Shown piece after piece: positions 1-64,000 of a stretch of DNA of 64,000 nt (positions are counted from its first letter, which is position 1; each line of letters starts with the position of its first letter). Where the stretch lies: NCBI GenBank assembly GCA_017643585.1, contig JAEPND010000002.1, positions 212,898 to 276,897 on the forward strand, read 5' to 3'. The translations under genes and the position numbers were made by a program. The notes below the pieces were generated by a model, which saw only the letters and a program-made list of their open reading frames with translations, did not search any database and had not been told where the DNA came from. The stretch is from Maricaulis sp. Its GTDB lineage: Bacteria > Pseudomonadota > Alphaproteobacteria > Caulobacterales > Maricaulaceae.

Positions 1-441
1 GATATCGATGTCACGGGCCTCGACGACCTCTTCAAGGATCGGGCTCATGGCTTCATAGATCGGACGCATGGCAGACTGTTGCGTCGCGGCCAGTTCCTGC
101 TGGCGGATGCGACGCTGGACTTCCAGAGCCTGGAGCTGCTGGTTGAGCGTCTCGATGCGCTGCATGAGGTCCGGACGTGCCTGGATGGCGGCCGGGTTCA
201 TGGAGGCTGTTTCCGCGTTGAGTGCTTCGTTTTCCTGAGCGACCGGTGCCGTCAGGGCCTGCATTTCGGCTTCAACTTCCTGGGCGATCGCCGCGAGGCG
301 CGTCTGGACATGCTGACCGACCGCACTTTCCGCGAGCACACGCTCTTCATTGAATACCGCAATATTCGTCTGAGCCATCGCCGGAGCCGCGAGGCTCAGA
401 ACTGCGACTGGCAGCAGCAGAAGTGATTGGATGAATTTCAT
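1..441 (-). CDS. skp: OmpH/Skp-family periplasmic chaperone (3' end beyond window)
   Basis: Read from ATG at 441, the frame stays open to the window edge, giving the first 147 residues. Residues 1-23 are a Sec signal peptide (MKFIQ, a Leu/Ala core, ending APAMA before QTN). The mature part starts NIAVFNEERVL, the usual first strand of Skp, followed by a Gln/Glu/Ala-rich helical region that fits the coiled-coil tentacles. The Skp family holds unfolded outer-membrane proteins in the periplasm. It lies three bases downstream of bamA on the same strand, the standard bamA-skp order, and is probably translated from the same mRNA. Only the C-terminus is missing. Confidence 0.9.
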   Translation of the reverse strand, partial: MKFIQSLLLLPVAVLSLAAPAMAQTNIAVFNEERVLAESAVGQHVQTRLAAIAQEVEAEMQALTAPVAQENEALNAETASMNPAAIQARPDLMQRIETLNQQLQALEVQRRIRQQELAATQQSAMRPIYEAMSPILEEVVEARDIDI

Positions 442-444
442 AAC

Positions 445-2805
445 CTAGAACCCTGTTCTTGTACTGAAGCGGAAGAACTCCGTGCGATCGTATTCTTCCG
501 CCATGAATGCCTCTGCAAAGTCGAAACGGACAGGGCCAAACGGAGAGTCCCAGAAGACACTCAGACCGGCCGACGCCCGCAGCGCCAGATCATCGACTGT
601 AAAGACCGAGCTAACACCCTCGTCTATCTGATCCGCCGAGTCGAGCATGCCCAGCGTACCGAATTCAGTGAACAGCGCCCCGCGGATACCGTATTGTTCC
701 GGCAGGAAGCTCGGCAGGCTCAACTCAAGAGCACCGATTGCATAAAGCCTGCCACCCAGTGAATCACCCCGGATCAGCTCGCCTGTCGTCTCGTCACGCT
801 GAACCGTGCGCGGTCCAAGGCCACCGACGTCAAAACCGCGGAATGAGTTACCACCTTTGAAGAAACGGTCGTTAATGCGGATGCTGTCGCCGCCCCAACC
901 CACGGCGAAACCGGCATTACCGGTAAAGCTTGCGACCCAGCCACGGAAGAGCTCGTGGTAGAAGGCCGTCTGCACTTCCGTACGGACATAACGCACATCA
1001 CCGCCGACGCCGGCCAGATCCTGGTTCAAAACGAAACGGAAACCATCACTCGGCTCAATCGGATCGTTCAGGCGCGTCCAGGAGAAGGTGTAACCGACAA
1101 CAGAGGTCGTGCGATTACCGGCCTGCGAGGCCAGGGCTTGTGACGCACTGGAGAAGACCAGGACGTTGTCGTTACGCAGCGTATAGCGCAGCTGAAGGTT
1201 GGTCTGACGCGTCACCGGGAAACCAAGGCGAATACTGCCACCTGTGGATTCTGTCTGGAATGACGCTTCGCTCAGGAAATCCGAATTGACCCGGAACAGG
1301 TCAAAACCGGCCGCGAGATTGCGGTCCATGAAACGTGGTTCGGTGAAGCGGATATCGATCGTCTCCCGTCGGGAACTTGCCGATACACGCAGGCGCAGGA
1401 ACTGGCCGCGACCACGCAGATTTCGCTCGGAAATGGACAGGTCGACCAGGAAGGCATCCGTCGAGGAGAAACCGGCACCGAAAGCCAGCTCACCCGTCGG
1501 CTGTTCCGTCACATCGACCATCAGGCGCGCGCGGTCCGGCGTGGACCCCGGCGTCTCGGTGATCTCAACTTCCTCGAAGAAGCCCAGGCGACGGACGTTG
1601 TTGCGCGAGCGGTCGATCAGGACGCGGTTGAAGGCATCACCCTCAACGATGTTCAGCTCGCGGCGGATCACACGGTCCAGCGTCCGCGTATTGTTCACGA
1701 TGTCGATACGCTCAATATAGACCCGCGGTCCCTCGTCGATAACGTATTCCACGTCGACGGTGCGGGTTTCGCGATCACGGCGTGTCATCGGACGCACATT
1801 GACGAAGGCATAGCCCGACGCACCCGCCGCAAAGGTAAGCGTGTCGATCGCATCCTCGATCAGCTGGCCCTGATAGATATTGCCTTCCTGGGTCGGCAAC
1901 AGCGCGGCCAGGTAGTCCGGATCAAGATCCTCGATCTGGCTAGTAACCGTGACCTCGCCAAAATTATAGATCTCGCCCTCATCAATCGTGATGGTGATGT
2001 AGAAGCTTTCCTGGTCCGGCGTCAGCTCGGCAACAGAAGAAAGAACCCGGAAGTTGGCGTAACCCTGGTTCTGGTAGAATTGACGCAGCAGCTCGCGGTC
2101 ATATTCCAGGCGATCCGGGTCGTAATTGTCATTCGAGCTGAAGAAGCGCCACCAGCGCGATTCTTCCGTAACCAGCTCGCGGCGCAGCCGACGGTCGGTA
2201 AAGCTCTCATTGCCGATGAAATTGATCCGGCTGACACCGGTAACCGGACCTTCGGAGATCTCGAAAATCAGATCCACACGGTTCTGCGGAAGTTCGATGA
2301 TCTGCGGCGTCACGGACGCTGCGAAACGGCCTGAGCGGCGATAGACCTCGATAATGCGCTGAACATCGGACTGGACACGTGCGCGGGTGAAGATCGCGCG
2401 CGGTTGGGCCTGGATCTCGTCCGTGATCTTGTCGTCCGCCATGGCGCGGTTCCCTTCCAGGACCACGCGGTTGATGATCGGGTTCTCCTGGACACGGACG
2501 GTGACGAGCTCGCCATCATCCTGGATCTGGACATCAGAGAACAGGCCGGTTGCGAACAGTGTCTGGATGGACAGGTTGATCGTACGGTCATCCGCGTACT
2601 GACCCGGCTGGATCAGCAGGTAGGAAATCACCGTGTCTGATTCCACACGCTGATTGCCCTCAACCAGGATCTGCCGGATGACGGGACGTTCGGGCGCCTG
2701 GACGGCTGCCGCTTCCTCCTGTGCCGGTTGCGCCTGCGCCGACGCAAGTGCGCCGAAGCTAAAGGTCATCAGGGCTGCAAAGAGCACACGCAAAACACTC
2801 GCCAT
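445..2805 (-). CDS. bamA: Outer membrane protein assembly factor BamA
   Basis: BamA inserts beta-barrel proteins into the outer membrane. From ATG at 2805 the product has 786 residues: a signal peptide (MASVLRVLFAAL to about ASAQA), five POTRA repeats (about 40-420) and a 16-strand barrel to a C-terminal Phe (STRTGF), the expected barrel signature. The VRFDFAEAF segment near the end matches the last strands of the family. An in-frame TTG at 2835 would add ten residues before the signal peptide and overlap the rseP stop; I prefer the ATG because the signal peptide then starts normally. It lies between rseP and skp, as in most proteobacteria. Confidence 0.96.
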   Translation of the reverse strand: MASVLRVLFAALMTFSFGALASAQAQPAQEEAAAVQAPERPVIRQILVEGNQRVESDTVISYLLIQPGQYADDRTINLSIQTLFATGLFSDVQIQDDGELVTVRVQENPIINRVVLEGNRAMADDKITDEIQAQPRAIFTRARVQSDVQRIIEVYRRSGRFAASVTPQIIELPQNRVDLIFEISEGPVTGVSRINFIGNESFTDRRLRRELVTEESRWWRFFSSNDNYDPDRLEYDRELLRQFYQNQGYANFRVLSSVAELTPDQESFYITITIDEGEIYNFGEVTVTSQIEDLDPDYLAALLPTQEGNIYQGQLIEDAIDTLTFAAGASGYAFVNVRPMTRRDRETRTVDVEYVIDEGPRVYIERIDIVNNTRTLDRVIRRELNIVEGDAFNRVLIDRSRNNVRRLGFFEEVEITETPGSTPDRARLMVDVTEQPTGELAFGAGFSSTDAFLVDLSISERNLRGRGQFLRLRVSASSRRETIDIRFTEPRFMDRNLAAGFDLFRVNSDFLSEASFQTESTGGSIRLGFPVTRQTNLQLRYTLRNDNVLVFSSASQALASQAGNRTTSVVGYTFSWTRLNDPIEPSDGFRFVLNQDLAGVGGDVRYVRTEVQTAFYHELFRGWVASFTGNAGFAVGWGGDSIRINDRFFKGGNSFRGFDVGGLGPRTVQRDETTGELIRGDSLGGRLYAIGALELSLPSFLPEQYGIRGALFTEFGTLGMLDSADQIDEGVSSVFTVDDLALRASAGLSVFWDSPFGPVRFDFAEAFMAEEYDRTEFFRFSTRTGF

Positions 2806-2831
2806 GGAAGATCGCCGTTCTCTGAACTCAA

Positions 2832-4025
2832 TCAAAAGAATTGACTGAGCTTGTAGTTAATGTCGTTCCAGGTGGCTAAAAGCATCATCATGAGCACAAG
2901 TGCAAGCCCCAATCGAAAACCGATGGCCTGAGCTTTCATGCTCAGCGGACGACGCGCCACTGCCTCATATGCGTAATACACAAGATGCCCGCCGTCGAGG
3001 ATGGGAATCGGCAGCAAGTTCACCAATCCCAGTCCAACCGAGAGAAAACCGGCCAGTTGGACCAGATTAATAAACAGCAAGAATGCACTTTCCCCGGGCG
3101 TGCGCCCCGCATCCACGCTGCGCTGTGCCGTCTGGCCTGCGGCCTCTGCGATTCCCAGTGGCCCGTTGAGCAGGCTGGTATCGGCACGCCCCGTAACGAT
3201 ATGGCCGACATAACGCCCGGTCATGGAGACGGCGGACCAGGTACGGTCGATACCATGCCCGATGGCCGAGACCAGCCCGACCGGCGTTAGCGGATAATCA
3301 TCACGCCGAATAAGTTGTGGAACATTGCCCAGACCCAGCTGGCCGAATGTGCGTGTTCCGCCAAACTCGTCTTCCACCTCGGTGGCGCGAGGCGTGGCGC
3401 GCAGGGTCAGCTGTTGCTCTCCGCGGGTAACATCAAAGGCGATTTCCTGCCCCGGACGCCAGATCACTTCGGTGATGATCTCCTGGAAACTGGTGATTTC
3501 ATTGCCGTTGATGGCAATAATCTCATCGCCTTCGCGAAAACCTGCATCCTCGGCAGCCGAACCGGCCGTGACCGAACCCACAATTGCCGGCTGATAAGCC
3601 GGTCCGCCAATGGACAAAGCCAGGGTCGCGAAAATGAAAATAGCCAGAATGAAGTTCGCGATCGGGCCGGCGGCAGTAATGAAGCTGCGCGCCCAGATCG
3701 GCTTGAAGTGATAACACTTGTCGGCTGCAGGCCCCATGCGCTGGTGCAATTCCGCCAGCTTCTCCGCATCCGGCTCGCTGGCCGCGCCTGCATCGCCCAG
3801 GAATTTCACATACCCGCCAAGTGGAAAGGCCGCGACACGCCAGACGGTGCCGTGCTTGTCACGTCCCGACCACAGCGTCGGCCCGAAGCCCATGGAAAAC
3901 GCCTCGGCATGCACACCGCAGATGCGCCCGGCCCAATAGTGGCCGAGCTCGTGGATAACCACGACCACGGAGATGAGGAAGATAAAGGAAAATGTTCCCA
4001 GCAGGAGACCCGCGATGGCACTCAT
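2832..4025 (-). CDS. rseP: Site-2 intramembrane zinc metalloprotease RseP
   Basis: RseP cleaves anti-sigma factors and signal-peptide remnants inside the inner membrane. The 397-residue product has the zinc motif HELGH (H25, E26, H29) in its first membrane helix, a central PDZ region (about 120-210), and the second metal-binding segment LLPIPILDGGHL near residue 345, all in the usual order. Four membrane segments are expected. It sits between dxr (18 bases upstream) and bamA. ATG at 4025 is the only sensible start, because the catalytic helix begins about 15 residues later. Confidence 0.97.
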   Translation of the reverse strand: MSAIAGLLLGTFSFIFLISVVVVIHELGHYWAGRICGVHAEAFSMGFGPTLWSGRDKHGTVWRVAAFPLGGYVKFLGDAGAASEPDAEKLAELHQRMGPAADKCYHFKPIWARSFITAAGPIANFILAIFIFATLALSIGGPAYQPAIVGSVTAGSAAEDAGFREGDEIIAINGNEITSFQEIITEVIWRPGQEIAFDVTRGEQQLTLRATPRATEVEDEFGGTRTFGQLGLGNVPQLIRRDDYPLTPVGLVSAIGHGIDRTWSAVSMTGRYVGHIVTGRADTSLLNGPLGIAEAAGQTAQRSVDAGRTPGESAFLLFINLVQLAGFLSVGLGLVNLLPIPILDGGHLVYYAYEAVARRPLSMKAQAIGFRLGLALVLMMMLLATWNDINYKLSQFF

Positions 4026-4043
4026 TTTACGTTCCGTATTCTC

Positions 4044-5228
4044 TTATGCTGCGGCAACAGCAATCAATTCGCGTGCCAATTCACGGGCACGATGATCGAT
4101 CGCAAATACATCGTCAAATGACGAGAGCTGTTGGGGCATATCCGTGTCCTTGAGGGACAGATCCATCACCTGTTCAACACTGGCGGCGATATCGAGAAAA
4201 CCGATACGCTCTGCCAGGAACGCCTCGACAGCAATCTCATTGGCGGCATTGAGCACCGCCGGCAGCATGCCGCCTTGCCGAACCGCCTCCCGCGCCAGGC
4301 GCATGGCCGGAAAACGCTTGAGGTCGGGCGTCTCGAAATCCAGCCTCGAAATGGCACACAAATCCAGCGGAGCCACAGGAGCTTGCATGCGTTGTGGCCA
4401 GGACAGGGCATTGGCGATCGGCGTGCGCATGTCCGGCGAGCCCATCTGCGACAACACACTGCCGTCGGCATAATGCACTAGCCCATGCACGATGGATTGC
4501 GGATGAACGGCGACATCAACCTGGCTTTCGGGAAGATCAAACAACCAGCAGGCCTCGATGATCTCCAGACCCTTGTTCATCATGGTGGCGCTGTCGATGG
4601 TGATCTTCGCGCCCATCTCCCAGGTCGGGTGCGCCAGCGCATCTGCGCGGCGCGCCTGGCTCATTTGCTCGAGCGTCCAGCCTCTGAACGGCCCACCCGA
4701 GGCTGTCAGGGTGATCTTGTCGATATGCTTTTTCTGCCGACTGTCGAAAACCTGGTAAATTGCATTGTGCTCGGAATCGACCGGCAGCAATTCTGTGCCC
4801 GCCCTTGCTGCCGCCTGCATGAACAAACCGCCCGCACACACCAGGCATTCCTTGTTGGCAAAAGCCAGCGCCCGCCCCTGCTCCAGCGCCGCAAGTGTTG
4901 GCCGCAATCCCGCCGCCCCCACGATTGCGGCCATCGTCCAGTCCGCGTCGAGGCGAGCCGCGTTCACAACCGCTTCCGGTCCACAGCCAATATCAATGCC
5001 CTGCCCTGATAGCGCCTCACGCAGGCGTGTCTCGCCGTCCGCGTCTGCGAGCGCGACCATTTTCGGGCGGAATTTGAGGGCAAGCCGGATCAGCTCATCC
5101 ACATTGGTGTGTGCGGTCAGGGCAATAATGTCATACACGCCCGGCTGCGCACGCTCGATCAGGTCGAGAGTTGCGGCGCCTACCGATCCAGTTGCGCCCA
5201 GAACGCTGATTTTCCGAGTATCTGTCAT
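4044..5228 (-). CDS. dxr: 1-deoxy-D-xylulose 5-phosphate reductoisomerase
   Basis: This enzyme makes 2-C-methyl-D-erythritol 4-phosphate from DXP with NADPH, the committed step of the non-mevalonate isoprenoid pathway, in the cytosol. The 394-residue product begins with the nucleotide-binding motif LGATGSVG (residues 9-16). It carries the metal and substrate segments VDSEHNAI and TASGGPF, and the flexible-loop region PTWEMGAKITIDSATMMNKG. Its ATG overlaps the cdsA stop as ATGA, and uppS follows in the same operon, so isoprenoid synthesis and its use for undecaprenyl diphosphate are encoded together. Confidence 0.98.
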   Translation of the reverse strand: MTDTRKISVLGATGSVGAATLDLIERAQPGVYDIIALTAHTNVDELIRLALKFRPKMVALADADGETRLREALSGQGIDIGCGPEAVVNAARLDADWTMAAIVGAAGLRPTLAALEQGRALAFANKECLVCAGGLFMQAAARAGTELLPVDSEHNAIYQVFDSRQKKHIDKITLTASGGPFRGWTLEQMSQARRADALAHPTWEMGAKITIDSATMMNKGLEIIEACWLFDLPESQVDVAVHPQSIVHGLVHYADGSVLSQMGSPDMRTPIANALSWPQRMQAPVAPLDLCAISRLDFETPDLKRFPAMRLAREAVRQGGMLPAVLNAANEIAVEAFLAERIGFLDIAASVEQVMDLSLKDTDMPQQLSSFDDVFAIDHRARELARELIAVAAA

Positions 5229-6028
5229 GCCGCCGACCAGCCGAGATCGATAAAGCGCGACGCAATCACCGCTGTTACAACAGCCAGCATCAATGCATCT
5301 ACGCGGTCCAGGACACCCCCATGTCCGGGGATGAGTGTACCTGAATCTTTGACGCCAAAGGACCTTTTGAACAGTGACATGGCCAGGTCACCGCCGACAG
5401 AGGCCAGGGCCACAATGCCCGAGAACACCATCACGGCAGCAATATCGAGCGAGAAGAGCTGCCCGGCCGCATATCCGGCAAGCACGCCCATGCTCACGCC
5501 CGCCAACAGTCCGGACCAGGTCTTGTTGGGGCTGGCCTGAGGCAGGAGTTTGGGTCCGCCCAGCCATGTTCCCGCCAGATAGGCGAAACTGTCAGCGGCC
5601 CAGACGATGGCGAACAACAGGATTACTGCTTCCAGCCCGTGAGAGACCTCTGCCCGCATCGCAGCCAGCAGTCCGGCGCTGAGCGAAACGTAAAGCACGC
5701 CCAACACCTCTATGGACCAGCCACGACGCCAGCGCTCTACCCCTGATGCGATCGTTCCCAGAGCGCCCCAAGCAAGCGCCTCCTGGATAGAGGTTTGCCC
5801 GGCCAGCAAAACCGATCCCGACGCCGTGGCACAGGCTATGGCATAGGCAACCGGCGGGGCGTCCTCGTCGGACATCTGGATCCATTCCCAGGCCATGGCG
5901 GCCGCGAAGGCGGCTACCCAGGCCGTAAAGAACAGCCCGCCCATCCAGAGCAGGAAGACCGCGAGTGGACCGAGGATCAGGGCGGAGATCAAACGGCGCT
6001 TGAAGACCGGATCATGCCGCTCCGGCAT
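5225..6028 (-). CDS. cdsA: Phosphatidate cytidylyltransferase
   Basis: CdsA makes CDP-diacylglycerol from phosphatidate and CTP at the inner membrane, the branch point for phospholipids. The 267-residue product has about eight hydrophobic segments and ends with the CDP-alcohol signature region (FKRSFGVKDSGTLIPGHGGVLDRVD, about residues 215-240). I chose ATG at 6028 because a GGAGG sits five bases before it and MPERHDPVFKRR precedes the first membrane segment. Longer in-frame starts up to 6181 would overlap most of the uppS 3' end. With this start it still overlaps uppS by 17 bases, suggesting coupled translation. Confidence 0.96.
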   Translation of the reverse strand: MPERHDPVFKRRLISALILGPLAVFLLWMGGLFFTAWVAAFAAAMAWEWIQMSDEDAPPVAYAIACATASGSVLLAGQTSIQEALAWGALGTIASGVERWRRGWSIEVLGVLYVSLSAGLLAAMRAEVSHGLEAVILLFAIVWAADSFAYLAGTWLGGPKLLPQASPNKTWSGLLAGVSMGVLAGYAAGQLFSLDIAAVMVFSGIVALASVGGDLAMSLFKRSFGVKDSGTLIPGHGGVLDRVDALMLAVVTAVIASRFIDLGWSAA

Positions 6029-6749
6029 CAACGCCTCCATAGCGGCGATCGCGTTGCTGGAATGAATCGAGCGCTCGGCCGAGCTCGACATCATCAAAAT
6101 CCGGCCACAGGACATCGGTGAAGTAGAACTCGGCATAAGCAGCCTGCCAAAGCAGGAAATTGGATATCCGTTGCTCGCCACTTGTCCGGATCATCAAATC
6201 CACATCTGGCAGGCCCGCCGTATCCAGCGCCGCGGACAACCGCCCTTCATCAATGTCAGACGGGTTGAGATCGCCGGCGCGTACGGCTTCGGCCAGGCTC
6301 TGAGCCGCCCGGATCAACTCATCGCGACCGCCATAATTGAAGGCGATATTGAGGTTGAAATCGGTGTTTTCTGCCGTGTCGGTCTCAGCCTTGGTGACGA
6401 TTTCGGCAAGGTCCGGCGTCAAATCATCCCGCCGCCCGATAATCCGGATCCGCACACCCTTTTTCTTGAGCGATGCAAGATCCGCCGCCACATAGCGCTT
6501 CATCAACTCGAACAAGGCGCCGACCTCATCCGCAGGCCGGTTCCAGTTTTCGGTCGAGAAACTGAACAGGGTCAGGGTGCGGACACCCCGGTCCCCGGCC
6601 GCTTCGACCACGCGCCGAACCGCTTCAACGCCCTTGGAATGTCCAAATGTGCGGGGACGGCCGCGTTGCTGCGCCCAGCGGCCATTCCCATCCATGATGA
6701 TGGCGACATGCTGCGGAACGCTCGTTCTGTCCGATGCGGTCTCGCTCAT
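6012..6749 (-). CDS. uppS: Undecaprenyl diphosphate synthase
   Basis: This cis-prenyltransferase extends farnesyl diphosphate with isopentenyl diphosphate to the C55 lipid carrier for peptidoglycan and other envelope polymers. The 245-residue protein has the diagnostic motif IMDGNGRWA with catalytic Asp20, the LTLFSFSTENWNRP segment, and the C-terminal substrate motif RTSGEQRISNFLLWQ. Length is normal for the family. It lies between frr (24 bases upstream) and cdsA. Confidence 0.98.
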   Translation of the reverse strand: MSETASDRTSVPQHVAIIMDGNGRWAQQRGRPRTFGHSKGVEAVRRVVEAAGDRGVRTLTLFSFSTENWNRPADEVGALFELMKRYVAADLASLKKKGVRIRIIGRRDDLTPDLAEIVTKAETDTAENTDFNLNIAFNYGGRDELIRAAQSLAEAVRAGDLNPSDIDEGRLSAALDTAGLPDVDLMIRTSGEQRISNFLLWQAAYAEFYFTDVLWPDFDDVELGRALDSFQQRDRRYGGVDAGAA

Positions 6750-6773
6750 AGAAGTGTCGCCTCGCTCAGGTCG

Positions 6774-7331
6774 TCAGACCTGCATGATTTCTTCTTGTTT
6801 GGTCTTCAGGTTTTCATCGATCTTCTTGATCGCGTCATTCGTCAGTTTCTGGACGTCCTCGGCAAAGGACTTGTGCTCGTCCTCGGACAGCGTACCGTCC
6901 TTTTCCAGCTTTTTCAGACCATCCATGCCGTCACGGCGCACATTGCGGACCGCAACACGAGCGTTCTCCGCATAGCTGCCTGCCAGCTTGGCCAGTTCGG
7001 CACGACGCTCTTCGTTCAGCGGCGGGATCGGAATACGCAGGAGCTGACCTTCCACAACCGGGTTCAGACCCAGCTGGGAATTGCGGATGGCCTTGTCGAC
7101 AGCACCGACCATCTCCTTGTCCCAGATCTGGACCGAGATCATGCGCGGTTCCGGAACAGACACGGTGCCAACCTGGTTGATCGGCGTCGGCGTTCCGTAG
7201 GCTTCCACCTTGATCGGGTCGAGCAGATTGGCGCTGGCGCGGCCCGTTCTCAGACCCGCAAACTCCTTGCGCAGCGACTCAATGGCGCCGTCCATGCGGC
7301 GTTTCAGATCATCCTCATCATAATCGCTCAT
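6774..7331 (-). CDS. frr: Ribosome recycling factor
   Basis: RRF splits post-termination ribosomes together with EF-G. At 185 residues it has the normal length. It shows the conserved [19 protein letters not shown] (about 28-46), the VQIWDK segment, the [10 protein letters not shown] hinge region, and the C-terminal helix [17 protein letters not shown]. It is 26 bases downstream of pyrH, the near-universal bacterial order pyrH-frr. Confidence 0.98.
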
Positions 7332-7357
7332 GGGTCTCTTCCCTTATCGTGTTGCGA

Positions 7358-8131
7358 TCAGGCCGTTTCTTCTGAACGAACCTGACCGATAATCGTGCAC
7401 ACACCCTCGCCGCCGAGAACCTGGGCGAGGCCACCTTGCTCGTGGATGCTGAAGACCACGATCGGAATGCGGTTTTCACGCATCAAGGTCACGGCCGAGG
7501 CATCCATCACACGCAGATCGCGTGTGAGAACGTCAAGATAGTCGAGTTGATCATATCGTTCCGCGTCCGAATTGGTGCGCGGATCATCGCTGTAGACACC
7601 ATCGACCTGGGTGCCCTTGAAGAGCGCATCACAGCCCATTTCCGCAGCGCGCAGCGCCGCTGCCGTGTCGGTGGTGAAAAACGGATTGCCGGTCCCGGCC
7701 GCAAAGATGACAACGCGCCCCTTCTCCATATGCCGCGTGGCGCGACGACGGATATAGGGTTCACACACCGTGGTCATCGGAATAGCCGATTGCACCCGGG
7801 TCTGGACACCAATGCTTTCAAGAGCGGTCTGCATGGCCAGGGCATTCATCACCGTCGCCAGCATGCCCATATAGTCGGCAGCGGTGCGGTCCATGCCCTT
7901 GGCGGCGCCGGAAAGCCCACGGAAGATATTGCCGCCGCCAATGACGAGGCACATCTCGGTGCCGCCTTCGACGGCCTGTTTGACTTCTTGCGCGATACGA
8001 TTGGCGGTTTCCAGGTCGATACCAAATTGTTGGGAGCCCATGAGGGCTTCACCGGAAACCTTAAGAAGAACCCGCCGGAAACGCGGCGGATTGCTGGCGC
8101 CTGATGGCGTGGAGGAAGCTGAGTCGGTCAC
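7358..8131 (-). CDS. pyrH: UMP kinase
   Basis: UMP kinase phosphorylates UMP to UDP in pyrimidine synthesis and belongs to the amino acid kinase fold. The 257-residue product has the phosphate-binding [11 protein letters not shown] (about 22-32), [10 protein letters not shown] (about 63-72) and the uridylate-site segment near [15 protein letters not shown]. The only start upstream of the first strand is a GTG at 8131, with a weak ribosome-binding site; the first 17 residues are Ser/Pro-rich and probably disordered. A hairpin separates it from tsf. Confidence 0.96.
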
Positions 8132-8153
8132 GGTGTGGCAGCATACAGAAAGC

Positions 8154-8175
8154 GCCGGAGCTGAAAAGCTCCGGC
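8154..8175 (-). terminator. Hairpin after tsf
   Basis: A perfect 9-bp inverted repeat, GCCGGAGCT / AGCTCCGGC with a four-base loop, lies 17 bases after the tsf stop. On the minus strand it is followed by GCTTTCTGT rather than a clean T-run, so it may be a weak terminator or an RNA-stabilising hairpin that still lets transcription reach pyrH. Confidence 0.65.
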
Positions 8176-8191
8176 ACTCGCTGTTTTTGAC

Positions 8192-9127
8192 TTAGGCCTG
8201 GCCAGTTGCAGCAGCAACTTCAGCGGCGAAGTCTTCTTCTTTCTTCTCAACGCCTTCGCCCAGGGCGACGCGCTGGAAGCCGACGATCTCAACCGGCGTG
8301 CCCAGCTCTTTGGACGCGTTGGCCAGAACCTGTTCGATCGTGTTGTCCGGGTCCATGACGAAGGACTGCTTTAGCAGCACAACTTCTTCGTAGAACTTGC
8401 GCATGCGGCCTTCGACCATTTTCTCGACGATCTGCTCCGGCTTGCCGGACTGACGCGCCTGGTCAGCGAACACTTCGCGTTCCTTGTCCGCGATCGCGCT
8501 GTCGACACCATCGGTGTCAACGGCAACAGCAACGGCCGGGGAACCCGCAGCGACGTGCATGGCGATCTTGCGGCCCAGCTCGGCCAGCTTGCCGGCATCA
8601 CCGTCAGACTTGAGCGCAACGATCACACCCAGAGCGCCCATGCCATCAGCAGCAGCATTGTGCACGTAGGAAGACACAACACCCGTACCGGCGTCCAGCT
8701 TGAAGACGCGGCGCAGGGACATGTTCTCGCCGATCGTGGCGATCAGGTTGGTCAGGGTCGCTTCAACCGTTTCACCGGACGGCAGGGTCGCAGCGTTGAG
8801 CGCGTCAACCGTACCCTCGGTGGTCAGGGCCAGCTTGGCGATCTCGGCAACAGCCGCCTGGAATTTTTCGTTGCGAGCAACGAAGTCGGTTTCAGAGTTG
8901 ACCTCTACAACAGCGCCATTGGCGCCATCGGTAGCAACGGCAACCAGACCTTCCGCAGCAACGCGGTCAGCCTTCTTGGCAGCCTTGGACAGACCCTTCT
9001 TGCGCAGCCAGTCAACAGCGGCTTCAAAATCGCCGTCCGTCTCGTTGAGCGCCTTTTTGCAGTCCATCATGCCAACGCCGGTTTTTTCGCGAAGTTCCTT
9101 CACGAGAGCAGCAGTAATCGCGGCCAT
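8192..9127 (-). CDS. tsf: Elongation factor Ts
   Basis: EF-Ts is the nucleotide-exchange factor for EF-Tu. The 311-residue product has the UBA-like N-terminus [24 protein letters not shown] with the TGVGMMDCK signature, then [11 protein letters not shown] (about 77-87), then the coiled-coil and C-terminal modules. The start is fixed by an AGGAG about seven bases before ATG. It follows rpsB by 37 bases, forming the standard rpsB-tsf operon. Confidence 0.98.
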
Positions 9128-9164
9128 CGGTTTCTCCTGGAATAAATAGAGTACCTAAAGAAGC

Positions 9165-10019
9165 TTATGCTTCGGTCTTGTCAGATTCAGAGGACGCTTC
9201 CGGAGCAGCAGCCTCTTCGGTGGCTTCAGCAGCAGGAGCCGCCTCTTCCGCCGGAGCCTCTTCGGCAGCCAGCATGGCTTCAACCGGAGCTTCTGCTTCA
9301 CCCAGATCAACGCCCATGGCCAGCTGGCTGTCCGCCATACCGTCCAGAACAGCGTCAGCGATCAGGTCGCAATACAGCGAGATCGCGCGGGATGCGTCAT
9401 CATTGCCCGGGATCGGCATGTCGATCGGGTCCGGGTCACAATTGGTGTCGACGATCGCAACAACCGGGATGCCCAGCTTCTTGGCTTCCTGGATGGCAAT
9501 CGCTTCCTTGTTGGTGTCGATCACGAACATCAGGTCCGGCGTGCCGCCCATGTCCTTGATACCGCCCAGGGAGCGTTCCAGCTTCTCGCGCTCACGGGTG
9601 AGCATCAGCTGTTCTTTCTTGGTCAGGCCGTCAACGCCGCCTTCGCTGTCGAACATGGCTTCCAGCTCACGCAGGCGCGCGATGGAGTTGGAGATCGTGG
9701 CCCAGTTGGTCAGCGTGCCGCCGAGCCAGCGCTGGTTCATATAGTACTGCGCACAGCGAGAAGCCGCCGCGGCAACCGGATCGGAGGCCTGGCGCTTGGT
9801 GCCGACGAAAAGAATACGTCCGCCCTTGGCAGCCGTGTCGCGGACCTTGACCAGGGCCTGGTGCAGCAGCGGCACGGTCTGGGACAGGTCAATAATGTGG
9901 ATGTTGGCGCGATCGCCGAAGATGTAGTCTTTCATCTTCGGGTTCCAGCGGTGGGTCTGGTGGCCGAAGTGACAACCAGCTTCGAGCAGCTGGCGCATGC
10001 TGAATTCAGGGAGAGCCAT
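9165..10019 (-). CDS. rpsB: 30S ribosomal protein S2
   Basis: S2 is a small-subunit protein that joins late in assembly. From ATG at 10019 the 284-residue product opens [21 protein letters not shown], the typical S2 start, with an AAGGAT about seven bases before it. The open frame continues upstream to 10160, but that would place the S2 start 47 residues inside and read through the leader hairpin. After the conserved core (about 230 residues) there is an Ala/Glu-rich acidic tail of about 45 residues, a common alphaproteobacterial extension. Confidence 0.97.
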
Positions 10020-10045
10020 CGATGTATCCTTTTCCGGTTGGCCTC

Positions 10046-10116
10046 CACGGAGCGGAGTCGCTTGCCTGGACAAACGACACCGGAGCGGCAGGCAACGCGC
10101 CCGCCGGAGCTCCGTG
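10046..10116 (-). promoter_or_regulatory. Structured 5' leader of rpsB
   Basis: Between the promoter and the rpsB start are two nested perfect stems: an outer 8-bp stem pairing 10046-10053 with 10109-10116, and an inner 7-bp stem pairing 10062-10068 with 10089-10095. The roughly 105-base leader is long enough for autogenous control by S2, which is known for rpsB leaders in other bacteria. That role here is inferred from position and structure only. Confidence 0.6.
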
Positions 10117-10131
10117 TGCGTAATGAGGCGG

Positions 10132-10160
10132 CTTATAGGCACCTCTTTTGAGTAATGCAA
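10132..10160 (-). promoter_or_regulatory. Promoter of rpsB-tsf
   Basis: On the minus strand a -35 TTGCAT (10155-10160) and a -10 TATAAG (10132-10137) are separated by exactly 17 bases. Transcription would start near 10125, about 105 bases before rpsB. It is the best housekeeping-type promoter match I noticed and lies in the gap after the downstream gene of dnaE. Confidence 0.75.
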
Positions 10161-10166
10161 GCAGGC

Positions 10167-10570
10167 TTATCCGGCTTTTCTGCTATCAATTATACAGGGG
10201 TGGGATGCGAGAAGCGCCAAGGCTTCTTTTGCGCGTTGGGAGAACGACCTCACCAGTCGCGAGTACCAGGTTCCGCCTCTCTGGACCGGTTGACGTTGCG
10301 TAAGGCGGTTGCGAGCAAACCGCAACCAGCTCACATCATCGACCCGGGTAACGATGACATTTGGCGACTGTATGGTATCAAGCTCGGCCCAGTCATTCTT
10401 GGCATAATGGTCAAAGCCCATTGCCTCTTCTCGGGTTTTCGCTTCCTCACGCGACGGTGCCAACAAGAAAGCGTGAGTATAGTATCCCAGCAACGGTGCC
10501 GATCCGTCAGCCTTGGGGACATGCAAATTGGTAAGGTTCAGCAGGACGTAGTAGGGCCTGAAAACCGACA

Positions 10571-10571
<1 letters not shown>
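10167..10571 (-). CDS. Conserved-type hypothetical protein after dnaE
   Basis: A 134-residue protein with no family I can name. It opens MSVFRPYYVLLNLTNLHVPK, has no signal peptide or membrane helix, and ends basic (QRGGTWYSRLVRSFSQRAK). Tyr and Trp are frequent. Its ATG overlaps the dnaE stop as TGATG, so it is very likely translated with dnaE. A GTG three bases upstream is also possible. Its stop falls just before the rpsB promoter. Confidence 0.7.
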
Positions 10572-14023
<3,452 letters not shown>

Positions 14024-14090
14024 GTGGGTCTCCTGAGTGATGGGGCCAGCGCCGGACCGCGGCGCGCGATTCCCCCGCAGACTAGCCCGA

Positions 14091-14186
14091 TCAGGACGCG
14101 CCTAAAATAGAGCCCCACATCGTAATCATCCAGGCGAAGCCGAGAATGGCAGTGGCAGCGGACATATCTTGAATCATGCGGCGCAT
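14091..14186 (-). CDS. 31-residue single-pass membrane peptide, candidate SOS peptide
   Basis: A short frame from ATG at 14186 to TGA at 14091 encodes [11 protein letters not shown], then a hydrophobic helix ([13 protein letters not shown]), ending GSILGAS. A strong GGGAG lies about seven bases before the ATG. Its promoter region has two LexA-type boxes. In Caulobacter the SOS-induced division inhibitor SidA is a 29-residue inner-membrane peptide acting on the divisome (established knowledge). Size, topology and LexA control fit a SidA-like role, but I cannot confirm sequence homology. It ends 67 bases before dnaE and could share its mRNA. A second in-frame ATG at 14177 is less well placed. 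Confidence 0.6.
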
Positions 14187-14205
14187 AACGCTCTCCCGTT
14201 GTCGT

Positions 14206-14220
14206 GTTCTGTATTTGTTC
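14206..14220 (-). promoter_or_regulatory. LexA box 1 (GTTC-N7-GTTC)
   Basis: The plus strand reads GTTC, seven bases, GTTC, the direct-repeat LexA site of alphaproteobacteria. The right half (14217-14220) overlaps the putative -10 of the small membrane peptide gene, a position suited to repression. Confidence 0.75.
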
Positions 14221-14246
14221 TATTCCCGGAACACAGGGAGCGTCAA
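14217..14246 (-). promoter_or_regulatory. Promoter of the small membrane peptide (and possibly dnaE)
   Basis: A minus-strand -35 TTGACG (14241-14246) and -10 TAGAAC (14217-14222) are 18 bases apart. The -10 overlaps LexA box 1, and LexA box 2 lies just upstream of the -35. Transcription would begin about 20 bases before the ATG at 14186. Confidence 0.6.
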
Positions 14247-14264
14247 GAGGTGATTCGAATTTTT

Positions 14265-14279
14265 GTTCCAGATATGTTC
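14265..14279 (-). promoter_or_regulatory. LexA box 2 (GTTC-N7-GTTC)
   Basis: A second exact GTTC-N7-GTTC, centre-to-centre 59 bases from box 1 and five bases from the end of lolD. Two sites bracketing one promoter suggest cooperative or tight repression; this is inferred from spacing. Confidence 0.7.
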
Positions 14280-14283
14280 CGCC

Positions 14284-14973
14284 CTAGGCTTGCTGGAACG
14301 GGACCAGCTGTCCCTCGACCAGCGACACCACGCGGTCCATGCGTTCGGCCAGCTGGTGATTGTGGGTGGCCACCAAGGCTGCGGCACCACGGTCCTTCAC
14401 CGCGGACTGCAAGGCCGAGAACACGTTATCCGAGGTCGCCGGATCAAGATTGCCGGTAGGCTCATCGGCCAGCAGGACATGTGGCTGGTTGGCCAGCGCC
14501 CGTGCAATGGCCACCCGTTGTTGTTCCCCGCCGGACAATTGCGCGGGTGAATGTGTGAGGCGGTCCGCCAGGCCAAGCCCGGACAAGAGACTGGTTGCAT
14601 GCTCCCTCGCCTGTCGCTCCGATGCGCCCGCCACCAGCTGTGGCAGGACAACATTCTCCAGAGCATCAAACTCCGGCAGCAGGTGATGGAATTGATAGAC
14701 AAACCCCACTTCGCTGCGACGCAGGGCCGTGCGCTCGCGGTCGGACAGGTCGCGGGTTGCCGCGCCGCCAATGATCACATCGCCCCCATCGGGACGCTCG
14801 AGCAGGCCGGCGGCGTGGAGCAGCGAGGATTTGCCGGACCCGGACGGGCCGATCAGGCCGACGATCTCGCCCGGCTGCAGGCTGAGCGAAGCGCCCTTGA
14901 GCACGTCCAGCTGCCCCGCCTCGGTGACATAGGTGCGGTGAATATCCTGAAGGTCGAGAACGGGATCACACAT
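14284..14973 (-). CDS. lolD: Lipoprotein-releasing system ATP-binding protein LolD
   Basis: LolD is the ATPase that drives extraction of lipoproteins from the inner membrane to LolA. The 229-residue product has Walker [10 protein letters not shown] (about 42-50), the Q-loop region, the ABC signature [15 protein letters not shown], Walker [13 protein letters not shown] and a switch His in ATHNH. I chose ATG at 14973, which overlaps the lolC stop by eight bases. The in-frame extension to 15066 is Arg/Trp/Cys-rich, lies fully inside lolC and is not protein-like for this family. Confidence 0.96.
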
Positions 14974-16285
14974 AACGCAGCGCCTCCACCGGATCGAGCC
15001 GGGCAGCGCGCCAGGCGGGCGGCAGGGTGACCAGCAGCGACACCACCAGGCCAAAGGTCGAGACAAAGACCACCTCGCCCCAGTCCAGCTCGGCTGGCAC
15101 GCGATAGAGATAATACACGCTGGGATCCCAGACCTGGGCCCCCGCCGTCCAGGTGATGAAGTCCTGGATCGGTCCGATATTCACAACGAAGACAATGCCC
15201 AGCACGATGCCGGCAATTGTACCCAGCATGCCGATCGAAGCGCCCACGATCAGGAATATGCGAAGGATGGCACTCTGCGTCGTGCCCATGGTGCGCAGGA
15301 TGGCGATATCCCGGCTCTTGTTCTTCACCAGCATGACCAGGCCGGAAATGATGTTCAGCGCAGCAATGGCGATCACAATCGCCATGATCATGCGCATAGC
15401 TGTGCGCTCGAACTGGAGCGCGTTGAAATAACCCGGGTCCAGATAGGTGAAGTCATAAACCGGCACCGCATTGTCGACGGCCGCGGAGACGCTCTCCACA
15501 TAGCTCGGGGCGATGCTGTAATCCTCCAGCCGGACCTGGATCATGTCGTGCTGGCCCTCGCGGGAGAAGAAAAGCCGCCCCTGTTCCAGCGGCATGAAGG
15601 CCAGCGCATTGTCGATGGTCGACACGCCCGCCTTGAGAATGGCCCCGACATAATAGGTCTTGCGGCGCGGCGTCACACCGAACGGACCCGAGGCCCCCCG
15701 GGCCGACAGAAAGGTCACCGGATCGCCGACCTGGACCCGCAGCTGATTGGCCACGCCCTCTCCCAGGATGACGATATCGCCGCCATTGCGGCCAACGCCG
15801 AACTCGGACACATCACCGGCCGTGAGCCCGCGCCCGCTGGTTGGGTCATACGTCGCCTGCACCACCGCCATCTGCGCGAAATCCTCCGGCGCGACGGCCA
15901 GGATCTGGATAAAGGCCTCGCCGCCCTGCGTCGTGGCCATGACCTGGCCCTGGACGACCGGATTGGCGCTGACCACGCCGGGGATGTTTTCAATGCGCTC
16001 GACGGACTGTCCCACCCGCTCGTCATCCATCAGGCGCACATCCACATAGACATGCGGATGAAAGCCCAGGAGCTGGTTGTAAAGCTCGGTGCGAAACCCG
16101 TTCATGATCGACAGGATCGCGATCAGGCCTGTCACCGCCAGCATGATGCCCAGGAAGGAAATGATCGCGATCAGCGCCACCCCGCCATGCTTGCGCTTGG
16201 TGCGCAGATAGCGCCCCGCAATCATGAATTCATACGGGCTGAACGGCAATGCGCCAGACGTCTTGCCGGCGGCAGGATTATCCAT
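14966..16285 (-). CDS. lolC: Lipoprotein-releasing ABC transporter permease (LolC/LolE type)
   Basis: This inner-membrane permease pairs with LolD. The 439-residue product has an N-terminal membrane helix after [18 protein letters not shown], a large periplasmic MacB-like domain (about 50-265) and three C-terminal helices including the coupling segment near [19 protein letters not shown] at 16285 overlaps the proS stop by eight bases, and the region upstream in frame is proS-coding. Many alphaproteobacteria have a single permease gene instead of separate lolC and lolE, so the letter is conventional. Confidence 0.94.
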
Positions 16286-17612
16286 TCGAGAAGGCACCTT
16301 CTGCGAGACGGTTGACCGCGTCTTCCGGCGACATCTCATGCGTCTCGCCGGACCGACGGATCTTGACCTCAACCTTGTTCTCTTTAAGGCCGCGCGGACC
16401 GATCACCAGCTGATACGGCAGGCCGATCAGGTCTGCGGTCGCGAACTTGCCGCCCGGACGTTCCTTGGTGTCGTCGTAAAGCGGGTCGAGCCCGGCCGCT
16501 GACAGTTTGGCGTAGGCGTCCTCACAGGCCGCATCCGCCGCCTCGTCGCCGGCACGCAGGTTGAGAATGCCCACTCCGAACGGTGCTACGCTTTCCGGCC
16601 ATATACAGCCCTTCTCGTCGTGATGCGCCTCGATGATCGCGCCGAGAAGACGCGACACGCCAACACCATAGGAGCCCATGTGGACCGCGTGTTCCTTCTG
16701 GTCCTGGTGCATGACCATGGCCTTCATTGGCTCGGAATACTTGGTGCCGAAATAGAAGATGTGGCCCACTTCAATGCCGCGCGCCGACAGCTGGCGGTCG
16801 GCTGGCACCTTGGCGAATTCATCCGCGTCGTGCATTTCCTCGGTGGCGGCATAAAGCGCGGTGCGCTGGTCCACCAGCGGCTGCAGATCACCCTCGAAAT
16901 CCACATCCGCGCCCGGCACAGCCATTTCCACCAGGTCGGCATGACAGAAGACCTCGCTCTCGCCGGTTTCGGCCAGGACGATAAACTCGTGGGACAGGTC
17001 ACCCCCGATCGGACCGGTATCGGCCCGCATCGGCACCGCCTTGAGGCCCATGCGCGCAAACGTGTTGAGATAGGCCACGAACATGCGGTTATAGGAGTGG
17101 CGCGCCGCTGCCTCGTCGATATCGAAGGAATAGGTATCCTTCATCAGGAATTCGCGGCCGCGCATGACGCCGAAACGCGGACGGATCTCGTCGCGGAACT
17201 TCCACTGGATGTGGTAGAGCATTTTCGGCAGATCCTTGTAGGACCGGCAATAGGAGCGGAAGATCTCGGTGATCATCTCCTCATTGGTCGGCCCGAACAG
17301 CATCTCGCGCTCATGGCGGTCGGTGATGCGCAGCATCTCCTGGCCATAATCGTCATAACGACCGCTCTCCCGCCACAGATCGGCGGACTGGATGGTCGGC
17401 ATCAGCATTTCCACCGCACCGGCGCGGTTCTGCTCCTCGCGCACGATCTGCTCGACCTTCTTGAGCACTTTCATGCCCAGCGGCAGCCAGGAATAAATCC
17501 CCGCGGATTGCTGGCGGATCATGCCAGCGCGCAGCATCAGCTGGTGGGAAACGATCTGGGCGTCCGAAGGAGTTTCCTTCAGTACGGGCAGGAAATAGCG
17601 GGAAAGGCGCAT
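16278..17612 (-). CDS. proS: Prolyl-tRNA synthetase, short form
   Basis: ProRS charges tRNA-Pro. This is the 444-residue alphaproteobacterial form without the inserted editing domain that makes the E. coli enzyme about 570 residues. Class II motifs are visible: [25 protein letters not shown] (motif 1 region), [21 protein letters not shown] (motif 2) and the C-terminal [15 protein letters not shown] ATP-binding segment, followed by an anticodon-binding domain. Editing of Ala-tRNA-Pro would need a separate ProX/YbaK-type protein, not seen here. Start ATG at 17612. Confidence 0.97.
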
Positions 17613-17644
17613 GGAAATTCGTCCAGTCAGGAAGGTTTGTGCCA

Positions 17645-17672
17645 GTTAGACGACTTCTGCGCGCCGTGACAA
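17645..17672 (-). promoter_or_regulatory. Possible promoter of proS-lolC-lolD
   Basis: A minus-strand TTGTCA (17667-17672) and TCTAAC (17645-17650) with a 16-base spacer lie 33 bases before proS. The remainder of the 178-base gap after the hydrolase gene holds one copy of a short repeat and nothing else I recognise. Confidence 0.35.
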
Positions 17673-17764
17673 GGAGCTGGAGGTGTCACTTGCACCTGGA
17701 GGGCGGGATTTGTATCGCGAGGACGTCATCCCGACGCGGGTTGGGGCGCGGATCACCTGTGCCC

Positions 17765-17783
17765 TTCAAACTGGGCCCTGATC
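17765..17783 (+). repeat. Short repeat, copy 1
   Basis: TTCAAACTGGGCCCTGATC on the plus strand. Eighteen of its 19 bases recur at 18839-18857 in the same orientation, so the two copies flank the hydrolase gene. Function unknown. Confidence 0.5.
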
Positions 17784-17790
17784 GCCGTTC

Positions 17791-18753
17791 TTATTGCGGG
17801 CGGGTGTCCAGCCAGGTGGTGAAATGCTCCAGCCAGTCATCGGCTGGCGTGCCGCGGCGATAACTGCCGAAACCATGGCCGCCCGAGGCGTAATAGTGAA
17901 ATTCCACGGGCGAGCCCGCCGCCTGCCAGGCCTCGATCAGCTGGAAGCCCTGGCCGGCGAAGAGGCTGTCATCAGCGGCGAGCGCCGAGAACAGGGGTGG
18001 CGGTGAGCTCGGCAGGTCCTCCACTGTCATCGGGCCGTAGATATAGCCGAGGAAGGCGGGCGAGACGTCGCCGGGATGGCGGGCCAGGCCGAGTGCTGTT
18101 ATGGCGCCGGCGGAAAAGCCCAGAATGCCGGTCTGATCGGGATCGATACCCCAATCACCGGCGCGATCCTGGATCATCTGCCAGGCGGTTTGCGCATCGG
18201 CAATGGCCAGGGCTTCGCCGCGGGCGCGGTCGAAATCCGCGAAGGGCAATTCGCCGGAGAAAAGCGCACCCATGTGGGCAGAGAATGCGCTCTCCGATTC
18301 CGGCGTGGTCATTGTGCGGTATTTCAGCAGGAAGACCGTATAGCCCTGTTCGACCAAAGGCTCTGCAATGCGATAGCCCTCATTGTCGATCGAGACGAAT
18401 TGGAAACCGCCGCCGGGGATCAGCAAGACGCTGCGGCCATTCGCGATCTCGGGATCGGGAAGGAGTGGCAAAAGCGTGGGCTGATTGACATTGCGCACCC
18501 ATCTTTCCTCGCCGAAATCCGACCAGATCTCGCTCGACGCCCCTGCCCGGTCGCCGGTCGGCAGGGCGATGGCACCGGCATCGATTTGCGGCTCTGTACG
18601 GCGGGTCATGGCAGGAGCATCCGTCTCGTCGGTGGTCTGGATAAGGGCAGCCCGGGCCGGGCCGGGCCCAAGAACCGCCGCGGCCGCAAGGGCCAGGCCC
18701 GCAAGGGCCGGCATCAGACGGGATCGGCAAGGCCGAAATCGAGTGGCTGTCAT
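17791..18753 (-). CDS. Secreted alpha/beta-hydrolase (acetyl-esterase-like)
   Basis: A 320-residue protein with a Sec signal peptide (about 1-35, ending GPGPARA). It has the alpha/beta-hydrolase oxyanion segment LIPGGGFQF, the nucleophile elbow GFSAG, and late Asp (LAADDS) and His (SGGHGFG) that complete a Ser-Asp-His triad. This pattern is typical of BD-FAE/xylan acetyl-esterase-like enzymes; the substrate cannot be read from sequence. I start at ATG 18753, since the longer frame begins with GTG at 18792 and adds a Cys-rich stretch before the signal peptide. It lies between proS and a tautomerase-like gene on the same strand. Confidence 0.85.
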   Translation of the reverse strand: MTATRFRPCRSRLMPALAGLALAAAAVLGPGPARAALIQTTDETDAPAMTRRTEPQIDAGAIALPTGDRAGASSEIWSDFGEERWVRNVNQPTLLPLLPDPEIANGRSVLLIPGGGFQFVSIDNEGYRIAEPLVEQGYTVFLLKYRTMTTPESESAFSAHMGALFSGELPFADFDRARGEALAIADAQTAWQMIQDRAGDWGIDPDQTGILGFSAGAITALGLARHPGDVSPAFLGYIYGPMTVEDLPSSPPPLFSALAADDSLFAGQGFQLIEAWQAAGSPVEFHYYASGGHGFGSYRRGTPADDWLEHFTTWLDTRPQ

Positions 18754-18838
18754 GACGCATCCAGACTGGCAAACACAATCAGGTCTGCGCACAGGAACAC
18801 ACAGGCCGCGTGTTCTGTCTAGATGGGGTGGGGAGAGT

Positions 18839-18857
18839 TTCGAACTGGGCCCTGATC
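18839..18857 (+). repeat. Short repeat, copy 2, joined to a hairpin
   Basis: TTCGAACTGGGCCCTGATC, 18 of 19 bases identical to the copy at 17765. Here CCCTGAT continues as CTTC then ATCAGGG, a perfect 7-bp hairpin (18851-18868) located after the stop of the tautomerase-like gene, so this copy may help end or stabilise that transcript. Confidence 0.5.
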
Positions 18858-18901
18858 TTCATCAGGGTGACGGTGGAATGCGAGCCAACGTCGGAGCCCC
18901 A

Positions 18902-19243
18902 CTACACCACCGTCTTCGCATAAACAGCACGGTCGATATCCACGACCTCCACGCTCGTGGACCGCGCTTGCCCTGGCATGTCACACAAGTTCGCCCTCAC
19001 ACGTTCGCTCAGATCGGCTTTCTGTTCGACCGTGCGGCCGGGCATGATGCGGAGCTGGACGTGGATGAAGGAGAAATTGTCCGAGCCATTGCGGGTCATC
19101 GAGGCCGGGTGGGAGCGGACCTTGATGTCTTCGGTGCCAAACAGCCCGCTCGCCTGCATACCGTCAAAGACGGCGTCGAGGAGCTCGGCTTCGCTGATAC
19201 CGATCTCGTTGAGTGGGGAGAATTCCACGATGGCGTGGGGCAT
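18902..19243 (-). CDS. 5-carboxymethyl-2-hydroxymuconate isomerase family (tautomerase superfamily)
   Basis: A 113-residue protein starting Met-Pro-His. In this superfamily the second residue, Pro, becomes the N-terminal catalytic base. The opening MPHAIVEFSPL and the central segment SFIHVQLRIMPGRTVEQKADLSERV fit the CHMI (HpaF-like) family of homoprotocatechuate breakdown. No other homoprotocatechuate genes are nearby, so the natural substrate is uncertain. Its start is three bases from the upstream gene's stop, in a minus-strand run with the DUF1467 and epimerase genes. Confidence 0.85.
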   Translation of the reverse strand: MPHAIVEFSPLNEIGISEAELLDAVFDGMQASGLFGTEDIKVRSHPASMTRNGSDNFSFIHVQLRIMPGRTVEQKADLSERVRANLCDMPGQARSTSVEVVDIDRAVYAKTVV

Positions 19244-19246
19244 GTC

Positions 19247-19738
19247 CTAATTCCCTTTCGGGTCAGGCTGGAAGTCCGGTGTGGGCAGACCGGCGCAGGG
19301 AAAGACCTCGAGCGGAAGCGCGAAGGGGCCGAGCACGGCGCCCTCGGGATGCGCCTCGGACACATCCAGGCTGATGGTGAAATAGGCCGCTCCGCGCGGA
19401 GCAATGGCCTCGCCTTCGACCGGACGGTCATCGAGCCGACCCGGGAGACGTTCACCCAGTTCGCCGTTTTCACCGACAAAGGCATGGCCGCCACCCGCCC
19501 AGCGCGGATCCCAGACCCGGGTCCGGCCCATCTCGCGCTGACGGCAGCTATAAAAGGTCCACAACTGGTGCGATCCGGGCGCGGTGGTGACATCGTTTTC
19601 AAAATAGGTGCGCTCGCCATAGGCCTCGATCACGGGCGTTTCCCCGGACAGGTCCGCCCAGATGAGTACGCCCTCGCGGGTCTGCGCTGGCTGGCTCTCG
19701 GCCAGCCACAGGCTGAGGATCAGGGCGAGCAGGCTCAT
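19247..19738 (-). CDS. Secreted hypothetical protein
   Basis: A 163-residue protein with a short signal peptide (MSLLALILSLWLAESQPA). The mature part has no membrane helix and two Cys residues (about 67 and 150) that could form a disulfide. Its centre (HQLWTFYSCRQREMGRTRVWDPRW) is aromatic and basic. I do not recognise the family. ATG at 19738 lies just after the stop of the DUF1467 gene; a GTG one codon upstream overlaps nothing useful. Confidence 0.7.
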   Translation of the reverse strand: MSLLALILSLWLAESQPAQTREGVLIWADLSGETPVIEAYGERTYFENDVTTAPGSHQLWTFYSCRQREMGRTRVWDPRWAGGGHAFVGENGELGERLPGRLDDRPVEGEAIAPRGAAYFTISLDVSEAHPEGAVLGPFALPLEVFPCAGLPTPDFQPDPKGN

Positions 19739-19741
19739 CAC

Positions 19742-20086
19742 CTAGCCCCAGCTGCCATCGCGCGGCAGGAATTCATCGATGACACCACTGACCGCGATGA
19801 GGAAATAGACGATCCAGACGATCGAGGTGATGACCGTCGTCCACCAGGCCTTCTTGGCCAGCATCGGCGTAACAGGCGCGCCCGGCTCGGAGCCTTCCTG
19901 GATGTCCCCGTTTTCCTGTTGCGAGCGCACGCCAACCGGCAGGGTCATGAACAGGACCAGCCACCAGGTGATCAGGAAGACCACCAGCCCGTTGACCAAG
20001 CCCACACCATCATCGCGCAGGAAAATCCGCGACAGCCACAACAGGCCGGCGATGGCGACGGGCGCGATCTGCAGATAGCGGTTCAT
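19742..20086 (-). CDS. DUF1467 family membrane protein
   Basis: A 114-residue inner-membrane protein with three hydrophobic segments (about 5-20, 28-50 and 84-104). Between the last two is the conserved loop LPVGVRSQQENGD ... PGAPVTPMLAKKA that marks DUF1467. The family is found next to mce and proS in many alphaproteobacteria; its function is unknown. Its ATG overlaps the mce stop as ATGA, so the two are translationally coupled. Confidence 0.88.
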   Translation of the reverse strand: MNRYLQIAPVAIAGLLWLSRIFLRDDGVGLVNGLVVFLITWWLVLFMTLPVGVRSQQENGDIQEGSEPGAPVTPMLAKKAWWTTVITSIVWIVYFLIAVSGVIDEFLPRDGSWG

Positions 20087-20502
20087 CAGGACGGCTCCTG
20101 CATCAGTTCGATCAGCTGGCCGTTGGAGTTTTTCGGGTGGATAAAGATCACCGGCACGCCATGCGCACCCAGATAGGGTTCACCGGTGCCCAATACCGTC
20201 GCACCGCGCTCAACCATCGCATCACGTGCCTCGATGATGTCCTTGACTTCAAAACACAAATGGTGCTGGCCGCCCTTGGGATTGCGTTCGAGGAATTTGT
20301 GCACCGGGCTGTCATCTCCGAGCGGCGACAACAGCTCGATCTCGGAGTTGTCCAGGTGCACAAAGGCGACCCGAACACCCAGTTGCGGGAAGTCCTTGGT
20401 CTCGGTGGCATCGGTGGCGCCATAGAGCTCGGCATAGGTCTGTTTGGCGGCCTCGATGTCCGGAACTGCGACACCGACATGGTTGAGACGTCCGATCTTC
20501 AT
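20086..20502 (-). CDS. mce: Methylmalonyl-CoA epimerase
   Basis: This enzyme interconverts (2S)- and (2R)-methylmalonyl-CoA in propionyl-CoA catabolism. The 138-residue VOC-fold protein has two beta-alpha-beta repeats, with metal ligands expected in LNHVGVAV (His8), GGQHHLCFEV and the C-terminal Glu of GQLIELMQ. KDFPQLGVRVAFVHL matches the family. Mutase genes are not in the window. It sits 24 bases after rnj, a conserved alphaproteobacterial order. Confidence 0.95.
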   Translation of the reverse strand: MKIGRLNHVGVAVPDIEAAKQTYAELYGATDATETKDFPQLGVRVAFVHLDNSEIELLSPLGDDSPVHKFLERNPKGGQHHLCFEVKDIIEARDAMVERGATVLGTGEPYLGAHGVPVIFIHPKNSNGQLIELMQEPS

Positions 20503-20526
20503 CCAAAACTCTCCTTCTTTGCCGCC

Positions 20527-22194
20527 TTATACGGGCAGAACCATCACTTCGACCTGTGGCTTCTTGCCCCAGATGGCATTGATTTCACGGCGCACGGCCA
20601 GGCGGATCTCTTCCTCGATCGCATCGGGGTCCTTGCGGGTGCGACGTCCCAGGCTGTCAAAGCGCTGTTCGGCAACATCTGCCAGCTGGTCGAGAATGGC
20701 CTCGATGGGCATTTTCTCGTCTTCCGCAACGCCAGACGCGCGCACATCAGGCCCGCCCACCAGCCGGCCCTGCTCGTCCACGGCCAGCGAGACCGCGATC
20801 AGGCCCGCGAAAGACAGGCGGCGGCGTTCACGCATGGAATTGGCATTGTCCGGCGTCAGGAATTTGCCATCAAGGTGCAGACGCCCGGCGGGAACCTCGT
20901 CAACGACAGCGCCGCTGCCGTCCGAGCGCAGCTCAACCATGTCGCCATTGCGCACCGTGATGGCATGGGGAACCTGGAGGGATTTGGCGAAATCAGCGTG
21001 TTCGAGCAGATGGCGCCGTTCGCCATGCACCGGGATCGCCACTTTCGGCTTGGCCCAGGCATACATCTGCGCCAGCTCGTCCCGGCAGGGATGGCCGGAG
21101 ACGTGGATCGGGCGTTCCTTCTCGGTGATGATATGCACACCGCGCTCGGCCAGCTGGTTCTGGAGATTGAAAATCCCCAGCTCATTGCCCGGAATGACAC
21201 GGCTGGAGAAAATGACCGTACTGCCCGGTCCCAGTGTCACATTGCGATGATTGCCGTCGGCAATGCGCGACAGCGCCGCGCGCGGCTCGCCCTGGGAACC
21301 GGTGCAGAGATAGAGGATCTTGTCGTCCGGGAAAAAGCCGGCCTCTTCCTCGGTGACGAAATCCTGGACATGCTGGAGCAGTCCCACGGACTTGGCCGCA
21401 GACGTCATGCGGTGCATGGAGCGACCGACCAGGCAGACGCGTCGGCCATTAGCCTCGGCGGCCTCGATAGCCGATTGCAGGCGCGCAACATTGGAAGCAA
21501 ATGCCGCGATGGCGACCTTGCCCTTGAGCTCGCCAACGACTTCGATCAACGCGTCCTTGACCCCGGCTTCGGAACCACTTTCACCGGCCGAGAAGACGTT
21601 GGTGCTGTCACACACCATGGCGAGGACGCCCTCCTCGCCCATGGCTTCCAGCGCTGCACTGTCGGTTTCCTCGCCGATCAGCGGATCAGGATCGATCTTC
21701 CAGTCACCTGTGTGCAGGATCAGACCTGCCGGCGTGCGGATGGCGAGGCCATTGGGTTCCGGGATGGAGTGGGTCAGCGTGACCAGCTGGATATCAAACG
21801 GGCCCAGCTCGAACCGGCTGTCGAGGCTGATCTCGTGCAGCTCGACCTCGTCCAGCAGGCCATGCTCGGCGAGGCGGTCGCGTACCAGATAGGCGGTGAA
21901 CGGCGTTGCATAGATCGGACAGCGCAGGCGTTTCCACAATTGCGCCACAGCGCCCATATGGTCCTCGTGCGCATGCGTCAGCACCATGCCGACCAGGTCG
22001 TCGGCACGTTCCTCGATGAACATCGGATCGGGCATGATCAGGTCGACGCCGGGCGTCGACAAATCGCCAAAGGTCACGCCGCAATCGACGATCACCCATT
22101 TGCGTTTTTCCTCCGGGCCATAGCCGTAGAGGTTGAGATTCATTCCGATTTCATCAGACCCGCCGAGCGGCAGGAAATAGACGCTGTCGCTCAC
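20527..22194 (-). CDS. rnj: Ribonuclease J
   Basis: RNase J is a metallo-beta-lactamase/beta-CASP nuclease with 5'-3' exo- and endonuclease activity, used in alphaproteobacterial RNA turnover. The 555-residue product has the zinc motif HAHEDH (about 74-79), the second-metal Asp in LHTGDWKID, the beta-CASP segment and the late [11 protein letters not shown] and PVHGERRHL motifs. It starts with GTG overlapping the coaX stop as GTGA. The C-terminal domain (about 450-555) is of normal length. Confidence 0.96.
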
Positions 22195-22967
22195 GCGGCG
22201 CCCCCGTTCAGTTTCCAGACTTCAAGCAATCCCCGGATGGTCAGGTCGGGGTCGTAATGTTCGATCGTGCGCGAAGCACCGTCGAACAGGCTGACGACAC
22301 CACCCGTGGCGATCACCGTCATGGGCTGTGCGTACTCCGACTTGAGCCTTTCCACCAGCCCGTCAATCAGGTCGATATAGCCCCAGAACACGCCGGACTG
22401 CATGGCCGAGACCGTATCCCGCCCCATCACGCGTTGTGGCTTGGCAATGGCCACGCGGGGCAGTTTCGCTGCAGCCGCGTGCAGCGCCTGCATGGACAGG
22501 TTGATGCCCGGCGCGATGATACCGCCCTCGAAGGCACCATCATCGGAGATCACGTCAAAGGTCGTCGCCGTCCCGCTATCGATGATGATCATGGCGCCTG
22601 AATACTTGGCGCGGGCGCCCAGCGCATTGACCAGGCGGTCGGCACCGGCGTCCTGGGGACGCTCGAGCCGCACCTCGATATCCAGATTGATCCCGCTCTC
22701 GCCGACAATCATCGGCTCGCAATCGAAATAGCGGCGGGAGAGATTGCGCAGATTGAACAGCGCCTGTGGCACCACAGTTGAGATTACGCAGCCATCAACG
22801 TCCGCCAGCTTGAAACCCTGCAGGGCCATCAATTGCGACAGCCACACAGCATGCTCGTCGGCCGTGCGCGTAGAATCCGTTCCGGCGCGCCAGTGCGCCT
22901 TCCAGTCCTCGCCATCATGGATGGCGAACAGCGTATTGGTATTGCCGCAATCGATAACCAGCAGCAT
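22191..22967 (-). CDS. coaX: Type III pantothenate kinase
   Basis: CoaX makes 4'-phosphopantothenate, the first step to coenzyme A. The 258-residue product has the actin-like fold motifs [14 protein letters not shown] (residues 3-16), [15 protein letters not shown] (about 104-118) and [14 protein letters not shown] (about 125-138). Type III enzymes resist CoA feedback and need a monovalent cation. It lies between birA and rnj on the same strand. Confidence 0.96.
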
Positions 22968-22992
22968 GCCTTATCCTTTCATCCCGCCCCGA

Positions 22993-23733
22993 TCAGCTTT
23001 CCGGGAAAAAGACTTCACCGGCAGAGATAAATCTCCGCTCGCCCTGCGCCAAGTCGAGGCGCAGTGAACCATCAGGCCCCAGATCCGCAAAGATACCAGT
23101 CACGGTCTCGTCATTCAGCCGCGCCTGACAGCGATCGCCCAGCCCATAGGCCCGCACCAGCCAGCGATCCCGAATGGGACCGAACCCCTCGCGAAACCAC
23201 ACGGCGAAGTATCGATCAAAGGCCGCTGACAGGATCTCCAGCGCACGCTCGCGGTCCAGCGGCACGCCGATTTCGGCGAGGCTGGTAGCGGGGCGCTCGA
23301 CATCCTGCGGCGAGGCCATCAGATTGACGCCAATCCCCACGGCCAGCCACAAGCCACCGCCCGGCGCCTTGCCACTTTCCAGCAGGATACCCGCAAGCTT
23401 GCGCCCACTGATCAGGACATCATTGGGCCATTTAAGCCTGGTGTTGGAAAACTCCGCACCGGCCTGGTCACACAGGTCTCCCACAGCTAGCGCCGCGATA
23501 AAGGAGAGCTGGGCCGCGCGCTGGGGGGCATCCGCCAGCGTGTAGAGACCGGTGGTGAAGAGATTGCCGTCGAGCCCGGACCAGGATCGCCCGCGCCGAC
23601 CGCGCCCCGCCGTCTGGCGCCGGGTCGCTATCCACAGCGGACCACGCTCACCCGCCTCGGCACGCTCACGCACTTCCGAATTGGTGGAAGCGGTTTCATC
23701 AAGCCATTCGAGGCGGGTTGCAAGCCCGGTCAA
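22993..23733 (-). CDS. birA: Biotin--[acetyl-CoA-carboxylase] ligase
   Basis: This ligase attaches biotin to the acetyl-CoA carboxylase carrier protein. The 246-residue product has only the catalytic and C-terminal domains, with the adenylate-binding loop GRGRRGRSW (about 44-52) and the KWPNDVLISGRKLAGIL motif (about 102-118). It lacks the N-terminal DNA-binding domain, so it cannot act as the biotin repressor. The start is a TTG one base after the nuoN stop; no better start exists before LEWLDETASTNSE. Confidence 0.93.
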   Translation of the reverse strand: MTGLATRLEWLDETASTNSEVRERAEAGERGPLWIATRRQTAGRGRRGRSWSGLDGNLFTTGLYTLADAPQRAAQLSFIAALAVGDLCDQAGAEFSNTRLKWPNDVLISGRKLAGILLESGKAPGGGLWLAVGIGVNLMASPQDVERPATSLAEIGVPLDRERALEILSAAFDRYFAVWFREGFGPIRDRWLVRAYGLGDRCQARLNDETVTGIFADLGPDGSLRLDLAQGERRFISAGEVFFPES

Positions 23734-23734
23734 A

Positions 23735-25177
23735 TCAGAAGGTCGCCAGTCCGACGCTGAAGGCGCGATAGACCAGCCAGCCCAGGACCGGCAGCAGCAG
23801 GACCGTGGCCAGGCCCGCCATGCGCGTGACCCAGTAAATGCTCATCGCGGACGGGACAAACTCGATATCGGAACTGTCGAACCACATCACCTTGACCACA
23901 CGCAGATAGTAAGCGGCGGACACGACGGAGAAGAGAACGGCGAGGACCGAGAGGATGATCAGATCCGCCTGAACAGCGGAATAGATCACGAAGAACTTGC
24001 CGAAGAAGCCGACCATGAAAGGCAGACCACCGATCGAGAACATCAACGCCGTGATGGACCAGCCAAGACCCGGATTGCGCTGGGCGAGACCGGCCAGATC
24101 AGAGATATTCTCGACCATGCCTTCCTTGGTGCGCATGGACAGGACAGCGCCAAAGGCACCGACAACACCGACCATGTACAGCGACATGAAGACCAGCAAA
24201 GCCCACAGGCCCGTCTGGCTGCCCGATGCGATGGCCACAAGGGCGTAGCCCATGTTGGAAATCGAGGAATAGGCCAAAAGACGCTTGATATTGGTCTGCG
24301 TCAGGGCGCCGAACGCCCCCACACCCATGGACAGGGCCGCAATCATCCAGACCACATCACGCCACTGATCGATCATGCCGCCGAACGGCTCGACCAGGAT
24401 CCGCGCCAGCAGCACGATGGCGGCGAATTTCGGTGCGGTCGCAAAGAAGGCCGTGACCGGGGTCGGTGCGCCTTCGTATACGTCCGGCGTCCACATGTGG
24501 AAGGGTGCGGCAGAGACCTTGAAGGCCAGGCCACAGATCACGAAGACCAGGCCAAAGGTCAGACCAACCGTCGGGCCGGCCGCAACCGCCTGGGCAATTT
24601 CTTCGAAACCGGTCGCGCCGGTGAAACCATAGACCAGCGATGCGCCGTACAGCAGCAGGCCGGACGACAGGGCGCCGAGCACGAAATACTTGAGGCCGGC
24701 TTCCGAGGCCCGCAGGCTGTCACGGTTGAACGCCGCCAGCACGTAGAGCGCCAACGATTGCAGCTCGATACCCATATACATGGAGATTAGGTCATTGGCC
24801 GACACCATCATGCCCATGCCCGTCGCCGCCAGGATGGCCAGGATCGGATATTCGATCTTGAGCAGCTTTTCCTTGTCCAGATAGGGCAAGGCCAGGGTCA
24901 GGGTCAGCGCCGCGACCAGCGCGATCGCGACCTTGGAGAATTTCGCCAGCGGGTCGAAGACAAAGGCTCCACCGAAAGCGGTGCCCTCTCCGCCCGTTCC
25001 GAACAGGGCGAGCAGAGCCGCACCGATCAGGGCCAGGATGGAGAGCGTATAGACCAGGCGCGTCGCCCGTTCGCCTTCCATGAAGACGCCGAGCATCAAC
25101 AATACCATGGCGCCACCGGCCAGCAGGATCTCCGGAAGGAGAAGCGAGATTTCCTGGGAGAGCATGTCCGCTGTCAT
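23735..25177 (-). CDS. nuoN: NADH-quinone oxidoreductase subunit N
   Basis: NuoN is one of three antiporter-like proton-channel subunits of complex I. The 480-residue protein has about 14 hydrophobic helices. It shows the conserved SNDLISMYMGIELQSLALYVLAAF and AAPFHMWTPDVYEGAPTPVTAF segments, the latter with lysine/proline-break motifs of the channel, and QTNIKRLLAYSSISNMGY. A second in-frame ATG at residue 5 could be the true start. It is the last nuo gene and runs into birA. Confidence 0.96.
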   Translation of the reverse strand: MTADMLSQEISLLLPEILLAGGAMVLLMLGVFMEGERATRLVYTLSILALIGAALLALFGTGGEGTAFGGAFVFDPLAKFSKVAIALVAALTLTLALPYLDKEKLLKIEYPILAILAATGMGMMVSANDLISMYMGIELQSLALYVLAAFNRDSLRASEAGLKYFVLGALSSGLLLYGASLVYGFTGATGFEEIAQAVAAGPTVGLTFGLVFVICGLAFKVSAAPFHMWTPDVYEGAPTPVTAFFATAPKFAAIVLLARILVEPFGGMIDQWRDVVWMIAALSMGVGAFGALTQTNIKRLLAYSSISNMGYALVAIASGSQTGLWALLVFMSLYMVGVVGAFGAVLSMRTKEGMVENISDLAGLAQRNPGLGWSITALMFSIGGLPFMVGFFGKFFVIYSAVQADLIILSVLAVLFSVVSAAYYLRVVKVMWFDSSDIEFVPSAMSIYWVTRMAGLATVLLLPVLGWLVYRAFSVGLATF

Positions 25178-25189
25178 ATCAAGCCCCTC

Positions 25190-26707
25190 TTACTGGGCTG
25201 CTGCGGCTTCAAGTGCCGCTTGGTAGTTAGAAATCAGATTGTCCACCGACGCGGCTGTCACATCAGTGACCAGCGTGGACGACACACCCAGGACCAGCGT
25301 CGCAATGGCGAGGATGCCAAGCATGCCGGCTTCCTTCATGTCGACATCGGTGATGGTTTCCAGCTTGGGATTGGTCATCTCGCCGAACACGACATTGCGA
25401 TAGACGGTCAGCATGTACATGGCTGACAGGATGACGCCAGCAGCCGCACCGGTCGCGATCCACCAGCTGACCTGGTAAGCGCCGACCATGGTCATGATCT
25501 CACCGACAAAGCCCGACGTGCCGGGCAGACCGACATTGGCCATGGTGAACAGCGCAAAGATCGCCGCATAGACCGGCATGCGATGCACCAGCCCGCCATA
25601 GAAGGCGATTTCCCGGGTGTGCATGCGGTCATAGATGACGCCGACACACAGGAAGAGCGCACCGGAGATGAAGCCGTGGGAAATCATCTGGAAGATGGCA
25701 CCCTGGACACCGGTTTCGTTCATCGCGAACAGCCCCATGGTTACAAAGCCCATGTGCGCGACCGAGGAATAGGCAATCAGCTTCTTGATATCGGTCTGCC
25801 GGAACGCCACCAGCGAGGTATAGATGATGGCGATGATCGACAGGGCGAACACCAGCGGGGCGAAATAATCGCTCGCATTGGGGAACATCGGCAGCGAGAA
25901 GCGCAGGAAGCCATAACCGCCCATCTTCAGCAGCACGCCCGCCAGGATTACAGACCCGGCCGTTGGTGCCTGTACGTGCGCGTCCGGCAGCCAGGTGTGA
26001 ACCGGCCACATCGGCATCTTCACCGCGAAAGACGCGAAGAAGGCCAGCCACAACCAGTTCTGGACGTCGATATCAAACGGGTGATCCAGCAGCGTGATGA
26101 TGTTCGTCGTGCTTGCTTCCAGGAACATGAAGATCATCGCGACCAGCATCAGCACTGAGCCGAACAGCGTGTAGAGGAAGAATTTGAACGCCGCATAGAC
26201 ACGGTTCTGTCCGCCCCAGACGCCGATGATGATGAACATCGGGATCAGGCCACCTTCGAAGAAGATGTAGAACAAGACCAGGTCCAGTGCCGTGAAGACG
26301 CCGATCATCAGCGTTTCCAGCAGCAGGAAGGCAATCATGTAGTCCGCGACACGGTTCTTGATAGCACCGGAGGCCAGGATACAGATCGGCATCAGGAAGG
26401 TCGTCAGCATGACGAACAGCACGGAAATGCCGTCAACGCCCATACGATAACCCAAGCCGATCTGCTCGAGCCAGGTGACCTCGTGGATCATCTGGAAGCC
26501 GGAGATCGACGGGTCGAACTCCCACAGCATCAGACAGGAGATGCCGAAGGTGATGATGGTCGTCCAGAACGCCACGGCGCGGGAATTGCGATCCGTGATG
26601 TCCTGGTTTTCAGGCCGGGTCGTGAAACGCAGAACGGCAATCACCAGCGCTCCGAGGGTCGGAACGAAGGTGAGAACGGTAAGCAGGGATTCGATCTCGC
26701 CGAACAT
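25190..26707 (-). CDS. nuoM: NADH-quinone oxidoreductase subunit M
   Basis: NuoM is the second antiporter-like subunit of complex I. The 505-residue product carries [31 protein letters not shown] (about 230-260) with the conserved Lys, and [17 protein letters not shown] (about 305-321). About 14 helices are predicted. It starts one base after the nuoL stop region and is 12 bases before nuoN. Confidence 0.97.
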
Positions 26708-26708
26708 T

Positions 26709-28862
26709 CTAGTTGCCTCCTGCGCCGGCGACGATCCAGAGCGTGAAGCCCAGCACGCCGATCAGCATGACAAATGCGTAGTGATACAAGAAACCGGACT
26801 GGGCCCTGGCGACACGGCGCGCCGTGGCCATGGCCGTTGCGGCAAAGCCGTTGGGTCCGAAACCGTCGATGATGCGGACATCACCCACTTTCCAGAACAG
26901 GTCACCCAGCGCCTTCGAGCCCTTGACGAACACGAAGTTGTACATCTCGTCGAAATACCACTTGTTCGACAGGAAGGCGTGGACCGGACCGCCATTGGCC
27001 GCGATACGGGCACCCAGGCCTTCCTTGGTGACGTAGAACCACCAGGCCAATCCGAAACCAAGCCAGGTCACGATAAACGGCGCCCACAGCACCCAGGTGG
27101 GCGGATGGTGGCCGTGATGTCCATCATCGCCATGAGCCTCATCGCCGTGCGCCGCGTCGCCATAACCGGCATCAGCGTGGGTATCCGCTGCGTGGTCATC
27201 GGCAGCCGCCTCACCGTGATCATCCGCGGCATGGGCGTCACCGCCATAACCACCCGATGCGTAGGCTTCGGCGTATTCGGGGTAATTGCCCTCGGCATAC
27301 GGGCCGGCAGGAAGGCTGTCACCCCAGTAGGCGAAGGCGTCCTTGCCGACGAAGCTGTCCTTGAAGAAGGCACCGGCAAACACCGCGCCGATCGCCAGCA
27401 GGACCAGCGGGCCGGTCATGACCCAGCCGCTGTCATGGGCGTGCTCATAATCTTTCTGCTTGCCACGGAAGCTGCCGTGGAAGGTCATGAAGATCAGGCG
27501 CCAGGAATAGAAGCTGGTCAGCAGGGCTGCGCCGATACCGATCCAGAACGCGCCCATAGCGAAGAACTTGCCTTCCTGGCCCATCATGAAGGCTTCCTCG
27601 ATGATCATGTCCTTGGAGTAGAAACCGGCAAAGCCGAACCCACCCAATTCCATGCCCCCAATGGTGAAGGGCGGAATGCCCACACCGGTCAGGGCCAGCG
27701 TGCCGATCAACATCAGCACCCAGGTCATCGGCATCATCTTGTAGAGGCCGCCCATCTTGCGCATGTCCTGCTCGTCATGCAGGCCGTGAATGACGGCGCC
27801 ACATCCCAGGAACAACAGCGCCTTGAAGAAGGCGTGCGTGAACAGGTGGAACATGGCCGCCGAGTACAGACCCAGACCGGCAGCGAAGAACATGTAGCCC
27901 AGCTGGGAACAGGTCGAATACGCGACGACGCGCTTGATGTCGTTCTGGGCCAGGCCGATCGTTGCGGCAAAAATCGCAGTCGTCGCACCGATCACGGTGA
28001 CGATGGCGGAGGCCGCCGGAGCCGCCTCGTAGATCGGGAAGGCACGGCAGACCAGGAAGACACCAGCGGTAACCATGGTCGCGGCGTGGATCAGCGCGGA
28101 TACCGGCGTCGGGCCTTCCATCGCGTCCGGCAGCCAGACGTGCAGGAAGAACTGTGCCGATTTGCCCATCGCGCCTATGAACAGGAGGAAGGCGATCAGC
28201 TCGATCGCATTGAACTCCATGCCGGCAAAGGCCAGCACCGTCTCGGAATGATCCGCGACATGGCTGAAGACAACGTCGAAATCCACCGATCCGAAAACGT
28301 GGAACAGCGCCATAATGCCCAGGGCAAAGCCGAAATCGCCGACCCGGTTGGTCACGAAGGCCTTGATGGCGGCGTCATTGGCCGACTTCTTCTTGTACCA
28401 GAAGCCGATCAGCAGATAGGAGGCCAGCCCCACACCTTCCCAGCCGAAGAACAGCTGCAGGAAGTTGTCGGAGGTCACCAGCATCAGCATGGCGAAGGTG
28501 AAGAGCGACAGATAGGAGAAGAAACGCGCGCGGTGCGGGTCATGGGACATGTAGCCCCAGGAGTAGATGTGCACGAGCGCGGAGACCGTGTTGACCACGA
28601 TCAGCATGGTCGCAGAGAGCGTGTCCAGCTTGATGTCCCAGGAGACATCGAAATTGCCGACACTCATCCAGGTCGCCAGCTCGATGGTCTGGGTGTGGCC
28701 GCCCATGGCCACATCAAAGAAGAGATACCAGGACAGGGCCGCTGCCAGCACCACGAAGAAAGTCGTGACGATCTGGGAAGCGCGATGCCCGATGATATTG
28801 CCGAAAATGCCGGCAATGATGGACGCCAGGAGCGGTCCGAAGACAACGATGATGGGTGCCAT
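26709..28862 (-). CDS. nuoL: NADH-quinone oxidoreductase subunit L
   Basis: NuoL is the distal antiporter-like subunit with the long lateral helix. The 717-residue product is longer than the usual 610-660 because of a loop at about residues 532-588 full of His, Asp, Gly and Ala (ending [12 protein letters not shown]). The core motifs are normal: [48 protein letters not shown] and [17 protein letters not shown]. The C-terminal amphipathic helix and final membrane helix are present. The loop is on the NuoL side facing solution between late helices. Confidence 0.96.
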
Positions 28863-28867
28863 GGTTC

Positions 28868-29179
28868 CTAGCCCTTCATCAGGTTGACGCCCTCAACCGA
28901 GATATCACCCCGGTTGCGGAAATAGACGACGAGGATGGCAAGCCCCACAGCGGCTTCGGCGGCGGCCACGGTCAGCACGAAGAGTGCGAAGACCTGGCCG
29001 GCGAGATCGCCGAGGAAGCTGGAGAACGCCACCAGATTCACGTTCACGGACAAGAGGATCAGCTCGACCGACATCAGGATGACGATGACGTTCTTGCGGT
29101 TCACGAAAATGCCGAAGACACCGATGGTGAACAGTATCGCGGCAACAGCCAGGTAATGGCCCAGACCGACTTCCATCAT
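28868..29179 (-). CDS. nuoK: NADH-quinone oxidoreductase subunit K
   Basis: NuoK is a three-helix subunit in the complex I proton path. At 103 residues it has normal length. The segment [17 protein letters not shown] carries the conserved membrane Glu, and [21 protein letters not shown] the second. Its first ATG overlaps the nuoJ stop, and a second ATG follows at once, so either could be used. Confidence 0.97.
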
Positions 29180-29787
29180 TCTCCAATCCCCTGTCCCGGT
29201 TTGACGTCAACAAGCTCGACCGCGTCTTCGCGACGGCGACCGACCTGAGCGGAGACGCTCTGACGTTTCACATGCGGCTTGTGGCGCAGCGTCAACACGA
29301 TGGCACCAATCATGGCAACCAGCAGGACGAGGCCGGATGCCTGGAAGAAATACACATAGTCGTCGTACAGGATCACGCCGAGCGCCTCGATATTGGAGAC
29401 ACCGTCCGGCATCACCGCCGCGCGCAGCGCCTCGGCCTGTTCGGACGCGCGCCAGGTCAGGCCGATCATGGCCAGCTCGATGGCCAGGATCAGGGCGACG
29501 ATGGCACCGAGCGGTGCATATTCCAGGAAACCCTGTTTCAGCTCGGTGAAATCGACGTCGAGCATCATGACGACGAAGAGGAAGAGCACCGCGACCGCGC
29601 CGACATAGACAACGATCAGCAGCATGGCGAGGAATTCCGCGCCCAGCAGTACGAAAAGACCCGCCGCCGAGAAAAAGGCGAGGATCAGGAATAGTACAGA
29701 CCTGACCGGGTTACGCGCGATTACGACCATCAAGGCCGATAGGATCGCTACTCCGGAAAAGGCCCAGAAGGCCAATGATGCTAACAT
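29176..29787 (-). CDS. nuoJ: NADH-quinone oxidoreductase subunit J
   Basis: NuoJ is a five-helix membrane subunit of complex I. The 203-residue product has [32 protein letters not shown], the helix with a pi-bulge that moves during coupling. The C-terminal tail is hydrophilic. It is separated from nuoI by an inserted DUF4259 gene instead of following it directly. Confidence 0.96.
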
Positions 29788-29800
29788 ATCCCTCTTGTCC

Positions 29801-30208
29801 TCAGCTCAGTCGTGACCGGAGGTCAGCGATTACACGGTCCCACGCAGGGTTGGGCCCGTCCTCTGTCCAAAGTTCTTTCAACTCAGAATTTTCCGAAACA
29901 ACGCCATCAAGTGCGGACGCTGCGCGTTGTTTCACATTAGAAATTTTCAAAATTGCCTCAGCATGGACCTTGATCTGACGGATCCTGTCTTCTGCTTCAT
30001 TGGCACTGGGTTGCCCGAGCGCAATCGCCACCGTTTCCGCGGCAGCGAGTGCTTCGCATCCAAAATCCGCGTCAAGGTAATCCTCGGAGCCGGCTTCGAT
30101 GTTCGCGAAAGCCTCCTCTACCGCCGCGACTGGATCATCACTGAATTGTCCATCCAGCCAGTCGAGTGCAGTATCGTTGGCAAAATTGTCTTCCGCCCAT
30201 GCGCCCAT
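29801..30208 (-). CDS. DUF4259-family protein inserted in the nuo operon
   Basis: A 135-residue soluble acidic protein starting [18 protein letters not shown], the signature opening of DUF4259 (usually MGAWG..F.ND.A.D). The rest is helical, with no signal peptide or membrane helix, and ends [18 protein letters not shown]4259 has no known biochemical role. It lies between nuoI (26 bases upstream) and nuoJ (13 bases downstream), where complex I operons normally have nothing. Its DNA is visibly more AT-rich than its neighbours (for example around 29930-29960), suggesting later acquisition. It must be co-transcribed with nuo unless it has its own promoter. Confidence 0.85.
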
Positions 30209-30234
30209 TGTAAAATTCCAATCAATCGCAACCG

Positions 30235-30723
30235 TTAGCGGTACGGTGCATCAAGTTCCAGGTTCTTGGCGATTTCACGCTCCCAACGGTCACCGTTTTC
30301 GAGCAGTTTCGCCTTATCGTAATAGAGTTCTTCGCGGGTCTCGGCCGCGAACTCGAAGTTCGGACCTTCCACGACTGCATCCACCGGGCACGCCTCCTGG
30401 CAGAAACCGCAATAGATGCATTTGGTCATGTCGATGTCGTAGCGCGTGGTGCGGCGGGAGCCGTCTTCACGCGGTTCGGCCTCGATGGTGATGGCCTGTG
30501 CCGGACAGATCGCCTCGCAGAGTTTGCAGGCAATGCAGCGCTCTTCGCCGTTGGCGTAGCGACGCAGAGCGTGTTGGCCACGGAAGCGCGGGCTGAGCGG
30601 ACCCTTCTCGAAGGGATAGTTCAGCGTCGCCTTCTTCTTGAAGAAATAGCGCATGCCCAGTCCGAAAGCGGACCAGAAATCCATCAGGAGCGCGCCACGG
30701 ATAGCTTGAGAGATACGGCTCAT
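30235..30723 (-). CDS. nuoI: NADH-quinone oxidoreductase subunit I
   Basis: NuoI carries clusters N6a and N6b in the peripheral arm. From ATG at 30723 the 162-residue product has two [4Fe-4S] motifs: Cys63, 66, 69, 73 ([12 protein letters not shown]) and Cys102, 105, 108, 112 ([12 protein letters not shown]). The in-frame extension to 30807 overlaps nuoH and is Arg-rich, so it is not used. It follows nuoH by five bases. Confidence 0.97.
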
Positions 30724-30728
30724 CACAA

Positions 30729-31808
30729 TCACCCTTGAGCGCCGTAGACGGTGTAGGCGCCAACCACGGCGACCGCGACGAGAGAGGCCGGCAGGAAGAT
30801 TTTCCAACCCAGGCGCATCAGCTGGTCATAGCGGTAACGCGGTACGAGAGCCTTCACCATGGCGAACATGAAGAAGAAGAAGACAACCTTGATGGCAAAC
30901 CAGAAGAAGTACCACAGGCTTGAAACGAGATACGGCCAGCTGGACGTGTCGAGTTCGAACGGCGGGTTCCAGCCCCCGAAGAACAGGATCGTCGTCATGG
31001 CACACATCAGGACGATGTTGAGATACTCGCCGACCATGAACAGCAGGTACGGGGTCGAGGAATACTCGACCTGGTAACCGGCCACGAGCTCGGATTCGGC
31101 TTCCGGCAGGTCAAACGGCGGGCGGTTGGTCTCGGCCAGCGCCGAGATGAAGAAGATAACCGCCATGGGCAGCATGACGATGAACATAGGCCAGCCATCC
31201 TCGATCAGCGCGCGACCGGCGAGGAAGTTCCAGTTCCAGAACCCGCCGGCCTGTGCCTCAATGATGTGCGTCAGGCTCATGGAGCCGGCGAACAGCAGCA
31301 CCGTGACAATGATGAAGCCGATGGAGACCTCGTAGGAGACCATCTGCGCGGCCGAGCGCAGCGCGCCCAGGAAGGGATATTTCGAGTTCGATGCCCAGCC
31401 ACCGATGATGATGCCGTAGACACCCAGCGAGGACATGGCGAAGAGGTAGAGAATACCGACATTGATGTCGGCAATCACCCAGCCCGGCGCCACCGGCACA
31501 ACGGCCCAGGTCACGAAGGCCAGGATCAGCGTGATCAACGGTGCCAGCAGGTACATTGACCGGTCCGCGCCGGCCGGAACCACGATTTCCTTGAAGACGA
31601 ACTTGAAGAAATCGGCAAAGGACTGCAGCAGACCGAAGGCGCCAACCACGTTCGGGCCCTTGCGCATCTGGACCGCGGCCCAGACCTTGCGGTCCATCAG
31701 CAGCAGGAAGGCCAGTGAGATCAGGAGGACGATCACGAAACCCAGGATCTGCAGCACGGCCATGCCGAACCCGCCCCAGACGCCAAATTGTGCAACAAAA
31801 TCGCTCAT
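30729..31808 (-). CDS. nuoH: NADH-quinone oxidoreductase subunit H
   Basis: NuoH is the membrane subunit that forms the quinone tunnel with NuoB and NuoD. The 359-residue protein has about eight helices. It has the loop [27 protein letters not shown] (about 45-71), which faces quinone, and [25 protein letters not shown] (about 230-254), the acidic loop of the quinone site. It starts six bases after nuoG. Confidence 0.98.
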
Positions 31809-31814
31809 CAGGGC

Positions 31815-33908
31815 TTACTCCGCTGCGACCTTGGCCGGTTCGGAACGCAGGGCGGAGCAAGCCGCCAGGGTTTCCGACGCACGGGCGATCGGGTTGGTGA
31901 AATAGAAGTTGGAGACAGCGGAGGTAAAGGCCTCGTCCGCGACATCGCCCGCCTGGCCAACAGCCTTGGCGTCGAAATCGGCAGCGCCATCAGCGCCCGG
32001 CGCATGATCGATACCGGCGAAGACCGGATGGTCCTCGAACAGTTTCATGCGCAGCTGTTCCAGATTGTCGTACGGCAGTGTCTTGCCGAGACGCTCGGAC
32101 AGCGCCCGGAAGATGGCCCAGTTCTCTTTCGCTTCGCCTTTCGGGAAGACGGAACGCGAAGCCAGCTGAACACGGCCCTCGGTGTTGACGAAAATACCGT
32201 CCTGTTCGGTCCAGGCGGCGCCCGGCAGGATCAGGTCGGCACGGTGGGCGCCATTATCGCCGTGCGAACCGACATAGATCACAAAGGCATCGCCAAAGCT
32301 GGACATGTCCAGCTCGTCAGCGCCCAGCAGGACAACCGTGTCCAGCGCAGTGGACTGCATGCCCGCCACGTCATGACCGCCCTCGCCCGGCAGGAAACCG
32401 AGATCGAGACCGCCGACACGCGATGCGGCCGTGTGCAGTACGTTGAAACCATTCCAGTCTTCGCTGATTGCGCCAACGGCAGCCGCCAGATCGCCCGCTG
32501 CATTGAGCACCTGGGCGCCATCTCCGCGGGTCAGAGCGCCGGAGCCGACGATGATCATCGGGCGTTTGGCGTCTTTCAGCGTCTTGATGAAGCCGGAGCG
32601 CTTTTTCTTGAGACCGGCCAGGTCCTTGGCGCTTTCGCCGACATGCTCGTATTCATACGTCAGATCAACAGCTTCACCGATAACACCGACCTTGGTGTCA
32701 TTGTTCAGCCAGGTCTTGCGGATACGGGCATTGATGATCGCGGCTTCGACACGCGGATTGGTGCCAACCAGCAGGATGGCGTCCGCGTCCTCGATACCGG
32801 CGATCGTGGAATTGAAGAGATAGTCCTGACGCGCTCCGCCACCGATCTTGGCGCCGTCCTGGCGACAATCGATGGACGCAACACCCAGCACATCAGCGAG
32901 GTCCTTGACGGCCTTGAGCTCTTCAACAGAGTTCATGTCGCCGGCAACAACACCGATCTTGGACGCGTCACCGCCCAGTTTTTCCGCGGCAATCGTCAGC
33001 GCCTCGGTCCAGTCGGACGGCCGCAGCTTGCCGTTTTCACGCACATACGGGCGATCCAGGCGCTGTTTGCCCAGGCCTTCCCAGGCGTAACGGGTCTTGT
33101 CGGAGATCCATTCTTCGTTCACGCCCTCATGGACGCGCGGCAGGATACGCAGAACCGCCGGGCCGCGATTGTCGACGCGAATGTTGGAGCCAACCGCGTC
33201 CATCACGTCGATGGTCTCGGTCTTTTTCAGCTCCCACGGACGCGCGTTGAACGCATACGGCTTGGAGGTCAGTGCGCCAACGGGGCACAGATCGATGACA
33301 TTGCCGGACAGCTCGCTCTCGACTGCGCTTTCCAGATAGGTCGTGATTTCAGCATCTTCACCGCGACCGATCATGCCGATCTCCGGCGAGCCGGCCACTT
33401 CGGTGACGAAACGGACACAGCGCGTACACTGGATACAGCGGGTCATCTCGGTCTTGATGATCGGACCCATTTCCTTGTCTTCAACCGCGCGCTTGTTCTC
33501 CGGGAAACGGGAACCGGTACGGCCATAGGCCAGGGCCTGGTCCTGCAGGTCACACTCACCGCCCTGGTCACAGATCGGGCAATCCAGCGGGTGGTTGATC
33601 AGGAGGAACTCCATCACACCTTCGCGGGCCTTCTTGACCATCGGGGACAGCGTATTCATCGCCGGCGGCTCACCATTGGGGCCACCACGCATGTCTTTCA
33701 CCTGCATTGCACAGGACGCCGCCGGTTTCGGCGCACCGACCAGCTCAACGAGGCACATGCGGCAATTGCCCGCCACGGACAGGCGCTCGTGGTAACAGAA
33801 ACGCGGAATTTCGCGCCCTGCCTCTTCAGCCGCCTGCAACAGCGTATAGGAATTCGGTACTTCGATTTCCTCGCCGTCGACGATAATTTTGCGGAGATCT
33901 TCGCTCAT
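31815..33908 (-). CDS. nuoG: NADH-quinone oxidoreductase subunit G
   Basis: NuoG is the largest peripheral-arm subunit of complex I. The 697-residue product begins with a ferredoxin-like [2Fe-2S] domain (Cys38, 49, 52 and a fourth near 70), then a His/Cys-ligated cluster region and a [4Fe-4S] segment with CIQCTRCVRF. It ends with a molybdopterin-oxidoreductase-like domain that binds no molybdenum. Its ATG overlaps the stop of an inserted secreted-protein gene as ATGA. Confidence 0.97.
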   Translation of the reverse strand: MSEDLRKIIVDGEEIEVPNSYTLLQAAEEAGREIPRFCYHERLSVAGNCRMCLVELVGAPKPAASCAMQVKDMRGGPNGEPPAMNTLSPMVKKAREGVMEFLLINHPLDCPICDQGGECDLQDQALAYGRTGSRFPENKRAVEDKEMGPIIKTEMTRCIQCTRCVRFVTEVAGSPEIGMIGRGEDAEITTYLESAVESELSGNVIDLCPVGALTSKPYAFNARPWELKKTETIDVMDAVGSNIRVDNRGPAVLRILPRVHEGVNEEWISDKTRYAWEGLGKQRLDRPYVRENGKLRPSDWTEALTIAAEKLGGDASKIGVVAGDMNSVEELKAVKDLADVLGVASIDCRQDGAKIGGGARQDYLFNSTIAGIEDADAILLVGTNPRVEAAIINARIRKTWLNNDTKVGVIGEAVDLTYEYEHVGESAKDLAGLKKKRSGFIKTLKDAKRPMIIVGSGALTRGDGAQVLNAAGDLAAAVGAISEDWNGFNVLHTAASRVGGLDLGFLPGEGGHDVAGMQSTALDTVVLLGADELDMSSFGDAFVIYVGSHGDNGAHRADLILPGAAWTEQDGIFVNTEGRVQLASRSVFPKGEAKENWAIFRALSERLGKTLPYDNLEQLRMKLFEDHPVFAGIDHAPGADGAADFDAKAVGQAGDVADEAFTSAVSNFYFTNPIARASETLAACSALRSEPAKVAAE

Positions 33909-34435
33909 CCCTGCTCTCCAGCGTCGCGCGTTACCGCGCGGATAACATCTTGTTCAAAAAACTGCAGAAACAGACAGTGTCCCTGCGAGGAATACGCGCC
34001 CTGACCTGAATCGGTAAGCGCCATCAGCATTCGGTCACTTTGATGATCACCCAACGCAAATGTGCTGGAGCTCATCAACTCCAGCTCGCAGTCGGGTCCC
34101 AATCGAGACATCCAGCCGGTGTGCAGCAGCGCGGTCTGGATTTCTCGGCCACGAACAACCTCTTCAACCTCGAAGATCTCCAGAATCTCCTGAAAACCAT
34201 TCAAACCGGTGGTGTTGCCCCCACTATCACACACGCCCTGCACTGGGTAACGAGCCCCGTTCAGACGTCCGTAGGCGAGAACATCCGCATCCAGAGCAAA
34301 CGCTATAGCCCGATCACGAGCTGCATTGACCTCGGCATCGGATACCCCGATCGGTTCGCAACTACTTGCGAGTGCTGATGCACCGCTCAATGCCGCCGCC
34401 GAAGCCGCCAAAACGTATGTGAGGAAACTTCTCAC
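33905..34435 (-). CDS. Secreted hypothetical protein inserted in the nuo operon
   Basis: From GTG at 34435, just eight bases after the nuoF stop region, the frame encodes 176 residues: a signal peptide (VRSFLTYVLAASAAAL to SALA, then SSCEP) and a periplasmic part with about four Cys residues (near 29, 72, 114 and 160) that may form disulfides. A central segment (FQEILEIFEVEEVVRG) looks like a strand-helix unit. I do not recognise the family. The longer frame to 34576 overlaps nuoF and lacks a signal peptide. The stop overlaps the nuoG ATG, so translation is coupled. Like the DUF4259 gene, the DNA is more AT-rich than flanking nuo genes. Confidence 0.75.
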   Translation of the reverse strand: MRSFLTYVLAASAAALSGASALASSCEPIGVSDAEVNAARDRAIAFALDADVLAYGRLNGARYPVQGVCDSGGNTTGLNGFQEILEIFEVEEVVRGREIQTALLHTGWMSRLGPDCELELMSSSTFALGDHQSDRMLMALTDSGQGAYSSQGHCLFLQFFEQDVIRAVTRDAGEQG

Positions 34436-34442
34436 TCCCGCT

Positions 34443-35756
34443 CTACTCCGCTGCGACCGACTGGCTGACGAAGACAGGTTTGCCTTCGCGGTAATTGTTG
34501 ATCCGCTCTTCAATCTCGTGGCGGAAGTGGCGGATGAGCCCCTGGACCGGCCATGCGGCCGCATCGCCCAGGGCACAGATCGTGTGACCTTCCACCTGGC
34601 CGGCGACGTCGAGCAGCATGTCGATCTCTTCGATCGTGGACTCGCCTGCGGCCATGCGGGTCAGGACGCGCCACATCCAGCCGGTGCCTTCGCGGCACGG
34701 CGTACACTGGCCGCAGCTTTCGTGACGGTAGAAGTAGGAAATCCGGGCGATCGCCTTCACCACGTCGGTGGACTTGTCCATGACGATGACAGCAGCGGTA
34801 CCCAGACCAGACTTGTGCGCGGAAAGCGCATCGAAATCCATCAGCACGTCGTCGCAGATGTCCTTGGGCAGCAGCGAGACAGAAGACCCGCCAGGGATGA
34901 CGGCCTTGAGATTGTCCCAGCCCCCGCGCACACCGCCGGCATGTGTCTCGATGAGCGTTTTCATCGGGATCGACATGGCTTCTTCGACGTTACAGGGATT
35001 GTTCACATGGCCCGAGATCGAGAAGATCTTGGTGCCGACATTGCGCTCGCGACCAAAGCTGGAGAACCATTCCGCACCGCGACGCAGGATGGTGCCGGCG
35101 ACCGCGATCGACTCGACATTGTTCACCGTGGTCGGGCAGCCATAAAGACCGGCATTGGCCGGGAATGGCGGCTTCAGGCGCGGCTGGCCCTTCTTGCCTT
35201 CCAGGCTTTCCAGCAGTGCCGTTTCCTCGCCACAGATATACGCACCCGCACCGTGGTGGATATAGACGTGGAACGGCCAGCCATTCGTGTTCTTCTCGCC
35301 GATCAGCTTGGCCTCATAGGCTTCCTTGACGGCTTTTTCGAGCGCCAGGCGCTCGGTGACGTACTCGCCACGCAGATAGATGTAACAAGCGTGCGCCTGC
35401 ATCGCGAAGGAGGCGATCATGCAGCCTTCGATCAGGAGGTGCGGATCATGACGCATGATCTCGCGGTCCTTACACGTACCCGGCTCGGATTCGTCGGCAT
35501 TGACGACGAGATAATGCGGACGCGCGCCCACTTCCTGCGGCATGAAGGACCATTTCAGGCCGGTCGGGAAACCGGCACCTCCGCGGCCGCGCAGACCGGA
35601 GGCTTTCATCTGGTCGATGATCCAGTGACGGCCCTGTTCAAGGATGTCCTTGGTGCCATTCCATGCGCCGCGCTGTTTGGCAGCCTCCAGCCCCGGGCTG
35701 TGGTGACCAAACAGGTTGGTGAAGATGCGGTCTTTATCCTGGAGAAGCTCTACCAT
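34443..35756 (-). CDS. nuoF: NADH-quinone oxidoreductase subunit F
   Basis: NuoF holds FMN, the NADH site and cluster N3. The 437-residue product shows the FMN/NADH motif [15 protein letters not shown] (about 55-69), the [19 protein letters not shown] segment (about 170-188) and the [4Fe-4S] motif [15 protein letters not shown] (about 345-359). It follows nuoE closely, and both are in the standard place. Confidence 0.98.
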
Positions 35757-35758
35757 GA

Positions 35759-36424
35759 TCAGCCCTCCGCCTTTTCGGTATTGGGCAACTTGATCTTCTT
35801 GGCTCTCGAACCGTCATAGAGGCTCGGGTCAGACAGAACAGACGTGCCGTGCGGCTCGGACGCGTTGCGCTCGGATTGCGGGCCGAACTCGACCTTCTTT
35901 CCAGCGGCCAGATCGTCAAGCAGTTTCTCGAATTTCTCGGCGTCGAGATCCTCGATGTAATGGTCACCCTCGCCATTGGCGAGCTGGATCATCGGGGCAT
36001 TGGCGCAGGCGCCCATGCACTCGACCTCAACCCAGGTAAACTTGCCGTCTTCGGAAATCTCGTGCTGCTTGCCGATGCGGTTCTTGCAGATCTTGATCAG
36101 CTCGTCAGAGCCACGCAGCATGCACGGTGTCGTGCCACAGACCTGGACCAGATGCTCACCGACCGGGGCCAGATTGAACATGGTGTAGAAGGTCGCGACT
36201 TCGTAGACGCGGATATAGGGCATATCCAGACGTGAGGCGATTTCGCGGATTGCCGGTTCGGATACCCAGCTTTCCTGCTTCTGCGCGATCCACAGCATCG
36301 GGATGACGGCAGAGGCCTTTTTCTCTTCCGGGTACTTGCCCAGCCAGAACTTGATCTCGTCTTCGCTCTTCTTGTTGAAGGCAAAGCTATCCGGCTGCTC
36401 TTTTGCGAGACGGCGAACGCTCAT
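35759..36424 (-). CDS. nuoE: NADH-quinone oxidoreductase subunit E
   Basis: NuoE is the thioredoxin-like subunit with [2Fe-2S] cluster N1a. The 221-residue product has the four ligands Cys96, Cys101, Cys136 and Cys140 in VCGTTPCML and [11 protein letters not shown]. The N-terminal helical part and a roughly 50-residue C-terminal tail make it somewhat longer than the E. coli protein (166), as is usual in alphaproteobacteria. Its ATG overlaps the nuoD stop. Confidence 0.97.
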
Positions 36425-37623
36425 CGGTCGATCTCCCCGAACACGACGTCCAGTGAACCAATAATGGCGGATACGTCAGCGAGCATGTGCCCGCGATTGA
36501 GGTGGTCCATGGCAGACAAGTGGGCAAAGCCCGGCGCGCGGATCTTCACGCGATACGGCTTGTTGGTACCGTCGGCCACGAGATAAACGCCAAACTCGCC
36601 CTTGGGCGCTTCTACACAGGCGTAGACCTCGCCCGCATCGACATGCACACCCTCGGTGTAGAGCTTGAAGTGCTGGATCAGGGCTTCCATCGACTGCTTC
36701 ATCTCGGCGCGACGCGGCGGAGAGTGTTTGGAATCGGTGGCAAGCACCTCACCCTGGTTCTCTTCACGCATCAGCCAGTCACAGCACTGGATCATGATCT
36801 TCACGGACTCGCGCATCTCCTCCATGCGGCAGAGATAGCGGTCATAACAATCGCCATTCTTGCCCACCGGGATGTTGAACTCGAGCTCGTCGTAAACTTC
36901 GTACGGTTGCGCGCGGCGCAGGTCCCAGGCCATGCCGGAACCGCGCACCATCACGCCGGAGAAACCCCATTCAAGGGCCTCTTCCTTGGAGACGATACCG
37001 ATATCGGCATTGCGCTGTTTGAAGATGCGGTTTTCCGTCAGCAGGCTATCGATATCGTCCAGCGCCTTTGGGAAATCATCACACCACTGGCGGATGTCCG
37101 CGAGCAGTTGCGGCGGCAGGTCCTGGTGGACACCGCCAACGCGGAAATAATGCGCGTGCATACGAGCACCACAGGCGCGCTCGTAGAAGATCATCAGCTT
37201 CTCACGCTCTTCAAAGCCCCAGAGCGGCGGCGTCAGCGCGCCCACATCCATGGCCTGTGTGGTGACGTTGAGAAGATGGTTCAGGATCCGGCCGATTTCC
37301 GAATAGAGCACGCGGATATACTGGCCACGGCGCGGCACGGTGACACCGGCCAGGCGCTCCGCGGCCATGCAGAAGGCGTGTTCCTGGTTCATCGGCGCGA
37401 CATAGTCGAGACGGTCGAAATAGCCGATACCCTGGAGATAGGTCTTGTGCTCGAGCAGTTTCTCCGTGCCGCGGTGCAAAAGGCCGATATGCGGGTCAAC
37501 GCGCTCGACAACCTCGCCGTCCAGCTCCAGCACGAGACGCAGAACGCCGTGCGCCGCCGGGTGCTGGGGACCGAAATTGATCGTGAAGTTACGTTCGGAG
37601 GTTTGCGCCTGATCATCAGCCAT
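36421..37623 (-). CDS. nuoD: NADH-quinone oxidoreductase subunit D
   Basis: NuoD forms the quinone-binding cavity with NuoB. The 400-residue product starts with [26 protein letters not shown], whose His residues line the quinone site, and includes [11 protein letters not shown] and the family's conserved end [15 protein letters not shown]. It is a stand-alone protein, not the NuoCD fusion of E. coli. Confidence 0.98.
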
Positions 37624-37626
37624 GAT

Positions 37627-38229
37627 TTAACCCTCCGCCTTCTCGTCGCCCGGAAGCACGTATTTCGCGCCTTCCCACGGGCTCATGAAATCAAAGTCGC
37701 GATATTCCTGGACCAGTTCGACCGGCTCATAGACGACGCGTTTTTCCTCTTCATCCCAGCGCACTTCGACATAACCCGTCAGCGGGAAGTCCTTGCGCAG
37801 CGGATAACCCTCGAAACCATAATCCGTCAGCAGACGGCGCAGGTCCGGGTGGTTGGAGAAGGTGATGCCATACATGTCGAAGGCTTCACGCTCGAACCAG
37901 TTGGCAACCGGGAACAGGTCGCAGATCGAGGCGACCGGGGTCTCCTCGTCCACGCACAGTTTCACGCGGATGCGCTGGTTCTGCTGCATTGACAGCATGT
38001 GATAGACGACCTCGAAACGCTCGGCGCGTTCCGGATAGTCGACACCACAGATGTCGATCAGCGTGGTGAACCGGCAGGTCGGGTCATCGCGCAGGAAACG
38101 GATGACGTCCTCGATACGGTCGTCGTGGATCTCAACAGTCAGCTCGCCGTGGGCGATTGACCAGTTGGTCACAGCCGTCTCCTGAGAGGCGGCGATGTGT
38201 TCACCCAGCGTTTTGAGAGCTTCGCTCAT
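37627..38229 (-). CDS. nuoC: NADH-quinone oxidoreductase subunit C
   Basis: NuoC is the 30-kDa peripheral-arm subunit. The 200-residue product has the family signature [12 protein letters not shown] and [38 protein letters not shown] (about 112-150). It ends with a short acidic tail. It lies between nuoB and nuoD, each within about 20 bases. Confidence 0.98.
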
Positions 38230-38250
38230 TCATCTCTCCTGGTGCGCGGA

Positions 38251-38814
38251 TCAGCGCTCGATCGAGCCTTCGCGGCGGATTTTCTTCTGCAGCTGCAGGA
38301 TGCCGTAAACCAGCGCCTCGGCTGTCGGCGGACAACCCGGCACATAGACATCTACCGGCACGATGCGGTCACACCCGCGAACGACCGAATATGAATAGTG
38401 GTAATACCCCCCCCCATTGGCACAGGACCCCATGGAGATGACGTAGCGCGGCTCGGGCATCTGGTCGTAGACCTTGCGCAGGGCCGGAGCCATCTTGTTG
38501 GTCAGCGTGCCGGCCACGATCATCACGTCGGACTGACGCGGGGATGCGCGTGGGGCGAACCCGAAACGCTCGACGTCGTAACGCGGCATGGAGGCCTGCA
38601 TCATTTCAACGGCGCAACAGGCCAGACCAAAGGTCATCCACATCAGCGAGCCGGTGCGCGCCCAGGTGACCAGGTCATCGGCAGCCGCAACGACGAACCC
38701 CTTGTCCGCGAGGGCGTCGGACACGCCATCGAAGAAGGGATCGTGTTTCTTCGGGTCATAGTGCGGGACGGCAGCGCGTCCGGCCATGCCATTCGGGGTG
38801 AGATCAGAGGCCAT
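38251..38814 (-). CDS. nuoB: NADH-quinone oxidoreductase subunit B
   Basis: NuoB ligates the terminal cluster N2 next to quinone. The 187-residue product has the four ligands Cys66, Cys67 (tandem, in GLACCAVEM), Cys131 (GSCANGGG) and Cys161 ([10 protein letters not shown]). The Gly-Gly-Gly after Cys131 is encoded by a run of nine G on the coding strand, a possible slippage site. Signals and spacing to nuoA (three bases) are normal. Confidence 0.98.
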
Positions 38815-38817
38815 GAC

Positions 38818-39186
38818 TTACTCCCAGTCCAACGCGCCTTTTTTCAGCTCGTAAACGAAGCCGATAGTCAACACGCCGAGGAAAACCATCATCGACCAGA
38901 ACTCGAACTCGCCGAGGTGTTCCCGCAGGGTGACCGCCCACGGGAAGAGGAAGGCGACTTCCAGGTCGAAGATGATGAAAAGGATTGCCACCAGGTAGAA
39001 GCGGACATCGAACTTCATCCGCGCATCGTCGAATGCTTCAAAGCCACATTCATAGGTGGAGACTTTTTCCGGGTCCGGCTTTGACGGTGCGATCACAAAG
39101 GCCGCAAGCATGAAACCGATCCCGATAACGGCGGCAATGCCGAAGAAGATTAGGATCGGAAGGTAGTCGAGAAGAAGCGTGTCCAT
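38818..39186 (-). CDS. nuoA: NADH-quinone oxidoreductase subunit A
   Basis: NuoA is a three-helix membrane subunit. From ATG at 39186 the 122-residue product has [39 protein letters not shown] (about 47-85), the family hallmark whose loop contacts quinone. The upstream in-frame extension to 39342 has no family match and lies in the likely promoter region. It is the first gene of the nuo operon. Confidence 0.97.
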
Positions 39187-39302
39187 GGTCAGCACTCGCC
39201 GGGTCCGAATTTCAGCTCTCGGGCGAAGATCTGGAACACTGGCGTGACCCGCGGGGAGCGAATCAAAAACGCCAAAGGGAGCCCCCGCCCGAATTTTGCC
39301 GG

Positions 39303-39331
39303 AAGCTAGATCGCACCGGCGCTTCGGGCAA
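39303..39331 (-). promoter_or_regulatory. Possible promoter of the nuo operon
   Basis: On the minus strand TTGCCC (39326-39331) and TAGCTT (39303-39308) lie 17 bases apart, with a predicted start about 110 bases before nuoA. The -35 is fair and the -10 weak. The rest of the 228-base gap between nuoA and the next minus-strand gene shows nothing else I recognise. Confidence 0.35.
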
Positions 39332-39414
39332 GGGCAAAACACTGCCGGAGTTCAGTTCTCTACCGCTTTATCCGTAAAGAGGTTTCCATTTGCGAACAGG
39401 TCGCAGAAATCGGG

Positions 39415-39867
39415 CTATTTTGCGGTGATCCCGAGCACGGATTTCCAGAAATTCACACGCAAAAAGGGAGAGCGAAGTGAAAACGCGCGATCCGGGAGGA
39501 TGTGCCAGGGGCGATATCCCCAACCCCGGACCATCTGCCGTGCTTGCAATCCGAGCCCGGCGGCGTAGGCGGCAGCGATCGCGGCGCGCCTGGAACACCA
39601 GGATGTACGCGAGCGCCTGAACTCGGCCAGGGCCCGTCCCTCAATGGCCCCGATGCGCTGGAACACCCCTCGCAGGCGCACGAATTCACGTAGACGCGCG
39701 AAACTGTCCAGGGCCAGCACAAGCACGCCCAGCCCCGCCAGGACCGAGAGCCATGCAAACGGGCTGACGAGCGCGACCAGCAATGCTCCAAATAGCAAGA
39801 CCAGAGGCGGCCAGGTCGCTCGAAGTGACCAGAGCTGGAAGTTGAAAAACGCTGACACGGTGCTCAT
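39415..39867 (-). CDS. Membrane hypothetical protein upstream of nuo
   Basis: From ATG at 39867 the frame gives 150 residues: two adjacent membrane helices (about 16-55) after MSTVSAFFNFQLWSLRATW, then a long basic Arg/Ala-rich cytosolic part ending in aromatic residues (WGYRPWHILPDRAF, FLRVNFWKSVLG). I do not recognise the family. The frame is open further up to 39999, but those residues (Cys/Arg-rich) look non-coding and overlap the divergent DUF599 start. It is divergent from that gene and co-directional with nuo. Confidence 0.6.
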   Translation of the reverse strand: MSTVSAFFNFQLWSLRATWPPLVLLFGALLVALVSPFAWLSVLAGLGVLVLALDSFARLREFVRLRGVFQRIGAIEGRALAEFRRSRTSWCSRRAAIAAAYAAGLGLQARQMVRGWGYRPWHILPDRAFSLRSPFLRVNFWKSVLGITAK

Positions 39868-39997
39868 TCGCGAAGCATTTCTGCTCGCATGGCTCGCAAA
39901 AAGAGGGACACGCAGCCTGATTGTCCCCTTGCCTATTTCAATGCAGACAGACTCGTGGCGGTGTGACCGTGCAGCACGACAGCAATCGGGGGCAGGC

Positions 39998-40672
39998 ATG
40001 CTGGCGGAGTATTATGGCGTTATCGGCTTTGCACTGATTGCGGCGGTCTTTTCCGCAGTCGTGGATCACAGTCCGCTGAAATCCCGGACCCTGTCCAGCC
40101 GGATGGATCGGTTTCGGTCGCAATGGATGATTGCCATGGCCGGTCGAGAGGTTCGCATCGTCGACAGCCAGATCATTTCGGGCCTGCAAAACGGCATCGC
40201 CTTTTTCGCGTCGACGGCGCTGCTGGGCATTGGCGCTGCCTTCACCCTCCTGACTGCCCTCGACAATGTGATGGACGCGGTTCGCGATATCCCGGCGCTG
40301 GCTGTGGGCAGTCGGACGCAGTGGGAGGTGATGAGTATCGGCCTGCTGGTGATCTACGCCTATGCATTTTTCAAGTTCGGCTGGGCCTATCGTTTGATCA
40401 ATTACTGCGCGGTCCTGCTGGGCTCTACCCATGACGTCAAACGCGGGGACATACCAAGCGATCGCTGTCTTGAACAGGCCAGGCTGGCGGGCGAGATGAA
40501 CGTGCTGGCCGGTCGTCAGTTCAATCGTGGTCTGCGGGCCATCTTCCTGTCCATCGGCTATCTGGCCTGGATCGCAGGTCCCCTGGCCCAGGTCCTTGTG
40601 ACAGCGGCCATCGCCGGGATCCTGGCCTATCGCCAATTCTTCAGCCCCGCGCTCGCTTTGATCAAAGATTGA
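39998..40672 (+). CDS. DUF599 family membrane protein
   Basis: A 224-residue protein with about four membrane helices. The motif WMIAMAGREVRIVDSQIISGLQNGIAFFASTALL (about 43-76) is the DUF599 signature of a positive loop leading into a helix. Function is unknown. I start at ATG 39998, preceded by a GGGGG; the frame is open further upstream but that region is antisense to the previous gene. It leads a plus-strand group with the metal-dependent hydrolase gene, 52 bases downstream. Confidence 0.88.
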   Translation: MLAEYYGVIGFALIAAVFSAVVDHSPLKSRTLSSRMDRFRSQWMIAMAGREVRIVDSQIISGLQNGIAFFASTALLGIGAAFTLLTALDNVMDAVRDIPALAVGSRTQWEVMSIGLLVIYAYAFFKFGWAYRLINYCAVLLGSTHDVKRGDIPSDRCLEQARLAGEMNVLAGRQFNRGLRAIFLSIGYLAWIAGPLAQVLVTAAIAGILAYRQFFSPALALIKD

Positions 40673-40724
40673 CAGGCCCGCCATCGGCGCGAAAAGTGAA
40701 CGCGGTTCACCAAGGGAGGCCAGA

Positions 40725-41561
40725 ATGCCGACCACGCTTACGCCGGCTGATCTGGAAATCCAGCCACGCAACATCAAGTTCAACGATGAAGCTGCCCCGA
40801 ACGAACGCTGTTGGGCGGGCGGCGATCCGATCGCGACAGCGTGGTACAACGCGCTTTCCATCACCTTCCCGGCTGGTGAAACCTTCTTTATCGAGAGCGT
40901 GCGGCGCTTCGAAAAGGACGTTCCTGACCATTTGGGTGAACAGATCAAGGCCTTCGTCAAACAGGAAGCCTTTCACACCCGGGAGCATAACTCGTTTAAT
41001 TCGCGCGTGAAGGAAGCCGGGTATGACATCGCGCGAATGGAGGCAGATGTACAGGCGCGGCTCGACCAGGCCCGCGATACCCACCCGGTTGTCCAGCTGG
41101 GCCTGACCACAGCACTCGAGCACTTCACCGCAATTTTCGCACACTCGGCACTCAAGCAGCCCGACTTGCTCGCCGGCGCGGACATGAATGCCCAGCGCAT
41201 GTGGGGCTGGCACGCGATCGAGGAAATCGAACACAAGGCCGTCGCCTTCGACACTTACCGGTATGCCACACGAGACGTACCGAAGTTCAAACGCTGGATG
41301 ATCCGCTCGCTGACCTTTCTCAATGTGTCCCGGAATTTCCTGACCGGTCGCTGGCGAGAGGCGCTGGAATTGCTCGAGCAGGACGGCATTACGGGCATTC
41401 AGGCGCGCTGGAAACTCGCATGGCTCCTCTGGGGCAAGCCGGGATTGGTGCGACGCGTCTTTTTCCCCTGGCTGGCCTATTTTCGACCCGGCTTCCATCC
41501 CTGGCAGATCGATGATCGCGACCTCATCTCCGACGCCCAGCGGCGCCTAGGTCTGACCTGA
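40725..41561 (+). CDS. Metal-dependent hydrolase family protein (PF10118 type)
   Basis: A 278-residue helical protein. It has the pattern of a carboxylate/histidine metal site: QEAFHTREH (E81, H84, E87, H88), LEHF (E132, H133) and HAIEEIEHKAVAFD (H163, E166, E169, H170), spaced as in predicted metal-dependent hydrolases of COG3687. The active site resembles a di-iron ferritin-like arrangement more than a classic hydrolase, so the reaction is unknown. A GGGAGG precedes the ATG. There is no signal peptide. Confidence 0.85.
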   Translation: MPTTLTPADLEIQPRNIKFNDEAAPNERCWAGGDPIATAWYNALSITFPAGETFFIESVRRFEKDVPDHLGEQIKAFVKQEAFHTREHNSFNSRVKEAGYDIARMEADVQARLDQARDTHPVVQLGLTTALEHFTAIFAHSALKQPDLLAGADMNAQRMWGWHAIEEIEHKAVAFDTYRYATRDVPKFKRWMIRSLTFLNVSRNFLTGRWREALELLEQDGITGIQARWKLAWLLWGKPGLVRRVFFPWLAYFRPGFHPWQIDDRDLISDAQRRLGLT

Positions 41562-41651
41562 CGCCAAAACCTCTGGCCCCTGCTGCGCATTCGTTTTATC
41601 TCTTTGGGCCAATTCGGGCACTAGAAGTGAGCGTTTAAGGGGAGTTTCAAG

Positions 41652-43205
41652 GTGAGCATTGGCAATTCAATTCTCAACATGGTTGAGAAAGCCGGGAACC
41701 GTTTGCCGGATCCGGTGACGATTTTCCTGATCCTGATCGGTATCGTTGTGGCGGCTTCGGTGTTTGCAGCAGGCGCCAGCCTGGAAGCAACGCATCCGGT
41801 GACGGGCCAGACGATTGCGGCGCAGTCGCTGCTGGCCGGCGAGAATATTCGTCACCTGTTGACGGACATCACCAGCATTTTCGTGAACTTCCCGCCGCTG
41901 GGCCTGGTTCTGGTCGTTATGATCGGTGCCGGCGTCGCCGAGCGAACCGGGCTTTTTGCAGCCGGCCTGCGGGCCATGGTCAGCTGGGTCCCGGCCCCCA
42001 TGCTGACTGCGACGCTCGTCTTTGCCGGTGTCATGGGTAATCTGGCCGTTGATGCCGGATACGTCGTCCTGATCCCGCTGGGGGGAATCGTCTTTGCGGC
42101 CGTCGGCCGTCATCCCGTGGCCGGTATAGCCGCGACCTTTGCCGGTGTTTCCGCGGGCTTCTCTGCCAATTTGCTGATTACACCGCTTGAGCCCCTGCTG
42201 CTCGGCATCACGCAACAAGCTGCGCAGTTTATTGATCCGAGCTGGGATCTGAACATCGCGTCGAACTATTATTTCATCATGGCGCTGACGCCGATGGTTG
42301 TGATCGCCGGCACCTACGTGACCAACGCAATCGTTGAACCGCGCCTGGGCGAATGGAATGGTGTCATGGCAGGTGCCGATGACGACGACGCCCAGCCAAC
42401 AACCAAGCTTTCAGCAGCAGAGAGCCGCGGCTTGATGTTCGCCGGCATCGTCCTGCTGGCGCTGATCATCGGTGTGGCCATGATGGTCGTCCCGGAAAAC
42501 GGTATCCTGCGTGATCCTTCCAGTGAGCTCAATCCGCTCGGGCCGTTCTACAATTCCATCGTCGGCATCTCGCTTGTCGCCTTCCTGCTCGCCGGTCTCG
42601 CCTACGGCCTGGCCGCCGGTACGGTGAAGTCGGACAAGGATGTAGTGAAGATGTCTTCCGACGCGATGGCAGACATGGGCGTTTATATCGTTCTCGCCTT
42701 CGCCATGGCCCTGTTCCTGGACCAGTTCGCATCGTCCAATCTCGGCACCATTCTGGCGATCACGGGCGCCTCGACCCTGCAGGAATCAGGGCTACCGGCT
42801 CCGGTTCTGCTTATTGCCATGGTCTTGCTCACCGCACTGCTGAATCTGTTTGTGGGCTCCGCCTCGGCAAAATGGGCAATGCTGGCACCCGTCGCGGTTC
42901 CGATGCTGATGCTGCTGGGGATTGGTCCGGATGCCACCACAGCTGCGTATCGTGTCGGCGACGGCGCCACCAATATCATCACGCCGCTGATGCCTTACAT
43001 GCCGCTGGTTCTGGTCTTTGCCCGGCGCTATATGCCCGAGTTTGGACTGGGGAGCCTGATTGCGACCATGTTGCCCTATTCCATCGCTATCTTGATCGTC
43101 TCGATGTCGGTGCTGGGTATTTTTGTGGTCCTTGACCTGCCGCTCGGACCGGGCTTCGCACCGGTCACGATCGACCCCGCCGGCCTCGCGCCTGGCAACG
43201 GGTAA
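41652..43205 (+). CDS. AbgT family transporter
   Basis: A 517-residue inner-membrane protein of the AbgT family, whose studied members export sulfonamides or import p-aminobenzoyl-glutamate using a cation gradient. It opens SILNMVEKAGNRLPDPVTIFLILIG. It carries two hairpin-like regions (GVMGNLAVDAGYVVLIPLGG and VGSASAKWAMLAPVAVPMLM) and GDGATNIITPLMPYMPLVL, all characteristic. About nine helices plus re-entrant loops. It starts with GTG after AAGGGGAG. The substrate cannot be told. Confidence 0.95.
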   Translation: MSIGNSILNMVEKAGNRLPDPVTIFLILIGIVVAASVFAAGASLEATHPVTGQTIAAQSLLAGENIRHLLTDITSIFVNFPPLGLVLVVMIGAGVAERTGLFAAGLRAMVSWVPAPMLTATLVFAGVMGNLAVDAGYVVLIPLGGIVFAAVGRHPVAGIAATFAGVSAGFSANLLITPLEPLLLGITQQAAQFIDPSWDLNIASNYYFIMALTPMVVIAGTYVTNAIVEPRLGEWNGVMAGADDDDAQPTTKLSAAESRGLMFAGIVLLALIIGVAMMVVPENGILRDPSSELNPLGPFYNSIVGISLVAFLLAGLAYGLAAGTVKSDKDVVKMSSDAMADMGVYIVLAFAMALFLDQFASSNLGTILAITGASTLQESGLPAPVLLIAMVLLTALLNLFVGSASAKWAMLAPVAVPMLMLLGIGPDATTAAYRVGDGATNIITPLMPYMPLVLVFARRYMPEFGLGSLIATMLPYSIAILIVSMSVLGIFVVLDLPLGPGFAPVTIDPAGLAPGNG

Positions 43206-43229
43206 GGCACTGAAACGCAGGCGCCGGCC

Positions 43230-43649
43230 ATGACATCACACCGCAAGGACCCGATCTTCATCGTCGTCTTTGGTGTGATGCTGGCCGGCGCCGCCTTTTC
43301 CTATTACTGGCTTGGCATTGATATCGCCGTGCGGCTGAGGTGGTGGTCCATCGCCACCGAATTTGACGCCAATGCCTTCACCGCCCAGCTCTCGGTCTGG
43401 AATGATGTCGCCTTCTACACGGTCATCCTCGCGGCGCCGCCCAGCCTCTATTGGGCGTGGAACGGAGATTCACGCGCCCTGGCCAGCTATGCCGTGGTCA
43501 TTCTGGCCGGTGTTGTCGACTGGATTCTGTTGATTAACAACGCGCACTGGAACGGAGGTGTAGAAGGCTATCTGCTGTTTTCAGGCCAACTCTTCGCCTA
43601 CGTCTACCTGGTCGTCTTTGCCCTCAGGGACAATCCCGAACTGCGTTGA
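43230..43649 (+). CDS. Membrane hypothetical protein
   Basis: A 139-residue protein with four hydrophobic segments (about 10-28, 52-70, 84-103 and 112-131), so a small four-helix membrane protein with both ends in the cytosol. It has several Trp residues near helix ends (WWS, YWAWNG, HWNGG). No family recognised. It is 24 bases after the transporter gene and likely co-transcribed. Its 3' end overlaps the convergent GyrI-like gene by 69 bases. Confidence 0.7.
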   Translation: MTSHRKDPIFIVVFGVMLAGAAFSYYWLGIDIAVRLRWWSIATEFDANAFTAQLSVWNDVAFYTVILAAPPSLYWAWNGDSRALASYAVVILAGVVDWILLINNAHWNGGVEGYLLFSGQLFAYVYLVVFALRDNPELR

Positions 43650-44282
43650 CTCAATGGGCTGACGTAACAGCGTCCGCAGACGGTCGGACGAGGTTCGCCT
43701 GAGATCACTGAGATAAACCTCGTGATGCTTGCCACGCGCGCGCGCCCCTGCTTCCGGTATCGCCCGGTCGTGCATGTCTCGAATCACAGGCCCTTCCGAC
43801 GCAAAACTCCCCTGGTGCAGGGTTTGGATGCAAAGGCCTTCACACCATCGCTCCAACCGGACTTTGCGTAAGGCCGATTCATCGGTCGCCGCATCCCGCT
43901 TGCGATTGATCTTGCCGATCGTCAGGTCACGAAACTCATCGAACAAGGCTTCATCAATCCAGTCAGGCTGGCGAATCATGGCGGTCCATTGCCATTCGCT
44001 ACGCTCCTGGCGTACGAACACCGAATGATCCTCGGCACACCACAGCGCCTCCAGCGGCATCACCGCATAATCACGCTTCAGCTCAAGCTTAGAATGGAAT
44101 TTTGTATTGTAGGAGAGCGCAAACAACGCTGCGACGGCGCGTGAAAACGACTTCGAGCGGTTCGGGTCCCCCATCCCGTCGATTTTCAGGAAGTTCATTT
44201 CCGGAAGCGAGACGATATCGAATCGCCCCTTCCGGCCGCTGTAGAAACAGCGGACTTCCTTCTTCATATCAATTTTTGTCAC
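43581..44282 (-). CDS. GyrI-like small-molecule-binding domain protein
   Basis: A 233-residue protein with the GyrI-like (SOUL/BmrR effector) fold as in stand-alone members. It has FDIVSLPEMNFLKIDGMGDPN, WQWTAMIRQPDWI and the C-terminal GKHHEVYLSDLRRTSSDRLRTLLRQPIE that is very typical. Such proteins bind or hydrolyse hydrophobic small molecules, and no DNA-binding domain is attached. I start at GTG 44282, because GGAGG lies six bases before it; the GTG two codons upstream would sit on top of that site. It converges on the membrane-protein gene with overlap. Confidence 0.9.
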   Translation of the reverse strand: MTKIDMKKEVRCFYSGRKGRFDIVSLPEMNFLKIDGMGDPNRSKSFSRAVAALFALSYNTKFHSKLELKRDYAVMPLEALWCAEDHSVFVRQERSEWQWTAMIRQPDWIDEALFDEFRDLTIGKINRKRDAATDESALRKVRLERWCEGLCIQTLHQGSFASEGPVIRDMHDRAIPEAGARARGKHHEVYLSDLRRTSSDRLRTLLRQPIESTQFGIVPEGKDDQVDVGEELA

Positions 44283-44381
44283 GATCACCCTCCGAGGTGC
44301 CCGTGAAGTTTCAGCAAGCCGTCCTGCAAATGGAAGTTACAGTTTGTTAGGTTTGCAGACTCTTGAGTGATCAAAATGACA

Positions 44382-44409
44382 AAAAAGCCGCTCGGTTGAG
44401 CGGCTTTTT
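44382..44409. terminator. Bidirectional intrinsic terminator
   Basis: A perfect 12-bp stem, AAAAAGCCGCTC / GAGCGGCTTTTT with a GGTT loop, having T-runs in both directions. On the minus strand it would end the tRNA-Asp transcript. It lies between the GyrI-like gene's promoter region and the tRNA, so it insulates the two. Confidence 0.92.
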
Positions 44410-44417
44410 CTTGTCCA

Positions 44418-44435
44418 GCCACTTCTGAAAAGAAG

Positions 44436-44439
<4 letters not shown>
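44418..44439 (-). other. Hairpin overlapping the tRNA-Asp 3' end
   Basis: A 9-bp stem, GCCACTTCT / AGAAGTGGC with a GAAA loop on the plus strand, whose one arm includes the tRNA discriminator base and encoded CCA. It lies just before the terminator and probably shapes 3' maturation of the pre-tRNA. Confidence 0.5.
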
Positions 44440-44512
<73 letters not shown>

Positions 44513-44539
44513 AATGTGGCTCGCCGAAGCGAGGTGCGT

Positions 44540-44568
44540 TGTTTATGCGCGAGCTGGCGCTGGGTCAA
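44540..44568 (-). promoter_or_regulatory. Promoter of tRNA-Asp
   Basis: Minus-strand -35 TTGACC (44563-44568) and -10 TAAACA (44540-44545) with a 17-base spacer lie 28 bases before the tRNA. The gap to the arsI stop holds only this. Confidence 0.65.
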
Positions 44569-44609
44569 GCGACTTTCCGCAGGCAATGCAGCAGGAAGTG
44601 CAGAACCCC

Positions 44610-45008
44610 CTATTGGCCCACGATTTCAGGGGCCTTACCGTACTCTTCGGTCTGGTGGTGCGTGAAGAATGCTTCCCACATCACTCCGTCCGGATCAGAC
44701 GTCCAGCTTTTTTCGGACTTGTGATAACAACACGTGGTAACGCCCTCTGGCAGATAAGGCGCCTCGGCGCTCTTCATGCGCTCGAAAACCGCCTGCAATT
44801 CATCCTCGCTCTCCGTTTGCAGGCCCGCGTGGGTAAAGCCGTGGGCCTCAGAGGTCTCCTCGATAACAAAATTCATGCGCGGATCCTCGACCAACCACTT
44901 GGCATAGGCTTCCCGGACGACCGTGGGTTCCGCCCCGAACAACTGGGTGTAAAAGCGGATGGATTGCGACAGGTCCTGTACGTTGAAACTGACATGCAGA
45001 CGTTTCAT
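44610..45008 (-). CDS. arsI: ArsI/CadI-family C-As lyase (organoarsenical resistance)
   Basis: ArsI splits the carbon-arsenic bond of trivalent organoarsenicals such as methylarsenite, using Fe(II) and O2. The 132-residue VOC-fold protein has the expected metal ligands His5, His60 and Glu112, and the vicinal pair Cys93-Cys94 in TTCCYHKSEKSW that binds trivalent arsenic. The related CadI branch binds cadmium and shares the motif, so cadmium is an alternative. The ATG at 45008 overlaps the arsR stop as ATGA. Upstream in-frame codons to 45050 lie in arsR. Confidence 0.88.
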   Translation of the reverse strand: MKRLHVSFNVQDLSQSIRFYTQLFGAEPTVVREAYAKWLVEDPRMNFVIEETSEAHGFTHAGLQTESEDELQAVFERMKSAEAPYLPEGVTTCCYHKSEKSWTSDPDGVMWEAFFTHHQTEEYGKAPEIVGQ

Positions 45009-45334
45009 GGCGTGATACTCCTGATTCTCGGTGACGTGGCGCTGCAGCAATCGTGCAGCAGGAAATCGGCGACGGCGCGCAGCGAACCCAGTCGTGCCCG
45101 ATAGATGATCGAGCGACCTTCTCTTCGCCCTTCAACGAGGCCCGATCTGGATAACTCTTTGAGATGAAACGAGAGGGTCGGCGCCGGCAGCGACAGCTGG
45201 TCGGCGATGGCACCGGCGGCCAGCCCGGCTTCCTCCGCCTGATCCGATTCCCAGCTGACAAGCAGGCGGAAAATATCCAGACGGGTATCATGAGCGAGCG
45301 CTGCGAGTGCGGTTATGGCTTCTTTCTTTTCCAT
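45005..45334 (-). CDS. arsR: ArsR/SmtB family metalloregulator
   Basis: A 109-residue winged-helix repressor: ALAHDTRLDIFRLLV, then the recognition helix region LSLPAPTLSFHLKELSRSGLVEGRREGR. It lacks the usual CVCDL box of type 1 ArsR but has a vicinal Cys96-Cys97 near the C-terminus (FLLHDCCSATSP), as in C-terminal-cysteine ArsR proteins. This could sense trivalent arsenic, including organic forms. It heads an operon with arsI and has a perfect dyad over its own start codon, suggesting tight self-repression. Confidence 0.93.
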   Translation of the reverse strand: MEKKEAITALAALAHDTRLDIFRLLVSWESDQAEEAGLAAGAIADQLSLPAPTLSFHLKELSRSGLVEGRREGRSIIYRARLGSLRAVADFLLHDCCSATSPRIRSITP

Positions 45335-45356
45335 AATTCCAATGTAATGGAATTAT
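45333..45356 (-). promoter_or_regulatory. Operator-like dyad at the arsR start
   Basis: A perfect inverted repeat with 9-bp arms, ATAATTCCA (45333-45341) and TGGAATTAT (45348-45356), separated by six bases. One arm overlaps the arsR start codon and ribosome-binding region. The likely role is ArsR self-binding; the sequence itself shows only the symmetry and position. Confidence 0.7.
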
Positions 45357-45392
45357 TGGCGCGCGCAAGTTCATTTTCACATTTCTGGAAAT

Positions 45393-46682
45393 TTAGACGA
45401 AATGATCCTTCGCCCAACCGCGCGTGACGTTCAGTGTTGCGGTGATCAGGACGTCGAGTTCATCCGCCGTGATCACGTAAGGCGGCATCAAGTAGATGAT
45501 ATTGCCAAACGGCCTCACCCACACACCCGCATCGACGAACCTGGCCTTCAGCGCCTCCAGTTCCGGCACGGCCGGAAACTCAAGCACTCCAATGGCGCCT
45601 TGCCAGCGAACGTCCACAATTCCCGGGAAATCACGAGCTTCTGGCAGACGTTCCGCAAACAACGCCTCAATGGTGGCTACCTGCTCGAGGCGCGGTTCCT
45701 GTTCAAACAGGTCAATGGACGCATTGGCGGCCGCGCAGGCCGCAGGATTGCCCATATAGGTCGGGCCGTGCATGAGGGCCGCGCCGGCATCATCGGACCA
45801 GAAATCCGCGAACAGGCGCGAGGAGGCTATGGCGGCGGCCAGCGGCAGCGTACCTCCGGTCAAGGCCTTGGATACGGTCATGATATCGGGGATTACCCCA
45901 GCTTTCTCACAGGCGAACATGGTCCCGAGGCGCCCAAAACCGGTCATGATCTCGTCGAGGATGAGAGGCAGCCCGAACCGGTCACAGACATCCCTTAGAT
46001 AGGCCAATGTCTCTGGCGTATGGAATTTCATGCCACCGGCGCCCTGGACCAGCGGTTCGGTGATGATCCCCGCGATTTCGGCTCTCCGCGTCGAGATGAG
46101 CGCCTCGAAGGCTTCACGGGCACTTTCATCGCGCGGCAACGCGGTGACCAATTGTTGCTGCAAGCCGCCGGCAAACAGGCTGTGCATACCCTCCTCCGGA
46201 TCACACACCGACATGGTGGCCAGGGTGTCTCCGTGATAGCCGCCCTTGAAACAGACGAATTTGGTGTGCCCGCGTTCGCCGCGATTGATCCAGGATTGCA
46301 TCGCAATCTTCATTGCAATTTCTACCGAGACCGAACCGCTCTCACAGAAAAAGACGTGATTGAGATCCCCCGGGGCCAGCGCGGCCAGGCGTTGCGCCAG
46401 GGTTTGCGCCGGAGCATGTGTCAGCCCGCCGAGCATCACATGGGGAACACGGTCCATCTGCGCTTTTACCGCCTGCATGATGTGCGGATGTCTGTATCCG
46501 TGACACACCGTCCACCAGGAAGAGACGCCATCGATTAGGCGGCGGCCGTCTTCCAGTTCGATATGGACACCTTGCGCTGACTTCACTTTCAACGCGGCTG
46601 GCGTGGTTTTCATCTGGGTATAGGGGCGCCAGACATGGTGGTCGGAGATGTTGAACGGCAGATCAGGTGTGTTTTGGGTCAT
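45393..46682 (-). CDS. bioA: Adenosylmethionine--8-amino-7-oxononanoate aminotransferase
   Basis: BioA makes 7,8-diaminopelargonate in biotin synthesis, using SAM as amino donor. The 429-residue PLP enzyme has HVWRPYTQMKTTP at the start, SWWTVCHGYRHP, the Asp of LILDEIMTGFGR, and the PLP lysine in VSKALTGGTLPLAA (about 275). It is divergent from bioF with only 43 bases between them, so both promoters must overlap. I saw no BioR palindrome there. Confidence 0.97.
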   Translation of the reverse strand: MTQNTPDLPFNISDHHVWRPYTQMKTTPAALKVKSAQGVHIELEDGRRLIDGVSSWWTVCHGYRHPHIMQAVKAQMDRVPHVMLGGLTHAPAQTLAQRLAALAPGDLNHVFFCESGSVSVEIAMKIAMQSWINRGERGHTKFVCFKGGYHGDTLATMSVCDPEEGMHSLFAGGLQQQLVTALPRDESAREAFEALISTRRAEIAGIITEPLVQGAGGMKFHTPETLAYLRDVCDRFGLPLILDEIMTGFGRLGTMFACEKAGVIPDIMTVSKALTGGTLPLAAAIASSRLFADFWSDDAGAALMHGPTYMGNPAACAAANASIDLFEQEPRLEQVATIEALFAERLPEARDFPGIVDVRWQGAIGVLEFPAVPELEALKARFVDAGVWVRPFGNIIYLMPPYVITADELDVLITATLNVTRGWAKDHFV

Positions 46683-46725
46683 CAGCGGGCTTTAGCAGGC
46701 GCGTATTCTGTGCGACAGGGCCCTT

Positions 46726-47904
46726 ATGCAATCAAACTCTCCATCCTTGGAAAAATTCGCTGCACGCAAGCTGGCAGGCCTGGAAAAACGTCAACTGCGC
46801 CGTCGCCTGAAGGAATCCAACAATTCCGTCGGCATGCAGGTCGAGCGGGATGGCCAGACCTACGTCAATTTCTGTTCCAACGACTATCTGGGCCTGGCCA
46901 ATGATCCAAGGGTCATCAAGGCTGCGCAGGACGCAACAGCCCGCTATGGAGCTGGGTCCGGCGCCTCGCGGCTTGTTACGGGTGGCCACCACCTGCTGTT
47001 CGAACTGGAACGGCGCCTGGCGCGCCTGAAAGGCACCGAGGACTGCATTGTGTTCGGCTCTGGCTATCTGGCCAATCTCGCTATCGCTCCGGCCCTGCTC
47101 GGCGTCGGTGATCTGGTGCTGGTCGACGAGCTGGCACACGCGTGCATTCATGCGGGCGCGGAACTCTCACGCGCGCAGATCCGCAAGTTCCGGCATAACG
47201 ACCTCGATCATCTTCGCGAACTGCTGGATACTGAACGCAGCGCGTACCGGCATGCCATGATCATGACCGACGGGGTGTTTTCCATGGACGGGGATTTTGC
47301 GCCCCTGCCCGAAATGCTCGCACTGGCCGACCGGTATGACGCCTGGACCCTGGTCGATGATGCCCATGCGGTCGGTGTTGTCGGTGACGGCAAGGGCTCG
47401 TCTGCCTATTTTGAACCCCAGGCCACCCCGCCCCTGCAAATGGGTACACTGTCCAAAGCCCTGGGCAGTTATGGTGGCTATCTGTGTGCGTCCCACACCG
47501 TTTGTGAACTGCTGCGCACGCGGGCGCGGCCGCTGGTCTTCACGACCGCACTGCCCCCTGCGAGCATCGGCGCGGCGCTCGCAGCCCTGGATATCGTGGA
47601 ATCGGATGCAAAGCGCCGCGAGCGCCCGCTGGAACTGGCCAAACGGTTTTGCGCCGCTGTCGGGCTGCCCGTTCCTGTCTCTCCCATCGTTCCGGTCCTG
47701 CTCGGTTCAGAGGCACGTGCGCTCGACGCATCGGCCCGGCTTCAGGACCAGGGCTTCCTGGTGACGGCGATCCGCCCGCCCACGGTCCCACGGGGCACGG
47801 CGCGCCTGCGCATCACCTTCTCGGCCACTCATACAGAAGCGGACATTGACCAATTGGCGCAAGGCGTGCGACTCATCCTGCAGGAGACCTCGGAGACAGC
47901 GTGA
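46726..47904 (+). CDS. bioF: 8-amino-7-oxononanoate synthase
   Basis: BioF condenses pimeloyl-ACP (or CoA) with alanine, giving the BioA substrate. The 392-residue PLP enzyme has FCSNDYLGLANDPRV (about 46-60), GSGASRLVTGGHHLLFELERRLA, the Asp/His pair WTLVDDAHAVGVVG, and the PLP lysine in LSKALGSYGGY (about 243). The close upstream ATG at 46726 is the plausible start. Its stop overlaps the bioD GTG. Confidence 0.96.
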   Translation: MQSNSPSLEKFAARKLAGLEKRQLRRRLKESNNSVGMQVERDGQTYVNFCSNDYLGLANDPRVIKAAQDATARYGAGSGASRLVTGGHHLLFELERRLARLKGTEDCIVFGSGYLANLAIAPALLGVGDLVLVDELAHACIHAGAELSRAQIRKFRHNDLDHLRELLDTERSAYRHAMIMTDGVFSMDGDFAPLPEMLALADRYDAWTLVDDAHAVGVVGDGKGSSAYFEPQATPPLQMGTLSKALGSYGGYLCASHTVCELLRTRARPLVFTTALPPASIGAALAALDIVESDAKRRERPLELAKRFCAAVGLPVPVSPIVPVLLGSEARALDASARLQDQGFLVTAIRPPTVPRGTARLRITFSATHTEADIDQLAQGVRLILQETSETA

Positions 47905-48563
47905 ACCGCAGACCGATCTTTTTTACCGGCACCGGCACCGATATCGGCAAGACTCATATCCTGTGCGCCTTGCTTGCAGCCTATCGATCCGTTGGGTGCC
48001 GCGCTCGCGTGCTCAAACCCGTATTGTCGGGTTTCGACAATGTGACAGCTGCCACCTCTGACACCGCTCTCCTCGTCCAGGCCAATGGACAAGCTCTCAA
48101 CGCCGAGAACATCAGGGCCGCGACGCCCTGGCGGTTCAAGGCCCCGTTGTCACCAGACATGGCGGCGCGGCGCGAGAAGCGCGACCTGTTTCTCGACCAG
48201 ATCGTCAGCTGGTGCAGTGACCAGTGTGGGGCCGCACGTCCGACGTTTGTGGAGGGCGCTGGCGGTATCATGTCGCCGATTGCGTCTGACGGGCTGAACC
48301 TCGATCTTCTGCGTGAACTGGATGCCTTTCCTGTGCTGGTCGCAGGAAATTATCTGGGCACCATTTCGCACACGCTGACAGCCTTGCGCGCGCTTGATGG
48401 CCGCGCGGCCGTCATTCTCAACCCACGCCCCGGAGACCCGGTGGATGTCAGCGAAACTGCGGCAAGTTTGCGCCGTTTTGCGCCGCGGGCCGAGGTCATC
48501 AGCTATTCCCCCGATGCGCCGGAGCAATTGCTGCGCGTCATCGACCTCGCCTCGAGAGACTAG
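47901..48563 (+). CDS. bioD: ATP-dependent dethiobiotin synthetase
   Basis: BioD closes the ureido ring of dethiobiotin with CO2 and ATP. The 220-residue product starts with GTG, overlapping the bioF stop as GTGA. It has the P-loop GTGTDIGKTHI (about 8-18) and the VEGAGGIMSPI segment (about 118-128). BioB, which finishes biotin, is not in the window. Confidence 0.95.
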   Translation: MNRRPIFFTGTGTDIGKTHILCALLAAYRSVGCRARVLKPVLSGFDNVTAATSDTALLVQANGQALNAENIRAATPWRFKAPLSPDMAARREKRDLFLDQIVSWCSDQCGAARPTFVEGAGGIMSPIASDGLNLDLLRELDAFPVLVAGNYLGTISHTLTALRALDGRAAVILNPRPGDPVDVSETAASLRRFAPRAEVISYSPDAPEQLLRVIDLASRD

Positions 48564-48739
48564 TTCGTCGCAAAACGCGTTAAATCCGCAACCGGACGCT
48601 CACGACGAATTTACGATGCGAAGTATTCAAGCGACCGAATTTCGCTTGCGGTGCGTATGATCTACATCGGAGTGTCATTGAGCGAGCGCAGACTGCAGCC
48701 CGGATTGGGTCGGGCTGGAGAGTTGCGAGCGGGGAAAGT

Positions 48740-50470
48740 ATGCAAAGTCTGTTACGCGTGACGGCCCTGGGCCTGGGATTGTTTGTTGCGGCCTGCAGTG
48801 GTGGTGGTGGCAGCGGTTCATCCGGCGGCTCTGGCGGCGGAGCCACACCCCCGCCCCCGCCGCCGGCCGGACAGAGCCCGTCGCCCGAGGCCGCGTCCCA
48901 ATTCCTTGGCCAGGCGACGTTCGGACCGCGCTATGAGGAAATCGAAGACCTCTCCGTCGGGACCTATTCGATCTGGTTCCGCGATCAGCTCAATCGCCCG
49001 CCCACCCTGCATCTCGATCGCTTGCTGGCGAATGGTGTTCTCAATGACTTCTCCACTTTCCGGGCCGCATCCGATTCCTACTGGGCCGGGATCATTGATG
49101 GCGATGACCAGCTGCGCCAGCGCATGGCATACGCCTTGTCACAGATTCTCGTCGTCTCGGAAGGACAGAACTCGGTCCTGGCCGGGCGGCCACTGACCAC
49201 CGCCCACTATATGGACATCCTGATCCGCAATGCTTTCGGCAATTACCGGGATCTGCTGGATGAGGTTACGTATTCTCCCGCAATGGCGGCTTATCTGACC
49301 TATCTCTACAATGTGCGCGAGAACATGGAGGATGGCCGCGTACCGGACGAGAATTATGCCCGCGAAATCATGCAGCTCTTCACCATCGGCCTGGTCGAGC
49401 TCCGCATGGATGGAACTGTCGTAACGGACAATCAGGGACGTCCGGTCGAGACTTATGACAATACGGATGTCACCGGGCTTGCACGTGTGTTCACAGGGCT
49501 CGGCCTGCGCGGTCCCAATTACTGGCCGTCAGAGGATGACGAGAGCATTTACTACACACCGCTGGAAATCTTTCCGGCCTACCATTCCAGCAGTGAAAAG
49601 ACTTTCCTGGGAACAACCATTCCAGAGAATACCGGCGCGGAAGTCAGCATCGACACAGCGCTGGACACGCTGTTCAACCATCCCAATCTGGCTCCTTTCC
49701 TCAGCCGGCAGCTGATTCAGCGGTTCACCACCAGCCATCCCACGCCCGCCTACGTCCAGAGGGTCGCAACAGCCTTTGAAACTGGCAGCTATCAATTCCC
49801 GGATGGTGAAACCGTGGGAACAGGCGAGCGCGGCGACCTGGCGGCCACACTGGCAGCCGTGCTGATGGATGATGAGGCCCGCCAGGCCCCCGCCACAGCG
49901 CCGAACGAGTTTGGCAAGGTCCGCGAACCCGTCCTGCGATTTGTGCACTGGGCCCGCGCTTTCCACATCACTGGCTCGGAAGCCTGGCGCGAGGATTTCC
50001 TCTGGGACACCTCGTCGAGCGGAACGCTTGGTCAGCACCCTTTCCGCTCGCCCTCTGTCTTCAACTTCTATCGTCCAGGCTATATCGCGCCTGGATCCGC
50101 GACTGGCAATGCCGGGCTAACAGCGCCAGAACTTCAAATCGTCAATGAAGCCAGCGTGATCGGTTTCACCAATTTCTTCAGTGCCTTCATCACCGACTCG
50201 ACCTGGGGCGAGGACCGCACGGAAACACTCGGCTTTCACCCGGTCTATGAGGATGAAATGGCGATCGCGGGCGATCTCGACGCTCTGATTGACTGGATGG
50301 ACATGACGTTCACCGCGGGACAGCTCAGCGTGGAGACACGTTCCCGCATGGAGGAAATCCTGGCCACGATCCCGATCGATGATGCCGATCCCGGCCCGGG
50401 GCAGCGTGGACGGGTCCAGACCGCCGCCCTGCTCATCGTGACTTCCCCAGACTACATCGTACAGCGCTAA
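48740..50470 (+). CDS. DUF1800 domain lipoprotein
   Basis: A 576-residue protein with a lipoprotein signal (MQSLLRVTALGLGLFVAACSGG, lipobox VAAC, Cys20). A low-complexity Gly/Ser/Pro linker (about 20-50) joins it to the DUF1800 domain. The domain starts ASQFLGQATFGPRYEEI and includes NYAREIMQLFTIGL and VFTGL, and ends with VQTAALLIVTSPDYIVQR. DUF1800 proteins are found next to DUF1501 proteins in many bacteria, with function unknown. The mature protein is probably anchored in the outer or inner membrane. It is 11 bases before the DUF1501 gene. Confidence 0.92.
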   Translation: MQSLLRVTALGLGLFVAACSGGGGSGSSGGSGGGATPPPPPPAGQSPSPEAASQFLGQATFGPRYEEIEDLSVGTYSIWFRDQLNRPPTLHLDRLLANGVLNDFSTFRAASDSYWAGIIDGDDQLRQRMAYALSQILVVSEGQNSVLAGRPLTTAHYMDILIRNAFGNYRDLLDEVTYSPAMAAYLTYLYNVRENMEDGRVPDENYAREIMQLFTIGLVELRMDGTVVTDNQGRPVETYDNTDVTGLARVFTGLGLRGPNYWPSEDDESIYYTPLEIFPAYHSSSEKTFLGTTIPENTGAEVSIDTALDTLFNHPNLAPFLSRQLIQRFTTSHPTPAYVQRVATAFETGSYQFPDGETVGTGERGDLAATLAAVLMDDEARQAPATAPNEFGKVREPVLRFVHWARAFHITGSEAWREDFLWDTSSSGTLGQHPFRSPSVFNFYRPGYIAPGSATGNAGLTAPELQIVNEASVIGFTNFFSAFITDSTWGEDRTETLGFHPVYEDEMAIAGDLDALIDWMDMTFTAGQLSVETRSRMEEILATIPIDDADPGPGQRGRVQTAALLIVTSPDYIVQR

Positions 50471-50481
50471 GGAGACGGACA

Positions 50482-51882
50482 ATGAAACTCACACGACGCT
50501 CTTTCCTCTCCAATACCTCTGCAGCCGGCATTCTGGGAACAGGGGGCCTGACATCCAGCTTGATGTCCATGCCAGCACTGGCAGCTGACACATCCGGTTA
50601 CAAGGCACTCGTCTGTGTCTTCCTGTTCGGCGGCATGGACCACTACGATACCGTTCTGCCCTATGACCAGACATCGCATGACAGTTTCGCCACGGTTCGC
50701 GAAAGCCTGTTTTCCCAGTATGTCGACGCCAATAGTCCGCGCTCTCGCGACAATCTACTGCCGCTCAATCCCAGCAATGCCGGTGTGCTGGGCGGCCGCC
50801 AGTTCGCCCTGCCCCAGGAATTATCCCCGCTGCACGCCATGTTCGAGGCGGGAGACGCGGCAATCCTGGCGAATGTGGGTCCGCTGTTGGAGCCTACAAA
50901 CCGGGACATGGTCCTGAACGGATCCGCGCGACTTCCACGTCAATTGTTCTCGCACAATGACCAGCAATCCACCTGGATGTCCTCTGCCCCGGAAGGCGCC
51001 CTGTTTGGATGGGGCGGCCGTTTCGCCGATGCCGCTTTGGAATCCAATGCCAACCAGAACTCATTGTTCACGGGTATGAGTACATTCGGCAACCAGGTCT
51101 GGCTGTCCGGTGATGTCGCACAGCAATACCAACTTTCCATCGGCGGTCCTGACAATCTGATCGCCATCCAATGGCCGCCCTATTTCGGCGCTGAAGACCC
51201 GGCCGTTTCCAGCCTGATGGAACAGCATTTCCGCTCACAGGGCCTGTCCCCCGTCAATCTGTTCCAGCGGGACATTGTGGATCGATCACGCCGGGCCCTG
51301 GATACGAACCAGGCCTATTCGGCGGCGATGGATGAGGTCGCCGAAGTCACGACAGCCTTCCCGGAGGGGCATTTCGGCGCCCAGATGCGCACGGTTGCGG
51401 AAGCCATCTCGCTACGCAATGTGCTGGGCGCATCACGCCAGGTCTTCTTTGTCGGCCTGGGTGGTTTTGATACCCATTCGGCCCAGGCCCGCGAATTGAT
51501 CAACCGGCAAACGGCTCTGGCCGCCGGCATCGCCGCCTTCACCACCGCAATGAGTGAAATCGGAGCGGAAAATGATGTGACCGTATTCACCGCATCAGAC
51601 TTTGGCCGCACGCTGACAATCAATGGCGATGGAACTGACCACGGCTGGGGCTCGCACCACTTTATCATCGGTGGAGCCGTCAATGGCCGCCAGATTTACG
51701 GTGACATGCCTGATTATGGGTTTGAGCACGGCCAGGACGCCGGCAATGGACGTCTCATCCCCACCACCTCGGTGGAACAATATGCTGCAACTCTCGGGCG
51801 CTGGTTTGGTCTGAGCGAAGCGGAGCTCGCTGTGGCCCTTCCCGGTCTTGGCAATTTCCCCGGTTCGCCGGCTTTCGTCTGA
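50482..51882 (+). CDS. DUF1501 domain Tat-exported protein
   Basis: A 466-residue protein with a twin-arginine signal (TRRSFL at 4-9, cut near PALAAD, about residue 35), so it crosses the membrane folded. The mature part starts YKALVCVFLFGGMDHYDTVLPYD. This and the later ASDFGRT...DGTDHGWGSHHFIIGG segment are typical of the DUF1501 fold, related to alkaline phosphatase/sulfatase-like enzymes with a metal site. It is probably partner to the DUF1800 lipoprotein. No T-run terminator is obvious after it. Confidence 0.92.
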   Translation: MKLTRRSFLSNTSAAGILGTGGLTSSLMSMPALAADTSGYKALVCVFLFGGMDHYDTVLPYDQTSHDSFATVRESLFSQYVDANSPRSRDNLLPLNPSNAGVLGGRQFALPQELSPLHAMFEAGDAAILANVGPLLEPTNRDMVLNGSARLPRQLFSHNDQQSTWMSSAPEGALFGWGGRFADAALESNANQNSLFTGMSTFGNQVWLSGDVAQQYQLSIGGPDNLIAIQWPPYFGAEDPAVSSLMEQHFRSQGLSPVNLFQRDIVDRSRRALDTNQAYSAAMDEVAEVTTAFPEGHFGAQMRTVAEAISLRNVLGASRQVFFVGLGGFDTHSAQARELINRQTALAAGIAAFTTAMSEIGAENDVTVFTASDFGRTLTINGDGTDHGWGSHHFIIGGAVNGRQIYGDMPDYGFEHGQDAGNGRLIPTTSVEQYAATLGRWFGLSEAELAVALPGLGNFPGSPAFV

Positions 51883-51953
51883 CGCCACACCGACAAGGGG
51901 CCGCGCATGCGTGTGCCCTGCGGCCGATCCGCCTGTCATTCAGGAAAAAAGGA

Positions 51954-52029
51954 TGGTGGGCGGTGAGGGGCTCGAACCCCCGACCCTCTCGGTGTAAACG
52001 AGATGCTCTCCCAACTGAGCTAACCGCCC
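51954..52029 (-). tRNA. tRNA-Val(TAC)
   Basis: A 76-base tRNA on the minus strand with encoded CCA. The acceptor stem pairs GGGCGGT with ACCGCCC. The D-arm has TAGCTCAGTTGGGAGAGC, the anticodon arm CTCGTTTACACCGAG with anticodon TAC, and the T-arm GGTTCGAGCCC. Confidence 0.97.
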
Positions 52030-52047
52030 ATCCGGTGTGGAGCGCGC

Positions 52048-52076
52048 GTTCTAATAAGCCAAACGCTCCTTGGCAA
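52048..52076 (-). promoter_or_regulatory. Promoter of tRNA-Val
   Basis: Minus-strand TTGCCA (52071-52076) and TAGAAC (52048-52053) lie 17 bases apart, 19 bases before the tRNA. Confidence 0.55.
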
Positions 52077-52088
52077 GCGCTTCGTGCT

Positions 52089-52715
52089 CTAGGAACTGTA
52101 ACGCGTGATCACAGCATCGATGATCAGGCGCATTTGCTCCAGTGCATCGCCGCGTGGATCCTCTTTAAAGCTGTTCGGTACCGTCTGCACGGTAATGCCA
52201 TGAACACTGGCCCAAAGGGCGCGCGCCAAGTCCGCACGCAGGCCCGCCCCATCCACTCCGTCAAGCTTGTCCAGCTCCGCTTCCAGCACGCCGAACAGGG
52301 CATTTTCCGCCTCAACCGCCAGGACATTCGAATCGCGATACTGGCGGCGAAACTCCAGCAGATTGGCCCAGAGCTTCTCATTCGCCTGGACATAATCCAC
52401 ATAGGCAACCGCCAGATGCATGACCCGGTCATAGACGGACTGACCGGCCGCCTGGCTCAAGGTCCTGTCGAGAATCAGGGCCAGCTCGGCATAGACATCC
52501 ATGGCCAGCGCCTCCCTGAGCGCGTGCTGGTCAGGAAAGAATTTGTAGAATGAACCTGTACTTACGCCCGCACTCGCGGCAAGCTGCCGAATAGGCAGGC
52601 TCTCCTGCTCGCCTGAGCGAAGCAGCTCACGCGCATGGGTTAGCAGCCTTTGTCGGACGCCTTCAGACAGTGGCGGCCGTCCCCGGCCACGAACGGTTTG
52701 TGAATTCGGTTCCAT
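52089..52715 (-). CDS. TetR family repressor of the PspA-YiaAB pair
   Basis: A 208-residue TetR-type regulator. The N-terminal helix-turn-helix (LPIRQLAASAGVSTGSFYKFFPDQHALREAL, about 38-68) binds DNA; the C-terminal helical domain senses an unknown ligand. I start at ATG 52715, four residues after a TTG start that is also possible. It is divergent from the PspA-like gene, and two matching 15-bp dyads lie between, so it most likely represses that gene and itself. Confidence 0.9.
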   Translation of the reverse strand: MEPNSQTVRGRGRPPLSEGVRQRLLTHARELLRSGEQESLPIRQLAASAGVSTGSFYKFFPDQHALREALAMDVYAELALILDRTLSQAAGQSVYDRVMHLAVAYVDYVQANEKLWANLLEFRRQYRDSNVLAVEAENALFGVLEAELDKLDGVDGAGLRADLARALWASVHGITVQTVPNSFKEDPRGDALEQMRLIIDAVITRYSS

Positions 52716-52742
52716 CCCCCGTTTCAAGCATAAATCTTTTTA

Positions 52743-52757
52743 ATGAACAAGGTTCAT
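52743..52757. promoter_or_regulatory. Operator-like dyad 1 (ATGAAC-N3-GTTCAT)
   Basis: A perfect 6-3-6 dyad, ATGAAC AAG GTTCAT, 28 bases before the TetR start. It shares both arms with the dyad at 52798. Confidence 0.75.
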
Positions 52758-52797
52758 ATTTCAGCTTGCATGAATCCTATTCGCCTTCACTCTGAAT

Positions 52798-52812
52798 ATG
52801 AACATTGTTCAT
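52798..52812. promoter_or_regulatory. Operator-like dyad 2 (ATGAAC-N3-GTTCAT)
   Basis: The same 6-3-6 dyad, ATGAAC ATT GTTCAT, 15 bases before the PspA-like start and 55 bases centre-to-centre from dyad 1. Identical arms and position strongly suggest the TetR binding site. Confidence 0.8.
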
Positions 52813-52826
52813 TTAAGGAGGTTGCG

Positions 52827-53522
52827 ATGTTCTCTACCCTAATGACCGTAATGCGCGGGGAGGTTCGCAAAACCGAACGCCAGTTCGAGCGCCAGAATGC
52901 CATCACCATTCTGGAGCAGAAAATCGAAGATGCGACATCAGCACAGGCCCAGGCCAAACAACGCCTGGCCGGTTTGATCCTCAAGGAGCGCAATGACACA
53001 CGCACGCTGACAAGTCTGCGAGGCCAGGCCAGTGAGCTGGAAACACGAATTGAGAAGGCACTTAAATCGGATCTGACCGCGCTTGCAGAGGATGCGGCCG
53101 GACACCTGGCGCGACTGGAGCGCGATATTGATCGTCTGGAAAAATCACTGGCGCGAAACCAGCTGGCGGTTGAACGCCTGCGCCGGCTGATCGACGCCGG
53201 ACAGACGCGCTTGCTTGAACTCAAACAAGGGCTCTCCACAGCACAATCCGTCGCCGCTGAACGTCGGACCACGGCTGACCTCAGTGGAGATATTACCGGC
53301 ATTGCCGCCCTCGTGGAGGGCGAACGGGTTCTGACCGACTTCCTGGATCAACCCGATGTCTTTGAGCAGATGGAGATCCTGGAAGAGATCAATGCTGAAA
53401 GCGCCCCGGACGGCATTCTGGACCGGCTTGCAGCGGCAGGCTGCGGCACCCCTTCCCCACATGCTTCAGACACGGTGCTTGAGCGAATTCGCTCCCGCAT
53501 CCAAGACGAAAAGGAGCAATAG
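52827..53522 (+). CDS. PspA/IM30-family membrane-stress protein
   Basis: A 231-residue, almost wholly coiled-coil protein (about 15-170), starting MFSTLMTVMRGEVRKTERQFERQNAITILEQKIEDA. The pattern of heptads and the early basic segment fit PspA/IM30 (ESCRT-III-like) proteins that bind inner membranes. I start at ATG 52827 because AAGGAGG ends five bases before it; an upstream in-frame ATG at 52743 would overlap both operator dyads. The usual Psp partners are missing; its partner here is a YiaAB protein, 1 base downstream. Confidence 0.85.
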   Translation: MFSTLMTVMRGEVRKTERQFERQNAITILEQKIEDATSAQAQAKQRLAGLILKERNDTRTLTSLRGQASELETRIEKALKSDLTALAEDAAGHLARLERDIDRLEKSLARNQLAVERLRRLIDAGQTRLLELKQGLSTAQSVAAERRTTADLSGDITGIAALVEGERVLTDFLDQPDVFEQMEILEEINAESAPDGILDRLAAAGCGTPSPHASDTVLERIRSRIQDEKEQ

Positions 53523-53523
53523 G

Positions 53524-53790
53524 ATGCTTGGCCAATCAAAACTCTGGATCAGCTTCAATTATGCCTGTGTTGCCATTGCCCTGGGGATGCTTGCGCTTTC
53601 CCTGTTGTTGATGCCGGTTGACCTGTCGACCAAGGGTTATGTCGGAATGGGTATCCTGTTCCTCAGCGGGTCCTTGATCACCCTGGTCAAAACCCTGCAG
53701 GAAGTGCGTATCAATGAGCAGTTTTCCAGCAAGGTGGAGCGCGCCAAGCAGGAAAAACTGTTGAGCGAATATGTCGCCAAGGACGCATGA
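53524..53790 (+). CDS. YiaA/YiaB two-helix domain protein
   Basis: An 88-residue membrane protein with two helices (about 8-28 and 40-58). The second is preceded by STKGYVGMGILFLSGSLITLVKTLQEVR, matching the YiaAB two-helix family. The C-terminal 30 residues are charged and helical (SSKVERAKQEKLLSEYVAKD), able to pair with a coiled-coil partner. It starts one base after the PspA-like stop with its ribosome site in that gene's end, so the two are translationally linked. Function unknown, probably membrane-stress-related by association. Confidence 0.82.
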   Translation: MLGQSKLWISFNYACVAIALGMLALSLLLMPVDLSTKGYVGMGILFLSGSLITLVKTLQEVRINEQFSSKVERAKQEKLLSEYVAKDA

Positions 53791-53806
53791 CGCCAGACAC
53801 AAGACG

Positions 53807-53834
53807 GCTCATCGGGTTGGCAATCCCGATGAGC
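53807..53834. terminator. Hairpin between convergent yiaAB-like gene and pheA
   Basis: A perfect 10-bp stem, GCTCATCGGG / CCCGATGAGC with an eight-base loop. T-runs are short on both sides, so it is a probable but weak bidirectional terminator between the two convergent genes. Confidence 0.6.
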
Positions 53835-53859
53835 TTCAGTCTGGGCAGATCGTGTTCGA

Positions 53860-55014
53860 TTATTCGGCAACGCTCACCGCATCGATACGATCCGAGGCGT
53901 AACAACCGAGTTGTTTGATCTCGCGCGTATGCTCCTCGAGCACCGCCATGGCATCCTTGATGACCTTATCTTCGACATGCCCCTCGACATCCATGATGAA
54001 CATTTCTTCCCAGGGATTGCCGGGAATGGGGCGGCTTTCCAGCTTGACCAGGTTCACCTCACCGTTCCGGAAGCCCATCAGGGCATCAACGAGAGCGCCC
54101 GGCGTATCGCGTGTGGTGAACATCATGGAGGTCTTGCATTCCACCTCTCGCGTCGGATTTTTCGCACCGCGGCCCAGCACGATGAAGCGGGTGATATTCT
54201 GTTCGTGGTCGCCAACCCCGCTTTCCAGGATATCAAAGCCGAAAAGCGCCGCGGCATCGGCGCCAGCAATCACGCCCGCCGTGTCATCGTCTTCCAGCAA
54301 TCGCTCCAGCGCGCGCGTGGAACTGGACGCCATGTGCGTCTCGATTTCGGGGTGGCTCGCCAGCCAGCGGCGCGACTGAGCCAGGGCCTGGGGATGCCCA
54401 TAGACGCGATTGACGCGGCCCAGGCCTGTCGAACGACCGATCAGGCAGTGGTCCACACGCAGGAGAAACTCTCCGACAATCTTGGCATTGCCAGACAGGA
54501 GCAGGTCATACACCTCGTTGATGGAGCCGGTCGTGGTGTTTTCGATCGGGATCACACCAAAATCCACTTCGCCACTCTCAACGGCGCGGAAGATCGAGAT
54601 AAAATCACGCTTGGGAGCAGGAACCACACTGGCATTGCGGCGTTCGAACACCCGCTGAGCCGCAATATGACTGTAGCTGCCCGGCCCGCCCAGATAGGCC
54701 ACAGTGGCCTCGTTGAGATCCTCGTCCCGCATGCTGTCGAAATGTGTCCGCTGACGTTGGATGGACGCTTCGAACAGCCCCTGGAACAGGCTTTCCACCA
54801 GTTCCGGCGCGACACCTTGCGCCTTGCCGCGCTCCACCGCCTCGCGCAGAACTGCCTGTTCCCGCTCGCGATCGCGAACAGGCAGGCCTTCATCCGCCTT
54901 GGCACGAAGGATTTCCTCCACCAGGTCACCGCGCTTGGCGATGGTGTCGATCAAGAGGCGGTCCAGCTCAGAAATCTGCGCTCGAACCTGATCCCGGGCT
55001 TGTGTATCACTCAT
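53860..55014 (-). CDS. pheA: Bifunctional chorismate mutase/prephenate dehydratase
   Basis: The P-protein makes phenylpyruvate from chorismate in two steps for phenylalanine synthesis. The 384-residue product has an AroQ chorismate mutase domain (about 1-95, LDRLLIDTIAKRGDLVEEI), a prephenate dehydratase domain (about 105-285, starting AYLGGPGSYSHIAA; VIPIENTTTGSINEVYDLLL; the SSSTRALERL segment), and a C-terminal ACT domain (about 297-375, ESRPIPGN) that gives feedback inhibition by Phe. The leader just upstream has a Phe-rich reading frame and a terminator, so it is probably also controlled by attenuation. Confidence 0.97.
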   Translation of the reverse strand: MSDTQARDQVRAQISELDRLLIDTIAKRGDLVEEILRAKADEGLPVRDREREQAVLREAVERGKAQGVAPELVESLFQGLFEASIQRQRTHFDSMRDEDLNEATVAYLGGPGSYSHIAAQRVFERRNASVVPAPKRDFISIFRAVESGEVDFGVIPIENTTTGSINEVYDLLLSGNAKIVGEFLLRVDHCLIGRSTGLGRVNRVYGHPQALAQSRRWLASHPEIETHMASSSTRALERLLEDDDTAGVIAGADAAALFGFDILESGVGDHEQNITRFIVLGRGAKNPTREVECKTSMMFTTRDTPGALVDALMGFRNGEVNLVKLESRPIPGNPWEEMFIMDVEGHVEDKVIKDAMAVLEEHTREIKQLGCYASDRIDAVSVAE

Positions 55015-55026
55015 GTCCTTACCCCA

Positions 55027-55058
55027 AAAGAAAAGGACCTCCCGCTGGGGGAGGTCCT
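55027..55058 (-). terminator. Attenuator terminator of pheA
   Basis: A 10-bp GC-rich stem, AGGACCTCCC paired with GGGAGGTCCT around a five-base loop (55034-55058 on the plus strand), followed on the minus strand by TTTTCTTTT, only 12 bases before the pheA start. A terminator at the 5' end of the gene implies regulated readthrough. Confidence 0.85.
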
Positions 55059-55083
55059 GGAAACTTGTTGCTGGTCACGCAAT

Positions 55084-55161
55084 CTATCCGGCCACCGCCC
55101 CCGTTCGGGAAACGTCGGTAAAATAGCCAAAAAAGATATAGGTCGTTCCAGTCATGAGCAT
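55084..55161 (-). CDS. Phe/Tyr-rich leader peptide of pheA (attenuation leader candidate)
   Basis: A 25-residue frame (ATG at 55161, stop TAG at 55084) containing TYIFFGYFTD: three Phe and two Tyr in seven residues. It ends 26 bases before the attenuator stem. The segment just after the Phe codons (GGGGGCGG, 55095-55102) can pair with the stem's CCTCCCCC, one mismatch in eight, which would form an antiterminator when ribosomes stall at Phe codons. A longer TTG-start frame (55191) gives a 35-residue peptide with a membrane-like segment, so a small membrane protein is the alternative. No ribosome-binding site is strong for any start. Confidence 0.6.
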   Translation of the reverse strand: MLMTGTTYIFFGYFTDVSRTGAVAG

Positions 55162-55222
55162 GACTGTGGGCAGAGCGACAACGACCGTCAATCCCCCCAA
55201 GGTTAACAAACGTCGTTTTTAT

Positions 55223-55252
55223 GCAAAAAAGAGCCGGGATTTACATCCCGGC
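55223..55252 (-). terminator. Terminator of lon
   Basis: An 8-bp stem, GCCGGGAT / ATCCCGGC with a four-base loop (55233-55252), followed on the minus strand by TCTTTTTTG. It separates lon from the pheA leader, so pheA needs its own promoter in the following 60 bases. Confidence 0.88.
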
Positions 55253-55287
55253 CCTCATTTTATTGCTCAATTTTGTTTCAGATGAAA

Positions 55288-57690
55288 CTAGTGCGCAATG
55301 CCCGTGCTTTCGCCGCTGGCTGGCGGGGCAGACACAGCCGCCAGGGCCGCCTCGTCTGCTTCCGTCCACTCGACGGGTTCAACCGGTTCGATCAGAGCCC
55401 GGGTGAGGACTTCATCAGCGGTTTCGACCGGGATGATCTCCAGGCCTTCCTTGACGTTGTCCGGGATCTCCTCGAGATCCTTTTCATTCTCCTTGGGAAT
55501 GAGCACCGTCTTCACGCCACCACGCAGGGCTGCGAGCAGTTTCTCTTTCAGCCCACCGATCGGCAGGACCCGGCCACGCAGGGTAATCTCGCCGGTCATG
55601 GCGATATCCTTACGAACCGGAATACCGGTCAGCACGGAAACGATCGCCGTCATCATGCCGATACCCGCAGACGGACCATCCTTGGGCGTCGCCCCTTCCG
55701 GCACGTGCACGTGGATATCCGTTGCCCGGAAAACCGTCGGCTTGACCCCGACAGAGGGCGCGCGGGACTGCACAAAGGAATTCGCCGCAGAGATGGATTC
55801 CTTCATCACATCGCGCAAATTACCCGTGACTTTCATCTGGCCCTTGCCCGGCATGCGCACGGCCTCGATCGTCAGCAAGTCACCGCCAACTTCCGTCCAC
55901 GCCAATCCGGTGACAACACCGATCTGGTCCTGGTTCTCGGTCTCACCAAAACGGTGTTTGCGGATGCCGGAATAGTCCTTGAGATTGTCCGGCGTGATAG
56001 AGATGGTTTTCTCCTCGCCGCTCTCGATCTTGCGCACGGACTTGCGGGCAAGGTTGGAGATTTCACGCTCGAGATTACGCACACCGGCTTCGCGCGTGTA
56101 ATAGCGGATCAGATCGCGCAGACCGTCTTCTGTCAGCTCCCACTCATCCTCTTTCAGCGCGTGGTTTTTCAGCGTCTTGGGCAGAAGGTGGCGCTTGGCA
56201 ATCTCGACCTTCTCATCTTCGGTGTAACCGGCGATGCGGATGATCTCCATCCGGTCGAGAAGCGGTTGCGGCAGGTTGAGCGTGTTCGCCGTCGTCACGA
56301 ACATGATGTCGGACAGGTCGTAATCGACCTCCAGATAGTGATCGGCAAAGGTGGAATTCTGTTCCGGATCCAGCACTTCGAGCAGCGCCGACGCCGGATC
56401 ACCGCGATAGTCCGCGCCCAGCTTGTCGATCTCGTCGAGCAGGAAAAGCGGGTTGGACGTGTTGGTCTTTTTCATCGACTGGATGATGCGCCCCGGCATG
56501 GAGCCGATATAGGTCCGGCGGTGACCGCGGATCTCGGCCTCGTCACGCACTCCGCCCAGGGACATGCGCACAAAGTCACGCCCTGTCGCCTTGGCGATGG
56601 AACGACCCAGCGAGGTCTTACCCACACCAGGCGGGCCAACAAGGCACAGAATCGGGCCGCGCAGCTTCTTGGTACGCGCCTGGACAGCCAGGTGCTCGAG
56701 AATGCGCTCCTTCACCTTTTCCAAGCCATAATGATCGCTGTCGAGAATGCCTTCAGCGCGGCCAAGGTCATTTTTGAGACGTTTGCGCTTGCCCCAAGGC
56801 AGCGCCAGGATCCAGTCCAGATAATTGCGAACAACGGTCGCCTCGGCGGACATCGGGCTCATCTGGCGCAGCTTCTTGAACTCCGCCTCAGCTTTCGTGC
56901 GGGCTTCCTTGGACAGCTTGGCCTCGGCCAGACGCTCTTCCAGCTCGGCCATCTCCTCGCGGCCGTCATCGCCCTCACCCAGCTCGCGCTGGATCGCCTT
57001 CATCTGTTCATTGAGATAGTATTCGCGCTGCGTCTTTTCCATCTGGCGCTTGACGCGGCTGCGGATCTTCTTTTCGACCTGCAGGACCCCGATCTCACCT
57101 TCCATCAGGCCCAGAACACGTTCCAGGCGCGCGGAAACATCGGTTTCCTCGAGCAGGCTCTGTTTTTCGTCGATCTTGACGGCCAGGTGGGCAGAGATCG
57201 TGTCGGCCAGCTTGCCCGGCTCGGTGATCTGCGGCAACGAGGCCAGCGCTTCCGGTGGAACTTTCTTGTTCAGTTTGACATAGTCATCGAATTTGGCCGC
57301 GACCGACCGCATCAGCGCTTCGTGTTCGCTCTCATCGCCCTGGTCTTCGATGATCGTCTCACATTCGGCCTCGTAATAGGCCTGGTTGTCGAGATGCTTG
57401 GTGATATCAACGCGGACCCCGCCCTCGACCAGCACTTTCACGGTACCGTCAGGCAGTTTCAGCAATTGCAGGACCGAGGCGATCACGCCCGTGGAATGGA
57501 TGGCCGCCGGAGCCGGCTCATCGTCAGACGCGTTTCGTTGTGTCGCAAGCAGGATCTGCTTGTCCGCCCGCATCACCTCTTCCAGGGCCTTCACGGATTT
57601 TTCCCGGCCGACAAACAGCGGCACGATCATGTGCGGGAAAACGACAATGTCGCGAAGCGGGAGAAGCGGTAGGGTTTTCACTGTGGACAT
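55288..57690 (-). CDS. lon: Endopeptidase La (Lon protease)
   Basis: Lon is the ATP-dependent protease for damaged and regulatory proteins; in Caulobacter relatives it degrades DnaA and CcrM. The 800-residue product from ATG 57690 (GGAG six bases before) has the N-terminal substrate domain ([15 protein letters not shown] onward), the AAA+ module with Walker [10 protein letters not shown] (about 350) and the Ser-Lys protease with catalytic Ser in [16 protein letters not shown] (about 675). Eleven in-frame residues before this ATG are not family-like. Confidence 0.97.
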
Positions 57691-57766
57691 GGATACTCCA
57701 TTCGCGGCCCGGCCGCGTCGCATTCGCTGGGAATTTGACGCGATTCGCGGCGGAACCGGCGGCTAA

Positions 57767-57779
57767 TACTGTGACAGTA
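57767..57779. promoter_or_regulatory. Palindrome upstream of lon
   Basis: A 13-bp perfect palindrome, TACTGT G ACAGTA, 77 bases before the lon start within the 133-base clpX-lon gap. No known operator comes to mind. The rest of the gap shows a TTGACG without a matching -10. Confidence 0.3.
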
Positions 57780-57823
57780 GAGGCTGTCTTCAGATCAACA
57801 GGTGGCGATCCGAAAGCCGGACG

Positions 57824-59098
57824 TCAAGCGCCCTCGGCTTTCTCGCCCTTGCGATCTGCATAGATGTAGAGAGGTTTGCCATTGCCATCAACGACTTCGC
57901 CGTTGACTACAACTTCTTCAACACCATCCAGGCCTGGCAGTTCGAACATGGTTTCGAGCAGAATGCCCTCCATGATCGAGCGCAGGCCACGGGCCCCGGT
58001 CTTGCGCTGGATAGCGCGTTGGGAGATGGCCTTGAGCGTATCCTCGGTAAAGGTCAGGCCCACGCCTTCCATCTCGAACAGGCGCTGATACTGCTTGACC
58101 AGAGCATTTTTCGGCTCGGTCAGGATCTTGATCAGAGCGTCCTCGTCCAGGTCTTCCAGCGTTGCGATGACCGGCAGACGACCGACAAATTCCGGGATCA
58201 GGCCGAAACGGTTGAGGTCATCCGGCTCAACATCACGCAGGATCTCACCGGTGCCACGATCATCCGGCTCACGTACATCGGCGCCAAAACCGATGGAAGA
58301 ACCCTGCCCGCGCTGGGAAATAACCTTGTCGAGACCGGCAAAGGCACCGCCAACGACAAACAGGATATTCGTGGTGTCGACCTGCAGGAATTCCTGCTGC
58401 GGATGCTTGCGACCACCCTGCGGCGGCACGGATGCGACCGTGCCCTCCATGATTTTCAGCAGAGCCTGCTGCACGCCCTCACCCGACACATCACGTGTGA
58501 TCGACGGGTTGTCGGACTTGCGGGAGATCTTGTCGATCTCGTCGATATAGACAATGCCGCGCTGGGCGCGTTCAACATTGTAATCCGCGGCCTGCAGCAG
58601 CTTCAGTACGATGTTCTCGACATCCTCACCCACATAACCGGCTTCGGTCAGCGTGGTGGCGTCAGCCATTGTGAAGGGCACATCCAGGATGCGTGCGAGG
58701 GTCTGGGCCAGCAGCGTCTTGCCGCAACCGGTCGGACCGATGAGCAGGATGTTGGACTTGGCCAGCTCGACATCGCCGCCATTCTGGGTGGCGTGATTGA
58801 GGCGTTTATAATGGTTGTGAACCGCGACGGAGAGGACGCGCTTGGCGTGCCCCTGCCCGATCACATAGTCGTTAAGGATATCGAAAATTTCCTGCGGAGC
58901 CGGAACATTGCCCTTGGACTTCACCAGCGAGGACTTGCTCTCCTCGCGAATGATATCCATGCAGAGCTCAACGCACTCGTCGCAGATAAAGACGGTCGGC
59001 CCCGCAATCAGCTTGCGAACCTCATGCTGGCTTTTGCCGCAAAAAGAACAATACAGCGTGTTCTTCGCTTCGCCTTCGCCGCCTGTCGTCTTACTCAT
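57824..59098 (-). CDS. clpX: ATP-dependent Clp protease ATP-binding subunit ClpX
   Basis: ClpX unfolds substrates for ClpP. The 424-residue product has the C4 zinc finger (Cys17, 20, 39, 42 in LYCSFCGKS and [10 protein letters not shown]), Walker [11 protein letters not shown] (about 120), Walker [11 protein letters not shown], the [13 protein letters not shown] pore-adjacent segment and a C-terminal small domain. GGAGCGG lies just before ATG 59098. In Caulobacter ClpXP degrades CtrA and other cell-cycle proteins. Confidence 0.98.
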
Positions 59099-59262
59099 GA
59101 CCGCTCCAATTCAACCCGCAAGCATTGGGTCTATACCATGCCTGCTTTCCGTTTCGTCTCGCTGAAAATCTCCATCGATCTTTAGCGAAACGTTTCCGCA
59201 TTCTGTTATTCGACCACAGTGTTATGGCGCAGATCAAGCAGGATCCGCGCCAACAAACACAT

Positions 59263-59892
59263 CTAGTCTTCGGCTGCGTCCTCGCCGCCACGCGTCTGGA
59301 CGATCTGGTCGATCAGTCCGAATTCCTTGCCCTCTTCCGCAGACATGAAGTTGTCGCGGTCCAGTGCTGCCTCGATTTCCTCGTATTTGCGACCGGTGTG
59401 CTCGACATAGATCTCGTTGAGACGGCGCTTGATCTTCATGATGTCAGCAGCGTGACGCTCGATGTCAGAGGCCTGGCCCCGGAAACCGCCGGACGGCTGG
59501 TGTACCATGATGCGCGCGTTCGGAGTCGCGAAGCGCATGTCTTTCTCGCCACCAGTCAGCAGCAGCGAGCCCATGGACGCCGCCATGCCCAGGCAGATCG
59601 TGGAGACAGGGCTGCGGATGTATTTCATCGTGTCATAAATGCCCAACCCGGCCGAAACGACACCGCCCGGCGAGTTGATGTACATGGAGATTTCCTTCTT
59701 CGGATTTTCCGATTCAAGGAAGAGCAGCTGGGCAATGACCAGGCTCGCCATGTGGTCCTCGACCGGTCCGGTCAGGAAGATGATCCGCTCCTTGAGAAGA
59801 CGGGAAAAAATATCGAAGGAACGCTCGCCCCGGCTGGTCTGCTCGACGACCATGGGAACAAGATTCATCATCACATCCTGGGGATCTCTCAT
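59263..59892 (-). CDS. clpP: ATP-dependent Clp protease proteolytic subunit
   Basis: ClpP is the barrel-forming serine peptidase. From ATG 59892 (AAGGAG seven bases before) the 209-residue product has the catalytic Ser106 in MAASMGSLL, His131 in VHQPSGG and the Asp expected near 180. The N-terminal pore loop is [20 protein letters not shown]. In-frame residues upstream to 59937 are Arg-rich and not family-like. It lies after tig and before clpX, as usual. Confidence 0.98.
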
Positions 59893-60015
59893 ATCGCGCT
59901 CCTTGGGGTATCGGCACAGCGGACGCCGCCGATTCATGGGAAAGTAATAAGAACTATTGCGGCGCTCGCCCGGTGAGGCAAGGCCGACAACACAGCTCTA
60001 AACTGCAAGGTATGA

Positions 60016-60055
60016 CCAAAAACAAAACGCCAGTGCACATATAGGCACCGGCGTT
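60016..60055 (-). terminator. Terminator of tig
   Basis: A stem AACGCC-A-GTGC / GCAC-C-GGCGTT (one mismatch, 60026-60055) is followed on the minus strand by TTTTGTTTTTGG. It ends the trigger factor transcript, so clpP must have its own promoter in the next 120 bases. Confidence 0.85.
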
Positions 60056-60080
60056 CTGTTTTAAAATGAGACTGTTAGCT

Positions 60081-61625
60081 CTAGGCGTCTTTTTTGGCAG
60101 CTGCCTTTTTGGCCGGAGCTTTTTTAGCAGGGGCCTTTTTCTTGGCCGGAGCCTTTTTCGCCGCAGGCTTCTCGTCCTTGGCGTCAGCCTTTTTCGCAGC
60201 GGCCTTCTTCGCCGGAGCCTTCTTTGCAGCCGGCTTTTTCGGAGCTGCTTTTTTGGCCGGAGACTTTTTCTTGGGCGCGGCCTCGACCTCGTCATCATCC
60301 GCGAAGAGATCCTCACGGGAGACGCTGACTTCGCTCACATCCGCCTGCTCGAGGATGTAGTCGACGACTTTTTCCTCATAGATCGGCGCACGCAGCTGGG
60401 CGATCGCATTCGGGTTCTTCTGGTAGAACTCGACGACCTGGCGTTCCTGACCTGGATAGCGCATGGCTTCCTGGTTCACGGCGCGAGACAGTTCTTCCTG
60501 CGTCACGTCAACATTATTGGCGCGGCCGATTTCCGCCAGCACCAGACCCAGGCGCACACGGCGCTCGGCAATGCCGCGATACTCGTCCTTGAGCTGGTCT
60601 TCAGACTTGTCCTTGTCTTCATCCTCCAGCTGGCCCTGCTCCATTGCGTTGGAGACTTCGCGCCAGATGTTGGAGAATTCCGCTTCCACCATTTTCGGCG
60701 GCAGGTCAAAACTGTGCTCGCTGTCGAGCTGATCGAGGATCACGCGCTTGACCTTCATGCGCGACTGCTGGGCGTGCTCACTCTCGATATTCTTCTTGAG
60801 GATATCCTTGAGGCCATCGAGGTCTTCCAGACCCAAGCGCTTGGCCAGCTCGTCATCGACCTTCGGCTCTTCCGGAGATTCGATGTCCTTGACGGTCACT
60901 TCGAAGACAGCGGCCTTACCGGCCAGGTGCTGGGCCTGATACTGCTCCGGGAAGGTCACGTTCAGCTCGCGTTCTTCGCCACGCTTGGCACCAACCAGCT
61001 GCTCTTCAAAGCCCGGAATGAAGGCGCCGTCGCCGATAGCGACACGGCTATCTTCTGCGGAACCGCCTTCGAAGGCCTCGCCGTCAATCTTGCCAACGAA
61101 ATCGATGACAACGACATCGCCTTCTTCGGCCTTGGCGTTCTTGCCGCCCTTCTTGGCAGCGAAAGAGCGGTTCTTGTCCGCCAGCTCGGCCAGAGATTCG
61201 TCAACCTGGGCGTCAGCCACTTCAGCGACCGGGCGATCGACTTTCAGCTTGGACGGATCTGCCGGTTCAAACTCCGGCATGACTTCCAGGCTGATCTCGA
61301 AAGCGAAATCGGCGCCGCCAGCGACTTCCTTGGCGTCCGACTTGACGCTGATCTCCGGCTGGGAAGCCGGACGAATATTGCGATCGTCGAGTGCTTTCTG
61401 GGTGGTTTCCGGAACCAGCTCGTTGAGCAGGTCGCCCATGATGGATTCGCCAAACATCTTGCGAATGTGCTTGGACGGTACTTTGCCCGGGCGGAAGCCT
61501 TTGAGGCGGACTTCCGGACGGATTTCTTCGATTTTCGCATCCAGGCGAGCTTGCAGATCATCAGCCGCGAAAACGACTTCATACGTGCGGCTCAAGCCTT
61601 CTGATGCTTTCTCGATGACGTTCAT
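60081..61625 (-). CDS. tig: Trigger factor with a Lys/Ala-rich C-terminal tail
   Basis: Trigger factor is the ribosome-bound chaperone and peptidyl-prolyl isomerase. The 514-residue product has the ribosome-binding domain with the GFRPGKVPSKHIRKMFG signature (about 43-59), the FKBP-type domain (about 160-250, GDVVVIDFVGKIDG) and the chaperone arms. After about residue 451 comes a 63-residue tail of repeated KKAPAKKA/AAKK units, resembling the tails of histone H1-like and HU-like bacterial proteins, absent from E. coli Tig (432 residues). It is high in AAG and GCC codons and ends at the stop. Confidence 0.96.
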   Translation of the reverse strand: MNVIEKASEGLSRTYEVVFAADDLQARLDAKIEEIRPEVRLKGFRPGKVPSKHIRKMFGESIMGDLLNELVPETTQKALDDRNIRPASQPEISVKSDAKEVAGGADFAFEISLEVMPEFEPADPSKLKVDRPVAEVADAQVDESLAELADKNRSFAAKKGGKNAKAEEGDVVVIDFVGKIDGEAFEGGSAEDSRVAIGDGAFIPGFEEQLVGAKRGEERELNVTFPEQYQAQHLAGKAAVFEVTVKDIESPEEPKVDDELAKRLGLEDLDGLKDILKKNIESEHAQQSRMKVKRVILDQLDSEHSFDLPPKMVEAEFSNIWREVSNAMEQGQLEDEDKDKSEDQLKDEYRGIAERRVRLGLVLAEIGRANNVDVTQEELSRAVNQEAMRYPGQERQVVEFYQKNPNAIAQLRAPIYEEKVVDYILEQADVSEVSVSREDLFADDDEVEAAPKKKSPAKKAAPKKPAAKKAPAKKAAAKKADAKDEKPAAKKAPAKKKAPAKKAPAKKAAAKKDA

Positions 61626-61834
61626 GGGTTGGACCTTGGTGTTCTGACTAATGCGGAGACCGCGTTGAAATTCGAGCGCGCGTTATGTCACGCCGTTTTG
61701 GCCTGCGCAACGGTGTGACGCTGTAGCCGGTGTATTGAAGCGGAATTGAGCGAGAAAAAGCCCTGTTTCACGGCACCCTGCCCCTTGCATGTCAGCCAGG
61801 GTGGCCTGCCATCCATAACCCAAAGGGTGAAGGG

Positions 61835-61919
61835 TGGTGCGGATGAAGGGACTCGAACCCCCACGCCTCGCGGCACCAGAACCTAAATCTGGCGCGTCTA
61901 CCAGTTTCGCCACATCCGC
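61835..61919 (-). tRNA. tRNA-Leu(TAG)
   Basis: An 85-base class II tRNA on the minus strand with encoded CCA. The acceptor stem pairs GCGGATG with CATCCGC. The anticodon arm CCAGATTTAGGTTCTGG gives anticodon TAG, followed by a long variable arm (TGCCGCGAGGCG) and the T-arm GGTTCGAGTCC. It reads CUA and other CUN codons. Confidence 0.97.
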
Positions 61920-62064
61920 ATCGACCTTTATGGCCGGGCGCGGGTGATGACATGGGGTGGTCGATGAGGCAAGCCCCACCACCGGCCCGCAAGTCATCAA
62001 TCGCATATTAATCAAACTAGCGCATACAGATATTCGTACAGGGGTGGGAAAGTGCTAGTCGTCG

Positions 62065-63279
62065 ATGTCTATTGATCTGAATTCTATTTTAAAGGCCGTT
62101 CTCGCGGAGAAGAAAAAGGTCGATATCGGCCAGTTTCAATTGCTTAACCTTGACCGGATCAAGGAAGCATCTGGCGAAAACTGGCCGGCAATGAAGAAAA
62201 AGATCTTCGCCGCGGCCTCGCACTTCATCGAAAAGCGCCTGTCCATCAAACATATCCTCGTGCCCTGCGAAGAAGGCTTCCTGATCATTTTTGCAGAACA
62301 CGCCGACAATATTGCCGAAGAAGTCGAGAAGATCACCGAGGAGATGATTTCCTTCTTCCTCGGGCATCCTGATTTGCCGGACCTTCAGATCGCGGGGGAT
62401 TCGCAATCGGTTTCTCCGGGAGAACTCGCCCAGATCGCCAAGGAAAAATCAGCACCACCTGCCCCACGCAAAACGCCTGATATTCCGTCCGCCGCCTCGC
62501 TGCCGCCCCTGCACGAACTGGGCCCCGGCGCAGACAACACCCAGGCCTGTTTTCGCCCGATATGGGATTCGGAGCGCCAGGCCATCACTGCCAATTACTG
62601 TTTTGCCAAAGTCCATGTTGAAGGACGCCTGATCGACGGGCACCGGGCCATCGAGACGCGCATGAGCGATATCGAGCACCTGACACTCGACCTGGTCGGT
62701 GCGCAATCCGCCTTCCAGGCGTTTCTGGCCTTTTTCAAGAAAAAGAAGCGCAACACCTTCGCAATCTCGGTTCACGAGACCACCCTGCTCAACCCGGAAA
62801 GCCGGGCTCGTTTCCTGGACTGCCTCGACGGTGTCCCTGAAGTGGCGCGCAAGAGCTTCTGGCTCCGTCTGGAGGCTGCCGATATTCCCCAGGGTGATGC
62901 GCTGCCCGCCATGCAGGAATTCGGCGACAAAGGTTTCGGCCTCATGGTCGACCAGCCCTTTGGCCATGCCGACCTCTCGGTCTTTCAGGAGCGTGGCGTC
63001 TCTCTATTCTCCACGCGTGCCCTCAAACCAGCCAATTTCGAGAGTGAGGGCATGCTCGATCACGACACCGCAGCTCTAAACAACACCGTACGGGCGGCGG
63101 GCGGGCTGGGTGCGCCCCTGCTGATCGATGACGTGCGCGACCTCAAGACCCTCAAACAAGCCATGGCCTGCGGCGTTCGCATGCTGTGCGGAACGGGCCT
63201 CCTGCCAGAAGCGGCTCGTCCGTCCCCGCTACGCCCCCTGTCGATCGTCGACCTTTGTCGGATCGCAAAGGCAGCCTGA
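62065..63279 (+). CDS. Degenerate EAL-domain-like protein
   Basis: A 404-residue cytosolic protein with no signal peptide. The N-terminal 110 residues are charged and helical, and a Pro/Ala-rich linker (about 115-155) joins a domain (about 165-400). Its segments follow the EAL phosphodiesterase order: FRPIWDSERQAITANYCFAK where YQPIVD....EAL is expected, LMVDQPFGHADLSVF where the DDFG-loop would be, and ACGVRMLCGTGL where the QGY end would be. The catalytic Glu and metal Asp pairs are replaced, so it should not cleave cyclic-di-GMP but might bind it or another partner. Assignment is by pattern only. Confidence 0.6.
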   Translation: MSIDLNSILKAVLAEKKKVDIGQFQLLNLDRIKEASGENWPAMKKKIFAAASHFIEKRLSIKHILVPCEEGFLIIFAEHADNIAEEVEKITEEMISFFLGHPDLPDLQIAGDSQSVSPGELAQIAKEKSAPPAPRKTPDIPSAASLPPLHELGPGADNTQACFRPIWDSERQAITANYCFAKVHVEGRLIDGHRAIETRMSDIEHLTLDLVGAQSAFQAFLAFFKKKKRNTFAISVHETTLLNPESRARFLDCLDGVPEVARKSFWLRLEAADIPQGDALPAMQEFGDKGFGLMVDQPFGHADLSVFQERGVSLFSTRALKPANFESEGMLDHDTAALNNTVRAAGGLGAPLLIDDVRDLKTLKQAMACGVRMLCGTGLLPEAARPSPLRPLSIVDLCRIAKAA

Positions 63280-63340
63280 TAGCGCTGGTTGTTCCACTGG
63301 GCTCCACCTCGTAATCTCCCACGAGATTGCGGGGCAAGTC

Positions 63341-63922
63341 ATGGATTGGGAAAAGAGATTTCAGGATAATTCGACCCCTTGGGAGCGCGATGGCCTGCAC
63401 CCGGCAGCACAGGACTGGGTGACGGCCGGTGTGCTTTCAGCTGGGCGCCGCGTGCTCATACCCGGCTGTGGTCGTTCGCGTGAGGTGGTGCATTTCGCGA
63501 GGCTGGGCATGCAGGTGACCGGCTTTGACCTTTCCTACACAGCCATCCACTGGCAGGCCGGTGCGCTAGATCAGGCCGGCCTCCACGCGGAACTGGTTGA
63601 AGGCGACGGACTGGCCTGGACGCCAGCCGCTCCGCTCGATCTGATTTACGAGCAAACCTTCCTCTGTGCCATTCCGCCCGGATTGCGCGAAACCTATGAA
63701 GCGTGCGCGCATCGCTGGCTCAAGCCGGGTGGGCGTTTCCTGGCGCTGTTCATGCAAAAGGACGAACGCGGGGGACCGCCCTATGGCTGCTCACTGGAGG
63801 CCATGCATGAGCTGTTCCCGGCCGACCGATGGATCTGGCCAGAGGATGAGGCGTTTACGCCCTATCCGCATCCCAACCTCAACGGCAAGCCTGAACTGGG
63901 CGGCATCCTGACCCGTCGCTAG
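63341..63922 (+). CDS. TPMT-family S-adenosylmethionine methyltransferase
   Basis: A 193-residue class I methyltransferase of the thiopurine methyltransferase family. It opens MDWEKRFQDNSTPWERDGLHPAAQDW. The SAM motif is VLIPGCGRSREVVHFARLG (about 38-56), then the acidic turn VTGFDLS, followed by YEQTFLCAIPP and a late HRWLKPGGRFLALF strand. Bacterial members act on thiols, halides or metalloids such as selenium or tellurium, so the substrate is open. I start at ATG 63341; the longer in-frame start lies in the preceding gene. The last 78 bases of the window, after its stop, show no feature I can call. Confidence 0.88.
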   Translation: MDWEKRFQDNSTPWERDGLHPAAQDWVTAGVLSAGRRVLIPGCGRSREVVHFARLGMQVTGFDLSYTAIHWQAGALDQAGLHAELVEGDGLAWTPAAPLDLIYEQTFLCAIPPGLRETYEACAHRWLKPGGRFLALFMQKDERGGPPYGCSLEAMHELFPADRWIWPEDEAFTPYPHPNLNGKPELGGILTRR

Positions 63923-64000
63923 GTGTGAGTTCTCATAAGGTTGTTCACCCGGGCTGAAGCCTTGAGACTGGTTGATGCGAAGCAAACAGCGATCAAGGAG

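Follow-up and report, generated by a model that had tools for sequence, protein, structure and literature searches.

What is the function of the 31-codon frame that precedes dnaE, behind two LexA-type boxes, in the 64,000-nucleotide stretch of Maricaulis sp. DNA analysed here (the window)? SulA is described as poorly conserved outside Enterobacteriaceae (PMC6851548), so that the SOS division stop is still an open question for many bacterial groups. Based on comparisons of the locus with its relatives and with the sidA locus of Caulobacter, we propose, with a probability of roughly 0.8, that the frame is the local sidA, i.e. that it would encode a LexA-repressed inner-membrane micropeptide delaying cytokinesis after DNA damage.

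The peptide gene, its promoter and its neighbours

The gene order on the minus strand is proS, lolC/E-type permease, lolD-like ATPase, the 31-residue frame and dnaE, with a gap of 67 bp between the last two (Table 1). The first-pass annotation had described a short frame with a strong ribosome-binding site and one membrane helix, together with two exact GTTC-N7-GTTC sites, one of them over the -10 element, and all of this is borne out; the two boxes lie 59 bp apart, and the best 19-residue Kyte-Doolittle mean of the peptide is 1.58, the single helix being a prediction. A purine-rich GGAG-type ribosome site is found in 13/13 genomes of the genus, as judged by eye. The window peptide carries RR at residues 2-3 and no charge beyond residue 10, a pattern that recurs throughout the family: each of its 77 distinct peptides shows K or R somewhere in residues 2-8 and D or E in residues 5-9, with K, R, D and E absent beyond residue 10. 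Across all pairs of the 13 genus genomes pN/pS is 0.243 for the peptide frame, compared with 1.14 and 3.31 for the other two frames, which indicates purifying selection at the protein level. Searches of Pfam gave zero matches for either the window peptide or SidA of Caulobacter vibrioides. PHROGs likewise had no match to the window peptide, and for C. vibrioides SidA it reached no better than E 0.36.

Table 1 Features of the locus, in window coordinates.
Feature	Position	Strand	Basis
lolC/E-type permease	14966..16285	-	387.3 bits, cut-off 362.45
lolD-like ABC ATPase, upstream neighbour	14284..14973	-	best model LolD, 250.9 bits, below cut-off 307.75
Distal LexA box GAACATATCTGGAAC, 4 bp past the lolD stop codon	14265..14279	-	exact GTTC-N7-GTTC
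Promoter TTGACG-N18-TAGAAC (TTGACG 14246-14241, TAGAAC 14222-14217)	14217..14246	-	read from sequence
Proximal LexA box GAACAAATACAGAAC, overlapping -10	14206..14220	-	exact GTTC-N7-GTTC
Ribosome-binding site GGGAG	14193..14197 (14197-14193)	-	read from sequence
31-aa single-helix peptide gene, SidA-like (ATG at 14186, stop ends at 14091)	14091..14186	-	ORF read from the window; peptide in 87/90 family loci; pN/pS 0.243
dnaE, DNA polymerase III alpha subunit	10571..14023	-	1451.6 bits, cut-off 1002

The promoter proposed at the outset is found as well. The hexamers are present in the sequence and TTGAC is kept in 13/13 genus genomes (by eye), whereas a scan for consensus promoters gave no sigma-70-type site between 13000 and 15500. 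The pattern TTGAC-N(17-20)-(T/A)AnAAC occurs in 36/87 loci of the window's family, in 12/75 and 0/9 loci of two other families, and in 1 of 4627 control tiles. No terminator between lolD, the 31-residue frame and dnaE was reported by a consensus scan, and with the gap of 67 bp it is plausible from the sequence that dnaE shares an SOS transcript with the peptide gene. An essential gene such as dnaE should also possess a LexA-independent promoter.

The number of boxes in the window is by itself not striking, as the 4 exact boxes, where 1.81 are expected, are equalled or exceeded in 12 of 100 shuffles; the window-wide count was set aside as stand-alone evidence. Two further exact GTTC-N7-GTTC sites of the window lie at 2281-2295 and 60960-60974. 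Genome-wide, 97 exact boxes compare with 69 for the reversed pattern.

Conservation and relation to Caulobacter SidA

The peptide is too short for a direct scan of the genome collection, and dnaE was used as the anchor for its loci. In the window's family 119 genomes were searched, 110 of which matched the DnaE start, a few only with a second DnaE, and upstream DNA was read for 90 dnaE loci, the window included. Using a family profile at E<=1e-3, in a search repeated with a corrected seed, the peptide was found upstream of dnaE in 87/90 loci, at lengths of 30, 31 or, in two cases, 34 residues. In 69/87 loci the start has an exact box no more than 160 bp away, as opposed to 8 of 778 tiles elsewhere in the same loci, and each of the remaining 18 has a one-mismatch box within 100 bp of the start, compared with 226/5631 control tiles; this placement is thus beyond chance. 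Conservation of frame, boxes and place in relatives, named as a check by the first-pass annotation, is accordingly found.

SidA of Caulobacter is described as an inner-membrane division inhibitor of 29 residues that interacts with FtsW and FtsN (PMC4211646). In published locus tags CCNA_02004 is sidA (PMC10769358), CCNA_02005 an inosine-uridine nucleoside hydrolase (PMC3667746), and under the older numbering dnaE carries the tag CC1926 (PMC1839093). In agreement with these tags, the C. vibrioides DSM 9893 copy (72.4 bits to the NCBIfam model NF033228, div_inhib_SidA, cut-off 35; locus L132) has an inosine-uridine nucleoside hydrolase gene (PF01156, 265.5 bits) on one side and dnaE on the other. 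The comparison set started from the 80 named loci closest to a Caulobacter DnaE, whose titles point mainly to Caulobacter and Phenylobacterium. L140, L161 and L199 were dropped because their upstream DNA was too short; among the 77 kept, L169 and L170 come from the same assembly, and some loci have no genus in their title. A peptide of 29-30 residues precedes dnaE in 75/77 loci, with an exact box in 52 of the 75 (1 of 2529 control tiles) and a one-mismatch box in the other 23/23. The place before dnaE, where the first reading had proposed to compare synteny among relatives, is shared with Caulobacter SidA, and since SidA lies directly upstream of dnaE the window peptide is its positional counterpart.

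The relation is less evident at the level of the curated model. Of 299 genomes of the order, 33 score above the NF033228 cut-off, all of them within the family of C. vibrioides. Even inside that family the model fades, scoring 24.7 bits for a peptide at the equivalent place in one genus (g21); for the window peptide and the whole window genome it gave zero matches at E<=10. With a Caulobacteraceae profile the window frame comes first among 1854 frames, yet at E=1, and E<=1e-3 is reached in 0/90 loci of the window's family. When profile is compared with profile the likeness is clear: hhalign aligns the window-family and SidA profiles from Met1 with a probability of 95.0% (E 4.1e-8), and the ungapped register beats shifts of 1-4, its score being reached by 271 of 100000 column permutations. 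The window-family profile attains E<=1e-3 in 21/77 loci of the Caulobacter set, and its top match is the SidA frame in 75/75 loci, compared with 31.9 expected if candidates were chosen at random; in the reverse direction, the best match of the SidA profile is the correct window-family frame in 43 of the 44 loci giving any match. The window-family profile also aligns with peptides of a further family of the order, f5 (hhalign 88.9%), and between the SidA (f3) and f5 profiles there is no match (0.2%). On this profile similarity, together with the common place, length and LexA boxes, the window peptide is, as far as sequence can tell, a diverged SidA homologue by locus, SidA-like and outside the curated SidA equivalog.

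Paired operators and spread of the arrangement

The peptide promoter typically carries paired LexA boxes. If a pair is defined as two or more non-overlapping boxes in forward orientation, each having no more than one mismatch and lying 130 bp or less from the start, pairs occur in 56/87 loci of the window's family, 73/75 SidA loci and 9/9 f5 loci, in total 138/171 as compared with 7/4976 control tiles; among 12 f5 loci, L086 and L087 were misplaced and L098 offered only a 25-residue candidate, so that these three are scored as misses and nine remain. The spacing seen most often is 25 bp for the window's family and 17-18 bp for SidA loci. Nine other boxes of the window genome, eight before SOS genes (including the ImuA-like match below) and one before an unnamed gene, were inspected over 115-130 bp on either side; eight are single, and uvrA has a weak second box. 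According to PMC12700426, some 97% of the SOS promoters of Caulobacter have a single box, and our guess is that a weaker second box at sidA may have been left out of that count. A peptide that stops growth would need tight repression, the more so with possible read-through from lolD, which may be the reason for the paired operators.

The surroundings of 20 places among the 97 genome boxes, picked mainly by AT-rich spacers, include boxes before lexA, recA, uvrA, ssb, radA, uvrD/pcrA and ruvC. Another precedes a gene that weakly matches ImuA (47 bits against a cut-off of 150), roughly 2.9 kb ahead of a second DnaE; the others lie before genes not known to act in the SOS response or at no evident gene start. 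One exact LexA-type box with an AT-rich spacer (L273:1268-1282, G000:C5:39267-39281) starts 146 bp upstream of a gene resembling mraZ (142.9 bits, under the curated cut-offs) and may be there by chance; mraZ typically opens the division and cell wall cluster. A further box (L278:1265-1279) lies at the start of a 156-residue frame without an NCBIfam match that looks MmcB-like.

A LexA box with a small hydrophobic frame before dnaE is widespread in the loci read, and short of universal. Within the order, three profiles find zero peptides before dnaE in 18/18 loci of family f2 (L081, L082, L090, L094-L097, L100-L110), and the peptide is seen in only 3/11 loci of family f4; it is also present at L061-L077, L111-L114 and L124-L130, which are outside the counts. 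From other orders 40 dnaE loci in 40 genomes were read, drawn from 128 genomes that matched and for the most part from the high-ranking ones. An exact forward box lies within 650 bp in 10/40, and in 9 of these 10 a hydrophobic frame of 24-40 residues begins 25-90 bp after the box, the tenth having a 47-residue GTG frame of similar type 44 bp after it. At random positions in the 30 box-less loci such a frame follows in 413 of 13800 cases (3.0%), and 7/30 of these loci have one anywhere. Box and frame recur in three families outside the order, in 16/29 (f9), 20/22 (f46) and 2/5 (f130) loci, where 29 of 30, 22 of 25 and 5 of 5 follow-up loci could be scored. Outside the order the case is built on box, place and hydrophobic frame, homology by sequence not being established class-wide. 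We regard it as likely that an old checkpoint module of the Alphaproteobacteria combines LexA operators, a one-helix micropeptide and dnaE; within it SidA would be one branch of a multi-order family, paired operators the hallmark of the window's order, and the peptide a fast-changing one hidden from annotation. Among the papers listed by literature searches on SidA homologues, in a collection that does not include the original SidA paper, none is by its listing about SidA-type division inhibitors outside Caulobacter.

Proposed function and comparison with known systems

We propose that the local SidA operates as follows. In cells with intact DNA, LexA on the two operators, one over the -10 element, would keep the gene off, and RecA-driven LexA cleavage would free the promoter. 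The peptide would then insert as a single helix, its N-terminus probably inside because of RR at residues 2-3 and the lack of charge past residue 10, and hold the late divisome (FtsW/FtsI/FtsN) in an inactive state, in the manner of Caulobacter SidA. FtsW was compared using five picks, two of which are MurD and were left out. At the Caulobacter positions A31, F145 and A246, which are linked to the action of SidA, the FtsW of the window genome has V, F and A; A31K in FtsW is described as relieving SidA (PMC4211646), and low-confidence AlphaFold 3 models place SidA on TM7 of FtsW (PMC13396833). The mechanism is most likely that of SidA, with an altered contact near FtsW residue 31. The reading as a SidA-type peptide, already suggested by the first-pass annotation, is supported by SidA's place before dnaE and by the conserved frame and LexA boxes; LexA binding, induction, topology, division arrest and FtsW as the target are what we infer. 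In one other genome (G134, L299), FtsW has T at the position of Caulobacter A246; in Caulobacter, the FtsW substitution A246T suppresses both SidA and DidA.

Other explanations of the locus were weighed against this proposal. LexA boxes and one short helix would also fit an SOS-induced membrane peptide of the TisB/DinQ kind, which slows the cell by disturbing the membrane and not by binding the divisome; DinQ is described as an SOS-regulated toxic single-transmembrane peptide (PMC3567139). The window peptide is, however, the locus counterpart of SidA, which makes such a toxin improbable. TisB is a charged amphipathic helix, whereas the 77/77 family peptides free of K, R, D and E past residue 10 differ from it in this respect.

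The proximity of dnaE, 67 bp away with no terminator reported in between, could instead point to a leader frame acting in cis, with dnaE tuned by its translation and the peptide itself idle. Such a role is very unlikely given the protein-level selection (pN/pS 0.243), a spacing to dnaE that varies among genomes and the gene's own LexA-box promoter, and SidA for its part acts as a protein. That the frame arose by chance within a LexA-controlled dnaE promoter might be entertained because 31 codons are short, but its presence in 87/90 family loci and its pN/pS make this hardly credible. Both the leader-only and the chance reading were set aside on conservation.

With the local SidA as the preferred reading, a micropeptide at a fixed place before dnaE would provide a ready test in many alphaproteobacteria, and aligned peptide variants together with FtsW could reveal the residues that meet. 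The peptide's place also ties a checkpoint gene to the gene of the replicative polymerase.

Among known systems, YneA, SosA and ChiZ of other phyla are described as small DNA-damage-induced membrane proteins acting on late division, a likeness to the window peptide by description alone, and YneA and ChiZ differ in carrying a LysM domain (PMC13396833). DidA of Caulobacter is likewise presented as a small membrane-associated division inhibitor, but one that is SOS-independent, activated by DriD and bound to FtsN (PMC4211646). From Caulobacter SidA itself the window peptide differs in being only 24% identical to the C. vibrioides copy, in its tail WGSILGAS, in the two exact boxes at 59 bp from each other and in having no match to the curated model. 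It resembles SidA in its place before dnaE, its length of about 30 residues, its one hydrophobic segment and its LexA boxes, and in an ungapped register from Met1 that shares D/E7, A10 and G16-F17-x-W19-M20.
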